Shown here: one piece after another, positions 1 through 64,000 of the stretch
Layout of the letters: every line of letters starts with the position of its first letter
Position numbering within the stretch: position 1 is the first letter of the stretch
Source of the DNA: Methyloglobulus sp.
Lineage (GTDB): Bacteria > Pseudomonadota > Gammaproteobacteria > Methylococcales > Methylomonadaceae
NCBI GenBank assembly: GCA_013141505.1
Contig: JABFQX010000006.1
Span: 153,300-217,299 of the forward strand
Length of the DNA stretch: 64,000 nucleotides
Direction: 5' to 3'
Made by a program: the position numbers and the translations under genes
Notes under the pieces: model-generated
What the model was told of the DNA's origin: nothing
Seen by the model: only the letters and a program-made list of their open reading frames with translations
Databases searched by the model: none

Positions 1-1
1 C

Positions 2-37
2 AAAAAAAAGCCAAGCCATTTAAAATGACTTGGCTTT
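2..37 (-). terminator. Rho-independent terminator (minus-strand reading)
   Basis: Inverted repeat AAAGCCAAG...CTTGGCTTT; read on the minus strand it is followed by an 8-T tract. Confidence 0.6.
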
Positions 38-153
38 CTATGACGGTTTTTAAAGTATGTTTTTATGCGTTGATTGAAAACCGTCTCGTCTTTGACTGAC
101 AGCAAATATTACGTCCGAAAGCGCTCTACGTAAGGTTCGGCTTATAACAATAC

Positions 154-281
154 GGTAGTGGGTTAAATCTGTGTTTTTTTGATCAACTTCATCTTCATAA
201 CGGTGATCTTTATGTATTTTGGAGTGACAAACCTAGGTTTGTCACTCCTCCTTAATCAAGTCACAGATTTAACCCACTACC
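154..281. mobile_element. MITE-like element, 128 bp, 20-bp perfect TIRs, 8-bp direct repeats at both flanks
   Basis: GGTAGTGGGTTAAATCTGTG (154-173) is the exact reverse complement of CACAGATTTAACCCACTACC (262-281). AACAATAC directly flanks both ends (146-153 and 282-289). No ORF inside. Confidence 0.8.
221..248. repeat. 28-bp perfect palindrome inside the MITE
   Basis: GGAGTGACAAACCTAGGTTTGTCACTCC is self-complementary; its core recurs at 13797-13822. Confidence 0.85.
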
Positions 282-598
282 AACAATACTTATAAGCATA
301 GACTTAACGTCAAGCTGACTTTAGAATGCCAACCAGCAGCTTTATCCCCATTCCTCTGGAGATAGGTTTTTATATACTGCCGCTGAAATACGATCATAAA
401 AATAATGCAGGCTAAATAGAGTCTATGAAAAAATCGGTTTAGTAGATGGATCGAAAAATTATCCACTAAATAAATCAAGTGCTACATCTAGTTTTTATAC
501 CCATTAAGATTGTCAAAGGACTTAATCATCAACGGCTACTAAGCTATAAATTATCTATAACATTGGCTCATTAAATCAATTAACGAAACCTTAACATC

Positions 599-982
599 AT
601 GAAAAAAATAAGAATTCTACTAACGACAACGGTTTTAAGTTTTATTTGTGCCAACGCTGTTGCAATCGGGATGCGAAGCACTTTCGACGTAAAAAAATCG
701 ATAGACCAAACGATTGTCTACCTAGAAAAAGCCGTTGCTGCTTTTGACAAAAATAATGGCGATAAAGCCGTTATCAATTTGTTGATGGAAGCAAAACAAG
801 TGCAAAAATCGATTTCGAGTTCAGATGGGCAACTGTCGATGATTAAATCGAAAGCTACCCATAAACTGGGACAAGCCCGAAGCAGCTTTAATGATGGCGA
901 TGTCAAAGCGGGTGGCGAAGCGATGAAAGAAGCGTTAGCCGGATTTAAGCATCTCAAAGAAAAATATAACGCAGTTCGTTAA
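599..982 (+). CDS. Small exported hypothetical protein
   Basis: 127-aa ORF with N-terminal signal-peptide-like segment ([21 protein letters not shown]). Confidence 0.6.
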
Positions 983-993
983 ATCTATCGTAG

Positions 994-1015
994 GGTGCGT
1001 TGTACGCACCTTTTT
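994..1015 (+). terminator. Hairpin plus T-tract, probable terminator of the 599-982 gene
   Basis: GGTGCGT-TGT-ACGCACC followed by TTTTT. Confidence 0.6.
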
Positions 1016-1076
1016 GGCGCATGAAATGCACCAACTCGACTATTTTTTAATTAACAATTACAACTGGAGCAAAACA

Positions 1077-1511
1077 ATGCACGTCACTTACGAACAAGCC
1101 GAAGAAGCCTTAGCGGCAGCGATTGCCGAATCAAACAAACTAGGAACTCAGATGTGTATCGCTGTGGTGGATTCGGGCGCTGATTTAAAAGCCTTTGTCA
1201 GAATGAATGGAGCCTGGGTAGGCAGTATCGACATCGCCATCAAAAAAGCCAAGACCGCTTGTTTCTTTGGCATGAACACCGGACAAATAGGACAGCTGTC
1301 ACAACCCGGCAGCCCGCTGTTTGGGATTGAACACTCCAACGACGGCCTGATCACCTTTCCCGGTGGCGTACCGATTGTCGATAAAGACGGCATCCTGATC
1401 GGTGCCGTTGGTGTCAGTGGCAGTTCGGTAGAAAACGACCACCAAGTCGCCAAAGCCGGGGTTGATGTTATCGGTCTGAGTGACCTGCCTTCCCATCCGT
1501 GGAGAACCTGA
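1077..1511 (+). CDS. GlcG/HbpS-family (DUF336) protein
   Basis: [23 protein letters not shown]...[17 protein letters not shown]...[17 protein letters not shown] is typical of GlcG/HbpS; internal ATG chosen over the longer ORF start at 1014. Confidence 0.8.
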
Positions 1512-1593
1512 GCTGTTTTCGGGTTTCGCTGAATGATGGCGATGGATTAGGGCGGAACGCCTGTCGGCTTTCGCCTTACGTGTTACGTGTTAC

Positions 1594-2103
1594 GTGTTGT
1601 CAGATCGCATCGACGAATGGTTAATTTCTAATCTGGATGAGTTTGACGGTAAGCACTTGCAATCGGTTGCCAAAGGCGACCTGGACTTGGAAAAAACTGA
1701 AGATGACGAAGTCAAAAAGGAACGCGAAGAAATCATCAAAGATTACGAGTCAGTCATCACCCAGATTAAGGAAGTCCTGGGCGACAAGGTAAGCGAAGTT
1801 AAATTAAGCCATCGCTTGACCGAATCCCCTGCCTGTTTGGTCGCTGACGTTTACGGCATGAGCCTGAACATGGAACGAATAATGAAGGATGCCGGGCAAG
1901 GCATGGGATTTGGTATGGGCAAAAAGCCAATCTTTGAAATCAACCCCGATCACGCCTTAATCGCACGGCTCAAGGTTGAGCAAGACGATGCCCGTTTTGC
2001 CGATTTGACCAACATCTTGTTCGATCAAGCAATATTAAGCGAAGGTGGACAATTGGATGATCCTGCTGCGTTTGTGCATAAGTTAAATGGGTTGTTGAAG
2101 TAA
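1594..2103 (+). pseudogene. htpG: C-terminal fragment of HtpG/Hsp90 chaperone
   Basis: LSDRIDEWLISNLDEFDGKHLQSVAKGDL...SHRLTESPACLVAD...FEINPDHALIARL...ILFDQAILSEGGQLDDPAAFVHKLNGLL matches only the Hsp90 C-terminus; ATPase and middle domains absent; begins at a GTG within TTACGTG repeats. Confidence 0.8.
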
Positions 2104-2227
2104 TTACTTTCGGATGTACCGAGTTAGGATGTGGATCAATCGAGAATTAGGACTGTGAGGTTCTTTTGTCCAGCACATGCTGTAGCACTGAGAATAATTA
2201 GGGAAAGAGAGATAAAGTAATGTGCAC

Positions 2228-2258
2228 AAAAAAGCCAGATTCTAGGTCTGGCTTTTTT
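2228..2258. terminator. Bidirectional Rho-independent terminator
   Basis: AAAAAAGCCAGA...TCTGGCTTTTTTT between convergent genes. Confidence 0.8.
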
Positions 2259-2318
2259 TGTATCAAAGAAAATAGGATTAAAGCCTTACGAGAACTGCTA
2301 TTAACCTTTATATCAAAA

Positions 2319-2819
2319 CTATTGCACTGGAGAAATTCTTTTCCAAACTTGCAAGCCACCAATACACGGCTCTTTAGTTACAGCATATCTAGTAGTATCA
2401 ACCAGTGCAGGATCACATGATTGTTGTGAATAACGAATTAAGCTTGCAACGACAAAAGGCTGTCCATTAAGCGTAGAATAGGCAAGCGTTGCCTGAGTTG
2501 TTGGGTATTGAATAACAGCCAATGGTAATGCGTAAGGATTTAATGTTAATGATTTTGCTTTTTTCCAAAGCTGTGCCGCAGGCTTATAAGTGCCACATCC
2601 TCCCACTACTGTAAATCCGCCATATTGTAATACTCCGCAAGGCTGAAATACATTAATCTGTATGGTGTTAATGGCGATGTCAGTATTTGGCAAATCAACA
2701 CCTAAATCCCCAACAACATTGCCAGTTGTGCTTGGATAGACAGGAAATAATCGAAGCGTTTCAGCAGCATTTGCGAACCCACCGACCAGCAACAATGATA
2801 CAAGTACAATTTTCTTCAT
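2319..2819 (-). CDS. Exported hypothetical protein
   Basis: Signal peptide MKKIVLVSLLLVGGFANAAE; paired cysteines; no recognised family. Confidence 0.6.
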   Translation of the reverse strand: MKKIVLVSLLLVGGFANAAETLRLFPVYPSTTGNVVGDLGVDLPNTDIAINTIQINVFQPCGVLQYGGFTVVGGCGTYKPAAQLWKKAKSLTLNPYALPLAVIQYPTTQATLAYSTLNGQPFVVASLIRYSQQSCDPALVDTTRYAVTKEPCIGGLQVWKRISPVQ

Positions 2820-3150
2820 GCTTTTATTCCTTATAATTTGAATAATTAAGCATAGTTTATTTTTTATTTTCAATTAACTCTCCGCGTACCGGTCATGCTA
2901 ACCCGTCACTAAGTGTTTTACACACGCTGCCGCTTTAAATCCTACTGAAACCTTACAAACGGGGCAATATGCCCCCGTCCGGCGAAGTAAAAAACTTTTC
3001 CAGCATTATAGTTAAAACCATCCCGCATGTCGGGTAGGTTGGCGGTGAGATACGAACCCCAACAAATCAGCTAGTAGTTCGTAGTCCGCTTTCCCGTATT
3101 ACGTTGCACTTCATACGGGCTACTTTTACGTTCAATAAACCCACCTGCTT

Positions 3151-3639
3151 TTACCAGACGGGCGTAACACGATGTTGTTGCAAATTGGTTTTATCAAATT
3201 TGTCCCACAACTCCGCATAACGGATGCGCGAGACAGGGTGCTGTAAATGTCCAGCAATTTCTGCCAATGGCTCTAATACAAACGCGTATTTTTCGATTTC
3301 GTCACGCGGTATCTGGATACGCCCTTCATTGATAATCAAGTCGCCATAGAGAACTAGGTCTAAATCTAATGTTCGGGCAGAGAATTTTTTACATTCACGG
3401 TTGCGGCCATTGTCCAGTTCTATTTGGCGTAATTGTTCGGTGATTGCTTTAACATCCAGATCGGAGTCAAAACCTACAATCAGATTGTAGAACGCGTCAC
3501 CGGTAAAACCGATAGCATCGGATTCGTAAATGCTTGAGAGCGTCAACTGACCGTAGCGTGCCTCTAAAGCCTTAATGCTGGCGGGAATATGCCGCTCCCT
3601 GTCAATATTACTGCCAACGCTGATATAACCGGTGGGCAT
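3151..3639 (-). CDS. folK: 2-amino-4-hydroxy-6-hydroxymethyldihydropteridine diphosphokinase
   Basis: YISVGSNIDRERHI, RTLDLDLVLYGD, IPRDEIEKYAFVLEPLAEIA motifs; adjacent to folB. Confidence 0.9.
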   Translation of the reverse strand: MPTGYISVGSNIDRERHIPASIKALEARYGQLTLSSIYESDAIGFTGDAFYNLIVGFDSDLDVKAITEQLRQIELDNGRNRECKKFSARTLDLDLVLYGDLIINEGRIQIPRDEIEKYAFVLEPLAEIAGHLQHPVSRIRYAELWDKFDKTNLQQHRVTPVW

Positions 3640-3640
3640 A

Positions 3641-3994
3641 TTATTTCCGCCCTCGCTCAATAATGATGCCTACGTCGCTGGCACCACGAATCGCACCTTT
3701 TTTATTAAGGCTGACTTTCACCCACGGCACGTTAAATTCATTTAGGATAATGTTGGCAATTTCTACAGTCAGCTTTTCCACCAGAAAAAAATTGCTGGTT
3801 TCGACAAAGGCGATAATGCGTTTGGATACGGCCTTGTAATCCAGCGTATGCTCAATATCATCGGTTTCAGCCGCTTTTTGGATGTCATACGCCATCTCTA
3901 TATCGAGACTGACAGTTTGCCTGGTTTCCCGCTCCCAGTCATAAATGCCGATTATGGTCTCGATTTCGAGACCCCCTAAAAATATAATGTCCAT
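3641..3994 (-). CDS. folB: Dihydroneopterin aldolase
   Basis: GLEIETIIGIYDWERETRQTVSLDIEM typical FolB N-terminus. Confidence 0.92.
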   Translation of the reverse strand: MDIIFLGGLEIETIIGIYDWERETRQTVSLDIEMAYDIQKAAETDDIEHTLDYKAVSKRIIAFVETSNFFLVEKLTVEIANIILNEFNVPWVKVSLNKKGAIRGASDVGIIIERGRK

Positions 3995-4085
3995 AGCAAT
4001 TTCCGGTTATGATGTGCCCGTTTTAAAAAGCTAAGTATCCGGCATATGTCCGGTGCTTACAAGTCATGAATAGTGAAGGTACTCA

Positions 4086-4655
4086 ATGATTGGATGGTTG
4101 TTAATCCCTGCGGCATATTTACTTGGATCGGTATCTTGCGCCGTTATCGTTTGTCGTTTAATGGGCTTGCCAGACCCGCGCGGACAAGGCTCAGGTAATC
4201 CAGGCGCAACCAATGTAATGCGGATTGGTGGCAAAAAAGCGGCGGGAATTACGTTGTTTGGGGATATGCTGAAAGGTTTTTTGCCGGTTTTTGTGGCAAA
4301 TTCATTGGCCGTATCACCTTTTATGCTCGGCTTTATTGGTTTAGCCGCTTTCTTCGGACATCTTTATCCGTTATTTTTTGGTTTTAAAGGCGGCAAAGGC
4401 GTTGCGACCTCTTTAGGCGTTTTGTTGGGTTTTTCCTGGGCGTTAGGTTTGGCGGTTATCGGCACTTGGCTGTTGGTCTACAAACTTCGCAAGATTTCAT
4501 CGCTATCTGCTTTGACGGCTTCGGTTTTATCGCCGGTTTACGCTTGGTTTATTTTGGCTGATAAAGTTATTGTCGGTGCGGCTGCGGTGATGATGGTGTT
4601 TTTGCTGCTTAGACATAAGAGCAATATAAAGCGGCTGTTGGCTGGAGAAGAGTAA
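4086..4655 (+). CDS. plsY: Acyl-phosphate glycerol-3-phosphate acyltransferase
   Basis: LLGSVSCAVIVCRLMGLPDPRGQGSGNPGATNVMR...FKGGKGVATSLGV. Confidence 0.95.
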   Translation: MIGWLLIPAAYLLGSVSCAVIVCRLMGLPDPRGQGSGNPGATNVMRIGGKKAAGITLFGDMLKGFLPVFVANSLAVSPFMLGFIGLAAFFGHLYPLFFGFKGGKGVATSLGVLLGFSWALGLAVIGTWLLVYKLRKISSLSALTASVLSPVYAWFILADKVIVGAAAVMMVFLLLRHKSNIKRLLAGEE

Positions 4656-4667
4656 GTCAAGTTGTAT

Positions 4668-5672
4668 TCAAAGCAATTCATTGATCGGCCAGCGTGGCCT
4701 GGCTGCTATTTTCAGGCTTTGTTGTTCGCCCCTAAGTAAGCGTTGACAGCCGGCATAAGCAATCATAGCGCCGTTATCGGTGCAAAATTCTGGCCTTGGA
4801 AAATAAATCTCGCTTTTTTCTAACGCTGCCATTTCATTTAATGACGCACGAATCTTTTTGTTGGCGCTCACCCCACCAGCGACCACCAACCGTTTAATAC
4901 CGGTTTGTTGGATGGCGCGTTTGCATTTGATGCTGAGAGTTTCGGCAACGGCTTGTTGGAAGGCGGCGGCAATATCGGCTTTATCCTGATCGGTTTTTCC
5001 GCTATTGCTAAAAGTGTTAAGCGTGAAAGTTTTAAGTCCGCTAAAGCTGAAATCCAATCCCGGCCTGTCGGTCATCGGACGGGGAAACTTTATGATTGGC
5101 TTGCCTTGCTCGGCAAGTTCAGCCAGTTTTGGCCCACCTGGATAGCCCAAGCCTAACATTTTTGCGGTCTTATCGAAGGCTTCACCTGCCGCATCGTCCA
5201 GTGATTCTCCTAATAATCGATAGCGACCTACACCCTCGACCTGTACCAACAAGGTGTGTCCACCGGAAATTAATAGCGCGACAAAAGGAAATGGTGGTGG
5301 ATTATCTTCCAACATCGGCGCGAGCAGGTGGCCTTCCATGTGGTGTACGGCAATGGCGGGAACCCCCCAAGCCCAGGCAATGCTTCTCGCAGTGGCTGCA
5401 CCGACCAGTAACGCGCCCATCAAACCTGGGCCTGCGGTGTAAGCAATGCCGTTTATATCGCTTTTTTGTAGGCGACTTTCCTGTAATGTTTGCTTGATAA
5501 GTGGCACTAATTTTCGAATATGATCGCGGGATGCTAGTTCCGGTACTACGCCGCCATATTCGTTGTGCATTTCGACCTGACTGTATAAATGATGGCAAAT
5601 CAGGCCACGTTGGGGGTGATAAATGGCAACGCCGGTCTCGTCGCAAGAGGTTTCTATCCCTAAAACATACAT
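4668..5672 (-). CDS. tsaD: tRNA N6-adenosine threonylcarbamoyltransferase
   Basis: [38 protein letters not shown]; divergent from rpsU. Confidence 0.97.
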
Positions 5673-5784
5673 TGAGTTTTTGAAAACGATAAAATAAGGT
5701 TATAATTCGCGGTTCTTTTTACTGCGTCGGTTAATATTGACCGCGCTAGAGACTTTTTTCAGATACTAACATAATTGGGAAGAT

Positions 5785-6018
5785 ATGCCTTCAGTCAAAC
5801 TTAAAGAAAACGAACCCTTCGATATCGCTATCCGTCGCTTCAAGCGTGCGTGTGAAAAAGCCGGTGTGTTAGCAGAAGTACGTCGTCGCGAATTCTACGA
5901 AAAACCGACCTCAGAGCGCAAACGTAAAGGTGCCGCTGCGGTTAAACGCCATTTGAAGAAGCTGGCTCGTGAGCGTTATGCGCTTAAAAACTTGCGTCGT
6001 GGTCGTCCCGCACTCTAA
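5785..6018 (+). CDS. rpsU: 30S ribosomal protein S21
   Basis: [48 protein letters not shown]. Confidence 0.97.
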
Positions 6019-6027
6019 AGCAAAACT

Positions 6028-6480
6028 ATGTCAGGATTGTTAACAGACCGTATCAAGGACGATATGAAGGCCTCCATGAAAGGAGGCAACAAATCCCGGT
6101 TGCTGGTTATTCGACTTATGCTCGCTGCCATCAAGCAGGTTGAAGTTGACGAGCGCATCACACTGGATGACGAACGCACTCTTCAGGTTCTCGACAAGAT
6201 GATGAAGCAACGTCGGGAATCCATCCGGCAATTTTCCGATGCCGGTAGGATTGATTTGGTCCAAATTGAAGAAGCAGAAGTGCTGGTGATTCAGGATTTT
6301 ATGCCTCAGCGACTCACCGAAGCGGAAATTGACGGCATGGTAAATGTCGCCGTTACCGAATCCGGCGCGGAATCGGTCAAAGACATGGGCAAGGTAATGG
6401 CGCTACTCAAAGGAAAAATGCAAGGCCGCGCCGATATGTCGAGCGTCAGCGCCAAAATCAAGGCCGCGCTCCCCAACTAA
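6028..6480 (+). CDS. GatB/YqeY domain-containing protein
   Basis: LTDRIKDDMKASMKGGNKSRLLVIRLMLAAIKQVEVDE; rpsU-yqeY-dnaG gene order. Confidence 0.9.
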   Translation: MSGLLTDRIKDDMKASMKGGNKSRLLVIRLMLAAIKQVEVDERITLDDERTLQVLDKMMKQRRESIRQFSDAGRIDLVQIEEAEVLVIQDFMPQRLTEAEIDGMVNVAVTESGAESVKDMGKVMALLKGKMQGRADMSSVSAKIKAALPN

Positions 6481-6494
6481 GCGCCGCCCTGGCG

Positions 6495-8225
6495 ATGTCC
6501 GGCAGGATCCCCAAGCAGTTTATCGACGATCTCTTAGCCAGGATTGATATCGTCGACTTGATTGACTCACACGTCCCCCTCAAAAAAACCGGAGCCAATT
6601 ATGTGGCTCGATGCCCCTTCCATTCAGAAAAAAGCCCCAGCTTTTCAGTAAACCGTAGCAAACAATTTTTCCATTGTTTTGGCTGCGGCGCAAGCGGCAA
6701 TGCAATTGGTTTTTTGATGGATTACAATCACTTGGATTTTATCGAAGCAATCGAGGATCTTGCCACGTTTGCAGGCGTTGAAGCCATAAGAGAGACGGCG
6801 AACTATAAAGCAACGCCGCAAAAGAAAGAAAATATTGCCGAGCAATATCAACTTCTTGAGCAAGTGGCGATTTTTTATGAAGACTGTCTGCGAACCCATG
6901 AGGCCGGAAAAAACGCCGTTAGTTACCTCAAATCCAGGCAAGTCGATCATGGACTTGCCAAAGCCTTCATGCTCGGCTATGCACCTGATGAATGGCAGGT
7001 TTTAGCAAAAAAATTCGATCAAAATAAACTTATTGAAGCCGGTTTGCTGGTTAAAAATGACGGTAAGGTTTACGACCGCTTTCGTGGCCGACTCATGTTT
7101 CCGATCAGGGACAAGCGCGGTAGAATCGTCGGCTTTGGTGGCAGGGTATTGGACAATTCATTACCCAAATACCTGAATTCCCCGGAAACATCGGTTTTTC
7201 ACAAAAGCAAAGAAGTCTACGGGCTTTTTGAATTATTAAAAAAAGACCCGAAACCGAAACGCATCCTCATTGTTGAAGGTTACATGGATGTCATTGCCTT
7301 GTCCGGCTCAGGTATCGATTATGCCGTAGCCACCTTGGGCACAGCAACCTCGCAAAGCCACCTCGAACTACTATTCCGCTATACCTCGGAATTGATTTTA
7401 TGTTTCGATGGCGACAATGCCGGACAATCTGCCGCTTGGCGAGCCATTTCCTCGGTGTTTCCTGTGTTAAAGTCGGGACGCCAGATTCGCATTATGATTC
7501 TGCCAGAAAAACACGACCCTGATTCACTTGCTAAAGAAGAAGGCCAAGAATCATTCACCCAGCGCATTAAAGCAGCGCAAGCCTTATCAGAATATTTTTT
7601 TGATTACTTCACTAAAGATTTGAAACTGGCAGAATACGAAAATCGTTCTATGCTTAGGGAAGAAGCTGAAGAATATTTGAAAAAACTACCGCTCGGCCCG
7701 TTCAGGGAGTTAATGTTTGATGAACTGTCAAGATTGTACCAACGCCACATTTTAGACCAAGAGGCAATCCTAGCTTATAACCGAGAAGTAAAGCAGCACA
7801 GGCAAAAAAGCAATCGGCTTTCTTTAGCCAGCTGCGTCATGGCCTTGTTAATTCAAAACCCTCAACTGATTGATAAAATAGAAAACAAAATAATTGATTG
7901 GGATTACCTTCATTTTGAAGGCATCAACAAATTTAAAGACATCCTGACCACTTTAATGAATGAAAGGCCTGCCAATTTTGGAATTCTACTCGAATCTTAC
8001 CGAGGCCATCCTGATGAAATCATCATAAAAAAATTGGCTGCGGTTGAATTTCCAGAAGAAAACATTGAAAAAGTATTTTTTGACACCATATCGAGATTGT
8101 TTGCTGAAGCAAGCACCGCGCGTCTAAATGATTTATTGGAAAAAGACAAAAACCTTGGCTTAACCAAAGCCGAAAAAGCAGTGTTGCTAGAGTTATTGAC
8201 GAAAAAACATAGTAATGCCATTTAA
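6495..8225 (+). CDS. dnaG: DNA primase
   Basis: CPFHSEKSPSFSVNRSKQFFHCFGCGASGNAIGF zinc motif; TOPRIM EGYMDVIAL. Confidence 0.97.
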   Translation: MSGRIPKQFIDDLLARIDIVDLIDSHVPLKKTGANYVARCPFHSEKSPSFSVNRSKQFFHCFGCGASGNAIGFLMDYNHLDFIEAIEDLATFAGVEAIRETANYKATPQKKENIAEQYQLLEQVAIFYEDCLRTHEAGKNAVSYLKSRQVDHGLAKAFMLGYAPDEWQVLAKKFDQNKLIEAGLLVKNDGKVYDRFRGRLMFPIRDKRGRIVGFGGRVLDNSLPKYLNSPETSVFHKSKEVYGLFELLKKDPKPKRILIVEGYMDVIALSGSGIDYAVATLGTATSQSHLELLFRYTSELILCFDGDNAGQSAAWRAISSVFPVLKSGRQIRIMILPEKHDPDSLAKEEGQESFTQRIKAAQALSEYFFDYFTKDLKLAEYENRSMLREEAEEYLKKLPLGPFRELMFDELSRLYQRHILDQEAILAYNREVKQHRQKSNRLSLASCVMALLIQNPQLIDKIENKIIDWDYLHFEGINKFKDILTTLMNERPANFGILLESYRGHPDEIIIKKLAAVEFPEENIEKVFFDTISRLFAEASTARLNDLLEKDKNLGLTKAEKAVLLELLTKKHSNAI

Positions 8226-8291
8226 TCAGTATTAGGGTACAATGTGCCGTTTGTTTATAGTGGCTTGTAGTTAAAGTAACGTGGGTGGAAT

Positions 8292-10094
8292 ATGAATCAA
8301 GATCAGCAGTCTCAACTTAGACAATTGATTGCTAAAGGCAAAGTGCAGGGCTACCTGACTTATGCCGAGGTGAATGATCACCTGCCCAGTGATATAGCTG
8401 ATCCTGAGCAAATTGAAGAATTTATCGGCACCATCAATGACTTGGGCATTCAGGTATATGAAACCGCACCTGACGATGACTCACTAATTACCGATTCTGC
8501 CGCTGTTACGGCTGATGATGAAGATGCCGAGGAAGTTGCCGCGCTGGCATCTGTCGATAGTGAGTTTGGCCGAACAACCGATCCAGTACGCATGTACATG
8601 CGTGAAATGGGTTCTGTCGAACTCTTAACTCGAGCTGATGAACTAAAAATCGCCAAACGTATTGAAGAAGGCAATCAACAATTACTGAAAGCCATTTCTC
8701 GCTCCTGCGTGGTGGTTGAAGACGTTTTGCATTCATTTGACTCCATTTCCGATGAAGAAAGTGGCTTCAGACTGAGCGATATGATTGCTGGATTTGCTGA
8801 CTTGAGCGAGCCTGAAGACTTGCTTTCCAGCCCAGTCGCCGCTGACGTTGAAGAAGAAACACCTGAAGAAGACCTCAAGGGTCTTAACCTAGACGAAGTC
8901 AAAGAGAAAATTGACCTGCTTAGGGAACAACTTGATGCTGCATCTAAAGCCATCGATAAACAGGGCTACGTAAGCGAACAAACGGAACAAGCCTTCGAAG
9001 CGTTGGCGAATACGTTCATGGAATTTAAATGGGCGCCACAATACTTAAAAAAGCTCTCCGCGATTATTCCGGATGGGGTCGCTTCCGTTCGTGAACAAGA
9101 AAGGCGTATCCATGACATATTCGTAAAAAAAGCGAAGATGTCGCGCCAAGATTTTATAGCTGCATATGCAGAAAATGCCAGTAACCCAAACTGGCTGAAT
9201 ACTTATTTAGACGAAAGAAACTCTTACTCAGTGGTGTTGAAAGAGCATGAGAAAGATGTTCGTAAAGCTCTGAAAACATTAGCTGATATTGAGGCCACTT
9301 ATGGCTTGACCATAAGTGGTTTAAAAGATATAAGCCGCCGTATTTCAATCGGCGAAGCCAAAGCCCGGCGGGCAAAAAAGGAAATGATCGAAGCAAACTT
9401 GCGTTTGGTTATTTCTATTGCCAAAAAATATACTAACCGTGGCTTGCAGTTTCTGGACTTGATTCAGGAAGGTAATATTGGTCTTATGAAAGCTGTCGAT
9501 AAATTTGAATATCGGCGTGGTTACAAGTTTTCGACCTACGCCACTTGGTGGATCAGGCAGGCTATCACCCGTTCAATCGCGGATCAGGCCAGAACCATCC
9601 GAATTCCAGTACATATGATTGAAACAATCAACAAACTGAACCGGATTTCAAGGCAAATCCTTCAAGAACTGGGTCGTGAAGCAACACCAGAAGAGTTAGC
9701 TGTACGCATGGAAATGCCTGAAGATAAAGTCCGCAAGGTATTGAAGATTGCCAAGGAACCAATCTCAATGGAAACCCCGATTGGTGATGATGAAGATTCG
9801 CATTTAGGTGATTTTATCGAAGACTCCAGAGTCCTGTCACCTATCGAAGCAGCAACAATTGCTGGACTACGTGAATCGACACAAAATGTCCTGGCAGGTT
9901 TGACAGCTAGGGAGGCCAAAGTTCTGCGTATGCGCTTTGGTATCAATATGAATACTGACCACACGTTGGAAGAGGTCGGCAAACAGTTTGATGTCACCAG
10001 GGAACGTATCCGGCAAATAGAAGCCAAAGCATTGCGAAAATTACGGCATCCGTCCAGATCAGAGCAATTGCGCTGCTTCCTGGACGGGGAATAA
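8292..10094 (+). CDS. rpoD: RNA polymerase sigma-70 factor
   Basis: [72 protein letters not shown]. Confidence 0.98.
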
Positions 10095-10129
10095 ACTGCT
10101 TTTATAACACCCCCTTATAAACAATCCAA

Positions 10130-10206
10130 GGGCCCTTAGCTCAGTTGGTTAGAGCGTCCGACTCATAATCGGCAGGTCGTAGGTTCAAGTCCTACAGGGC
10201 CCACCA
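10130..10206 (+). tRNA. ileX: tRNA with CAU anticodon, probably tRNA-Ile2 (lysidine-type)
   Basis: 77-nt cloverleaf with encoded CCA: acceptor GGGCCCT/AGGGCCC, anticodon loop CTCATAA, T-loop GTTCAAGTC. The location just after rpoD resembles E. coli ileX; elongator Met is the alternative. Confidence 0.85.
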
Positions 10207-10271
10207 TTAATAACTAGACTGCCTGTGCAGCTTTTTGATTATATAGACCTACCATTTCTTAAGGTGACATT

Positions 10272-11432
10272 GTGAGCAACAACTATATCTTTACATCAGA
10301 ATCTGTCTCTGAAGGCCATCCTGACAAGGTTGCTGACCAGATTTCTGATGCCGTACTTGATGCCCTGCTAGCGCAGGATCCTCGTTCCCGTGTGGCTTGT
10401 GAAACCCTGGTCAAAACCGGCATGGTAGTTTTGGCGGGTGAAGTCACCACCAATGCGTGGGTTGACTTAGAGGAACTCGTCCGAAAAGTTGTCTGTGACA
10501 TCGGCTATGACCACGGTGATATTGGCTTTGATGGACAAAGTTGCGCGGTATTGAATGCGATAGGCAAACAATCTGCCGATATTGCGATGGGCGTGGATGA
10601 AGCTGAAGACCATGAACAAGGGGCAGGAGACCAAGGCCTAATGTTTGGTTACGCCAGCAATGAAACCGATGTGCTGATGCCAGCACCGATCACCTATTCA
10701 CATCTTTTGGTTAAACGTCAGGCTGAAGTCCGAAAAAATAACACCTTGGCTTGGTTGCGTCCTGATGCCAAAAGCCAGATCACGTTTCGTTATGAAAATA
10801 ACAAGCCCGTGGCTATCGATGCAGTCGTACTATCCACCCAGCATTCACCCGACATTAGCACCAAAGCGCTTCATGAAGCGGTGATGGATGAAATTATCTT
10901 GCCCGTATTGCCCAAAGAATGGCTACACAAGGACACCAAATATTTCATCAATCCAACCGGTCAGTTCATCATTGGTGGCCCAGTGGGCGATTGCGGGTTA
11001 ACGGGCCGTAAAATCATTGTTGATACCTATGGCGGTATGGCACGGCACGGTGGCGGTGCTTTCTCAGGAAAAGATCCATCGAAGGTAGACCGCTCAGCTG
11101 CTTACATGGCGCGTTATGTTGCTAAAAATATCGTCGCTGCCGGTTTGGCAGAACGCTGCGAAATTCAAGTGTCTTATGCGATTGGCGTTGCCGAGCCGAC
11201 GTCAATCAGCGTTGAAACCTTTGGCACGGGCACACTCGCCGAGGATCGGCTGGTAGAAATCGTCAGAAAACATTTTGACCTCAGACCCAAAGGCTTGATC
11301 GCCATGTTGGGATTGTTGAAACCCATCTATCAGACAACAGCGTCTTACGGTCATTTTGGCCGTACAGAAGACACCTTTAGTTGGGAAAAAACCGATAAAG
11401 TCGAAGAACTAAAAGATGCAGCTGGCCTTTAA
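10272..11432 (+). CDS. metK: S-adenosylmethionine synthetase
   Basis: [56 protein letters not shown]. Confidence 0.98.
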
Positions 11433-11455
11433 TTACCAATACCCAAGGAACTGAT

Positions 11456-12748
11456 ATGAGCCAACACGATTATAAAATTGCCGATATTGCCCTCGCTGAC
11501 TGGGGTCGTAAAGAAATTAACATTGCTGAAACGGAAATGCCAGGTTTGATGGCTTTGCGTAAAGAGTTCAGTGTCAAACAACCGTTAAAAGGTGCCCGAA
11601 TTGCGGGTTGTTTGCACATGACCATCCAAACAGCCGTGTTAATCGAGACTTTAACTGTGCTAGGCGCAGAAGTTCGTTGGTCGTCCTGCAATATTTTCTC
11701 GACTCAAGACCACGCCGCCGCCGCGATTGCCGCTGCCGGCATACCTGTTTTTGCTTGGAAAGGCGAAACTGAAGCTGAAGCCGACTGGTGTATCGAGCAG
11801 ACTATTATCGGGGCAAATGGCTGGCGGCCTAACATGATCCTGGATGATGGCGGCGACCTGACCAACATGATGCATGACAAGTTTCCCGAACTAATGGCGG
11901 ATGTCAGAGGCTTGTCGGAAGAAACTACCACTGGTGTGTTGCGTTTGTATGAACGGGTTGCCAAAAACACATTGAAAGTACCTGCTTTTAATGTCAATGA
12001 TTCGGTCACCAAATCAAAATTCGATAACCTGTACGGTTGCCGCGAGTCCTTGGTCGATGGTATCAAGCGTGCGACGGATGTGATGATCGCAGGAAAAATC
12101 GCAGTCGTTTGTGGCTATGGCGATGTCGGTAAAGGGTGCGCCCAATCCTTACGCGGTTTAGGTGCCACTGTTTGGATTACTGAAATCGACCCTATATGCG
12201 CCCTGCAAGCAGCCATGGAAGGTTATCGCGTAGTCACAATGGAAGATGCCGCTCCAATAGCCAACATTTTTGTCAGCGCAACCGGTAATTTCAATGTCAT
12301 TACCCACGCGCATTTGGCGGCGATGAGGGATCAAGCAATTGTCTGCAATATCGGTCACTTTGATTCCGAAATCGAAATATCGTCTTTGCGTCAATATATC
12401 TGGGAAAACATCAAACCACAGGTTGACCATGTTATTTTTCCTGATGGCAAACGCTTGATTATATTGGCGGAAGGTCGCTTGGTTAACTTAGGTTGCGCGA
12501 CTGGACACCCTAGCTTTGTAATGTCCAACTCCTTCTGTAACCAAGTGTTGGCACAAATGGAAATCTGGCAAAATGCCGCCAGTTATGAAAATAAAGTCTA
12601 TATCCTGCCAAAAATACTTGATGAGAAAGTGGCTAGATCGCATCTGGATCAAATCGGTGTAAAACTGACGATCTTGACCAATGAACAGGCGAAATACATT
12701 AACGTACCTGTTGAAGGCCCTTTCAAGGCAGACCATTACCGGTATTGA
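11456..12748 (+). CDS. ahcY: S-adenosylhomocysteine hydrolase
   Basis: [15 protein letters not shown]...[20 protein letters not shown]...C-terminal KADHYRY. Confidence 0.98.
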
Positions 12749-12768
12749 TAATACCCGTTTATTATTAA

Positions 12769-12805
12769 GGGGCTAGCGACATTTCACACCGTAAACCGTA
12801 GCCCC
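12769..12805 (+). other. Hairpin in the ahcY-metF intergenic region
   Basis: GGGGCTA (12769-12775) pairs with TAGCCCC (12799-12805). Confidence 0.5.
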
Positions 12806-12881
12806 CGTTTCATAATCGGTCAACATTACTAAAAAGGCTACGTGGTTTTGGGCATTCGCTAAGCTAACACGACAAAAACTC

Positions 12882-13727
12882 ATGCAATCTCAGAAAAAAC
12901 ACCCGCAACTCTTTAGTTTTGAGTTTTATCCCCCAAAGACTCAAGAAGGCGCGGCCGGTTTACAGGTTGTGCACAGCAAGTTAGCTGCACTCAATCCAGA
13001 TTTTTTCTCAGTTACTTTTGGTGCGGGTGGTTCGACCCGCGACCTTACCTTCGATACGGTTGTCGATATCCAAAGCAAAGGTATTGCCGCCGCGCCACAT
13101 TTGTCCTGCGTCGCATCGACCAAAGAGAACATTCGCGCCATCCTGAAGAACTATCAGGATCATGACATCTCCAGGATTGTCGCCCTGCGCGGCGATTTAC
13201 CTTCTGGCATGATGTCGGCGGGTGAGTTTCGCTATGCGAATGAACTCGTTGAATTTATCCGCCAAGAAACAAGTGATTCATTTCAAATCCATGTCGCGGC
13301 TTACCCAGAAGTGCATCCACAAGCCACTAGCGCAGCAGAAGACTTCAAAAACTTCAAACGTAAAGTTGAAGCGGGTGCAAATGCGGTCATTACCCAATAT
13401 TTTTATAATGCCGATGCTTATTTTTATTTTGTCGATACGTGTGAAAAGAACGGCATTACCATACCGATAGTTCCGGGAATTATGCCAATCACCCAGTATT
13501 CCCAGCTCTTTCGCTTCTCGGAAATGTGTGGTGCCGACATTCCCCGATGGCTTAGAAAACGTCTGGAAGGATTTGGCGATGACCGTGCGTCGGTGCAAGC
13601 CTTCGGCCTGGATTTGGTCAGTGACCTTTGCAGGCGCTTACTGGACGGCGGCGCACCGGGGTTACATTTTTATACGATGAATCAATCAGCTCCTACCCTA
13701 TCTATTTTGGAACGGCTCAACCCGTAA
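12882..13727 (+). CDS. metF: 5,10-methylenetetrahydrofolate reductase
   Basis: FSFEFYPPKTQEG...VTFGAGGSTRDLT...GIMPITQYSQL...GAPGLHFYTMNQ. Confidence 0.97.
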   Translation: MQSQKKHPQLFSFEFYPPKTQEGAAGLQVVHSKLAALNPDFFSVTFGAGGSTRDLTFDTVVDIQSKGIAAAPHLSCVASTKENIRAILKNYQDHDISRIVALRGDLPSGMMSAGEFRYANELVEFIRQETSDSFQIHVAAYPEVHPQATSAAEDFKNFKRKVEAGANAVITQYFYNADAYFYFVDTCEKNGITIPIVPGIMPITQYSQLFRFSEMCGADIPRWLRKRLEGFGDDRASVQAFGLDLVSDLCRRLLDGGAPGLHFYTMNQSAPTLSILERLNP

Positions 13728-13796
13728 TCCAACGGAGCGTGGACAATTAGAGAGTGGTAGGTTATAAAAAACCTGTGGTTTGATTGATAGGGAGAA

Positions 13797-13822
13797 AGTG
13801 ACAAACCTAGGTTTGTCACTCC
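13797..13822. repeat. Second copy of the GTGACAAACCTAGGTTTGTCAC palindrome
   Basis: AGTGACAAACCTAGGTTTGTCACT is a perfect 24-bp palindrome followed by CC, as in the copy at 221-248. Confidence 0.85.
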
Positions 13823-13970
13823 AGAGCAAACGCGCTCGGTAAGTACGAAGCCGGCAAATCCATCAAAAATACAGATTTAGCCAATTCCAATTAGTGATTG
13901 TCGGCTTAGCATCAGCATTGCAAGGCCGTCACATGACGATCATCTTTGTTAGAGATACTCAAGCCGCCGC

Positions 13971-14687
13971 CTAGCCTTTTACCTTTCTTTCCAATTCTTC
14001 ACGGCTAAGGTGACGCACATCTTCGCCCTTAATCATATAAACCAGGTGTTCACAAATATTGCAGGCGTGATCGCCGATCCGTTCTAGTGAACGGACAGTC
14101 CATAGCACATTCAGTGTACGGGTAATATTTCTGGGATCTTCCATCATATAGGTAATCTGTTGCCTGATAATGCTAGCGTATTCTCGATCAACATTGTCAT
14201 CCTTACCGGTTATTTCCGGCACACGTTCGATGTTCATCCGGGCAAACGCATCCAGGGCATCATGGAGCATGGCCTTGACCAAATCAGCCATATGCCGGAT
14301 CTCATGATAGGAGTCATTTTTATTGCCTTCAATGTCTGATCGGTGAATAGCCATTTTGGCTATATGTTCCGCCAGATCACCGACCCTTTCCAGTTCATTG
14401 ATTATCTTAAGGATGGCAATCAGCAGCCTTAAATCGAATGCCGTCGGTTGACGTAGCGCCATAATCTGGGTGCACTCCTTGTCTAGTGCCATTTCCAGGT
14501 CATCAATCTGGTTATCCTGTTTGATAACCTGCTCCGCCAGCTCAACATCAGAGCTTACAAAGGCCCTGATCGCTAATTCTATTTGTTCTTCAACCAAACC
14601 GCCCATAGTCAATACATGGTTACGAACGTCTTCAAGTTCCCTATTGAATTGCCCCGATATATGATGCCCGATGTTGGTATTTTCCAT
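13971..14687 (-). CDS. phoU: Phosphate signalling complex protein PhoU
   Basis: HHISGQFNRELEDVRNHVLTMGGLVEEQI; downstream of pstB. Confidence 0.97.
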   Translation of the reverse strand: MENTNIGHHISGQFNRELEDVRNHVLTMGGLVEEQIELAIRAFVSSDVELAEQVIKQDNQIDDLEMALDKECTQIMALRQPTAFDLRLLIAILKIINELERVGDLAEHIAKMAIHRSDIEGNKNDSYHEIRHMADLVKAMLHDALDAFARMNIERVPEITGKDDNVDREYASIIRQQITYMMEDPRNITRTLNVLWTVRSLERIGDHACNICEHLVYMIKGEDVRHLSREELERKVKG

Positions 14688-14700
14688 TGTCTTCTCCTGA

Positions 14701-15534
14701 TTAGCCGTACCGACCAGTGATGTAATCTTCGGTCTGCTTCTTTTTGGGATTAGTGAATAATTGGTTGGTATTACCTATTTCAATCAATTCACCCATATAC
14801 ATGAAAGCAGTATAGTCGGAAACGCGAGCAGCTTGCTGCATATTGTGCGTGACGATAACGATGGTGTATTTTTCTTTCAATTCGTTAATCAGCTCTTCAA
14901 TTTTGAGCGTAGAAATAGGATCCAGCGCAGACGCAGGCTCATCCAACAACAACACTTCCGGCTCGATAGCGATTGCCCTGGCGATCACCAGTCGTTGTTG
15001 TTGGCCACCCGACAATCCTAAGGCATTATCATTAAGCCTGTCTTTAACCTCATCCCAAAGTGCAGCACCTTTCAAAGCCTCTTCAACCGTTTCATCGAGG
15101 GTGCGTTTGTCATTGATGCCTTGTATGCGTAGGCCGTAAGCGACATTTTCAAAAATGGATTTGGGGAAAGGGTTGGGTTTTTGGAATACCATGCCCACAC
15201 GCCGACGCAATGCTGCGACATTAACCGACTTATCGTAGATATTTTCATTATCCAGCAGGATCTTGCCGTCTATTCGTGCGCTATCTACCAGATCGTTCAT
15301 GCGGTTAATACAGCGCAACAAAGTCGATTTCCCACAGCCGCTCGGGCCAATGTAGGCAGTAACCCGCTGCTTGAGTATATCCATGCTGATATTGTGCAAG
15401 GCTTGTTTTTGCCCGTAATGTAAATTCAGGTTTTCCACCTTGATACAGATTTCATTCTGCCCTGAATTTTTATCGCGGCCACGCAAAATTGAATTCATAT
15501 CAATCGCATGGGTACGTACGTGTTCTGTCGCCAT
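14701..15534 (-). CDS. pstB: Phosphate ABC transporter ATP-binding protein
   Basis: [50 protein letters not shown]. Confidence 0.98.
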
Positions 15535-15537
15535 TTT

Positions 15538-17193
15538 TTATCCTTCCAATGCCCGATATTTTTCCCGCAGATTGTTTCTGATCACAATCGCCGTCAAATT
15601 AAGGCCAATAATCACCAAAACCAGCAGTAATGCCGTTGCATACACCAATGGTCGGGCCGCTTCGACATTGGGGCTTTGAAAACCAACGTCATAAATGTGG
15701 AAACCCAGGTGCATAAATTTTCTGTCCAAATGGATGAACGGGACATTGCCATCCAGCGGCAATGTCGGTGCCAGCTTGACCACGCCCACCAACATCAGCG
15801 GTGCCACTTCCCCCGCCGCCCTGGCGACCGCCAGGATCAGTCCTGTCATAATGGCGGGACTCGCCATCGGTAAAACCGTATTCCACAGGGTTTCAAACTT
15901 GGTGGCACCCAATGCCAAGCTGCCTTCACGTATTGATTTAGGAATACGCGACAAACCTTCTTCGGTTGCCACAATGACGACTGGTAAAGTCAGTAATGCA
16001 AGCGTGATGGATGCCCATAACAATCCTGGGGTTCCAAAAACGGGTGCAGGGGCAGATTCTGGATAAAACAGGCGGTCAATATGGCCACCCAGGATATAGA
16101 CAAAAAAGCCCAGGCCAAACACGCCATAGACGACCGAAGGAACCCCGGCTAGATTATTGACGGCTATCCTTATTAAGCGCGTGGTAAAACCTTGCTGGGC
16201 ATATTCCCGCAGATAAACCGCCGCTATAACGCCAAACGGCGTAACAATGACCGACATGATCAACACCATCATGATCGTGCCGAAGATAGCCGGAAAAATA
16301 CCGCCTTCGGTATTGGCCTCGCGCGGGTCTTCCGCCAAAAATTCGGCAAATTTTTTGCCGTAATGCCCCATTTTTTCGAATAGGTTCATTTTATTCGGTT
16401 GATAAATCCTGACGACTTTAGCCAACGGAATTTCAATTTCAGCAGCACCATCTGTTTTTGCGACTAAACTGCCGCCCCTGATTTTTTGATATAAAGCCCT
16501 TAACTGAGTCTGGTATTGTTCGTAGTCTTTCTTAAGCTGAGTTTTTTCGGCTTCTATAACTGATTTGGCCGTTTCATCCAGCTTATTTTTTAATTCCAGG
16601 CTTTTCTGTTTCAGCCTTAACTGCTCCAACCGGTAATTAATCGCGCCAACTTCTTTTTTTTCCAGATGGTTAATTTCGCCATAAATGGACAAGGCCTCAT
16701 CAATTTTGGTTTGCGCGACAGGCCATGCTTGCCCGCCGCTGGCTATCATTGCCCCGTTCTCTTTCACGGCAACAAGCTGACCGTAAAAATTACCCCACTC
16801 CCGACGCTCTATTACCATAATGTCTTCTGGAAGCGATTGTTGCTGGATATTACGTGCCTGTAACCAGCGAAAATCAGCGCCGGTTACATCACGATTACCG
16901 GTTTTGATTTGATATTGAAGCAGCACATCCTCATCATCGGCCATTTTAAAGCCCGACATTTTGGCGATGGCGGCGGGGGTATCACTGCTGTCTATTATTT
17001 CACCAAAAATCGTTTTGGCTTGCCCACCTTCCTCCTGATAACTGAACCGGACAACCTCCGTCGGCCAAAAATGTCCAATACCACGAACCAGGATCAATCC
17101 CAGTACGCCAATTATCATAATGAGACAGGCACTGACAGCTGCGGCATTCAGCCATATCCACGGCGAGCCAGTTTTAAACCATTTCGCGATCAT
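15538..17193 (-). CDS. pstA: Phosphate ABC transporter permease (long form)
   Basis: C-terminal permease: AVYLREYAQQGFTTRLIRIAVNNLAGVPSVVYGVFGLGFFVY; 551 aa with a large insertion after TM1. Confidence 0.95.
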   Translation of the reverse strand: MIAKWFKTGSPWIWLNAAAVSACLIMIIGVLGLILVRGIGHFWPTEVVRFSYQEEGGQAKTIFGEIIDSSDTPAAIAKMSGFKMADDEDVLLQYQIKTGNRDVTGADFRWLQARNIQQQSLPEDIMVIERREWGNFYGQLVAVKENGAMIASGGQAWPVAQTKIDEALSIYGEINHLEKKEVGAINYRLEQLRLKQKSLELKNKLDETAKSVIEAEKTQLKKDYEQYQTQLRALYQKIRGGSLVAKTDGAAEIEIPLAKVVRIYQPNKMNLFEKMGHYGKKFAEFLAEDPREANTEGGIFPAIFGTIMMVLIMSVIVTPFGVIAAVYLREYAQQGFTTRLIRIAVNNLAGVPSVVYGVFGLGFFVYILGGHIDRLFYPESAPAPVFGTPGLLWASITLALLTLPVVIVATEEGLSRIPKSIREGSLALGATKFETLWNTVLPMASPAIMTGLILAVARAAGEVAPLMLVGVVKLAPTLPLDGNVPFIHLDRKFMHLGFHIYDVGFQSPNVEAARPLVYATALLLVLVIIGLNLTAIVIRNNLREKYRALEG

Positions 17194-19466
17194 AATGAGC
17201 TATATTTTTCCCGTAAGCGTTGGCGAATAACTTCTGCCAAGGTGTTAACTACAAAGGTAAATAAGAACAGCACCAGTGCCGTCAAAAATAATACCCGGTA
17301 ATGGGTGCTATCGACTTCAGATTCTGGCATTTCGACTGCCACATTGGCCGCCAGTGTGCGTAAGCCCTGGAACACGCTAAAATCCATGACCGGGGTGTTT
17401 CCGGTCGCCATCAAGACAATCATGGTTTCACCGACGGCACGCCCCAGACCAATCATCACCGCTGAAAAAATGCCCGGACTGGCGGTCAATAACACCACTT
17501 TGGTCATGGTTTGCCAAGTCGTCGCTCCCAGTGCCAAAGAGCCTACCGTCAAATGTTTAGGAACGCTGAATATGGCATCTTCGGCAATCGAAAAAATCGT
17601 CGGAATCACGGCAAATCCCATTGCGATACCCACAATAAGGGCATTACGCTGATCGTAACCTATACCTAATTCACGATTAAACCAATCGCGCATTGACCCG
17701 CTGAATAAGAAACTTTCCAAAGCAGGGCTGATAGCGAACGTAAACCAAGCAACACAAATAATAAAAGGAATTAATACAATAGCTTCCCAACCTTCGGGGA
17801 CTTTTTGTTGGTATTTTTTAGGCAGGTATTGCCAAAATAAAGCAAACAGCATGACGGAAACAGGCAACAAGAATAGCGACAAAAATAGTCCCGCCAAATT
17901 TTTTTCAACAAATGGCGCCAACCAAAGACCGGCTAAAAATCCCAATATGACCGTTGGCAATGCCCCCATCAGTTCAATAGCCGGCTTTACTATCTGGCGC
18001 ATCGGCGGTGCCATAAAATAGGCCGTATAAATGGCACCCATCAAAGCCAATGGCAAAGCAAATGACATGGCATAAAATGCGGCTTTTAAGGTACCAAACA
18101 CTAAAGGCGTTAGGCTATATTTAGGCTCAAAATCATTGCTGGCGGATGAAGATTGCCAGATGTAGTCAGGTTTCGGGTAGCTTTCGTACCAGACTTTTTG
18201 CCAGAGTGATTTGAACGAAACCTCAGGGTGTTCATTTTCTATATTCCAGGCATGGAGTTTTCCGTCACCGGTTTCCAGCAAAAACCGGTTTGCCCGGGGC
18301 GATATCAAGGCGGCTACCGGTGTCGCAGCACCGACCTGCTGCTTGATAAGCTCCCGTTCGGCGGTAGAGTGATGAAGACTGACATTTCCCCCAGCATCGA
18401 CCACCAAAAAACCTTTGCGGCGTTGCTCGGCTTTAATGGCGACGATGGCCTGTGTCGATATATTAAATGACCTTATTTTTTTGAACGATAATTGGTTAAG
18501 CTCGTTTTTGGCTTGCGTCCACTGCGATACACGACCGGCAGAGTCACCAATCAATAAGGACAGGTCGCCATTCAGGAAAGCCATGCTGGTGATGGTTTGT
18601 CCCGCCTCAACTACTTTTTGCTCATGCTTGAGTTTGGGACTGCTCTTATCGCTGATGTCATAAGCACTTAACAGACCTTCGTTATTCAGCAAATAAAGTT
18701 CACGACCTTCTTTATCAATTAACAGTTCAGCGATTCCATCAGCCGTCACATCTAAGGTAACGGCTGTACGGTTTGTGGTCGCTTCATCGGCAAACAAGGC
18801 TTGTTCTTTAGCAAAATTCACCAGATGAATTTTATTGCCCGATTTTGCGGCGATAGTCGTCGAGTCGGGTTCTACCCTGACCGCAAGTTTCTCCAGAGCA
18901 GCGCCAGAATCGTCGATGACCAAGGCTTGCTCACCCAGAGGATAAGCGACGGACGGGGTAATTTGGCGGCTATTGTTGGGGTAAGTGACTTTGTATTGAT
19001 GCTTGAGAATAATAACTTTGCCATCGGATAAGCCATAAGCAACCGCACCCTGATTAATCGGGCTACCTTGGGCAAAGCTGCTAATCCGAACCCCATCGGG
19101 AACATTTATTTTTTGGTTTAACAGCAGCTTACCTGAGGCTAGCGCAAAAAAATTGATGTTGCCACTATCCGTAAACCGAACTGCAACCTCATTTTGTTCT
19201 TCTGCTTCCAGCAACAATGTCTTACCCGCGTTTTTTTCGGGAAGGTCGTATTCGGCTATTGGACTGGCCTTTGCCGATTCAAATAAGGGCAATACCACGT
19301 ACAACAGGTAAAAGAAAATCAGCACGATAGCGACAATGACCCCAAGCCCACCGACGACCACGCTGTATCGTGCCAGACTATCTTTCATTAATCGCCATTG
19401 TTGATAGCGTTTGCTGGGAACTGATTTTGCTGGTGAAGAGATTGAATTAGCGGTTTGCTCAGACAT
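17190..19466 (-). CDS. pstC: Phosphate ABC transporter permease (long form)
   Basis: ELMGALPTVILGFLAGLWLAP...SLALGATTWQTMTKVVLLTASPGIFSAVMIGLGRAVGETMIVLMATGN; 758 aa; overlaps pstA by 4 nt. Confidence 0.95.
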   Translation of the reverse strand: MSEQTANSISSPAKSVPSKRYQQWRLMKDSLARYSVVVGGLGVIVAIVLIFFYLLYVVLPLFESAKASPIAEYDLPEKNAGKTLLLEAEEQNEVAVRFTDSGNINFFALASGKLLLNQKINVPDGVRISSFAQGSPINQGAVAYGLSDGKVIILKHQYKVTYPNNSRQITPSVAYPLGEQALVIDDSGAALEKLAVRVEPDSTTIAAKSGNKIHLVNFAKEQALFADEATTNRTAVTLDVTADGIAELLIDKEGRELYLLNNEGLLSAYDISDKSSPKLKHEQKVVEAGQTITSMAFLNGDLSLLIGDSAGRVSQWTQAKNELNQLSFKKIRSFNISTQAIVAIKAEQRRKGFLVVDAGGNVSLHHSTAERELIKQQVGAATPVAALISPRANRFLLETGDGKLHAWNIENEHPEVSFKSLWQKVWYESYPKPDYIWQSSSASNDFEPKYSLTPLVFGTLKAAFYAMSFALPLALMGAIYTAYFMAPPMRQIVKPAIELMGALPTVILGFLAGLWLAPFVEKNLAGLFLSLFLLPVSVMLFALFWQYLPKKYQQKVPEGWEAIVLIPFIICVAWFTFAISPALESFLFSGSMRDWFNRELGIGYDQRNALIVGIAMGFAVIPTIFSIAEDAIFSVPKHLTVGSLALGATTWQTMTKVVLLTASPGIFSAVMIGLGRAVGETMIVLMATGNTPVMDFSVFQGLRTLAANVAVEMPESEVDSTHYRVLFLTALVLFLFTFVVNTLAEVIRQRLREKYSSL

Positions 19467-19627
19467 AAGTCTATTCTAAGGTCGGTAAATGACGGGTAGA
19501 TGAAAGTATTGCGAATATCGTAATATCAAAACATTAAATGCACTCTATCATTTTAACCGTATGGTTACATATAACGTATGAAAAAAGCGCCATTTTATGG
19601 CGTATTAACTGCTGACCGAAACATTAT

Positions 19628-19661
19628 AAAAAAAGCCAAGCCCTATCAAACAGGACTTGGC
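19628..19661 (-). terminator. Terminator/attenuator between pstS and pstC
   Basis: Minus-strand hairpin GCCAAGTCCT...AGGGCTTGGC followed by TTTTTTT. Confidence 0.7.
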
Positions 19662-19774
19662 CTATGTCATTTTCAACCTTATTGATCTAGGTCAAGGAGG
19701 TTAAGTCAGACGAAGCATCCTTGCCCAACAGTTTCCAAGACAACATCTTATTTCATCAGCGACAAATAAATTTT

Positions 19775-20758
19775 CTACTTGATCGCTGATAACGCTTTTT
19801 CAACTATCTTTGCCGGCAAAGGTATATAACCGTCTTTGATGACCGATTGCTGCCCAGTTTTTGACAAGACCATTTTAATAAATTCATTTTCCAAAGGCGC
19901 TAACGGCTGATTTGGCTTTTTGTTGACATAAACAAACAGGTATCGCGTCAAAGGATAACTGCCATTCAGGGCATTTTCAGGTGTCGCTTCAACAAAGCTG
20001 GTACTGCCTTTCTTAGCCAAAGGCACCAACCTTACGCCTGATGTCGAATAACCCATGCCTGAATAACCGATACCGTTAACCGATTCGGTGACTGATTGAA
20101 CGACTGAAGCCGAACCCGGTTGTTCATTGACATTGCTTTTGAAATCGCCCTTGCATAAGGCGTGTTCTTTAAAATATCCATAGGTGCCTGATACAGAATT
20201 ACGTCCATATAACTGGACACTTTTTGCGCCCCAGACAGCCACACCGGCATCTCCCCAGGTTTCAATGCTGGCAGCACCGCCGCATTTGTTGGTCGATGAA
20301 AAAATGCTGTCCACTTGTTCCATCGTTAAGCCTTTTACGGGGTTGTCTTTGTTGACAAAAACCGCCAACGCGTCCACTGCAACAGGGATTGCGGTTGGCT
20401 TATAGCCGTGCTTACCTTCAAAAGCCTCCAATTCGTCATCTTTCATTTCCCGGCTCATCGGCCCCAGATTAGAGGTTCCTTCGGTCAAGGCTGGCGGCGC
20501 GGTTGAAGAACCTGCGGCCTGAATTTGAATATTGACGTTGGGATAAACACGGTTAAAGTCTTCTGCCCACAGCGTCATCAAATTAGCCAGCGTGTCGGAA
20601 CCCACGCTTGATAAATTACCGGAGATGCCACTAGCTGCTTGGTACTCAGGGATGCCTGCGTCAACAGTCGGCGCAGCGTGGGCATTGCCCGTTAATCCTG
20701 CAGATATCAGGCTGATTGCTACAGCACCGGTGATTTTCGTTTTCAAAATTGATTTCAT
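19775..20758 (-). CDS. pstS: Phosphate ABC transporter substrate-binding protein
   Basis: [60 protein letters not shown]; signal peptide. Confidence 0.97.
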
Positions 20759-20827
20759 TGATAATTCTCGAATATTAGACAGTTTTACCTTACTACGCTA
20801 GGCTCCGGCATAGCTTAATCAGTAAAT

Positions 20828-20845
20828 ATGACAGAAATGTGACAA
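20828..20845 (-). promoter_or_regulatory. Pho box upstream of pstS
   Basis: Minus strand TTGTCAC-ATTT-CTGTCAT, the 7-4-7 PhoB-box arrangement, 70 bp upstream of pstS; a further ATGTCAT half-site lies just beyond. Confidence 0.8.
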
Positions 20846-20866
20846 TGACATTTTCATTTCAGAGCA

Positions 20867-21388
20867 TTAGCCTGCATCTTCTTCAAGCAAGGCTTTCGGG
20901 TTTGTTATAGCCAGCAGTTTCGCACAACCTTGAGGTAATTTCGACCAATCATCCGGCAAGCCTAGACGCACAAATCCAGCCGTTGGCAATAACTTGTCAA
21001 CTTCCGGCAAGCCAGCGGGATCAACCAAGTAGGCCAAGAGATCTTCGAACTCCGGGTTATGACCTACCATTAACACACGACCGAGCTCAGCGGGACATTC
21101 AGCCAATACTGATTTCACGCGTACGATGCCTTCATCGTATAACCGCTTTTCCTGTTGAATATCATGGCGGTCTTTGTCAATTGCGTCTGACACTATTTTG
21201 GCAGTCAATAGTGCGCGTGTTGCGGGCGAACTGATAATCACATCGGGGATAAGGCCATTCGTTTGCATCCACTCGCCAATACGCCTAGCATCACGCTTGC
21301 CACGTTTTTTTAGCTTTCGGTCATAATCCTCGGTTACTTCAAAACGCTCAGCCTTGCCATGCCTTAGCAACCATAACTCTTTACCCAT
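20867..21388 (-). CDS. sixA: Phosphohistidine phosphatase SixA
   Basis: ELWLLRHGKAERFEVTEDYDRKLKKRGKRDARRIGEWM (RHG motif) and VGHNPEFEDLLAYL. Confidence 0.9.
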   Translation of the reverse strand: MGKELWLLRHGKAERFEVTEDYDRKLKKRGKRDARRIGEWMQTNGLIPDVIISSPATRALLTAKIVSDAIDKDRHDIQQEKRLYDEGIVRVKSVLAECPAELGRVLMVGHNPEFEDLLAYLVDPAGLPEVDKLLPTAGFVRLGLPDDWSKLPQGCAKLLAITNPKALLEEDAG

Positions 21389-21592
21389 AGTATCCCTTTG
21401 TAATTACTCTTTATGTTATAAGCCAACCCTTTGTTACTCAAAAGAGGGCTATCCGCTAAAATCACAACAAACCGCAGCCAGATAGCAAATCGAAGGCTTA
21501 ATTTATTAAATATTTCATTGTCATCAAACATTAACACTGGATTGTTACAGTATTATGTACACTACATAAGTTTTTATTAGATTAATATTTAT

Positions 21593-23116
21593 ATGGCAAC
21601 ACATTTCGAATTACCGGCAAATTTAACGGCTGAAGCATTGTTTGCTTCATTAAACGATAAGTATGAAACGCATTTAGTTTCCAATCAATTTTTCCTGAAA
21701 ACTTATTACGACAGCTTTGACTGGCGTTTGTACAAAGCCGATTTGACCTGTGAGTTCAACCGCTCCAAACAATCGTCTTCGTTCACGCTGATTAATCGAA
21801 AAACCAATGAATTGGTGGCGAGCACCATTCTCTTCGATGTCCCGTCATTCAGCAGGCAGTTTAATCCTGGCAAAGTAAGACAAACCCTTGAGCCGATTTT
21901 AGAAATGCGGGCATTGCTGCCTATCTGCACATTGGAAGGGGAAACCTCGCTAATTAATATCGTCAATAAAGACGGCAAAATTGTCTTGAATTTGCTGATT
22001 GACGAATTTGAACTGCTCAACAATCGACTCACCCTACTCCCTGTTAAAGGCTATAACAAAGTCGCCGAACAGATCGTGGAAATGGTTACTAAGGAACTGG
22101 GTCTTAGCGCCGTTGATCGACCTGTATTGCTCGACGCTCTAAAGCTGCAAGGCCGTAAACCGAAGAGCTACTCGTCTAAATTGACTTTCCAGTTAACACC
22201 CGAAATGCCGACTGATGTCGCTTGTAAATCAATTTTCACTCACTTGCTCTCCGCCATTAAGATTAATGAGCAAGGCACCATCGCTGATATCGATAGTGAG
22301 TTTTTGCATGATTTTCGGGTTGCCGTCAGAAGAACCCGAGCTCTATTAAGCCAAGCCAGCCATGTCTTACCAGAAGAGGCGTTAACTCGCTATAAGGATT
22401 TTTTTTCCTGGTTAGGGCAGATCACCGGGGAAACCCGGGATTTAGATGTCTATTTGTTAAATTTTGAGCAATACAAAAAAAAATTACCGGCAGTCATCAG
22501 ACAAAGCATTAATCCATTGCAACATTTTTTACTTGCCAAGCAAAAAAAATCACAAAAGCAACTCGCAAAAAAACTGAACTCCAGCAAATATATGACCACC
22601 CTCGCGGAATGGCAAAAATATCTGCAAGCAATTCCTCACGAAAACCCACCTGAAACAGAAACGCAATCGACAATCAAACACTTTGCCGACCAGCGGATAT
22701 GGAAAACCTATAAACAAATCATAAAAAAGGGTGGGGGCATTGACAAACATTCACCACCAGAAGCCCTGCATAATCTCAGGAAAACCTGCAAAAAACTGCG
22801 TTATTTAATGGAGTTTTTTGCAGGCCTGTATCCAGAGCGGCGCATTGCAACATTAATCAAATACCTGAAAAATCTCCAAGAAGTTTTGGGCAGTTACCAA
22901 GACTACGCCGTGCAACAGCAACAGTTGCAACAATTCAGCGAAGAAATGCAGCGTATCAATACGCCCAATAAAACTTTTTTAGCCATGGGCGTTTTAATCC
23001 AAGATTTTGAAGTTCGCAAAGGTAAAGCGCGTGACCAGTTTTCTTCGGAATTCTCTATTTTTAATAAATCAGAGACCCACTCATCTTTTCATACTTTATT
23101 TGGAGCCGGTAAGTAA
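21593..23116 (+). CDS. CYTH/CHAD domain-containing protein
   Basis: CHAD signature LHDFRVAVRRTRALLSQ, GEIRDLDVYL-like GETRDLDVYL, ALHNLRKTCKKLRYLMEFF; CYTH-like N-terminus. Confidence 0.88.
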   Translation: MATHFELPANLTAEALFASLNDKYETHLVSNQFFLKTYYDSFDWRLYKADLTCEFNRSKQSSSFTLINRKTNELVASTILFDVPSFSRQFNPGKVRQTLEPILEMRALLPICTLEGETSLINIVNKDGKIVLNLLIDEFELLNNRLTLLPVKGYNKVAEQIVEMVTKELGLSAVDRPVLLDALKLQGRKPKSYSSKLTFQLTPEMPTDVACKSIFTHLLSAIKINEQGTIADIDSEFLHDFRVAVRRTRALLSQASHVLPEEALTRYKDFFSWLGQITGETRDLDVYLLNFEQYKKKLPAVIRQSINPLQHFLLAKQKKSQKQLAKKLNSSKYMTTLAEWQKYLQAIPHENPPETETQSTIKHFADQRIWKTYKQIIKKGGGIDKHSPPEALHNLRKTCKKLRYLMEFFAGLYPERRIATLIKYLKNLQEVLGSYQDYAVQQQQLQQFSEEMQRINTPNKTFLAMGVLIQDFEVRKGKARDQFSSEFSIFNKSETHSSFHTLFGAGK

Positions 23117-23232
23117 ACTGTCTTACAGGGATTGTCACAAACCACTACTCATTACGAGCAGGCTCTTAGCATTATTTTTCCATGCCATTAATCCAATGAT
23201 GGCTTAGCCTTATCAAAAAAACAGGGGTTACC

Positions 23233-23979
23233 ATGAAAATATTGGCTTTATACAGAATTAAGGGCGGCGTAGGGAAAACATCAAGTGCCGTGAACCTAGC
23301 TTACAACGCCGCATTGGGCGGTTACCGCACCTTGGTTTGGGATCTCGATCCTCAAGGTGCAAGCACGTATTATTTTCGTATCAAACCCAAAATCAAAGGT
23401 GGCAGCAAAGATTTAATGGCTGGGAAACGCGATTTGGACGGCCTGATAAAAGGAACTGATTTTGCCAACCTGGACTTGATCCCGGCGGATTTTTCATTCC
23501 GAAACCTGGATCTGCTTCTGGATGATAAAAAACACCCCACCCAACAACTCAAAAAACGCCTCAGCCCTTTGGCAAAAGACTACGACTTTGTTTTTTTGGA
23601 CTGTCCGCCGAGCATTTCTTTGTTGTCTGAAGCTGTTTTTAAGGCAGCTGATGTTTTGTTGTCACCCGTCATACCCACCACGCTATCGCTGAGGACGCTG
23701 GCGCAATTAAATGCATTTATCAACGATAATGAGTTTAAAAATACTAGGCTTATACCCTTTTTCTCGATGGTTGATCGGCGAAAAACGTTGCATAAGGCTA
23801 TAATGGGAGAGGTTCTCGCCGATTATCCTGATATGTTAAAAACCGCTGTGCCTTATGCCAGTGAGATTGAGCGCATGGGTCTGGAACGTAAGCCTTTGCC
23901 CGCTTACAAGGATAAAAGCCGCGCTGCGGACGCTTATTCTGAACTTTGGCAGGAAATCCTGACTCAGATGAAAACTTAA
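23233..23979 (+). CDS. ParA-family ATPase (orphan, no ParB adjacent)
   Basis: Deviant Walker A KGGVGKTSSAVNLAYNAA; WDLDPQGASTYYF; FLDCPPSISLLSEAVF. Confidence 0.9.
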   Translation: MKILALYRIKGGVGKTSSAVNLAYNAALGGYRTLVWDLDPQGASTYYFRIKPKIKGGSKDLMAGKRDLDGLIKGTDFANLDLIPADFSFRNLDLLLDDKKHPTQQLKKRLSPLAKDYDFVFLDCPPSISLLSEAVFKAADVLLSPVIPTTLSLRTLAQLNAFINDNEFKNTRLIPFFSMVDRRKTLHKAIMGEVLADYPDMLKTAVPYASEIERMGLERKPLPAYKDKSRAADAYSELWQEILTQMKT

Positions 23980-24046
23980 ACAAAACCGCCCCTTCCGATC
24001 AGGAACGATTGCAGGGTAAAGACAAAAGCCAATAAAGCAAAATAAT

Positions 24047-25495
24047 ATGGACTCTTCAGCCCAACTGGACTCCACGAATTTCCTGCAACATCAATTACAC
24101 GATATTGTTTCTCTGCTGGAGAAACAGGAGCTGGAAAAATCCCTAGTCGACAAAAGCACGTCCAGTCATCATGACCTGGAAGAAACGCTGATTGTCAAAC
24201 AACATCAAGCGCGTATCCAGGAGCGCTTGGCCGATATGCATTCGGCAGATATTGCTTTGATTCTCGAATCCTTACCCCTTGACCAACGGCAATCAGTTTG
24301 GAACTCAATCAAAGGTGATCATGACGGACAAATTTTGCTTGAGGTCTCCGATGCCGTAAGGCAAACCCTGATTTCAGGCATGAAAGCCGAAGAGTTGGTT
24401 ACTTTTGCCAGCAGTCTCGATGCCGACGAAATTGCTGACCTTGCCGACGACCTGCCCAAACCGGCAATGCTCAAGATATTACGCTCTTTGAACAACCGGG
24501 AGCGTACCAACCTCAAGACCATCCTTTCGTACGAGGATGACCAGGTCGGTGCGTTTATGGATTTCGGCATGATTGCCATCCGGGATGATTTAAGTTTAGA
24601 AGCCATCATCGACTATATCCGTAAGCTGGGCAAGTTACCTGGACATACCGATAAATTATTTGTTGTCGATCAGGACAACATCGTCAAAGGCGTATTACCC
24701 GTGCAGCGGCTACTGACCCATGCACCTGAATTGCAGGTTGCCGATGCGATGGTGACTGATTTTGTCCAGTTTAGGATTGATCACGACACAGCCGACGCTT
24801 CCCGTGCGTTTGAACGCTATGACCTGATTTCCGCACCGGTTGTGGATAGCCGTGGTGAGTTGCAAGGCCGGCTGTGCGTTGACAGTATCATCGACTTCAT
24901 CCGTGAAAAAAATGATGAGGAGATGTTAAGCAAGGCGGGCGTAGAGGAAGACGAAGATTTATTCTCAGGAATATGGAAGTCTGCCCGCAACCGTTGGGGC
25001 TGGTTACTGATTAATGTCGCAACAGCCTTGGCTTCGACCCGGATTATCGGCTTTTATGAGGATGTTATCCTGCAATTGGTTGCCTTGGCTTCACTGATGC
25101 CGATTGTCGCGGCTATGGGTGGCAATACCGGCAACCAAACCAGTATACTGATCATTCGTTCACTGGCCTTAGGGCAAATTAACCCCGACAATGTACGGCG
25201 GTTGATAAAAAAAGAACTGATGTTGGCGGTCTTAAACGGCTTGTTTATCGGTATTATTGTCGGTGTCTTGAGCTGGCTACTTTACCATGATAAAGCTTTG
25301 GCATTTGTTGTCGGCTCCGCCATGTTGATTAACTTGCTGGTCGCCGTGACTGTCGGGCTAAGCATTCCCTTGTTGCGCCATAAATATGGTAGGGATCCCG
25401 CCGTCGGTGCTAGTATCATGTTGACAGCCATTACCGATTCAATGGGCTTTTTTATTGTCTTAATATTGGCGAAAATGTTTTTGGTCGGTCGGTAA
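24047..25495 (+). CDS. mgtE: Magnesium transporter MgtE
   Basis: MgtE N-domain, CBS pair, membrane domain MPIVAAMGGNTGNQTSILIIRSLALGQI. Confidence 0.95.
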   Translation: MDSSAQLDSTNFLQHQLHDIVSLLEKQELEKSLVDKSTSSHHDLEETLIVKQHQARIQERLADMHSADIALILESLPLDQRQSVWNSIKGDHDGQILLEVSDAVRQTLISGMKAEELVTFASSLDADEIADLADDLPKPAMLKILRSLNNRERTNLKTILSYEDDQVGAFMDFGMIAIRDDLSLEAIIDYIRKLGKLPGHTDKLFVVDQDNIVKGVLPVQRLLTHAPELQVADAMVTDFVQFRIDHDTADASRAFERYDLISAPVVDSRGELQGRLCVDSIIDFIREKNDEEMLSKAGVEEDEDLFSGIWKSARNRWGWLLINVATALASTRIIGFYEDVILQLVALASLMPIVAAMGGNTGNQTSILIIRSLALGQINPDNVRRLIKKELMLAVLNGLFIGIIVGVLSWLLYHDKALAFVVGSAMLINLLVAVTVGLSIPLLRHKYGRDPAVGASIMLTAITDSMGFFIVLILAKMFLVGR

Positions 25496-25553
25496 GTTAA
25501 ATTCTTAGGCCAGAGTTTTCCGGGATTGTCCGATTCGCCCGGAAGGTTTGGAA

Positions 25554-26378
25554 TTATGATTTGCTCGCTACTTGGACAGATATTTCGGCTGAAGCGTAAA
25601 CCGGCAGTGGCTGTATCTGCTCATCCAGCAGCCGAAAACTTTCTTCACGCCAGTGGATGAGGGTCATGTTGCCCTGATAGTCTTCCGCTAGGGCAGTACA
25701 GCTTTCTATCCAATCACCGCAATTGGCGTAGGTTTTACCAAATTCCATCCGAGTTAAGTCGGCATGGTGGATATGCCCACAAATTATGCCGTCAACTTTA
25801 CGTTTTTGCGCTTCCAAACTCAGGATATGCTGATAATTACGCATAAACTGGGTGATATTTTTAACCTTATATTTTAAAAAATCGGCCAACGACCAATATT
25901 TAAAACCGAGCTTTTTACGTAGATGGTTCAGCCAACGGTTGATAACCAGCAAAATCTCATAGGCTTCACCGCCCAGATACAGTAGGTTTTTGTTATGGCA
26001 AACCACGTTGTCGAATTCATCGCCATGCAAAACCAGCAGCCGCTCCCCTCGTGCCGTGGTATGAATGGCATTGAGTTGGATATCGACATTATTGAACGAA
26101 GTGCCGACCAATTTCCGCAGCTGCTCATCATGGTTGCCGGGGATATAAATGACACGGGTGCCGGTCTTGGCTTTACGCAAGATACGCTGGACAATATCGC
26201 CGTGTAAAGGCGGCCAATAAACCCCGCTTTTGAATTTCCATAAATCAATGATGTCGCCGACCAAGTACAGAGTATCAGACTCGGTGTTGTCGATAAAGTC
26301 GCGGAGATATTCCGCCTTGCAACCTTTTGTCCCTAAGTGGGTATCAGAAATCCAGATAGTACGATAACGTAGCTTCAT
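25554..26378 (-). CDS. Calcineurin-like metallophosphoesterase, PlcP/UDP-2,3-diacylglucosamine diphosphatase-like
   Basis: ISDTHLGTKGC, LVGDIIDLWKF, YIPGNHDEQLRK, LHGDEFD, GIICGHIHHADL; YWSLADFLKYKVKN and CGDWIESCTAL resemble PlcP-type phospholipases. Confidence 0.85.
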   Translation of the reverse strand: MKLRYRTIWISDTHLGTKGCKAEYLRDFIDNTESDTLYLVGDIIDLWKFKSGVYWPPLHGDIVQRILRKAKTGTRVIYIPGNHDEQLRKLVGTSFNNVDIQLNAIHTTARGERLLVLHGDEFDNVVCHNKNLLYLGGEAYEILLVINRWLNHLRKKLGFKYWSLADFLKYKVKNITQFMRNYQHILSLEAQKRKVDGIICGHIHHADLTRMEFGKTYANCGDWIESCTALAEDYQGNMTLIHWREESFRLLDEQIQPLPVYASAEISVQVASKS

Positions 26379-26425
26379 GTGTAAGCTCCAATATTTAATA
26401 GCAGAGAACGTAGAACATTTACCGT

Positions 26426-27466
26426 TCAGTGATTAACATGCACGACATCCACAGTATTCCAGACATTTTCAACAAACTCGGCATTCATTTCGGGCATGCC
26501 ATCCTGGAGCCAGTCAACCAGGATTTTCGCCGTATTGGGGAAAGTAATCTTTACAGCATGAGCCGTGTGGAGCCAGCGATCAATAACCTGCGAATCCAGA
26601 TCATGCATGATGTGCCCATAGCCAAGCTGCTGTAATGCTGCCGCATTGGAGATTTGCTCCATTTGCGCGTGCAATGGCTTCGCCAATATCTTTTTGCCCA
26701 TTTGCAGCGACTCACTGGCAAGCTCAAAACCGGCATTGCTGATAACGCCGGCGCAATCCTGCAGGTCTTCCTGGAAACCAAACCTGGACAACGGCTTACA
26801 GACAATATGTGCCATCGCCGATGGTATGACATCCGGGGTGTAAATATGGAATTCAAAAGTATTGAAGGGCAGCAAAAGTGCTATCACTGCCCGGGTATCT
26901 TCAAAAGGCAGATAAACAATGATTTTGTTTTTATTGACGCTGGGCAACTTTTCCTCAACCTCAATAATAGGTGGCAGTATGAGTTGACCAAAATGATGCC
27001 AATGCAAGCCCACGCCAATATCCGCTGGCGCAAAAAACTTCATGACCATATCCGCCAGAGGATCTGAACCTTCTCTAGGTATTTTGTGGTTGAAGGCATA
27101 TTGATGCCCCACACCCAATACACGCACACCCTGACTTTTTGCCGCCCAAGCAGTCACCGGTTCAAAATCACTGACAACCAAGTCGTAATCGGTTAAATCC
27201 AGGGTTTTGACATCCTTGACAAAGGTGATCGGCTTGGCCGTCAGCATCGTTTTAAAGTAACTGACTTGCCCTTTATCGGACGCAAAAGTCAGTCCATGAC
27301 GGACTTGATAGCCATTGAAGATGGTCATGTCGAAATATTTATCGAACTCACGACCGGTAAACTGAAAATCTACCTCAATGCCAGCCTTGTACAGCTCCTT
27401 TGCCATAACCCGGGCTCGGGTGATATGGCCGTTACCGGTTCCTTGCACGCCGTAGAATATACGCAT
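26426..27466 (-). CDS. MJ1255-type glycosyltransferase family protein
   Basis: MRIFYGVQGTGNGHITRARVMAKEL...GFELASESLQMGKKILAKPLHAQMEQISNA; MurG-like fold; translationally coupled to the PAP2 gene. Confidence 0.82.
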   Translation of the reverse strand: MRIFYGVQGTGNGHITRARVMAKELYKAGIEVDFQFTGREFDKYFDMTIFNGYQVRHGLTFASDKGQVSYFKTMLTAKPITFVKDVKTLDLTDYDLVVSDFEPVTAWAAKSQGVRVLGVGHQYAFNHKIPREGSDPLADMVMKFFAPADIGVGLHWHHFGQLILPPIIEVEEKLPSVNKNKIIVYLPFEDTRAVIALLLPFNTFEFHIYTPDVIPSAMAHIVCKPLSRFGFQEDLQDCAGVISNAGFELASESLQMGKKILAKPLHAQMEQISNAAALQQLGYGHIMHDLDSQVIDRWLHTAHAVKITFPNTAKILVDWLQDGMPEMNAEFVENVWNTVDVVHVNH

Positions 27467-27987
27467 TAAATATGCTGTCCTATGCTAAACAATGCTATTG
27501 AAATGCCCATCGCGCCGCCGACAAGAATATCAGTGGGGAAATGCACGCCCAGAACCACACGCGAAAACCCGATCAGGCCTGCACAGCAATACAGCGGTAT
27601 CAATAGCAAGGGAAAATAATGACCCAACAAAGTCGCCACCATAAATGATGCCGATGTGTGCCCTGATGGAAAGCTAAATTTATCTGAGGGGGTGATGAAA
27701 CTATGGAAACCCTTTATCGCCGCCGCCGGACGATTACGCCTGAGACTGTTTTTCAGGACAAAATAGCTCGGCCTTTCGATGCAGAATGCCACCAGCATGG
27801 CTTGTAAAGGCGGGTATTGTAAGCCTTCAAACCAGACCATCAAGAACATGGCAACAACATACAATTCGCCATCGCCGATTTTGGTCACGTAGCGGCAGGC
27901 TTTACGCAGGTTATTGTGGACACCCGCATTAATAACCCAAGAAAACACAAATACATCGTATTTCTGGATGGTATTGAGTAATTTCAT
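27466..27987 (-). CDS. PAP2-superfamily phosphatase
   Basis: KNSLRRNRPAAA, FPSGHTSASFMVATLLG, SRVVLGVHFPTDILVGG tripartite PAP2 motif. Confidence 0.9.
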   Translation of the reverse strand: MKLLNTIQKYDVFVFSWVINAGVHNNLRKACRYVTKIGDGELYVVAMFLMVWFEGLQYPPLQAMLVAFCIERPSYFVLKNSLRRNRPAAAIKGFHSFITPSDKFSFPSGHTSASFMVATLLGHYFPLLLIPLYCCAGLIGFSRVVLGVHFPTDILVGGAMGISIALFSIGQHI

Positions 27988-28087
27988 CTTATCCCTCCTG
28001 ATTACAGTGGAATAATTGGCCAGCCCGGTATTAGTGACCAGACATTCACCAACAATTCATTTACAGGGGAAAGATTAAGATTTTTTT

Positions 28088-28127
28088 ATGACATCACCGT
28101 GACCGTTTGTTTAAGGTTTGGTGACAG
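28088..28127 (-). promoter_or_regulatory. Candidate Pho-box array upstream of the PAP2-glycosyltransferase-phosphoesterase operon
   Basis: Half-sites (plus strand) ATGACAT at 28088, GTGACCG at 28099, weak TTTAAGG at 28110, GTGACAG at 28121; all spaced by 11 bp; about 100 bp upstream of the PAP2 start. Confidence 0.6.
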
Positions 28128-28212
28128 TTTGCAGGACTGATTGCTTAAGGGGGTTTGCGCTAAAGATAAGAAGATGTCAAGAAAAGCGCGGTATCCTAAC
28201 CAATAATGACCG

Positions 28213-29850
28213 CTAATTTTTTATGCCTCGATAGCCGGAAGTAATGGGGTAACGCCTATCCCGGCCAAATGCCCGTGTGGTAATGCGGATACCAGGGGGG
28301 GATTGCCTACGCTTGTACTCGTTTCTATCAACCAGATTGATTGCCCTGGCAACATGTTCAAGGCTGAATCTGGCGGCGATAATTTCCTCTGCGGATTGAT
28401 CTTTTTCCACATAGCGTTCCAGGATGGCATCCAATATTTCATAAGGCGGCAAGGAGTCTTCATCGACTTGGTCTGGCGCGAGTTCTGCTGACGGCGGCCT
28501 GACAATCACTCTTTCTGGAATTACTTGCGACAAACTATTTCGGTAACGCGCCAGTTGGTATACCAGCATTTTCGGCACATCCTTGATCGGCGCGAAACCG
28601 CCCGCCATATCGCCGTAGAGTGTGGCATAACCGACGCTCATCTCGCTTTTGTTGCCGGTAGTCAGCAACAATTTGCCTTGCTTGTTGGACATCGCCATCA
28701 AAATAACGCCCCGGCAACGCGCCTGGATGTTTTCTTCGGCGGTGTCTTTTTTAGTACCCGCAAAAACACCGGCTAACATGCCGGTAAAGGCGTTGACGGC
28801 AGGTTCTATGGGGATGGTGTGGTAGTTAACGCCTAGTTTTTCCGCTTCTAAAATGGCATCTTCGTTGCTCATGTCTTGGGTGTAGCGGGACGGCATCAGG
28901 ACGGCTTCCACCTTGCCTGCCCCCAAGGCATCGACAGCCAACGCCAATACCAGTGCGGAATCTATGCCGCCGGACAAGCCCAAAATGGCACCACCAAAGC
29001 CATTTTTGCGTACATAATCTTTAATCCCTAACACCAACGCATGATACACGCTGGCGATTTTTTCATCCAAAGGTACGCAGGAGGAAGGTATCGGTTGGTT
29101 GTCCTTAAATTCCACTGCTCCCAGATATTCCTGAAATTCTTCGGCTCGATAAACGATGTTACCCTGATTGTCGGTGACAAAGGAGGCACCATCAAATATC
29201 AACTCGTCCTGCCCACCCACCTGATTGACATAAACCAAAGGGATCTGCGCCGCTTTAACTTGTGAACAAACAATGGCTTCACGTTGCTGCATCTTGCCTA
29301 CGTTAAACGGCGACGCATTCAAGGTCAGTAAAATGTCGGCCCCCGCTTGTTTATTGGCGGCGATGATGCCTTCCTGCCAGACATCTTCACAGATTGTCAG
29401 GCCAATAAAGCTACCGTTAAACTCAAACACGCAGGGTTGATTGCCGGGCGTGAAATAACGCCGTTCATCGAAAACGCCGTAATTCGGCAAGGCTTGTTTG
29501 CGATAACATGCCAAGCTAACGCCTTGATGCAATACGATTGCGCTGTTGTAAAGTTTGCCGTCGGCCAGTTCAGGAAAACCAATGACTAGAGCAATATCAT
29601 CGACATTTTCGGCGATGTGATGGATGGCATTGTTGGCTTCCTCGATAAAGTCCGCACGGAACAGCAAGTCTTCAGCGGGATAACCGGTTACGATAAGCTC
29701 AGGAAATACAACAAGATCTGCACCTAACTCATCACGTGCCGTGTTTGCCGCCTTGATGATGTTATCAACATTGGCTTTTATATTGCCAACCAGGAAGTTA
29801 ATTTGGGCAAGGGCAATTTTAAGCCTTCCAGATTCTTTATCGCTAGACAT
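28213..29850 (-). CDS. nadE: NAD+ synthase (glutamine-hydrolysing)
   Basis: Nitrilase-like N-domain LVVFPELIVTGYPAEDLL; synthetase GLSGGIDSALVLALAVDALG; TGNKSEMSVGYATLYGDMAGGF. Confidence 0.96.
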   Translation of the reverse strand: MSSDKESGRLKIALAQINFLVGNIKANVDNIIKAANTARDELGADLVVFPELIVTGYPAEDLLFRADFIEEANNAIHHIAENVDDIALVIGFPELADGKLYNSAIVLHQGVSLACYRKQALPNYGVFDERRYFTPGNQPCVFEFNGSFIGLTICEDVWQEGIIAANKQAGADILLTLNASPFNVGKMQQREAIVCSQVKAAQIPLVYVNQVGGQDELIFDGASFVTDNQGNIVYRAEEFQEYLGAVEFKDNQPIPSSCVPLDEKIASVYHALVLGIKDYVRKNGFGGAILGLSGGIDSALVLALAVDALGAGKVEAVLMPSRYTQDMSNEDAILEAEKLGVNYHTIPIEPAVNAFTGMLAGVFAGTKKDTAEENIQARCRGVILMAMSNKQGKLLLTTGNKSEMSVGYATLYGDMAGGFAPIKDVPKMLVYQLARYRNSLSQVIPERVIVRPPSAELAPDQVDEDSLPPYEILDAILERYVEKDQSAEEIIAARFSLEHVARAINLVDRNEYKRRQSPPGIRITTRAFGRDRRYPITSGYRGIKN

Positions 29851-29970
29851 GGTTTATTTGAGGTATCCGTAAATATTACTGCGACAACATGTCTTTAATT
29901 ATCACATCAAAGTTTGAAAATTCCTCATCAATTTGATGGCGGTCAGTAGAAATGCGTTACTTTGCCGAAC

Positions 29971-30000
29971 TGGGCATGTTGCCCAGTCCGTTGGGTTTGA
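29971..30000. repeat. Dispersed hairpin repeat, copy 1
   Basis: TGGGCATGTTGCCCAGTCCGTTGGGTTTGA; near-identical copy at 31774-31803. Confidence 0.65.
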
Positions 30001-30116
30001 AAAGGACCAAAAGTAAATGGAGGGCAATAACATACCCCGCCATAGGAAGAACTTCAAAAGTCAATCTTAATTATTCAATTTTAAGAAGGCGTTTATAAAC
30101 GACATCTTACATCGCA

Positions 30117-30830
30117 TCATTTAAGGCTTGGCTTGATGGGCAGATACAATTGATTGGCAACAAATGTGATGCCTGTCCCGGCGAGTTCCTGGACTTTTTT
30201 GTTGTGGCCCGCAGCGATGATTACCTTACCGTTTGCGAAACCGCTCCATATCGTCTGCAAAACCGCATCAGTGGCTTTAACTGATGTTAGGTCAAGGCCT
30301 GAAATGACGCGGAACGTATCACTATTCAACACGTACTGGTTATAGGAAAAACAAGGGCTGGTAATGCAGGCTCGGCCATTGCTTTCCAAGCCGACAAACT
30401 GGCCTGCCCCTAGGTGCGAAGTCACCGGCCTGAACGCTGATTTCAGTTCAAATCGGCCAAAATTAGCGAAATTGCTAAAAAGCAGCGGCCTAACAACGCC
30501 CCGCAATAAGGCGGCATGGGATAAGTCAATGGCATTGGGGTTATTGACGGTGCCGATATAACATTCGGGTTGCAAACGCCCATCTGGACAACGGGTAAGG
30601 TTGCGGTTGACCGACTTGACGAAAATGCCGCCGCACATGGGCGACGCACATTTACGCATATCTTCACGGAAGGTGTAATAACCATATTGTTCAAAATTAC
30701 CCAGTGGCGTTAACACAACAGGATCGACAGGGAGCACCACATTGCCAGCATACGCATTGGCGACTAAACCATTTATGGAAACACTAAAAAATAACAATAA
30801 CAAAAAACCTAAAGGATTACGGATGTTCAT
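30117..30830 (-). CDS. Exported hypothetical protein, cysteine-containing
   Basis: 237 aa with signal peptide; EDMRKCASPMCGGIFVKSVNRNLTRCPDGRLQPECYIG. Confidence 0.7.
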   Translation of the reverse strand: MNIRNPLGFLLLLFFSVSINGLVANAYAGNVVLPVDPVVLTPLGNFEQYGYYTFREDMRKCASPMCGGIFVKSVNRNLTRCPDGRLQPECYIGTVNNPNAIDLSHAALLRGVVRPLLFSNFANFGRFELKSAFRPVTSHLGAGQFVGLESNGRACITSPCFSYNQYVLNSDTFRVISGLDLTSVKATDAVLQTIWSGFANGKVIIAAGHNKKVQELAGTGITFVANQLYLPIKPSLK

Positions 30831-30993
30831 AAGTTAAGTCCTCAGTAATTAAAGGCGATACACGCAAAGGAAAGAAAGCAGGAAATAAGCAAGCTCTCCA
30901 GGCCGCACTTCATAATTTGCCCAGCAATTAAAGCGAAAGCAGCTTTGCCATTACAGGGTGTTATGAATGTTGGCCTGGAGCAGACAACTTGCC

Positions 30994-31464
30994 CTATTTA
31001 GGGCACGGCGCAAATTCGCATCTTGGCCCGGTACGGCCTACGTAGGAGCCATTCGGGCATTGTTTTACTTCCATGGTACACATGATTTGATCATCGGGCG
31101 GGTAAGGCTTATAGTCTGTGCAGGTTGCAATCCAGCGGACATTATAAAAACTGGTCAGAGGATTTGCCTTGATGGCTTTTAACTGTTTTACAAATGCGCC
31201 AAACTGTTTGGTATATGGCGAGGCTTGTACACAACCGGTAAAACCGCCTTCAATGGGTCTTGCAAACTCATTGACGATAAATTTATCGACGATGCCCTGC
31301 CCCACACCAAAGCCGATCGCTTGCCGAACCGTTTGCAAGGCGGCTTGATCAACACCGGGGCCAATGCCGCCGATGCTGATTTCAACAGCACGGTTCGCCG
31401 CCATTGATACACTCGACACTAACATCAGCAGTGAACATAGCAAATAAAAACAAGATTTTTTCAT
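30994..31464 (-). CDS. Exported hypothetical protein with C-terminal C-x(3-4)-G-x-R-x-G-P-x-C motif
   Basis: Signal peptide MKKSCFYLLCSLLMLVSSVSMAA; C-terminus VKQCPNGSYVGRTGPRCEFAPCPK. Confidence 0.7.
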   Translation of the reverse strand: MKKSCFYLLCSLLMLVSSVSMAANRAVEISIGGIGPGVDQAALQTVRQAIGFGVGQGIVDKFIVNEFARPIEGGFTGCVQASPYTKQFGAFVKQLKAIKANPLTSFYNVRWIATCTDYKPYPPDDQIMCTMEVKQCPNGSYVGRTGPRCEFAPCPK

Positions 31465-31497
31465 TTCATTCTCCAATGGATTGAGCTACGAAAAGAC

Positions 31498-31575
31498 AAC
31501 TGCCAATACAATAGAAGGTAACGACTTATCACTTTGTCACAGCGTTATAGACAGCCCTTCATTGTATTGGCAGTT
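31498..31575. repeat. 78-bp long inverted-repeat (hairpin) element
   Basis: AACTGCCAATACAAT (31498-31512) and ATTGTATTGGCAGTT (31561-31575) are exact reverse complements; pairing continues with GAAGG/CCTTC and TAACG/CGTTA. Confidence 0.75.
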
Positions 31576-31773
31576 TAATTAAGCGTTAACGGTTAGGGTT
31601 GCAGAAAGTTAAAAACGCCTACAAAAACCGATTAACCGGATACAGGGTACACCATCAGTAGTGAATGAAATGTTAACGGTGAAGCTCACCGGCAAAATTG
31701 AGTATCCTAGATGACATCTAGCGGAACCCAGGATTTCGTGCTGTCTATTTCCTGTGTTCCGCAGTTTGCCATA

Positions 31774-31803
31774 TGGGCATCTTGCCCAGTCCGTTGCGTT
31801 TAA
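31774..31803. repeat. Dispersed hairpin repeat, copy 2
   Basis: TGGGCATCTTGCCCAGTCCGTTGCGTTTAA; see copy at 29971. Confidence 0.65.
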
Positions 31804-32147
31804 GGGTGGCTAAAACATGGGTCGCGGGTAAATACCTAGTCACTTAAGTAAGCCACGAGCGTGAAGAAGCGTCCACCTACCAACTCCAATATTGATTCGG
31901 CCTTTTAATGTTTGAACCCAAGGTGCATTTAACGGCTAAAAAATAAGTTGCTCATTTTCACGGAGCGAACACTCCCTTTATTATTCCCGTTATTTAGATT
32001 TTTCATAATTTATCCCCTAACTACTCTTGCCAGTCCATTTAATCAATCAGGCTTGAAATACAATTTTTCAAGTAGGTTTATTCGCTTAATCCAGTAAGGA
32101 ACAATCAACCGCCAACAGTTATACCACCCAAGCCATGTAAAATTATT

Positions 32148-34508
32148 TCAACAGCTAGACTTGTTTTGTACTCGCAACCACCAGCCTTCATGCGTACCTT
32201 GATACGGATCAATACCTTGCCAACACTCAAATAACCACTGACCGAAGCGCACACACGACGGCAAACCAGTGTCGTCACGCTCAATCACATCGTACTGACA
32301 TTGCGCGAAATACATATGGCCTACCGATTGATGCACGTCGTAAGCCCAATGGGGACGTTTTTCATCAATCAATTCATACCACGGGCAAGAATAAGCAGTT
32401 GGCGGAGGACTTGGTAAAGGCTCTTTTCCAGAACGTAACCGCCAGAATAGCCTGCTCTTCGCGATGTCTATATCACTTGGTAACCAACTGCCCTTGTAGT
32501 AACGCGTTTGTCTGGCAGTTTGAATCCATTTTGTCATCGCTATACAGATAAACAAATCTCGCTCTGTCAAAATTATAATCGGCGGGTTGTAGCCAAAGAA
32601 TTCCTCCAGATATTCTAAAAGGCGTTCTTCATCTGAAAGCATCCGTTGAAACAGTTTACTCTTGGCGATTTGTTTTCTAGTTGGCAACCAATCTTCGCCG
32701 CAACGCTTCCGTAAAACCTCAATCCATTCAACGAGTACGACACAAATTAACCTATCGCGACTAGTCAATATCGGTGGGCCGTGGTCTGCGTAACCTCGCC
32801 CTTCCACTGAATTACCGATTTCTTCATCATTTGGCTTGAATACCTTGGCCAATTTACTGTGCTTATTGCTATAGAAGACATAAATCAACAAGCCGATAAG
32901 CAGCCATAATGCAAACAACTTCCACTTTTCCAACTCAATACCGGTCAATAAATAACAACATGACAACAAGCCTAATACCGGAATCAAGGAAAAATTCTTG
33001 ATATATGACGCGACATTTAAGCCAACTAACACACTAAAAAAAACCAGTAATTGAATGTCGATATTATTGTTAACCCAATTTTTTAGATAATTACCCAACA
33101 AATCCGGCTTGGCATAGACGATGGTATTTAAAGCAGTTAACGTTATGAGCGGCAAGATATACTTGGCATTGACGTAAGGTAGACGGAAGTGTTTGCCGTC
33201 ATTGCGTGGAACTTTACCGTATTGCTGTGTAGGCAAAGTTAAAACGCCCGCACAAACCAAGATGAAGGCGAATAAGGTACCGATGCTGGTCAAATCCAGG
33301 ACGAATTTTTCATCAGTAAATAGCAACAATAGTGTGACCACGCCGCCGGTCAACACCGTTGAAAATCCCGGTGTTTTATAATTAGGGTGGAGTGCGCCGA
33401 ATTTAGCGGGTAACAAGCCATCATTGCTCATCGCCATCCATATTCTGGGTTGCCCCATTTGGAACACCAGCAATACACTGGTCATTGCCACGACTGCCGC
33501 GACCGAAATAAACAACGCTATCCATTTAACCCCTCTGAGTTGAAATGCTTCGGCGACAGGGTCATTAACGCCCAGATACTGATACGACACCACCCCGGTC
33601 AGCACCAAAGCCAACACAATATAAAGTACAGTACAAATGATCAGTGAATAAATCATCCCCCTAGGCAAATCCCGTTGCGGATTTTTGCATTCTCCGGCCA
33701 GCGTGGAAACCGCATCAAAGCCGATATAGGCAAAAAATACTGCCGACACACCGCCCATCACCCCGCTAAAACCGTTGGGCATAAACGGTGTCCAGTTATC
33801 GATATCAATGTAAAAAATACCCACCGCTATCACCAATACCACGACAAGCAATTTCAATATCACCAGGAAGTTGCTTATATTTTTAGCTTCCTTTACGCCT
33901 CTGTACACTAAAGTGGTGATGACTAAATTGGCGGTAATGGCAGGTGAATCCATAATAAACCTCAAATTTCCCAATTGTGGCGCAGTTTCCCATGCTAACT
34001 TACCTTCGCTTTTTAGCTGGGCTATCGCTTGCGCGTGAGCAGACGTGTAATTTATGGTTAACCACGCGGGTAAATGCCAACCCGCACTGTCCAGCAGATT
34101 GGTGAAATAGCCGCTCCAGGAAAACGCAACAAATACATTACTGACTGAATATTCAGTCAACAACGCCCAGCCGATAATCCAGGCGAAAAACTCCCCAAAC
34201 GCCACGTAAGCGTAGGTATAAGCGCTGCCTGAAACCGGCACCTGTACGGCAAATTCGGCATAACACATCGCGGTAAAACCACAGGCCACCGCGCAAAATA
34301 GATACAGGAACACCACGCCCGGCCCACCGCTAAAACAGGCATTACCAATGGCGCTGAAAATACCGCTGCCGATGATGGCGGCAATGCCGAATAGCGTCAG
34401 GTCACGCACTGATAATATCTGGTGCATATCGCCATTGTTGCCGCCATTTTGTTGTAAATCGTGCAGAGATTTTTTGCGGAATAAATAATTAATACTCATG
34501 GCTGCCAA
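32148..34508 (-). CDS. APC-superfamily amino acid permease with duplicated C-terminal extension
   Basis: LTLFGIAAIIGSGIFSAIGNA...GECKNPQRDLPRGMI; long cytosolic C-terminus with two copies of a RDxxIC-x(4)-WI-x(10-12)-WLP-x(4)-IAKSxLFxR motif. Confidence 0.9.
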   Translation of the reverse strand: MAAMSINYLFRKKSLHDLQQNGGNNGDMHQILSVRDLTLFGIAAIIGSGIFSAIGNACFSGGPGVVFLYLFCAVACGFTAMCYAEFAVQVPVSGSAYTYAYVAFGEFFAWIIGWALLTEYSVSNVFVAFSWSGYFTNLLDSAGWHLPAWLTINYTSAHAQAIAQLKSEGKLAWETAPQLGNLRFIMDSPAITANLVITTLVYRGVKEAKNISNFLVILKLLVVVLVIAVGIFYIDIDNWTPFMPNGFSGVMGGVSAVFFAYIGFDAVSTLAGECKNPQRDLPRGMIYSLIICTVLYIVLALVLTGVVSYQYLGVNDPVAEAFQLRGVKWIALFISVAAVVAMTSVLLVFQMGQPRIWMAMSNDGLLPAKFGALHPNYKTPGFSTVLTGGVVTLLLLFTDEKFVLDLTSIGTLFAFILVCAGVLTLPTQQYGKVPRNDGKHFRLPYVNAKYILPLITLTALNTIVYAKPDLLGNYLKNWVNNNIDIQLLVFFSVLVGLNVASYIKNFSLIPVLGLLSCCYLLTGIELEKWKLFALWLLIGLLIYVFYSNKHSKLAKVFKPNDEEIGNSVEGRGYADHGPPILTSRDRLICVVLVEWIEVLRKRCGEDWLPTRKQIAKSKLFQRMLSDEERLLEYLEEFFGYNPPIIILTERDLFICIAMTKWIQTARQTRYYKGSWLPSDIDIAKSRLFWRLRSGKEPLPSPPPTAYSCPWYELIDEKRPHWAYDVHQSVGHMYFAQCQYDVIERDDTGLPSCVRFGQWLFECWQGIDPYQGTHEGWWLRVQNKSSC

Positions 34509-34576
34509 TAAGACCGATTAGTGATATGCCGAAGCCCATAAAAAACTCCGGCATATTTTTAAGTGCTCTTTTTATC

Positions 34577-35239
34577 TTAAAGCTTTGGAAAGTATTTCCA
34601 TTGCTGCTGCAGATACCCGCTGCGCGGCCATTGCATCAAGCGGATACCATCCACTTTAACGCCATGTGCGGTCGCAACAGTCATGCACATCGTACTGTAA
34701 ACATTGCAATACCGGTAATAACCGCCCCCTGTCGATTCCCTAGTCCATAAGGTATCGTTATGTGCCGGATTACAACTGCCAACAAAAAGACTGGAACTAG
34801 GCTGACGGTCTCTAACCCGGATACAGAGATTTTTCTCATAGTTGCGTAGCTGGAGCGTACCTGGCGTTTTAACTACGTGTTCCCAATACTGGGTGGACAT
34901 GTTAAAACAAGTCGATTGATATACCGGATCATACATAATAATGGCATTCCAGTATGGCGTGTCCGCACACTTTCCGGAAGCTCTGTTCACCAACCAGCCG
35001 ACGGTAGAACGCGGCTCAGCCGATACACTCGCGGAAATTGCAAACATTCCCACGACGAGACCCCCGATTAATACACCACGAGTAGCGAATAGGGATTTCC
35101 CTATTTTTTTCATTTGCTTTTGCTGCGTTTTCATATCGATTACCCCGGATTCACTTATTGGAAAGCCTTTAGCCGCCAGAGCTGCTTCTAAGCTATTAAT
35201 GCTTATTTTGTCAACATCGTTGCAATGTAGGATACTCAT
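34577..35239 (-). CDS. Exported protein, possibly ricin-type beta-trefoil-like
   Basis: Hydrophobic segment GVLIGGLVVGMFAISASVSAE; WLVNRASGKCADT...LQLRNYEKNLCIRVRD...LMQWPRSGYLQQQWKYFP resembles QxW-type repeats; an internal start at 35134 is possible. Confidence 0.55.
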   Translation of the reverse strand: MSILHCNDVDKISINSLEAALAAKGFPISESGVIDMKTQQKQMKKIGKSLFATRGVLIGGLVVGMFAISASVSAEPRSTVGWLVNRASGKCADTPYWNAIIMYDPVYQSTCFNMSTQYWEHVVKTPGTLQLRNYEKNLCIRVRDRQPSSSLFVGSCNPAHNDTLWTRESTGGGYYRYCNVYSTMCMTVATAHGVKVDGIRLMQWPRSGYLQQQWKYFPKL

Positions 35240-35516
35240 TCAATTCCTACGATTGGGCTAATTAACAATCTAAACTGGGGGATTTTGGCAGGCAATACAT
35301 ATTCCTCTACCTTAGGATTCCAATCTCTATTGTGATTACCCGGAAGGTCGAGCTCCTTCCTCATAAGTATCCATAGCTGTCTGTCCTAGCGTACATCTAC
35401 GAGCGATTAAGCTGCTATGAGATAACTACCCCAAATGATGAGGATTGGCGGATGCTCTTGGAGCATCCGCCAATCAATCAAGTTTAATTAACGCAAGAGG
35501 CTTGCCTGATTGTAAA

Positions 35517-35927
35517 TCAATAACAGGTCTGTATGCCAAGCGGTAGGTTTGTCTTTGTATTTAGGAAATGGTCGGGCATGTAGCCATACCACAATGTGCC
35601 GTGCATTTTAACAACCGCACCATCCCAAATTCTTGATCCTGCAATGGGATAACCCTTGGTATTTTGGCAAAGAATACATACAAAATCCCCTTGGGGCACA
35701 GTAATGCGCCCTAGATGCTTAATACCGGTCGCATTGTTTGTCACATCATATGCCCCACGTATGTTATGCGCTGTATCAGTGCGAAAATCAAGCCCCGTCT
35801 TGGTATGTATTACGGCAGCTGGAATTCCGGCTGTACAAATCGAGCCTGCATGTACAAACTGTGAAACGCTTGTAACAGCCAATAATGCCATTGCATAAAT
35901 TAAAGATGTTAAGGTAAGTTTTTTCAT
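35517..35927 (-). CDS. Exported hypothetical protein
   Basis: Signal peptide MKKLTLTSLIYAMALLAVTSVSQFVHAG; CILCQ motif. Confidence 0.6.
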   Translation of the reverse strand: MKKLTLTSLIYAMALLAVTSVSQFVHAGSICTAGIPAAVIHTKTGLDFRTDTAHNIRGAYDVTNNATGIKHLGRITVPQGDFVCILCQNTKGYPIAGSRIWDGAVVKMHGTLWYGYMPDHFLNTKTNLPLGIQTCY

Positions 35928-36057
35928 TTTCTTTCTCCACATAGTTAGAAAATATCCACAGCGGAATGCTGTGGATGAATCAAGAATATCATAGAGTAAA
36001 AAATTGTAACTGTTTGATATATAATATATATTACTATTAGTCGCTATGGGTTACTGG

Positions 36058-36076
36058 TAGTTACTGTAAGTAACTA
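36058..36076. promoter_or_regulatory. Perfect inverted repeat, candidate operator
   Basis: TAGTTACT-GTA-AGTAACTA, with an overlapping direct repeat GTTACTG-GTA-GTTACTG just upstream, in a divergent intergenic region. Confidence 0.5.
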
Positions 36077-36200
36077 TTGGTATTTATTTGAAGGCATTTC
36101 TATGCCGATTGGCATCGACATAAGGGTAAAATGCTAGGAAATTCCCTTTAAATATTTAGTAGTTGTAGTCAAGTTTTCTACAAAGAAATGAGGAACAACC

Positions 36201-38288
36201 ATGGCAAAATTTATCAGAGATCAATGGGACGTATTTATAAGTTTAAACAGATATCATGGAATTGATAGTTTTGCGGCGGCGAGCAATCGCTTGGCCGAAT
36301 TAATGCCGAAAAAACCTAATGAAGCAACTATAAGAGCCTGGGTTACAAAATCGGCAATTCTAAAGGAAGACGGAAAGCATTTTGCACAAGCATTCAGGCT
36401 AGACCCAGATCAATTTAAGGAAATATTAGAAGCAACCCGCTTTAGAGACGGAAACGACTTGGCTTGTGATTCCGGGACGCTTAAAGCTACGCTCAAACAG
36501 GAATACCAGAAAATTCTTAAAATTTATCTCTGGCAGCTTGATGTGCTTATTGATGAAGGTAATTTGATTCATGGCATCACAGATAAGTACGAGTTGAATA
36601 AGCGATTGAGAATACCTATAGCAGAAGGGCTTTCGGAACCGCCATGGACTGAAGAAGAGATTAACTGGCCGGAGGAAATTCAGTTTAGCAACTTAGCTAG
36701 TGAACTGAGCTTTGAATCAGAAGCCTATCTAGCACACATTCTGTGGGAAATTCATCGTGAAAAATTTATTGAAAAAGCTCAGCGTTATTACGCAGATCAG
36801 AGTATAAAAAAAGGGTTGAACATAATAAATAAACCAGATGTCATCCAGCACGAAGGAAGTGAACAAGACATAAAGACGGAAGCCTCTACTGGCAAGGAAG
36901 AAAACACAAATATTCCCGATGGTGACGTAGATATAAACACTCTAAACCCCATTGAGACAACCCCTCAGATAGATGAGGGTGTAAAACCCACGGAAAAAGG
37001 TTGGCCCACCTTAAAAAATCCATTGGGGAAAGAGGCAGTTTGGGCGGCAATAACCGCTATTCTTCTGTGCTTGTTAATAATTATCTATTTACGACACCCC
37101 GCCCCCATTCCAAAGCCAGAGCTAGTGCCGCTGCCAAAACCACCCATTGCTAAGGAAACAATGCCGCAAGTGCGTCCGGTCAGCCCCAACATGACTGACA
37201 TAACTGGAACCGATTTAGTTACGATTACTTGGGTAGATGATAAGCCTTCAGCCGATGTCCAATACGTGCTTGAATTGATTTACACCCCAACTGGCAAAAA
37301 TAACCCACAGACAGAATACAAAGATCTTAAGGAAATATCTCGCCAAGGTAATATTTTTTCAACACAGGTGGGGATTCATAAAAGCGGCGCATATAAATGG
37401 ATGGTTAGGCGCAAATCAGAATACAACTCTAATTCTGAAAACACAGAACCATTTTCCTTGAAATTCAATTACTGGGAAAACTATTTGGCTAAAATAATAG
37501 CACGCAAAGTATTGAAGATTGCTGTCGTCGTATCCGAACAGGATCGCTTCATCAACAAGCAAAATAATCAATTCGTCGGTTACGATACCGAGGTAATCGA
37601 TTTCATCAAATCAAGGCTTGATGGCGTTGAGGTCAGATACACCGATACTACTTGGCCGGAATTCCTGAAAATCATGGAAAACGGCGACGTGGATGCCGCC
37701 ATTTCATCCATGACTAATCTGACTTCGCGCATTAAAGACAAAAATGTGGACTTTACCAGCTATTATTTCCATCCACACCAAGCATTTTTCGAGCTTAATA
37801 GCGGTTCTGCCAGCAAAAATCCTCTACAAATCATGGAGCGACTCAAAAATGCCGAAGTCGGCGTGGTAGAAGGGTCGTCCAATAAAATGCTGGCAGAATA
37901 TCTGCTTAAGGCAGACAACAACCCTCAATATGATTTTGTCATTAAATCCGGTTATGAAAATATTACCAGCTTGAGTACTGCACTGAAAAATAAGAAAATT
38001 GATTTCATGCTGACCGATTGCGAACTCGTACAACCATCGGGTAATCTCAGGGTTGCGCTGGTTGTGTCAGAAAGACATAAACAGCAGTACGTTCGCGAAC
38101 AATTATTTAGCGTCTCCAAAGGTGAACCCAGAGAAGAATATATAATAGTTACCCAAACCGATGGCACACATAGCTTAAGCAATAAAATTGCCGATATCCT
38201 GCAAAGCCAAAAGGGCGTAGCAAAACTTAAAGAATTGTCAGATAAGATTTATGCAGAAACCCCGGATTGCCAAGCCAGCAATAACTGA
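36201..38288 (+). CDS. Single-pass membrane protein: cytoplasmic N-domain, TM, periplasmic Ig/FN3-like and SBP_bac_3-like domain
   Basis: No N-terminal signal; TM AVWAAITAILLCLLIIIYL near codon 280; C-terminal VLKIAVVVSEQDRFINKQNNQFVGYDTEVIDFIKSRL...DVDAAISSMTNLTSRIKDKNVDFTSYYF is family-3 solute-binding. Confidence 0.8.
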   Translation: MAKFIRDQWDVFISLNRYHGIDSFAAASNRLAELMPKKPNEATIRAWVTKSAILKEDGKHFAQAFRLDPDQFKEILEATRFRDGNDLACDSGTLKATLKQEYQKILKIYLWQLDVLIDEGNLIHGITDKYELNKRLRIPIAEGLSEPPWTEEEINWPEEIQFSNLASELSFESEAYLAHILWEIHREKFIEKAQRYYADQSIKKGLNIINKPDVIQHEGSEQDIKTEASTGKEENTNIPDGDVDINTLNPIETTPQIDEGVKPTEKGWPTLKNPLGKEAVWAAITAILLCLLIIIYLRHPAPIPKPELVPLPKPPIAKETMPQVRPVSPNMTDITGTDLVTITWVDDKPSADVQYVLELIYTPTGKNNPQTEYKDLKEISRQGNIFSTQVGIHKSGAYKWMVRRKSEYNSNSENTEPFSLKFNYWENYLAKIIARKVLKIAVVVSEQDRFINKQNNQFVGYDTEVIDFIKSRLDGVEVRYTDTTWPEFLKIMENGDVDAAISSMTNLTSRIKDKNVDFTSYYFHPHQAFFELNSGSASKNPLQIMERLKNAEVGVVEGSSNKMLAEYLLKADNNPQYDFVIKSGYENITSLSTALKNKKIDFMLTDCELVQPSGNLRVALVVSERHKQQYVREQLFSVSKGEPREEYIIVTQTDGTHSLSNKIADILQSQKGVAKLKELSDKIYAETPDCQASNN

Positions 38289-38831
38289 ACGACTGCCTTG
38301 CCGTTTTTACCGGATATGCGAGTTGTTTTAATGTGTCACCGGTTTAGCGAAAAGATTCAAATGTGCACAATAACTTGTATAAACCAATCCAATTATCGCT
38401 TATAGGCTGTTCCTTTAGATGAAAGTTGTCTTAAGCAAGCTGAATTGACGTGGTTGCGGCGCTTTAGAAAACTAATGATTATCAGTTGGTCGCGGTGTCT
38501 GATGCCGGATATTACGCTTAAAAATAGCGGTCAGTAATCAATGACAATCTCAAAAAACAACCTGAATATCCTGATAAACTAAGGCTTGGCGATAACTTGA
38601 ATTTATCCATAAGAGGGTTAACGGCCATACGTACTTTCACGGGTTGCCGAGCAAAATTAATGGGTTATCATTTTGCTATGAACGATAATGAGAAACCAAC
38701 TTATACCAATCCCAATAAGTTCTCATTGTTCCTTGCTCCCAAGGGAGAAGGTTAGGGTGAGGGGATTTATTTAAAAAAATTTTTTAGCATTACTGTAATG
38801 CTGATAATAATGTTGGGGGCTAAATAGCAAA

Positions 38832-39623
38832 TTAATACCAAATCAATTTGACCGCCATTGCAAAAATCAGCACAGAAAAATAGCGTTTTAATTGTTGTGC
38901 AGGCAATCTATGGGCAAGCTTTGCGCCTATTGGTGCGGTAAAAATGCTCCCAAAACCTATACCAAGGAAAGCAGGTATATAGACATAACCAAAACTCCAT
39001 ATTGGCAAGTGCGCGGCGTTCATCCCCAAAACCGCATAGCTTAATGTGCCCGCAATGGCTATCGGCAGGCCACAGGCGCTGGCGATAGCGACAGCGTTAC
39101 GCATCGGGTATCGGCAATGTGCTAGATAAGGTACGGTCAACGTCCCTCCACCGATACCCACCAACGATGAGACCAAGCCAATCACGCCAGCTACCCCAAA
39201 ATCAACCCATCTGGAATAATTGGCTGAACCTGCCCTAGGTTTTGCCCCAAAGGCCATTTGCGTTCCCACGTACAGTAAAAATACGATAAAAATAATCCGT
39301 AATAAGTCAGCGTTGATGAAGTCTGCAACCGCAGCACCAACAGTCGCCCCCAACATAATCCCAGGTGCTAGCCGGAACACCCTGTCCCATGCCACGGCTC
39401 CCAAGCGATGATGAGCCAATACGGAAGATGTCGCCGTAAGGATGATAGTCGCTAACGATGTTGCGATAGCCATAATCATGGCCAGATTAGCGGGCATTCC
39501 TTGCGCTGCGAACAGGAAAACGAGTACGGGTACGATAACCATACCCCCACCGATACCGAACAGACCTGCCAATAACCCAGAAAACATGCCTAGTAGCAAA
39601 CTAGCTAATATAATGTTTATCAA
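38832..39623 (-). CDS. TauE/SafE-family sulfite exporter-type permease
   Basis: LLAGLFGIGGGMVIVPVLVF and SLVGIGGGTLTVPYL repeats. Confidence 0.9.
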   Translation of the reverse strand: MINIILASLLLGMFSGLLAGLFGIGGGMVIVPVLVFLFAAQGMPANLAMIMAIATSLATIILTATSSVLAHHRLGAVAWDRVFRLAPGIMLGATVGAAVADFINADLLRIIFIVFLLYVGTQMAFGAKPRAGSANYSRWVDFGVAGVIGLVSSLVGIGGGTLTVPYLAHCRYPMRNAVAIASACGLPIAIAGTLSYAVLGMNAAHLPIWSFGYVYIPAFLGIGFGSIFTAPIGAKLAHRLPAQQLKRYFSVLIFAMAVKLIWY

Positions 39624-39731
39624 ATTAGTCTCCTGAATGCGCTACCTTTCAAATTTGTAGCGGGTAGCCATTATGCGTTTTTGAAGTGGTTTATGCTATC
39701 CTAAACGCCTTCAAAATTGCTTTGTAATTCG

Positions 39732-40970
39732 ATGGAAAAATATCTTGTCGGCGGCGCTGTCCGCGACCAACTTCTGGGCTATCCGGTCAAAGAGCGCGAC
39801 TGGGTAGTCGTTGGGGAAACGCCGGAGTCCATGCTTAAGCATGGTTTTCGTGCGGTCGGCAAAGACTTTCCGGTTTTCCTTCATCCTAAAACCCATGAAG
39901 AATATGCCCTTGCCAGGACTGAACGGAAAACCGCTCCCGGCTATAAGGGTTTTGTTGTCCACGCGGATATTGATGTTACCCTAGAGCAGGATTTAATCCG
40001 CCGAGATTTGACCATTAATGCTATCGCCATGATGCCAGACGGCAAGATCATTGATCCTTATGGCGGTCAGGATGATCTGGATAAACGCGTTTTTCGACAT
40101 ATTTCCCCGGCTTTTCAAGAAGATCCCGTACGTATACTGCGGGTGGCTCGTTTTGCCGCACGTTACCATCATCTGGGATTTAAGCTGGCAGCAGATACAC
40201 AAGCAATGATGCAAGCAATGGTAAATGCTGGAGAAGTCGATTATCTAGTACCGGAGCGGGTATGGGCGGAATTAAGCAAAGCCTTGTCCGAACAGTCGCC
40301 CGCCGCTTTTTTTTATACTTTGAAGGATTGCGGGGCGTTAGCGAAAATCTTCCCGGAAATACAGGCTTTATTTGGCGTACCGCAGCCTGCAAAATACCAC
40401 CCCGAAATTGATACCGGCGTACATGCCTTAATGTGCTTGGAACAAGCGGCCTTGTTGACAGACAAGGCCGAAGTGCGATTTGCCGCTTTGGTGCATGACC
40501 TGGGCAAGGCATTGTCGCCTAAGGATAACTTGCCCCATCACTATGGTCATGAGACCAAAGGTTTGCCGGTGCTTGAGTCGATGTGTGAGCGTTTGCGCAT
40601 CCCCAATACCTTCAAAGCATTGGCAATGCATGTCATGCAATACCATACTCATTGCCACAAGGTAGCTGAATTGAATCCATCAACGCTGGTTGATTTACTG
40701 AATAATTTAGGCGTATTCAGGGCGCACAATCAATTTTCGGAGTTTTTGCTGGCTTGCGAGGCCGATGCCAGAGGCCGCACCGGGCTGGAAAACAAACCTT
40801 ATCCGCAAGCACAATATTTGCTGGATGCCGCTAAAGTAGCAACATCGGTTGATACTGCAGCGGTACTGAATGATAATCTACAAGGCGCGGCAATCGGCGA
40901 GGCGATCCGCCATTTGCGTATCCAAGCACTCAATAATATGAAAGCAACAGAACATCAATCCCTTAATTAA
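39732..40970 (+). CDS. cca: CCA tRNA nucleotidyltransferase (multifunctional)
   Basis: MEKYLVGGAVRDQLLGYPVKERDWVVVGETPESM; RRDLTINAIAM; HD domain ALVHDLGKA. Confidence 0.97.
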   Translation: MEKYLVGGAVRDQLLGYPVKERDWVVVGETPESMLKHGFRAVGKDFPVFLHPKTHEEYALARTERKTAPGYKGFVVHADIDVTLEQDLIRRDLTINAIAMMPDGKIIDPYGGQDDLDKRVFRHISPAFQEDPVRILRVARFAARYHHLGFKLAADTQAMMQAMVNAGEVDYLVPERVWAELSKALSEQSPAAFFYTLKDCGALAKIFPEIQALFGVPQPAKYHPEIDTGVHALMCLEQAALLTDKAEVRFAALVHDLGKALSPKDNLPHHYGHETKGLPVLESMCERLRIPNTFKALAMHVMQYHTHCHKVAELNPSTLVDLLNNLGVFRAHNQFSEFLLACEADARGRTGLENKPYPQAQYLLDAAKVATSVDTAAVLNDNLQGAAIGEAIRHLRIQALNNMKATEHQSLN

Positions 40971-41000
40971 CCGCCCCTTTAACTAACAGACCATTTAGCT

Positions 41001-41483
41001 ATGCCATCTTTTGATATTATTTCCGAATTCGATCCGCACGAGGTCAAAAACGCCGTTGATCAAGCCAGCAAGGAAGTGGGTACCCGTTTCGACTTTAAGG
41101 GAACGGATTCCAGCTTCGAGCTGACCGATGAAAAAATCATCATGGTTTCCGAATCCATCTTCCAACTCCAGCAAATGTTCAGTGTTATTTGTGCCAAATT
41201 GAGCCGTCGCGGAGTTGATATTGCCTGCATGGAAGTGGGTGATGCCAAAGGCAGCGGCAAGTTGATGCGCCAGGAGATCACCTTGAAGCAGGGGCTTGAT
41301 AGCGCGTCCGCGAAAAAAATTGTCAAATTGATAAAAGACAAAAAACTGAAAGTGCAAGCCGCCATCCAAGGCGACCAAGTTAGGGTAACGGGCAAAAAGC
41401 GCGACGATTTACAGGAAGTCATCCAGATGCTAAGGGAAGAAAAATTGGAAATGCCCGTGCAGTTTGAGAATTTTAGGGATTAG
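41001..41483 (+). CDS. YajQ-family cyclic-di-GMP/nucleotide-binding protein
   Basis: MPSFDIISEFDPHEVKNAVDQASKEVGTRFDFKGTDSSFEL. Confidence 0.95.
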   Translation: MPSFDIISEFDPHEVKNAVDQASKEVGTRFDFKGTDSSFELTDEKIIMVSESIFQLQQMFSVICAKLSRRGVDIACMEVGDAKGSGKLMRQEITLKQGLDSASAKKIVKLIKDKKLKVQAAIQGDQVRVTGKKRDDLQEVIQMLREEKLEMPVQFENFRD

Positions 41484-41579
41484 GAATCTAAATTCTGGGT
41501 TAAATAAAGTTTGACTGAGATAGTGAAATTGAGATGTAGGTGTTTTATGGTAATTCTCACATATCTTTCGTGTAAAACT

Positions 41580-42149
41580 TTAGTGTGGCAGCTTGTTAAT
41601 GGCATGTTCTCTTGCTGTAAATGCTGTAAAACGCATAGCAGCTATTTGCTTGCTAAATATTTCGGCAGCTTCTAGCATGTCTCTATTGATTTGCGCACTG
41701 TTCTGATTGTTATAAACGCTTACAAGGGCATCAGATCTCGCCTTTAATAATCCGAGGTATTTCCAAAAATGACCTGCTAAATCATCGCCAATAATGAATC
41801 GTTTTTCGCTTATGATAGTTGAACCCTCTTGCAGTTTCTGCTCTAGCAACGTCTCTTTCGTTTTAATATTATTTTCTTCCAATTTTTGTAAATCGGTATT
41901 CTTAAAGAGAAATATAAGGCGTTTATCATTATCAACTTCGTTTAAATAATCCTCGTAATCATATATTTTTGCCCATATTTCTGAACATGCTTTTACTAAT
42001 TCGGAGGTATCGGTTACTCTTTGGGCTTCAATTAACTTAAATCGTTCTAAGGAATTGTTAATCTCCATTCCGAACAATAAAATAAGCAAAGCAATAAGGA
42101 GTTTTTCAACAAAAATTTCAATTAGCTTATTTTTTAGGTTTGGCTCCAT
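41580..42149 (-). CDS. Hypothetical membrane-anchored protein
   Basis: 189 aa, N-terminal TM (EKLLIALLILLFGMEI), helical remainder; no family recognised. Confidence 0.55.
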   Translation of the reverse strand: MEPNLKNKLIEIFVEKLLIALLILLFGMEINNSLERFKLIEAQRVTDTSELVKACSEIWAKIYDYEDYLNEVDNDKRLIFLFKNTDLQKLEENNIKTKETLLEQKLQEGSTIISEKRFIIGDDLAGHFWKYLGLLKARSDALVSVYNNQNSAQINRDMLEAAEIFSKQIAAMRFTAFTAREHAINKLPH

Positions 42150-42161
42150 AAGTTTTTTTGC

Positions 42162-42785
42162 CTACCCATCCACCTCAGTAATTACCGGCTTCATACCATT
42201 CTTTTGCAGCCTGGACATAATAGTGTTGACGCTATCCATTTGGCTGTATGGGCCGATTTTGACGCGGTACCAGATCATGTTTTCGACTTTGGCTTTCTGG
42301 ATTTTTGATTCGATGCCCATCAACGCCAGTTTGACCCTTAATTGGTCGGCTTCATCAAATGTCTTAAATGATCCAGCTTGCATGATATAGCTGGTAAGTT
42401 TGTTCTTGCCGACCTGTTCTTCACGGGTACGGGTCTTAATTTCATAATCCGGCACGACCACTTCTTTTTTCGGCAAGATGGTATAAAAATCGAATTGCGG
42501 CGGTTGCGGTTTTTGTTCTTCTGTTTGCGATCCTGAATTTGCCTTAGTAGGAATTTCAGCTTTATTGCCTTTTGTTGCCGGGGTTAATGCAGGTGTGGAA
42601 GCCACTGAAGGATTTTCTTTATTAAATCCAGGGCTTTTTAAGTACACTAAAAAGACTACAAAGCCAATAATCAAAGCAGTAATCAGCATCCATTTGAATA
42701 CGCCTATACTGTCTTTTTCACGGCTGTTGCGCCTTAGGTTATTGGCATCTCGACTTTGTGCGCGGTGTTTATAATCTCTGGACAT
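42162..42785 (-). CDS. SPOR-domain (FtsN-like) protein
   Basis: One TM; C-terminal SYIMQAGSFKTFDEADQLRVKLALMGIESKIQKAKVENMIWYRVKIGPY. Confidence 0.88.
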   Translation of the reverse strand: MSRDYKHRAQSRDANNLRRNSREKDSIGVFKWMLITALIIGFVVFLVYLKSPGFNKENPSVASTPALTPATKGNKAEIPTKANSGSQTEEQKPQPPQFDFYTILPKKEVVVPDYEIKTRTREEQVGKNKLTSYIMQAGSFKTFDEADQLRVKLALMGIESKIQKAKVENMIWYRVKIGPYSQMDSVNTIMSRLQKNGMKPVITEVDG

Positions 42786-44545
42786 TACATGGATTCGGGC
42801 GTGTTGATATTCAATAATGTTAGACCATTTGCCAGCACCTGTTTAACCGCGCACACCAAATTGATTCTGGCATTGCGGAGACTGGCATCTTCGACAAGAA
42901 ACTGATGGGCATTGTAATAGGTATGGAAAGCGTTCGCCAATTCCCGTAAATATAAAATCAACTGGTGCGGTTCATGTGTGAGGGCGGCGCGTTCAAGCAT
43001 TTCAGGATAACGTTCAAGTGTGCTTAACAGGCTGAGTTCATGTTCTTCAGTCAGTTTGTCCAATGCGTCCATGCCCGAAACCAGGTCTCGGGTAAAACCT
43101 TTTTCGACGAGTTGCCGCAATACGCTGCACACTCTGGCGTGGGCATATTGCACGTAAAAAACCGGGTTTTCATTGGTCTTTGATGTTGCCAGGTGCAAAT
43201 CGAAATCCATGTGTTGTTCCGAACGGCGCATCACATAAAAAAACCGCGCCGCATCTTTGCCGACTTCATCACGCAATTGCCGTAACGTGACAAACTCGCC
43301 AGAACGCGTGGACATTTGCACTTTTTCTTCACCGCGATAAAGCGTGGCAAATTGCACCAGCAACACTTTCAGCTTATCGGCATCTGCACCCAACGCCTGG
43401 ATTGCCGCTTTAACACGCGGAATATAACCGTGATGATCGGCCCCCCAAATGTCGATAATTTGGTCAAAGCCCCGATCCAGCTTGTTCATGTGATAGGCAA
43501 TATCGGAGGCGAAATAGGTGTATTGGCCGTTTTCCCGGCGTACTACCCGGTCTTTTTCATCGCCAAATGGGCTGGAGGCAAACCAAGTTGCGCCGTCTTT
43601 TTCATACAAGTGGCCTGCCACCTGCAAGCGTTTTAAGGCTAACTCAACCGAACCGTCATCCATCAGGTGTTGTTCGGAAAACCATTCTTGATAATCAACG
43701 CCGAACCCTTGTAAATCTTGTTTAATATCTTCAAGAATATTATTCAAGCCAACTTGAAACACTTTACGGTAATCGGTTGTTCCCAATAGGGTTTTGGCTT
43801 TGTTGATTAAGCCGTCAATGTGCGCTTCTTTATCGCCACCTTGCGACTCATCTTCAGGGATACCTTCCAGTACCAGATCAAAAGGGCGGCGGTAGTCATC
43901 TTTGGCATTCCTATAAACATCCCGCGCAATATCGCTGACATAATCGCCACGATAACCATTGTCGGGAAACCTGACCGGTTCGCCACATTCTTCGAGGTAT
44001 CTCAGCCAAATGCTGGTAGCAAGGATGTCCATTTGCCGTCCGGCATCGTTGACATAATATTCACGATGCACGCTAAAGCCGACTGCTGTCAATAGATCGG
44101 CAACCACCGAACCATACGCCGCACCACGTCCATGTCCGACATGCAAGGGGCCGGTAGGGTTGGCGGAGACAAACTCAACCTGAATTTTTTTGCCTGCACC
44201 GACTTGGCTGCGACCAAAATCAGAGCCTTGTGCATGAATTTGCCTGACGATGTCAAATTGTGAACGCTGATCCATGAAGAAATTGATAAAGCCAGGCCCG
44301 GCAATGTCCACCTTTACTATGGCGCTGTCTTCAGGTAAAGCCGAAACCAGCTTTTCTGCCAATTGACGTGGATTTAATTTCGCAGGCTTTGCCAGCACCA
44401 TTGCCAGATTGGAGGCGAAATCGCCAAATTGTGGGTCTCGGCAGCGTTCAAGCGCGATATTTACATGGATGTCGTCGGCTATAACCCCTTCTTTCTTAAG
44501 GGTTGCAACGGCTTGCTGGACAAGGGACTCTAACTTTTTTCTCAT
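42785..44545 (-). CDS. argS: Arginyl-tRNA synthetase
   Basis: [47 protein letters not shown]. Confidence 0.97.
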
Positions 44546-44748
44546 TGCTTAAATTTGCAGATTAACTCGAATATCAGCCGGGCATTATCACCGAAAACAC
44601 CTTCATTAGCTATTGAAACCATGATGAGTCATGTTAAGTAAACGAGGTTAAATACCTTGTAATGGCTTGTAGGATGGCATCGGACGAACGAACAGCTTAT
44701 CTAAGCTGTAAGAAATATCAGGGGTGTTTGCAGGGAGGTTGATTAAAG

Positions 44749-45010
44749 TTATCGATAGCGTATTTCATAAGGAGTTGCGTTATTCAAACCCTTATGCAGC
44801 TTAACGGTATTGCACCCAAAGATACCGTGGCTTTTCGAAAACATGGTTGTCAACGCTTGTATTCCTTGCCGTTATCAGAGTGGGCGTAATCGACTTGGCA
44901 AGGACACTGTACAAAGACATTGTTGACCAGAAAAAAGGCGGTGCTGTCTTGGGTTTTGTCTGGCAAAATATCGGCGTACAGCTCCCTGAAAAAAAGGTAA
45001 GACAGGTATG
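44749..45010 (-). pseudogene. Decayed DDE (rve-type) transposase remnant, IS481-like
   Basis: Minus-strand reading gives ELYADILPDKTQDSTAFFLVNNVFVQCPCQVDYAHSDNGKEYK, a stop/frameshift, then NTVKLHKGLNNATPYEIRYR*; HSDNGKEYK and LHKGLNNATPYE are integrase-core-like segments. Confidence 0.6.
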
Positions 45011-45378
45011 CTTATGTATGTTCATCGACAGTATTCTACAAAATACTGTAAACAACGCTAGAAATTCTTACACCTAAATATATTCCTATGAACCTTTCTC
45101 TTATGGCGACTTTGTATAGTTATGGGACTTCTTTATTGTAAAAGACGCAAAATTAGCACTAGCGTTTGTCCTAGCAACCTGAAAAAGCACAGAAGCCAGA
45201 AGAATATTTTTGCCATCGCATCATCCAGTCACTACTCGTTTAGCACTTGCATCAGCTTATATTTCTAAAACCTCAATACAGATATAGCGACAAAGTATTT
45301 GTGGGCGTTATACAATCTCGTTTAGACACCTGCCTTATGGCACTTTAATATATTCAGTAACAAGAAGTCGGATATAGC

Positions 45379-45885
45379 ATGTTGAATTTAATAAAATTTA
45401 ATTCAAGAACTTGGTTCTTGATAGGCTTTCTGGGCTGTGCAGGATTAATTGCAATGGCGTATTATTTTCAGTTTGTTGAGAAACTGGAACCCTGTCCTTT
45501 ATGCATTTCCCAACGCATCGGCATTTTTATGACCGGGTTATGTTTTTTGTTGGCTTTCTTACATAACCCTGGACGGGTCGGTACCCGGCGTTATGCTATT
45601 CTTGGTTCAGTGATCGCGCTGTGCGGTGGCTCGGTATCTGTTCGGCATATCTGGATACAACATTTACCACCGGATAAAGTACCCGAATGCGGCCCTGGCC
45701 TAGACTATGTGCTGCAAAACTTCCCCTTAGCCGATACCATTAAATTGATGCTGAGCGGCACTGGCGATTGCGCCAAGGTTGATTGGACTTTGTTCGGTAT
45801 GAGTATGCCCTCATGGACACTCATTGCCTTTTTGATGCTGGCAACCTTAAGCCTTTTACAATTCTGGAATTATGAAAACAAATAA
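45379..45885 (+). CDS. dsbB: Disulfide bond formation protein B
   Basis: EKLEPCPLCISQRIGIFMTGLCFLLAF; second Cys pair CGPGLD...GDCAKVDWTLFG. Confidence 0.92.
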   Translation: MLNLIKFNSRTWFLIGFLGCAGLIAMAYYFQFVEKLEPCPLCISQRIGIFMTGLCFLLAFLHNPGRVGTRRYAILGSVIALCGGSVSVRHIWIQHLPPDKVPECGPGLDYVLQNFPLADTIKLMLSGTGDCAKVDWTLFGMSMPSWTLIAFLMLATLSLLQFWNYENK

Positions 45886-45953
45886 TTACCCGTTAAATTT
45901 TCATCGATACCTTGGTGCTTTACTTTGCGATTCCGCCCTACGAGACTAACAAA

Positions 45954-46850
45954 ATGAGAAAAATCCTGCTGGCTTTGCTGTTCGTAGCACCCTATATAGC
46001 GGCCAATGAACCAACCGCATTACAACATATCATAAATGGCAAACACCGTTCGGCTGAACACAAGCAGCGCGATCAATATCGCCACCCCGAACAGACGCTG
46101 GCTTTTTTTGATGTGAAAGACACTATGACTGTGGTGGAAATATCGCCGGGAAAAGAAGGCTGGTACACCGAGATTCTTGCGCCGTATTTAAGGGACAAAG
46201 GCAAGCTATATGCCGCGCACTTTTCTCCCGGCAGCGATAATCCCTTTTTCAAAAGTAGTCTGGATGCTTTTCTGGACAAAATACATAAACACCCCAAACT
46301 GTATGATAAAGTTGAAATTACAGTTTTAGATCCACCTAAAGAGGTGCAAATTGCCCCCAATAACTCTGCAGACCGGGTGCTGACTTTTCGTAACGTTCAT
46401 AACTGGATGAAGAATGATCAGGCTCCGGCTGTGTTCAACGCCATGTTCAAAGCGTTGAAACCCGGCGGCATTCTCGGCATTGTTGAACACCGGGGATCGA
46501 TATTAAAACCACAAGATCCTAAAGCTGTTTCCGGTTACGTAACAGAAGATTATGTCATCGCTTTGGCGAGGAAAGCGGGCTTTGAGTTTTTGGCTAAATC
46601 TGAAATCAACGCTAATCCAAAAGACACCAAAAATTATCCCGAAGGTGTCTGGACGTTACCGCCGACTTTAAAACTAAAGGAAGAAGATAAAGATAAATAT
46701 CTCGCTATCGGCGAAAGCGACAGGATGACAATTAAATTCATCAAACCACAGCCAAAGACAATCGCCAGTTTCCTGCCCAAGGCGCTATTTACTGACGTTG
46801 AACGCGCCAGTTTGGCTGATATTCCTGCTGTAATCCACAATAGCAAGTAA
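45954..46850 (+). CDS. Exported class I methyltransferase-like protein
   Basis: Signal peptide; HIINGKHRSAEHKQRDQYRHPEQTLAFFDVKDTMTVVEISPGKEGWYTEILAPYL...FKALKPGGILGIVEHR. Confidence 0.85.
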   Translation: MRKILLALLFVAPYIAANEPTALQHIINGKHRSAEHKQRDQYRHPEQTLAFFDVKDTMTVVEISPGKEGWYTEILAPYLRDKGKLYAAHFSPGSDNPFFKSSLDAFLDKIHKHPKLYDKVEITVLDPPKEVQIAPNNSADRVLTFRNVHNWMKNDQAPAVFNAMFKALKPGGILGIVEHRGSILKPQDPKAVSGYVTEDYVIALARKAGFEFLAKSEINANPKDTKNYPEGVWTLPPTLKLKEEDKDKYLAIGESDRMTIKFIKPQPKTIASFLPKALFTDVERASLADIPAVIHNSK

Positions 46851-47007
46851 ATCAAGCGGTTTATTTAAAATAATATGTCAGCAATACCAAAACACATATT
46901 GACAAATATAACTGTTTGATTAAAAGCGATAATTGTGAAAGCGTAAAAACTGGTCAATGTAACAAAACTGTAATAAAAACCGATACTAGGCATCCTTTGA
47001 AAGTGCT

Positions 47008-47041
47008 TATCAACAAAGTTATCCACAGTTTTTGTGGGTAA
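47008..47041. promoter_or_regulatory. Cluster of three DnaA-box-like sites
   Basis: TTATCAACA (47008), consensus TTATCCACA (47019), inverted TGTGGGTAA (47033). Confidence 0.6.
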
Positions 47042-47103
47042 CTAAAATTACTTCAAGCCATAGAGTCACTTAGCTAAACAACATAAATTTTAATTCAAAC
47101 ACT

Positions 47104-49371
47104 ATGGCTAAGTTGTCGGGAGAAACAACGCGTCTCATCGTTAAAGTAGCAATCGCCGCCCCCCTGTATCGACTGTTTGATTATCTCGCACCAGCCGATA
47201 TTGACATCCAAAGCCTTGCCCCCGGCGTTCGTGTTGAAGTCCCGTTTGGCAAAAGCAAAAAAATCGCTTATGTCATTGAAACGAGTGCACATAGCCAGAT
47301 TGATCCAGATAAGTTAAAACAGATTGATCGTATTCTGGATGATAAGCCCCTATTATCCGCAAAAGACATCCGCTTATTGCATTGGGCAAGCCGGTATTAC
47401 CATTATCCACTCGGTGAAGTGTTCAGTGCCGCCTTTCCTGCTATCTTGCGCAAAGGCAATCCAGTTAATTTAGGAGTTGCCAGACAATCTTATCGTCTGA
47501 CTGAAACAGGGCTGACGACGAACAACGAAACATTAAAACGCTCGCCCAAACAGCAGCAGGTTTTGGCCTATTTTCAAAGCCGCTTCCCTAACAGTATTTC
47601 TGAACCTGAACTGACCCTTTGGGATAAAAATTGGCGGACTGCCGTAAAGGCACTGCTGGCGAAAGCTCTACTTAAGCAGATGGGTCCTGATGACCAGCCC
47701 AACTCCTACGCCATAGCTACATCAACATTAGCAAATGCCGAAATTATACGAGAGGGTTCCCAAAAACTGCAACTTAACACGCAACAGCAAGCGGCAACTG
47801 AAGCAGTAATTAGCTCTTTAGACAAATTCAAAGTATTTTTATTGGCAGGCATTACTGGCAGCGGCAAAACCGAAGTCTACCTGCAAATAATAACAAAGGT
47901 ACTGGAACGCGGTCAGCAAGTCCTGGTACTGGTGCCGGAAATCAACCTGACACCGCAACTGGAAGAACGATTCAGGCAGCGGTTTTCTGTCTCCATGACC
48001 TTATCGCACTCCAATTTAACCGATAATCAGCGCTGTAACGCTTGGTTGAATATGCAACAAGGCATCAGTGCGATTATGTTGGGAACTCGTTCGGCTTTAT
48101 TTACGCCGATGAAAAAACCGGGCTTGATCATTTTGGATGAAGAACATGATGCGTCCTTTAAACAACAGGAGGGCTTTCGTTTTTCTGCCCGCGATGTTGC
48201 CATTATGCGCGGTAGCTTATTAAATATTCCGGTTATACTCGGTTCCGCCACACCCTCACTGGAAAGCCTCCATAACGCCAATCAGCAACGCTATCAGCAA
48301 CTTATATTGTCAGAACGTGCTGGCAATGCCGTCGAACCTACTGTGCATCTGCTGGATATAAGGAACAAAAAACTACATGCAGGCCTTTCTGATGCGCTCA
48401 TATCAGAAATTCGTAAAACACTGGCCAACAACGAACAGGTGCTACTGTTTCTTAATCGCCGAGGCTTTGCCCCCACTCTTATATGTCATGGTTGCGGGTG
48501 GGTGGCACGTTGCCAGTATTGTGATGCCAATATGGTTATCCACCAGCACGAGAAACTACTGCGTTGCCATCATTGTGGCAAGGAGCAACGCTCAGTATCC
48601 AACTGCCCCGCCTGTAAGGTCGGCGAGTTATTGCCATTGGGCTTGGGTACGGAGCGAATTGAAGACGCGCTGCGCGAGCTATTCCCCGATAAAATTCTGG
48701 TTAGGCTGGATCGTGATACGACCCGCCTAAAAGGCTCACTGGAAAGTTATTTTGCCCAAATTAACCAGGGCAAGGCAGATATTATTCTCGGCACGCAAAT
48801 GCTCGCCAAAGGCCATCATTTCCCCAGCGTCACCTTGGTTATCCTCATAGATGCGGACAGCGGGCTATTTAGCATCGACTATCATGCCACAGAGCGGTTG
48901 GCACAATTGATTGTTCAAGTCTCGGGACGAGCCGGTCGGGAAGAAAAACCCGGAAAAGTCATCATGCAAACCCGTCATCCAGAGCACAACATGCTCAATA
49001 CATTAATCAGGGAGGGTTATCGGAATTTTGCCCAGATTGCCTTGGCCGAGCGTAAAGAAGCGCATTTACCACCGTTCAGTTATCACGCCCTGCTTAGGGC
49101 GCAGGCAGACAGCCCAAATCTACCGCAAGCGTTTCTTGCAAACGTTGCTGCAATGGCCGGAACGTATACCTCAAATACGCACATATTAGGCCCAGTCGCC
49201 GCCCCTATGGAAAAGCGTGCCGGATTGTACCGATACCAGCTACTATTCCAGAGCAATAAACGTAGTGATCTGCAAAAGATGTTATGTGAATTGGTCGCCA
49301 ATATCGAAAGTGTCCCGTATGTTAAAAAAATCCGTTGGTCTTTGGATGTAGACCCGGTCGATTTATTTTGA
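47104..49371 (+). CDS. priA: Primosomal protein N' (replication restart helicase)
   Basis: LLAGITGSGKTEVYLQ, ILDEEHDASFKQQEGFRFSARDVA, zinc-binding CHGCGWVARCQYCD...CHHCGKEQRSVSNCPAC. Confidence 0.97.
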   Translation: MAKLSGETTRLIVKVAIAAPLYRLFDYLAPADIDIQSLAPGVRVEVPFGKSKKIAYVIETSAHSQIDPDKLKQIDRILDDKPLLSAKDIRLLHWASRYYHYPLGEVFSAAFPAILRKGNPVNLGVARQSYRLTETGLTTNNETLKRSPKQQQVLAYFQSRFPNSISEPELTLWDKNWRTAVKALLAKALLKQMGPDDQPNSYAIATSTLANAEIIREGSQKLQLNTQQQAATEAVISSLDKFKVFLLAGITGSGKTEVYLQIITKVLERGQQVLVLVPEINLTPQLEERFRQRFSVSMTLSHSNLTDNQRCNAWLNMQQGISAIMLGTRSALFTPMKKPGLIILDEEHDASFKQQEGFRFSARDVAIMRGSLLNIPVILGSATPSLESLHNANQQRYQQLILSERAGNAVEPTVHLLDIRNKKLHAGLSDALISEIRKTLANNEQVLLFLNRRGFAPTLICHGCGWVARCQYCDANMVIHQHEKLLRCHHCGKEQRSVSNCPACKVGELLPLGLGTERIEDALRELFPDKILVRLDRDTTRLKGSLESYFAQINQGKADIILGTQMLAKGHHFPSVTLVILIDADSGLFSIDYHATERLAQLIVQVSGRAGREEKPGKVIMQTRHPEHNMLNTLIREGYRNFAQIALAERKEAHLPPFSYHALLRAQADSPNLPQAFLANVAAMAGTYTSNTHILGPVAAPMEKRAGLYRYQLLFQSNKRSDLQKMLCELVANIESVPYVKKIRWSLDVDPVDLF

Positions 49372-49498
49372 AGTGATTTTAATTTCGGCACAAATAAAGC
49401 CCCCGCTTTAACTCGAAAAAACTTTATTGTCATCAGCCTAGCAACAGGACTATACTGAAACTTCCTTAACTGTTTGTTTAACTACACGAGGCATCTTT

Positions 49499-49813
49499 AT
49501 GAATAACTTATTGAATTTATTAACCGTCTCCGTCGCAGCATTAGTGTTAGGCGGATGCGCCACAAATCTTCCGGTCGGTGGCCTGTTCACCAATGTTACC
49601 TTACCGGTCGGCGCGACCAGCAATAACGGTGCTGGCTCCAAAGTTGGCGAAGCTGATTGTGCCAGTTATCTAGCGATGATTTCCACCGGTGATTGCAGCA
49701 TTGACACTGCCAAAAAGAATGGTGGGATTAGCACAGTCACCCATGCAGACTGGCAAGCCCACAATATTCTGGGTTTAATCGGCCATTACAAAGTCGTGGT
49801 ACATGGTGATTAA
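49499..49813 (+). CDS. TRL-like family lipoprotein
   Basis: Lipobox LVLGGCA; ADCASYLAMISTGDCSIDTAKKNGGISTVTHADWQ..NILGLIGHYKVVVHGD. Confidence 0.8.
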   Translation: MNNLLNLLTVSVAALVLGGCATNLPVGGLFTNVTLPVGATSNNGAGSKVGEADCASYLAMISTGDCSIDTAKKNGGISTVTHADWQAHNILGLIGHYKVVVHGD

Positions 49814-49953
49814 GCCGCTATTTTAAGCCAATCTTTTTTTCCTCAGCCCTGCTTTTCGGGGTTGAGGATTGCAAACTCTGCCCATTACGGCGAACAAAAA
49901 CCCGCCGATGCCGTTGATACAATGGTTCAGCTAAGTCTTTCACCGCAGCAAAA

Positions 49954-51420
49954 TTAAATCTGCCTGTTAAACAATTTAACCAAATGTTGCATTTTTCCGG
50001 TTCGCTCAGGGGTGAGCTGATCCCAGTTAAATCGCCACGTCCAATTACCTGAGGTCGTACCCGGCGTGTTCATGCGATGTTCCGACCCTAATTCCAAAAT
50101 ATCCTGCATGGGAATTATCGCTAAATTGGCAACAGAACCTAAAGCCGCATGTATTAAGGCACAATGGATGGAAGTCTGCGGATTGCCAAGGTAATCATAA
50201 ATTTTATTTTTCTCATCACCACTGAGCTTTTCAGACCAGCCTAAGGTCGTGTCGTTGTCGTGGGTTCCTGTGTATGCCACGCAATTTGGGATATAGTTGC
50301 CAGGCAGATAGGGGTTATCGGGCGTATCGCCAAAAGCAAACTGAAGGATTTTCATACCCGGCAAGTTAAATTCGTCCCTTAACTCCTCAACTTCTGGTGT
50401 GATAATACCCAGGTCTTCGGCGACCAGTGGTATTTCACCAAATTCTGCATTGATAGCGCTTAATAAGGCCTTTCCAGGTGCTTTAACCCATTCTCCATGA
50501 ATGGCAGTATCCTCAGTTGCCGGGATTTCCCAGGCGGCTTCGAGGCCACGAAAATGGTCGATACGAAGAACATCAAAACATTCAAGTTGAGTTTTCAGGC
50601 GTTCTAACCACCAATTAAATCCCGTATTCTTTAACTGTTGCCAATTAAAGTGAGGATTGCCCCAACGTTGTCCAGTTGCAGAAAAATAATCGGGCGGAAC
50701 GCCTGCAACCACAGGCATTTCACCGTCGTCATTTAGTTTAAAAACCTCGCGGTTAGCCCAAACATCGGCACTATCATAGGAGACAAATATGGGGATGTCG
50801 CCAAACATCAGGACACCTTGCTGTCCGGCATAGGTTTTCAGCTCAAGCCACTGTTTAAAAAACACATATTGCTGAAATTTTGTCGCGTCTATCTGAGATT
50901 TTAAACGCCGACGGGCTTCTTGCAAGGCTTTTGCTTCGCGATTCTTCAAAGGTTCAGGCCATTGGTTCCAGCATTGCTGATGGAATTCATTCCGGAGCGC
51001 CATGAACAAGGCAAAGTCATCAAGCCAAAAGGCTTTTGCCTGACAAAAATTCTCGAAATCACCTTTACTGGCTTGGTCGGCACGTTCCAGAAATCCTGCA
51101 AAACCTTTAGCGACTAGCTCACTTTTGCGGCTAGGCGGGCCAATATCAAGCTCTGAAGCCCTTAACCAATCATGCTTACATAACCAATCAATATTGATTA
51201 ATTCTGGATTACCGGCATGGGCAGATAAGCTCTGATAAGGGGACAGGTCGGCATGGGTGGTACCTAGTGGCAAGGTTTGCCAAACTGTAATACCCGTGTC
51301 GTGCAAAAATTTGATGAAATGCTGTGCTTCCTGCCCTAAGTCGCCCACTGCACCAGAACCCGGCAGCGACGTAATGTGCAGCAAAACACCCGCACGGCGT
51401 TTGTTTAAGATGTCTGTCAT
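49954..51420 (-). CDS. malQ: 4-alpha-glucanotransferase
   Basis: RRAGVLLHITSLPGSGAVGDLG; DVLRIDHFRGLEAAWEIP; VAEDLGIITPEVEELR; YTGTHDNDTTLGW. Confidence 0.96.
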   Translation of the reverse strand: MTDILNKRRAGVLLHITSLPGSGAVGDLGQEAQHFIKFLHDTGITVWQTLPLGTTHADLSPYQSLSAHAGNPELINIDWLCKHDWLRASELDIGPPSRKSELVAKGFAGFLERADQASKGDFENFCQAKAFWLDDFALFMALRNEFHQQCWNQWPEPLKNREAKALQEARRRLKSQIDATKFQQYVFFKQWLELKTYAGQQGVLMFGDIPIFVSYDSADVWANREVFKLNDDGEMPVVAGVPPDYFSATGQRWGNPHFNWQQLKNTGFNWWLERLKTQLECFDVLRIDHFRGLEAAWEIPATEDTAIHGEWVKAPGKALLSAINAEFGEIPLVAEDLGIITPEVEELRDEFNLPGMKILQFAFGDTPDNPYLPGNYIPNCVAYTGTHDNDTTLGWSEKLSGDEKNKIYDYLGNPQTSIHCALIHAALGSVANLAIIPMQDILELGSEHRMNTPGTTSGNWTWRFNWDQLTPERTGKMQHLVKLFNRQI

Positions 51421-51422
51421 TG

Positions 51423-53120
51423 TTAATTTTTTGTGGCTGGTCGCATTGCCCCACCCATCGCTGGCGCACCCTTACCTTGCGTAAACGATAGCGCCAGGTA
51501 CGAGGGTGGTTCTTGCCCTATCGAGCGATACAAATTGGCGAGATTCAAACGAAATTGTTTTTCAAAATTACTGACCGCTTCGCCGGGGTTATAGTCACCA
51601 AACCACCAGAACCAGTCAGACCCTTCACAAACAGCTAACTGTATTTCTGCTTGCTTGATTTGTTTTTCAGTTAAGCGTTTGGCTGATACAGCCTTATCGA
51701 ACGCCCATTTGACATCACCCAACATATCCCAGCCACGATTTTTGTCGATGTCGCCAATCCACGTTGAAAAAGTGCCGTAAACCCAACTGCCCGCGACCAG
51801 TCTATTCAGGGATTTTACTTCCACCTTGTTTTTAAGACACTCTGAAAAAGTCGTCAGTTCGATAGCCTGATGTGATGCCAGACGTTTGTATAATGCATTC
51901 AGGAAGTAATAACCATTCTCAGGGAAATATTCCCAGGCATTTTCACCATCCATGATGATGGAAACGACGATGTCATCTGCTTCATTAGCAGCAATATTCT
52001 CGAGATGCTTGATTAAGTCACCGACGGCATCATCGGCATGCCATTTTGAGTATTCAAAGCCAATCAGGTCAGACAAACCGTCGTCCCTGAAAAAACAGGG
52101 AATACCGGTATCCTTTAATTTAAAAGGATGATGCACGCCAACAGGCTTTTCATTCTCAGCCAAATTCAAGCTGTTTTGTAAAACCGAGCCACCACTGGCT
52201 GCCCATTTAAAACCAAAGTCACCCAGTATTTTGAGGGTAAGTTCGCTGATGCTGCCTTCTGAAGGCCAGCATCCCTCAGGCGTAAAGCCAAAAAACCGTT
52301 TGAATGTTTGCACGCCTTTTTCAAGATGCCAGTTAACCCGTTCTCCACCGCCAGGGTACGCTTTCAAATCCGGTAAAGGTGCGTTTGGCATAGCTTCGAG
52401 CGTGGAATTCAAATCCAGTAACAGTGGCATGATGGGGTGGGCATAAGGCGTTACTGAAAGTTCAACCTGACCTTTTTTCGCCAAGGCTTTGTAGCGGCAA
52501 ATAACCGTGGAGAGTTGTTCGCCGATAATTTCCAGGATCTCAATCCGATCATGCAGGCTATAACCACTGCCTTTTTCGATGAGGTGTTTTACGCGGTTGT
52601 CGCTGAGTTTGATAGTCTCGCCCATCCAGGCCAGGTGATACCAAGCTAAAATGTCACATATAAACTGGGAATTAACGTAATCCAATGAGTCGTAGTTTTG
52701 TTCCAGCCATTCGGCCATCGTTGCCAATTTTTTGTAGGCAGGATAACGGTTGATTTGTCTTTCCCGGTTGGCTCGCAAGCAATCTTTTACCAATTTCATG
52801 CGATCCTGAGGATCAGACGGTACACTGGGGTCGACCAGGGCGGCAAGCAAGGGATCGGTGATTGAAATACGGTCATGTAAATAGGCACTGACCTGTTTAG
52901 CGTATTCCTCAATCTGTTCCAGCAAAATTGGCGCGAAATTAACGACCGCTTTGGCATTGGGTACAGCTTCGAGATGTCCGGCCATATCGACATAATCTTT
53001 TATAACATGCAGATAAGTCCAAGGCAGCTTGAATGTGCCTGTTTGTAAATCACGGTATTCGGGCTGGTGCATGTGCCAGCACAACACCAATTTCAATTTA
53101 TTTTGTTCCATTTTTCTCAT
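51423..53120 (-). CDS. Glycoside hydrolase family 57 protein
   Basis: [69 protein letters not shown]. Confidence 0.92.
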
Positions 53121-54376
53121 CTAACGTAACGCAGTTTTTGCCCCAGCATGTCAGGAGTCACCAAAACCACGCCGCCTGGGCTGACGTGATAATTTTTTGC
53201 ATCATCTGCCGAGTTCTCACCGATTACGGTTCCCTCAGGGACTTCGCAACCTTTTTCAATGATGGCCTTGTTAATTCGGCAATGTCGCCCTATTGTAGTG
53301 TCGGGTAGGATAATACTGTCTTGTACTGTCGAATAAGAATTTACCCTGACATTTGAAAATAATAACGAATGCCGGACTTTCGCCCCGGAAATAACACATC
53401 CACCCGAAACCATGGAGTCGACGGCTTGCCCGCGACGGTCTTCATCGTCAAAGACAAATTTTGCCGGTGGTGTTTGCTCCTGATACGTCCAGATCGGCCA
53501 GGATTTGTCATACAAGTTAAGCTCGGGATTAACGCCGATCAACTCCATATTAGCAGACCAATAGGCATCAATAGTACCCACATCGCGCCAATAACTTTGC
53601 TGGCCACTTTGTAAGTCAAGGAAGGGATAGGCGTTTACCAGATACTTGTCGATCACGGCAGGGATAATATCTTTACCAAAATCGTGGCTGCTACCCTTGG
53701 TGTCGGCATCTTTTATCAACTGCTCGTATAGAAAGTTCGCATTGAAGATATAAATACCCATAGATGCCAACGCGGTATCGGTGCGTCCTGGCATGACCGG
53801 TGGATTTTCAGGCTTTTCCACAAACGCCCTGACCCGGCGGTTTTCATCGACATCCATCACACCAAATGCTGCGGCTTCTTTTAATGAGACCTCTATGCAG
53901 CCTATTGTTAAGTCAGCATTTTTATTGACGTGATCGGCCAGCATCGCGCCATAATCCATTTTGTAAATGTGATCGCCAGCCAGCACTAATATATGCTCAG
54001 GATGCCGTGTCCTCAGAATGTCAATATTTTGAAATACCGCATCAGCCGTACCTTTATACCAAGAATCTTCATCATGCCGTTGCTGTGCAGGGAACAATTC
54101 GACATACTCCCCAAACTCACCCCGCAAAAATCCCCAGCCTTGTTGAATGTGAAGAATTAATGAGTGCGCCTTGTATTGGGTTAGAATGCCTATCTTGCGG
54201 ATGCCCGAATTCATGCAATTGGAGAGCGGAAAATCAATAATGCGAAATTTTCCGCCAAACGGCACAGCGGGTTTGGCGCGCCAATCGGTCATATTCTTTA
54301 AACGGGCACCACGACCGCCCGCTAAAATGAGTGCAATAGTATTTCTGGTTAAGTGACTGACGTAACGGTCTGACAT
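53117..54376 (-). CDS. glgC: Glucose-1-phosphate adenylyltransferase
   Basis: [45 protein letters not shown]; start at MSDRYVS, not the longer ORF. Confidence 0.97.
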
Positions 54377-54464
54377 GGGTTTCTCCAGTTTGAATAGCCG
54401 CAGTGCTATTGTTTTTTTGGTAAAATGAGCGCAACTAATTCTACTACATTGAGGCACACACAAG

Positions 54465-56639
54465 GTGAAAAAACCATCAACAAACGTACTTGATGCAGAA
54501 GCCATCAAAATCGCAGAAGCCAGACATCATGACCCTTTCTCAGTATTAGGTCGGCAGGTAAATAATACCCAAACAAATATAAAAGTATACTTGCCTTATG
54601 CAGAAACCGTAGATCTCAGCCACAATAAATCAGCTTTTCAGCGCATTACCGGCACTGATTTTTTTGAGTGCCTGGTCGGCAAAGAGCCGTTGCCCAAACA
54701 TTACCAATTATCCTGGACAGATAAAAGCGGTAATACGCACGTAAATTATGACCCCTATGACTTTCCAGTGCAGTTGCCTGAATTTGACCAGCATTTGTTC
54801 GGTGAAGGCAAACACTGGCATATTTATGAAAAACTGGGAGGCCATCTGCATAGTGTGGACGGCATTGATGGGGTTTTGTTTGCGGTTTGGGCACCCAGTG
54901 CCGGGCGCGTCAGTGTCGTCGGTGATTTTAACCAATGGGATGGTCGCTGCCACCCCATGCGTAGCCTGGGTGGTGGTGGCTTATGGGAGCTGTTTATTCC
55001 TGGCTTGCAAGAAGGTAGTCTGTATAAATTTGAAATCCTCAACCGTTTCAGCCAGGAAGTTTTATTAAAAACAGACCCTTACGGACAACAGTTTGAGTTC
55101 CGCCCGAACACGTCCGCGATTATAGTCAATGAAAACAGCTACGAATGGCTCGATCACCAATGGTTGGCCGAACGCAGCAACCGTAACTGGCTTCATGCCC
55201 CGATGTCCATTTATGAAGTCCATCTGGGATCATGGCGGCGCGACAAATTAGGTAATTTCCCCAATTACCGCATCCTTGCCGATCAATTGGTCGATTATGT
55301 CAAGCAGCTTGGCTTTACCCATATCGAACTATTGCCTATTACCGAACATCCTTTGGATGCATCTTGGGGTTACCAAACCACCGGTTATTTTGCGCCCACC
55401 AGTCGATTTGGCACGCCGGATGATTTTCGTTACTTTGTTGATACTTTCCATCAGAATGGTATGGGCGTTATCTTGGATTGGGTACCGGCACATTTCCCCA
55501 AAGATGCTTTTGGGCTTGCTCGTTTTGATGGCAGTGCCTTATATGAACACGAAGATCCCCGCAAAGGCGAACACCGCGATTGGGGGACGTTGATCTACAA
55601 TTACGGTCGTAACGAAGTCAAAAATTTCTTATTGGCAAGTGCGGTTTTTTGGCTGGAAGAATTCCATCTCGATGGCTTACGCGTCGATGCCGTTGCGTCC
55701 ATGCTGTATTTGGATTATTCACGAGAAGCAGGGGATTGGATTCCTAACCGCTATGGCGGACGGGAAAATCTGGAAGCCATCGATTTTCTAAGGGAATTGA
55801 ATGCCGTCACCCATGACCAGCACCCTGGAACGGTTATTATGGCGGAAGAATCCACGTCCTGGCCGCAAGTAACACGTCCAACTTGGACTGGCGGACTGGG
55901 CTTTTCGATGAAATGGAACATGGGCTGGATGCACGATGTGCTGTCTTATATGAGCCAGGAATCCGTGCATCGTAAATACCATCATGACCAACTCACCTTC
56001 GGGATGTTGTACGCCTTTACCGAAAATTTTGCCTTACCGTTTTCCCATGATGAAGTGGTGCATGGCAAAGGTTCGCTATTGAGTAAAATGCCCGGTGATG
56101 AATGGCAACGATTTGCAAATTTACGCTTGCTATACACCTTTATGTATACCTATCCGGGAAAAAAACTGCTATTCATGGGCTGTGAATTTGGTCAAGGTAC
56201 CGAATGGAATTTCAACAAGTCCCTGGATTGGTACGTGCTGGATTATCCGCATCATCAAGGTATACAAACGCTGATAAAAGATTTAAATCATCTCTACAGG
56301 GATCATCCAGCACTGCACTATTATGATTTTGATCACCACGGCTTTGAGTGGATTGATTGCCATGATGTACAACAATCGGTGATTAGTTACCGACGTAAGA
56401 GTGAACATGAAGACTTGATTATCGTGCTTAATTTTACCCCCGTGCCACGCGAACAATATCGCATCGGCGTACCTCTAGCAGGCACTTATACGGAGTTACT
56501 CAATTCTGATTCCAAATATTACGATGGCAGCAATATTGGCAATGGTGCCGTATTATCCGAGCCGGTTCCCTGGATGAATCAGGCGAATTCCATTTGCCTT
56601 TCCTTGCCGCCGCTCGGGGCAGTAATATTGAAACTGTAA
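54465..56639 (+). CDS. glgB: 1,4-alpha-glucan branching enzyme
   Basis: [68 protein letters not shown]. Confidence 0.97.
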
Positions 56640-56683
56640 AACGAAAAATATAAGCGTTTTTTATACTTAAAATTGATAGTTAA

Positions 56684-58135
56684 GTGATCGACAAGAATCA
56701 TATGAAAAAAATATTGTTTGTAACCAGTGAAGCCCACCCGCTGTTAAAAACAGGTGGGCTTGCCGATGTATCCGGCAGTTTACCAAAGGCGTTGGCAGAA
56801 TTATCGCAAGATGTGCGTTTAATTATACCCAAGTACCACGCCTTAAAAACCTTCAACGACGTACGCTTTTTATGCTCATTACGGGTTGATAATCGCCAAG
56901 TAGACTTGCTTGAAACACAAATGCCCGACAGCGAGGTCAAAGTGTTGCTGCTAGATTACCCTGATTTCTATGGCCGCCCTGGCAACCCTTATGTCGATGC
57001 CGACGGTGATTCCTGGCCTGACAATGCGGAACGGTTCGCCCTGTTTTGCCGCATTGCGGTTGAAGTCGGCATGGATCGGGCGGGGCTGGACTGGCAGCCT
57101 GATATTATCCACTGCAACGATTGGCAAAGCGGTTTGGTGCCCGCCCTGTTGTCGCTTGAGGAGAATCCGCCGCCCAGTGTCTTTACGATTCACAACATGG
57201 CTTATCAAGGCTTATTCCCCGCCGAGAGTATTCGGGGCATCAATCTGCCGGGGCAACTGTGGCATCCTGATGGTGTGGAATTCCATCAGATGCTGTCTTT
57301 CATCAAGGGCGGATTAGTCTATGCCGACCATATAACCACGGTCAGCCCGACGTATGCCCTGGAAATCCAAACCCCAGCTTTTGGCTACGGACTGGAAGGT
57401 TTGTTGCAACACAGAAAAGACGATTTAACAGGCATTATCAACGGCATTGATATTGATCTTTGGAATCCACAGGATGATCCTTTAATCCCCCAACCTTACC
57501 AAGCGAAAACGCTCGCTAAAAAACAGTCCAACAAGTCTGAATTACAGCAACACTTTGCGTTGCCGGTTGATGCTGATGTGCCGCTGTTTGGCCTGATAGG
57601 ACGTTTGGTTGACCAAAAAGGTATTGATTTAATCATCGATTGCTTGCCGGAAATGATGACAATGCCTTTGCAGTTTGTGTTGTTGGGAGCTGGCGAAAAA
57701 GATTATGAGCGGCGCTTGCAAAATATAGCGGATTTATTTGCCGATAAAATGGCGGTTACTGTCGGCTATAATGAACCTCTGGCACATCTCATTGAAGCGG
57801 GTGCCGATGTTTTTTTAATGCCGTCACGATTTGAACCCTGCGGCCTCAATCAGATGTACAGCCAACGCTATGGGACTTTACCCATCGTCAGGAAAACCGG
57901 CGGCCTGGCTGACACGGTGGTTGATGCCTTGCCTCATACCATTGCTGACAATACCGCCACCGGCTTTGTCTTCAACGATGCCAGTGCCAGTTCATTATTG
58001 GAAGCTATAAAACGTACTTTGATGGCCTATAGCGATAAAAAAGCCTGGGCAAAAATTCAGGCGAATGCGATGAAAGCCGATTTTTCCTGGCAATATAGCG
58101 CAGAACAGTATTTAAAGTTGTACCGAAGTTTGTGA
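56684..58135 (+). CDS. glgA: Glycogen synthase
   Basis: KKILFVTSEAHPLLKTGGLADVSGSLPKAL; MPSRFEPCGLNQMYSQRYGTLPIVRKTGGLADTV; the start may be at 56702. Confidence 0.97.
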   Translation: MIDKNHMKKILFVTSEAHPLLKTGGLADVSGSLPKALAELSQDVRLIIPKYHALKTFNDVRFLCSLRVDNRQVDLLETQMPDSEVKVLLLDYPDFYGRPGNPYVDADGDSWPDNAERFALFCRIAVEVGMDRAGLDWQPDIIHCNDWQSGLVPALLSLEENPPPSVFTIHNMAYQGLFPAESIRGINLPGQLWHPDGVEFHQMLSFIKGGLVYADHITTVSPTYALEIQTPAFGYGLEGLLQHRKDDLTGIINGIDIDLWNPQDDPLIPQPYQAKTLAKKQSNKSELQQHFALPVDADVPLFGLIGRLVDQKGIDLIIDCLPEMMTMPLQFVLLGAGEKDYERRLQNIADLFADKMAVTVGYNEPLAHLIEAGADVFLMPSRFEPCGLNQMYSQRYGTLPIVRKTGGLADTVVDALPHTIADNTATGFVFNDASASSLLEAIKRTLMAYSDKKAWAKIQANAMKADFSWQYSAEQYLKLYRSL

Positions 58136-58207
58136 CAATTATTTAGCCGAAAACGGGTGGCTTTTATGCCAATTGCTATTCGTTTTCAGCATATTTCGGG
58201 AGGTTTT

Positions 58208-59011
58208 TTGAGAAAGCAAATCTTGGCTTTGTTGATGCTGGTGCCAGCCTTGGTTTTTGCAGAATCTGTGGTTGAAGTTATCTCGGTATATAATCGACCG
58301 GCTTCAGAAATTCAGCCGTTGCTCCTGCCTATGCTGGAAGAGTCTGATCACATCGTCGCCAATGGCGATACGCTGATCGTAAAGACCACACCCGAACGCC
58401 TGGCAACGATTACTAAACTCATCGGAAAACTGGATAGCCCACTGACTAATCTGCAAATTAGCGTTATCCAAAGCCAGGAAACCACTGCTGAACAACTCAA
58501 TGCAGGGGTTCGCTTTGATGTCGCTGTTCCTTGGCAACGTCTTGACCATACCAAAAGTCGTGGGGATGCTTACTACAATCAATCACGTGGCAATAACACG
58601 AATAAAAACACCCAAATCATCAGAACGACTGACGGCGCGACCGCGTATATCAAAGCCGGCAGTGTCGTGCCAATCACTAACTATCAAGTCTACCGCGACG
58701 GCTACGGTTATCCCTACGAAAACAGGTCAACCCAGTTGGTCGAAGCGACCACAGGATTTGCGGTGACGCCAAAATTGATTGGTGAACAAGTCAACCTGGA
58801 AGTATCGCCTTGGTCTGATCATTATAGCGGCAAGGGCCAATTCCAAACCCAATCGGCGGAAACGTCTATTCGGGTGAACCTGGGCGAATGGGTCGATTTA
58901 GGCGGAGTTGCGGAAACGGGTCAAAGCAGCAACAATGGTGGATTAAATTACAATCAACAATTCAGCCAAAACAACCTGCATATTTTGGTGAAGGTCGATA
59001 TCGTCAATTAA
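58208..59011 (+). CDS. Secretin-like exported protein (orphan)
   Basis: Signal peptide; SVVEVISVYNRPASEIQPLLLPMLEESDHIVANGDTLIVKTTPERLATITKLIGKLD resembles a secretin N-domain; C-terminal beta-rich region; TTG start proposed. Confidence 0.7.
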   Translation: MRKQILALLMLVPALVFAESVVEVISVYNRPASEIQPLLLPMLEESDHIVANGDTLIVKTTPERLATITKLIGKLDSPLTNLQISVIQSQETTAEQLNAGVRFDVAVPWQRLDHTKSRGDAYYNQSRGNNTNKNTQIIRTTDGATAYIKAGSVVPITNYQVYRDGYGYPYENRSTQLVEATTGFAVTPKLIGEQVNLEVSPWSDHYSGKGQFQTQSAETSIRVNLGEWVDLGGVAETGQSSNNGGLNYNQQFSQNNLHILVKVDIVN

Positions 59012-59035
59012 CACCGGGCGCAATCAAGATACTTA

Positions 59036-59251
59036 TCAATTATCAAGATGATCGCCACTGCTGTTAATTTTATTCTCCCTGAACTCTTTGGCAACAAACA
59101 CAACAACACACAAAACAACCAGAAACGCAGCAATGGTCATTTCTGCTTTCATAAAGAATTCAATGGTCAGCGGTTCAAACCATAATTGGACTATGCCGAG
59201 CATCACGGCCAATACAAACAACCCCACTCCTATTGCAATGCCCATCTTCAT
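59036..59251 (-). CDS. Small membrane hypothetical protein
   Basis: 71 aa with two predicted TM segments; upstream of and apparently co-transcribed with the YbjQ-family gene. Confidence 0.5.
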   Translation of the reverse strand: MKMGIAIGVGLFVLAVMLGIVQLWFEPLTIEFFMKAEMTIAAFLVVLCVVVFVAKEFRENKINSSGDHLDN

Positions 59252-59259
59252 TGACTTAC

Positions 59260-59589
59260 CTAATTTGGCCTAACCGTGACCGCAGTACCATAACAGATAA
59301 CTTCGGTGACACCATTCATAATCTCGGTTGCGTCATATCTCATGGCAATAATCGCGTTGGCACCGTTTTTTTCGGCTTGAACAGTCATCAGTTTATACGC
59401 GTCTTTTCTGGCTTGTTCGCACATGTTCGAATAGATGGTGATGTTGCCACCAAAAATCGTTTGCAGTCCGCCAAAGAAAGAGCCAACGATTGACCGTGAC
59501 CTCACCACAATTCCACGTACAACGCCTACGTTACTAACTATTTGGTGGCCAGGTAATTCTAAAGCGGTCGTAACTTTGTTTGCGTCCAA
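59260..59589 (-). CDS. YbjQ-family putative heavy-metal-binding protein
   Basis: [51 protein letters not shown]...[10 protein letters not shown]. Confidence 0.9.
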
Positions 59590-59766
59590 TATGTTCCTCC
59601 ATTAAAGGGATTGTTAGTGTGCCGTATCTTCCTCCCTTCCATCAACTTTGACAAGATTAGCTTCTCCAGTTTGGTAACAACCTGAAAAATAGCAGAGGTT
59701 CCCCTGCCGCAAAAAACTATTTTGTTTTGATGCTGTATACTATCGGGGATTATAGAAGGTAACAGT

Positions 59767-60366
59767 ATGAAGCAATTACACAGAACAGATTTGTTTGGCT
59801 GGTCGGAATTTAATCCAGAGCGGAACCTGGATTTTTATAGCGTATTGTGGGTAAGGGCAGAAGGCAATGTGTTAATTGACCCTTTACCCCTATCGGCACA
59901 TGACCAGAATCATTTACGCCAATTGGGCGGGGCAAAAATTATCGTTATTACCAACAGTGACCATTGTCGGGATGCCTTTCATATTGCCAAAGTCACGGGA
60001 GCGGCCCTATACGGCCCCGAAAGCGAACGGAGTAATTTCCCTATAACGTGTGATCATTGGTTGCATGATAATCAGGCAATTGTGCCAGGATTGGTAGCGT
60101 ATCAATTACAGGGATCAAAAACGTCTGGTGAACTGGCACTGGTGCTAGAACAGACTACACTTATTACTGGGGATTTGATCAGATGCCATACAGCCGGTAA
60201 ATTGTGCATTCTGCCGGACGCTAAATTGACCGACTCAGTTCTAGCCAAACAGTCTGTAAAACGGTTGGCAAATCTAAGCGGAATCACAACAGTACTTGTT
60301 GGTGACGGCTGGCCCTTATTTGTTCAAGGCGGGCAAGCCCTTAACGCGTTGGCGGATTCCCTGTAA
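59767..60366 (+). CDS. Metallo-beta-lactamase-fold protein
   Basis: FNPERNLDFYSVLWVRAEGNVLIDPLPLSAHDQNHLRQLGGAKIIVITNSDHCRDA; degenerate metal motif. Confidence 0.75.
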   Translation: MKQLHRTDLFGWSEFNPERNLDFYSVLWVRAEGNVLIDPLPLSAHDQNHLRQLGGAKIIVITNSDHCRDAFHIAKVTGAALYGPESERSNFPITCDHWLHDNQAIVPGLVAYQLQGSKTSGELALVLEQTTLITGDLIRCHTAGKLCILPDAKLTDSVLAKQSVKRLANLSGITTVLVGDGWPLFVQGGQALNALADSL

Positions 60367-60480
60367 TGTTAAAAAATCTGAAACTAAAATAGATTTATTT
60401 TGTCCACCTAAAGCAAAACTTAAGCTCAAGTGGATTATAAAGCGGATAGTTTATATTTAACTAAATTTCAAGGTGTGGAT

Positions 60481-60711
60481 ATGGCAAACCCTAAGTATTT
60501 ATCAATGAACGTCACTGATTTGCGTCGCAAACTACGTCGGTCTAATACCCCCAAAATTGACGACCTCAGTGAGCAAGAGCGTCGTAAGGCAGAAGACCGT
60601 CGTCAACTCGTCAGCGAATCAAGTCAAGCCGAAGACGAAGCTCAACGCATTTGGTTAACGCCCGGCGAACGGACATTAATTGAAGATCTTTATCTTCTGG
60701 ATGACAAATAA
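60481..60711 (+). CDS. Small charged hypothetical protein
   Basis: 76 aa MANPKYLSMNVTDLRRKLRRSNTPKIDDLSEQERRKAEDRR; internal start chosen. Confidence 0.55.
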   Translation: MANPKYLSMNVTDLRRKLRRSNTPKIDDLSEQERRKAEDRRQLVSESSQAEDEAQRIWLTPGERTLIEDLYLLDDK

Positions 60712-60716
60712 TTCTG

Positions 60717-61661
60717 TCATTTATTTCGATTGCCGCTATCCGGTTTAGCCGTCTGTTGTGCGCCGGAAGCCAGTGCTTCTGGCTTAATACCAGAGAACTC
60801 AAACAACAGTTCTAATTCCTTAGAATCCAGCTCATAAAACGAGTGTGCCTTTAGCCGCTCCGGCAACACCACAGGTCCATACCGCACCCGCATCAAGCGG
60901 CTAACCACGACATTTTGTGACTCCCACAAGCGTCTGACCAAACGATTACGGCCTTCTTTAACCGTAACGTAATACCATTTATTAGCACCCTCGCCTGCAT
61001 AAAAACGGATGTCGTCAAACTTGGCGAGACCATCTTCTAATTCTACGCCTTGCTTTAACCTTTCGATGATAGCATCGGGAATTTCACCTAAAACCCGAAC
61101 CGCATATTCGCGTTCGACCTGGGTGGACGGATGCATCAATTTGTTAGCCAATTCGCCGTTATTGGTGACCAACAACAAGCCTGATGTGTTGATGTCAAGT
61201 CTACCGACGGCTATCCACCGTGATGCAACCAAACTCGGCAATTGCGTGAACACCACTGGGCGACCTTCGGGATCACGCCGGGTAACGACTTCCCCAGTCG
61301 GCTTGTGGTACAGCAACACCCGCGTGGGTTGCACGGAAAACTTGTCCCAGTTTACGACGCGGTCATTAATGGTTAAATAATCGCCCGCTTTGATACGCGT
61401 ACCCAAGGTAACGGTTGCGCCATTGAGTTTCAACCGCCCTTCTTCAATCCAGCGTTCGATTTCCCTTCGGGAACCAATGCCGCCCCGCGCCAACACTTTT
61501 TGGATGCGCTCACCCAGCCCGGCATCTGCGGTATCTATTTTTCGTGCCGCAACCGCTGGTTCAAACGGCTGTGCTTTCGCCGAGTTCTTCACCCATGTCT
61601 TCTTGGTTGTCGGTGGTCGCTTGGGCGAATTCGTCTTGCTTGTCGGTGGTTTGTTCTTCAC
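60717..61661 (-). CDS. rluB: 23S rRNA pseudouridine synthase (RluB type)
   Basis: S4-like GERIQKVLARGGIGSRREIERWIEEGRLKLNG; VGRLDINTSGLLLVTNNGELANKLMHPS; 101-bp overlap with scpB if the upstream ATG is used. Confidence 0.92.
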   Translation of the reverse strand: MKNKPPTSKTNSPKRPPTTKKTWVKNSAKAQPFEPAVAARKIDTADAGLGERIQKVLARGGIGSRREIERWIEEGRLKLNGATVTLGTRIKAGDYLTINDRVVNWDKFSVQPTRVLLYHKPTGEVVTRRDPEGRPVVFTQLPSLVASRWIAVGRLDINTSGLLLVTNNGELANKLMHPSTQVEREYAVRVLGEIPDAIIERLKQGVELEDGLAKFDDIRFYAGEGANKWYYVTVKEGRNRLVRRLWESQNVVVSRLMRVRYGPVVLPERLKAHSFYELDSKELELLFEFSGIKPEALASGAQQTAKPDSGNRNK

Positions 61662-62220
61662 TCTCTTCCTGTAGGATGTGTTGCGCGTTATCTAAGGACA
61701 AATCAAGGTCTTGAATCTCTTGCAAAGTCGGTAGATCGTTTAAGGTAGTAACATTGAAATAATCCAGAAATTGTTTGGTCGTGCCGTATAACCCCGGACG
61801 GCCTGGCGCTTCTTTATGAGCGACGACCTTGATCCATTCACGCTCCAGCAATGTTTGGATAATGCTTGAGCTGACACTAACACCGCGTATGTCTTCAATG
61901 TCACCGCGTGTCACGGGCTGACGGTAAGCAATGATCGCCAAAGTTTCCAGCAAGGCGCGGGAATAGCGTGGCGGTTTTTCTTCAAACAAGCGTGATACCC
62001 AGCGCGACAATTCCTGCCTGACCTGAAAACGATAGCCACTGGCGACGTGCTTTAATTCGATAGGCCGGTCACGATAATCTTCTGTGATAGACTCGATTGC
62101 TGCTTGTACCTCAAAAAATTCCGGTTGCTCAATTTCCGGGAACACCTGCTGAATCTGCTTGACCGTCATCGGACGGTTGGCGGCAAAAATGATGGCTTCA
62201 ACGATGCGTTTTATTTCCAT
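61561..62220 (-). CDS. scpB: Segregation and condensation protein B
   Basis: MEIKRIVEAIIFAANRPMTVKQIQQVF...ALLETLAIIAYRQPVTRGDIEDIRGVSVSS; ORF N-terminal extension overlaps scpA and is unlikely translated. Confidence 0.92.
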   Translation of the reverse strand: MEIKRIVEAIIFAANRPMTVKQIQQVFPEIEQPEFFEVQAAIESITEDYRDRPIELKHVASGYRFQVRQELSRWVSRLFEEKPPRYSRALLETLAIIAYRQPVTRGDIEDIRGVSVSSSIIQTLLEREWIKVVAHKEAPGRPGLYGTTKQFLDYFNVTTLNDLPTLQEIQDLDLSLDNAQHILQEESEEQTTDKQDEFAQATTDNQEDMGEELGESTAV

Positions 62221-62236
62221 GTTGACATCCAGTAAC

Positions 62237-63133
62237 TCAATGGCCGGATCCGGCAATACTGGCTCGACTTCCACCACTTCCGTCAACGCCTCCGTCTCCG
62301 CCATTTCCATCGAGGGCGTGGATAGCGTTGGCGGTTCTAACTCGCAGCTCGCTGAAAGGTTCGGATTGGAAGATGTCAATGAGACGCTCTTTGCTGAGCT
62401 CGAGAATGGCCAGAAACGAGACGACGACCCCTTGTCGTCCTTCTTTTCTGAGGAAAAGTTGCGAAAAAAGGAGACTATCCGCTCCTTCAAGGTAAGCCAA
62501 AATGGTTGACATTCGTTCACGGACAGATAAGGGTTCCTTGGTGATGTGGTGGTGGCTGAGCTGGTCAACCCGTTTCAGGACATACTGGAATGCCAGCAGC
62601 ATTTCTTGCAATTGAATGTCCGGCAATTGTTGTTTGATATCCAATTTGGATACGTCCACGACGGCGGCAAAAATGTCGCGTTCCAACCGGGGCATCAGGT
62701 CGATTTCTTCGGCAACGCTCTTGATACACTCGTATTCTTGTAAGCGGCGGATTAAGGTCGCCCTGGGGTCTTCTTCCTCGTCTTCGCTTTCTGTTTGCCT
62801 TGGCAACAGCATCCGGGATTTTATTTCCGCTAGTACGGCTGCCATCACCAGATATTCTGCGGCCAGTTCCATTTTAAGATTGCCCATCACCTGAATATAA
62901 GCAATGTACTGATGGGTAATCTGGGCAATTGGTATATTGATAATGTCCAGATTTTGCCGACGTATCAAGTACAGCAACAAATCCAGCGGCCCTTCAAACA
63001 GGTCAAGAAATACCTCCAGAGCATCCGGTGGAATATACAGGTCTTCCGGCAACTGATTAAACGGCGCACCGTTGACGATAGCGTAGGCATGCGGCTCAAT
63101 GGCTCGTTCAACAGGATTTTCAAGCATATTCAT
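62237..63133 (-). CDS. scpA: Segregation and condensation protein A
   Basis: VFLDLFEGPLDLLLYLIRRQNLDIINIPIAQITHQYIAYI. Confidence 0.92.
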   Translation of the reverse strand: MNMLENPVERAIEPHAYAIVNGAPFNQLPEDLYIPPDALEVFLDLFEGPLDLLLYLIRRQNLDIINIPIAQITHQYIAYIQVMGNLKMELAAEYLVMAAVLAEIKSRMLLPRQTESEDEEEDPRATLIRRLQEYECIKSVAEEIDLMPRLERDIFAAVVDVSKLDIKQQLPDIQLQEMLLAFQYVLKRVDQLSHHHITKEPLSVRERMSTILAYLEGADSLLFSQLFLRKEGRQGVVVSFLAILELSKERLIDIFQSEPFSELRVRTANAIHALDGNGGDGGVDGSGGSRASIAGSGH

Positions 63134-63182
63134 TGGATTATTCTAGCAAATAAGGCAATGGCTAACGAATAGTCAACGGGAT

Positions 63183-63845
63183 TTAGTTTAACCCGGCAAT
63201 TGATAAAAACAGGTTTTGGGCATAATACATCGGGTATGCAAGGATGGTATTCAGGATTTTGGTATACAGCAAAATCAGTAAAATAATAAACCCGTACCGT
63301 TCTAGTTGGTTATATTGCCAAGCCAAGCGAGGCGGCAAAATACCCGCCAGGACGCGGCTACCGTCCAACGGCGGTATAGGCAATAGGTTGATTAACGCCA
63401 AGACAAGGTTAATGGAAATACCGGCAATCCCTGTGTAAATAAGCGGTAAAGAGATATTTTCAGCAGTTCCGCCTATGGTTACGCCGATGCGGGCGAGCAA
63501 AGCCCAGCCTATCGCCATAAGTACATTTGAGATTGGCCCAGCTAGTGCAACAATAGCCATATCATGCAAAGGTTTTTTGAAGTTGCGTGCATCCACAGGT
63601 ACGGGCTTTGCCCAACCAAAAATAAACCCCGTCCCCGTCAGCAACAGCAACCCTGGGAGAATGATAGTACCGAGCGGGTCGATATGCTTGATAGGATTTA
63701 AAGTCAACCGCCCCAGCATGAAAGCGGTATTGTCGCCGTATTTTTTAGCGACCCAACCGTGTGCAGTTTCATGCACGGTAATTGCAAAAATTACCGGCAA
63801 TATCCACACAGCTATGCGCTGCACCATCGTCAATTCGTCCATCAT
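63183..63845 (-). CDS. Site-2 protease family (M50) membrane metalloprotease
   Basis: FAITVHETAHGWVAKKYGD (HExxH variant HETAH); NLLPIPPLDGSRVL. Confidence 0.92.
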   Translation of the reverse strand: MMDELTMVQRIAVWILPVIFAITVHETAHGWVAKKYGDNTAFMLGRLTLNPIKHIDPLGTIILPGLLLLTGTGFIFGWAKPVPVDARNFKKPLHDMAIVALAGPISNVLMAIGWALLARIGVTIGGTAENISLPLIYTGIAGISINLVLALINLLPIPPLDGSRVLAGILPPRLAWQYNQLERYGFIILLILLYTKILNTILAYPMYYAQNLFLSIAGLN

Positions 63846-63855
63846 TTATTCCTGT

Positions 63856-64000
63856 TAATCCAGCATCGGCGCGATGCCTTTGCCTTGCCTGACTATTTCC
63901 GGGCCATGTTCGAGAAACGCAATGATCGTGGTTTCCTCATACATGACCACACCGGCATCTATGACCAAATCCAGTTCATGTTCCAGTCGCTCCCGAATCT
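63856..64000 (-). CDS. Sua5/YciO/YrdC-type protein, C-terminal end (truncated by window)
   Basis: Minus-strand reading IRERLEHELDLVIDAGVVMYEETTIIAFLEHGPEIVRQGKGIAPMLD*. Confidence 0.7.

Follow-up and report, generated by a model that had tools for sequence, protein, structure and literature searches.

The 64,000-nt stretch of DNA analysed here (the window) carries three minus-strand genes that probably form, at a rough probability of 0.72, a PhoB-controlled operon for membrane lipid remodelling, in which diacylglycerol (DAG) from a PlcP-type phospholipase C and a PAP2-family phosphatase would be glycosylated by a glycosyltransferase (GT) other than Agt. The window falls on a single contig of a 3.87 Mb genome (100% complete), and the host is a type Ia methanotroph of the Methylomonadaceae, near Methyloglobulus. 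The features of the operon are as follows:

28088..28127, minus strand: Pho box of four 7-bp PhoB half-sites at an 11-bp phase, located with a half-site model trained on pstS promoters
28072..28078, minus strand: -10-like TTAATCT, by resemblance to the consensus only
27994..27999, minus strand: Shine-Dalgarno-like AGGAGG for PAP2, read directly in the sequence
27466..27987, minus strand: PAP2-family membrane phosphatase, 173 aa (PF01569; motifs intact)
26426..27466, minus strand: MJ1255/VC2487-type GT, 346 aa (TIGR00661 over cut-off; GT-B fold predicted)
25554..26378, minus strand: PlcP-type phospholipase C (metallophosphoesterase), 274 aa (Metallophos; tree; GNHDE motif)

We propose that, under low phosphate, PhoB would bind the four-unit Pho box and PAP2, GT and plcP would be transcribed as one message. 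PlcP would cut head groups off existing phospholipids to give DAG, the PAP2 protein would convert phosphatidate (or related lipid phosphates) to DAG and so steer new lipid away from phospholipid, and the GT-B glycosyltransferase would transfer a sugar from a nucleotide sugar to DAG, giving a phosphorus-free glycolipid. This swap of phospholipid for glycolipid would free phosphate for the cell.

An earlier sequence-only reading of this DNA had described three tightly packed genes, and ORF calling placed PAP2, GT and the phosphoesterase on the minus strand at the same coordinates. As it had stated, the PAP2 stop overlaps the GT start (TAATG, 27468-27464), and 47 bp (26425-26379) separate GT from the phosphoesterase gene. 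No terminator was found between the three genes (the two weak matches, a count below the mean of shuffles, are both within coding sequence), and no internal promoter in the operon rose above shuffles. The search for a Pho box of its own before the window plcP was also negative (p about 0.8), and stand-alone plcP relatives (L040-L045, where L numbers denote loci) do have their own Pho boxes. Among the loci compared, the order PAP2-GT-plcP, with plcP last, occurs only in the window genome (G000 in our genome labels). Nearly all members of the family have the PAP2-GT pair, so the gene arrangement is not due to chance.

The reading had also noted a nearby pst-phoU locus, which lies about 5 kb from the operon and outside it. 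NCBIfam models identify pstS and pstC; the other three genes are assigned by reading of translated ORFs only:

13971..20758, minus strand: pst-phoU locus
20845-20828: Pho box of pstS
20758-19775, minus strand: pstS
19466-17190, minus strand: pstC
13971-17193, minus strand: pstA, pstB and phoU

Genes for a SixA-like phosphatase and a CHAD-domain (polyphosphate-binding) protein lie between pst and the operon (20867-23116), and a CHAD-SixA pair also adjoins GT in locus L154. Past NAD synthetase lies a cluster of genes for small secreted-looking proteins without an assigned function (30117-35942), one of which (34577-35239) resembles a ricin-type lectin fold by eye.

The low-phosphate link, which had been drawn from the proximity of pst, is now backed by a conserved four-unit Pho box and by a PhoB encoded in the genome (337 bits against a cut-off of 296). 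The box reads CTGTCAC caaa CCTTAAA caaa CGGTCAC ggtg ATGTCAT (28127-28088), and the -10-like TTAATCT follows its last half-site after 9 bp, a spacing shared with the family's pstS promoters. When E. coli sites served as the model, the window site ranked only 15th in the window. For this reason the model was retrained within the family, and the four-unit layout then came out: an 18-base model, seeded with the E. coli sites and then refined on family pstS promoters only, was split into half-sites, and four half-sites at an 11-base phase were scored. The window box scored above 98% of 213 control upstream regions. As this first control set included probable true Pho genes (olsB-like ORFs in L057, L058 and L062), scoring was redone with 232 cleaner controls, all of which the window box exceeds; none of 5000 shuffles reached its score. 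Its half-site score of 14.4 is slightly under the family median of 15.3. A 39-base pattern drawn from the sites has one match in the window (0.03 expected), and at zero mismatches one match in the whole genome; two further genome matches, each with two mismatches, have no obvious lipid gene downstream.

The same layout recurs in relatives, although the loci are related by descent and the counts below are not independent. In the first set, all 27 PAP2 upstream regions exceeded the 95% control level. So did the four phased units at every named locus with PAP2-GT (67 of 67). Where PAP2 is missing, as in 13 named loci, GT itself follows the box directly, or plcP does if the operon is plcP-GT. Measured against the cleaned controls, 86 of 89 distinct promoters lie above the 99% level, and 60 of the 89 exceed all 232. 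Two of the three exceptions are artefacts, in which the region before the GT start was scored because PAP2 was truncated or had diverged too far to pass the filter; the third (G020), a GT without PAP2, truly lacks a Pho box. Letters between and inside the units vary across promoters, and the phase and core are kept. The phased CTGTCAT-type half-sites, their conservation in relatives and the genomic PhoB strongly support a predicted PhoB-controlled operon, one that would respond to phosphate at the level of transcription. Two records deserve mention. The GT promoter box of L119, from a MAG named Methylomagnum ishizawai, is identical to that of G003, which belongs to the same genus as the window genome, so the name of the L119 record is probably wrong. 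In another MAG of the same genus (G002, L026) the GT gene is broken by internal stops while the Pho box is kept, which may be an assembly error.

The GT had been described as MJ1255-like and of a different type from Agt, and both statements held. It scores 215.8 bits against the TIGR00661 cut-off of 195.9, which places it in the MJ1255/VC2487 family, and its only Pfam domain is PF13528, compared with PF13439/PF00534 in an Agt-like protein. BLASTP against P. aeruginosa Agt gave no significant alignment, so that neither sequence similarity nor GT4 domains connect the window GT with Agt. No Agt ortholog was found anywhere in the window genome, where the best match (3e-10) is to generic GT4 proteins. 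Roughly half of the related genomes in the family encode an Agt-like GT as well, and the MJ1255-type GT is therefore not simply a replacement for Agt everywhere. Its closest relatives in named genomes are from Methyloglobulus sp. (79%), followed by Methylobacter, Methylovulum and Methylomonas, all type Ia methanotrophs.

An AlphaFold (AF2) model of the GT (pLDDT 77, pTM 0.75) matched, in Foldseek, GT-B enzymes of the GT1 type and MurG, and its sequence profile matched no solved structure. The model suggests that the protein is likely a nucleotide-sugar-dependent GT-B enzyme; since the matches are generic, the acceptor cannot be read from the structure. Nor does the family name reveal it, since the family is broad and the only published trace that we found is a ChIP binding peak of the chitin regulator ChiS upstream of the member VC2487 in Vibrio cholerae (PMC11856585), a search with PF13528 returning nothing useful. 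DAG as the acceptor is thus a prediction from the gene partners.

The addition of a PAP2 phosphatase, also noted earlier, is borne out by PF01569 (75 bits against a cut-off of 27.2) and by the three catalytic motifs K-x6-RP, PSGH and SR-x5-H-x3-D, which are intact and kept in 14 aligned members, placing the protein in the superfamily. The closest solved structure is the lipid A phosphatase LpxE (6ebu, E 3e-21 with a profile), so phosphatidate is not the sole possible substrate. No NCBIfam equivalog model passed its cut-off on this protein, the closest being undecaprenyl-diphosphatase. Type-2 phosphatidate phosphatases are active at the periplasmic face of the membrane. With the PAP2 site usually periplasmic and the soluble GT cytosolic, PAP2-made DAG would need to flip. 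In four loci without PAP2 (L151, L184, L185 and L187), the gene that diverges from the Pho-boxed GT encodes a VTT-domain (DedA/TVP38-like) membrane protein, an assignment checked in Pfam for L185 only; such a protein could move lipids between leaflets.

The neighbourhoods of PAP2-GT are those of lipid remodelling, in many arrangements. Of the 80 named loci, 67 have PAP2 as the gene immediately before GT, within 17 bases of the GT start, and the adjacency extends beyond the family in five more loci (L205-L208 and L212). The end of plcP adjoins the GT start, without PAP2, in two Methylobacter MAGs (L131 and L152), and a gammaproteobacterium from a different family also has plcP just before GT (L210). 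Elsewhere plcP lies upstream of PAP2-GT (L168 of Methylotuvimicrobium buryatense 5GB1C, L178, L179 and L193); it diverges from GT in L180 and converges on it in L165, L173 and L186. G017, which has the same promoter sequence as L168, is without Agt. That PAP2 and PlcP exchange as the gene before GT is the strongest hint that both would feed the same acceptor, and the pairs PlcP-GT and PAP2-GT, alternative or combined across relatives, favour the earlier suggestion of two DAG suppliers.

Other lipid genes recur beside these. In G014, an 8 kb stretch (L235, contig 156, 1819-8163) carries a Pho box, plcP and olsF, and then a second Pho box, PAP2, GT, a second plcP and an LplT-like MFS gene; this second plcP is possibly broken by one TGA. 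In G012, plcP2, olsF, GT and a PF04185 phospholipase C adjoin, and olsF also neighbours operon-type genes in G009 as in G014. The Pho-boxed PAP2-GT of G016 (L238, contig 5, 2604-8729) stands beside an Agt-like gene, followed by UDP-glucose 6-dehydrogenase (ugd), which would supply UDP-GlcA; the locus also includes a PhoU-domain gene, and a strong Pho box precedes the Agt-like gene (L116). In G023, PAP2-GT adjoins pstS-pstC. The window genome itself encodes an OlsF-type ornithine lipid synthase (G000:C27 58886-59188; L203 1054-2934; PF19576 and PF13444), so a second route to a phosphate-free lipid exists there. Box and neighbourhoods together strongly support a phospholipid-to-glycolipid system under predicted Pho control, with DAG coming from PlcP and/or PAP2.

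What this system requires of the phosphoesterase bears on an alternative in which that protein would be a lipid A enzyme of the LpxH type, encoded in an operon for ordinary envelope housekeeping; automatic annotation does name such proteins UDP-2,3-diacylglucosamine diphosphatase. The tree of PlcP versus LpxH that the sequence-only reading had called for, built from 36 proteins, separates the two at a support of 100/100, across a very long internal branch, with the window protein in the PlcP part. The genome's own LpxH, encoded elsewhere (269 bits against a cut-off of 190), falls in the LpxH part and shares 23% identity with the window protein; its locus also encodes a protein with, by eye, a PQQ methanol dehydrogenase-like start. 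The window protein is 49% identical over 245 residues to a P. aeruginosa PlcP encoded 5' of an Agt-type GT, a plasmid-borne copy that we took as the PA3219 homolog. LpxH models score far under their cut-offs on it (37.4 against 134 and 32.3 against 190.4). In the alignment its metal ligand motifs are DTH, GDIID, GNHDE, HGDEFD and GHIHH, with GNHD where LpxH has GNRD. At the sequence level the LpxH assignment is rejected by tree, motif, scores and the separate true LpxH, to which the Pho box adds, and the housekeeping explanation is hardly credible. The protein is, by clade, GNHD ligands and the Pho box of its operon, PlcP-type, with a predicted phospholipase C activity giving DAG. Two kinds of PlcP occur among type Ia methanotrophs: the window kind (G000, G004, G009, G013, G014, G017, G023 and G024) and a second kind of about 45% identity in most other genomes of the group. 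In L053-L065 the second kind is often followed by an LplT-like MFS gene for a putative lysolipid transporter, and in some of these loci it is divergent from an OlsB-like acyltransferase gene with its own Pho box.

The same regulon might instead act on another acceptor, with an LpxE-like or undecaprenyl-diphosphate PAP2 saving phosphate from lipid A or carriers, the GT glycosylating that lipid or an envelope precursor, and PlcP as a co-regulated passenger. The best solved PAP2 relative (LpxE), the sub-threshold undecaprenyl-diphosphatase model and the fold match to MurG, which glycosylates a lipid-linked precursor, would all suit it, and, with PAP2 missing from 13 of the 80 loci, the GT need not depend on PAP2 for its acceptor. 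Yet in the arrangements without PAP2 the direct partner of GT is plcP, and PlcP is known to produce DAG; GT also repeatedly lies near olsF, phospholipase C and agt-ugd. Sugars are usually added to lipid A in the periplasm, by GT-C enzymes, which the soluble GT-B of the operon does not resemble. We regard this alternative as unlikely. Still less probable is a chance joining of unrelated Pho genes, in which PlcP would make DAG for other phosphorus-free lipids or recycling, and PAP2-GT would be an independent phosphate-regulated pair. It would account for plcP flanking GT in no more than 13 of 80 named loci and lying elsewhere in most relatives, and for a GT-plcP order that turned up only in the window species; OlsF in the genome could be added, although ornithine lipid synthesis requires no DAG. 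Against it, plcP and GT are neighbours in at least five arrangements in separate lineages, which is unlikely by chance in genomes of about 4 Mb, and no Agt was found in the window genome to consume the PlcP product. A remodelling operon with DAG as the common intermediate is accordingly the reading that we prefer.

The sequence-only reading had referred to PlcP-Agt as a system of alphaproteobacteria. That the system is established stands (PMC4796936, PMC8528852), but it is not confined to that class: it has been shown in P. aeruginosa (PMC8528852) and, among methanotrophs, in Methylosinus, and plcP was reported in all proteobacterial methanotrophs (PMC9239053). Type Ia methanotrophs have no agt beside plcP, and the GT that would finish the lipid swap there was left open (Scanlan et al. 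2022, PMC9239053). The same study reported another putative DAG GT, compared with Bacillus YpfP, in Crenothrix and Methylobacter tundripaludum, which may or may not be the MJ1255-type GT; its main text does not mention PAP2. When we looked for this GT, which the study mentions next to plcP, beside the second type of plcP, the neighbours were lplT-like MFS and olsB-like genes instead.

Remodelling by PlcP is thus known; what the locus adds is a specific candidate pair, PAP2 and MJ1255-type GT, that may fill the glycosyltransferase gap in type Ia methanotrophs, with a Pho box conserved in almost every type Ia genome examined. We lean towards the broader view that MJ1255-type GTs may constitute a second, evolutionarily unrelated DAG GT for phosphate-starvation remodelling, coupled to PAP2 (tapping de novo phosphatidate) and PlcP, and that type Ia methanotrophs without Agt, the tractable M. 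buryatense among them, may make glycolipid mainly or solely by this route. The question is testable by a single gene deletion in existing laboratory strains. With a positive answer, some members of a GT family that has only locus numbers for a name would gain their first assigned function, and methanotroph phosphate stress in lakes and soils would have a better marker than plcP alone.

Several known systems resemble the proposed one in part. Ornithine lipid synthesis by OlsF or OlsBA also yields a phosphate-free replacement lipid, but this is an aminolipid, made without DAG or sugar. In chloroplasts and cyanobacteria, DAG from a phosphatidate phosphatase of the PAP2 type goes to MGDG synthase, a GT-B enzyme that makes galactolipid or glucolipid. 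That GT belongs to another family, and the pair is not known to be clustered with PlcP or to lie under a PhoB box. The plcP loci previously described in type Ia methanotrophs (PMC9239053) share with the window the bacterial group, the presence of plcP and the lack of an adjoining agt. The closest parallel in layout is PlcP-Agt of Sinorhizobium, marine Roseobacter/SAR11, P. aeruginosa (PA3219-PA3218) and Methylosinus trichosporium, which has the PlcP ortholog, an adjoining GT gene and a Pho box upstream, and which converts DAG to glycolipid at low phosphate (PMC4796936, PMC8528852, PMC9239053), as would be expected of the window operon. It differs in its GT, since Agt is a GT4 enzyme to which the window GT, of the MJ1255/VC2487 type, shows no detectable similarity, and in the PAP2 phosphatase, which is the usual operon partner of the latter.
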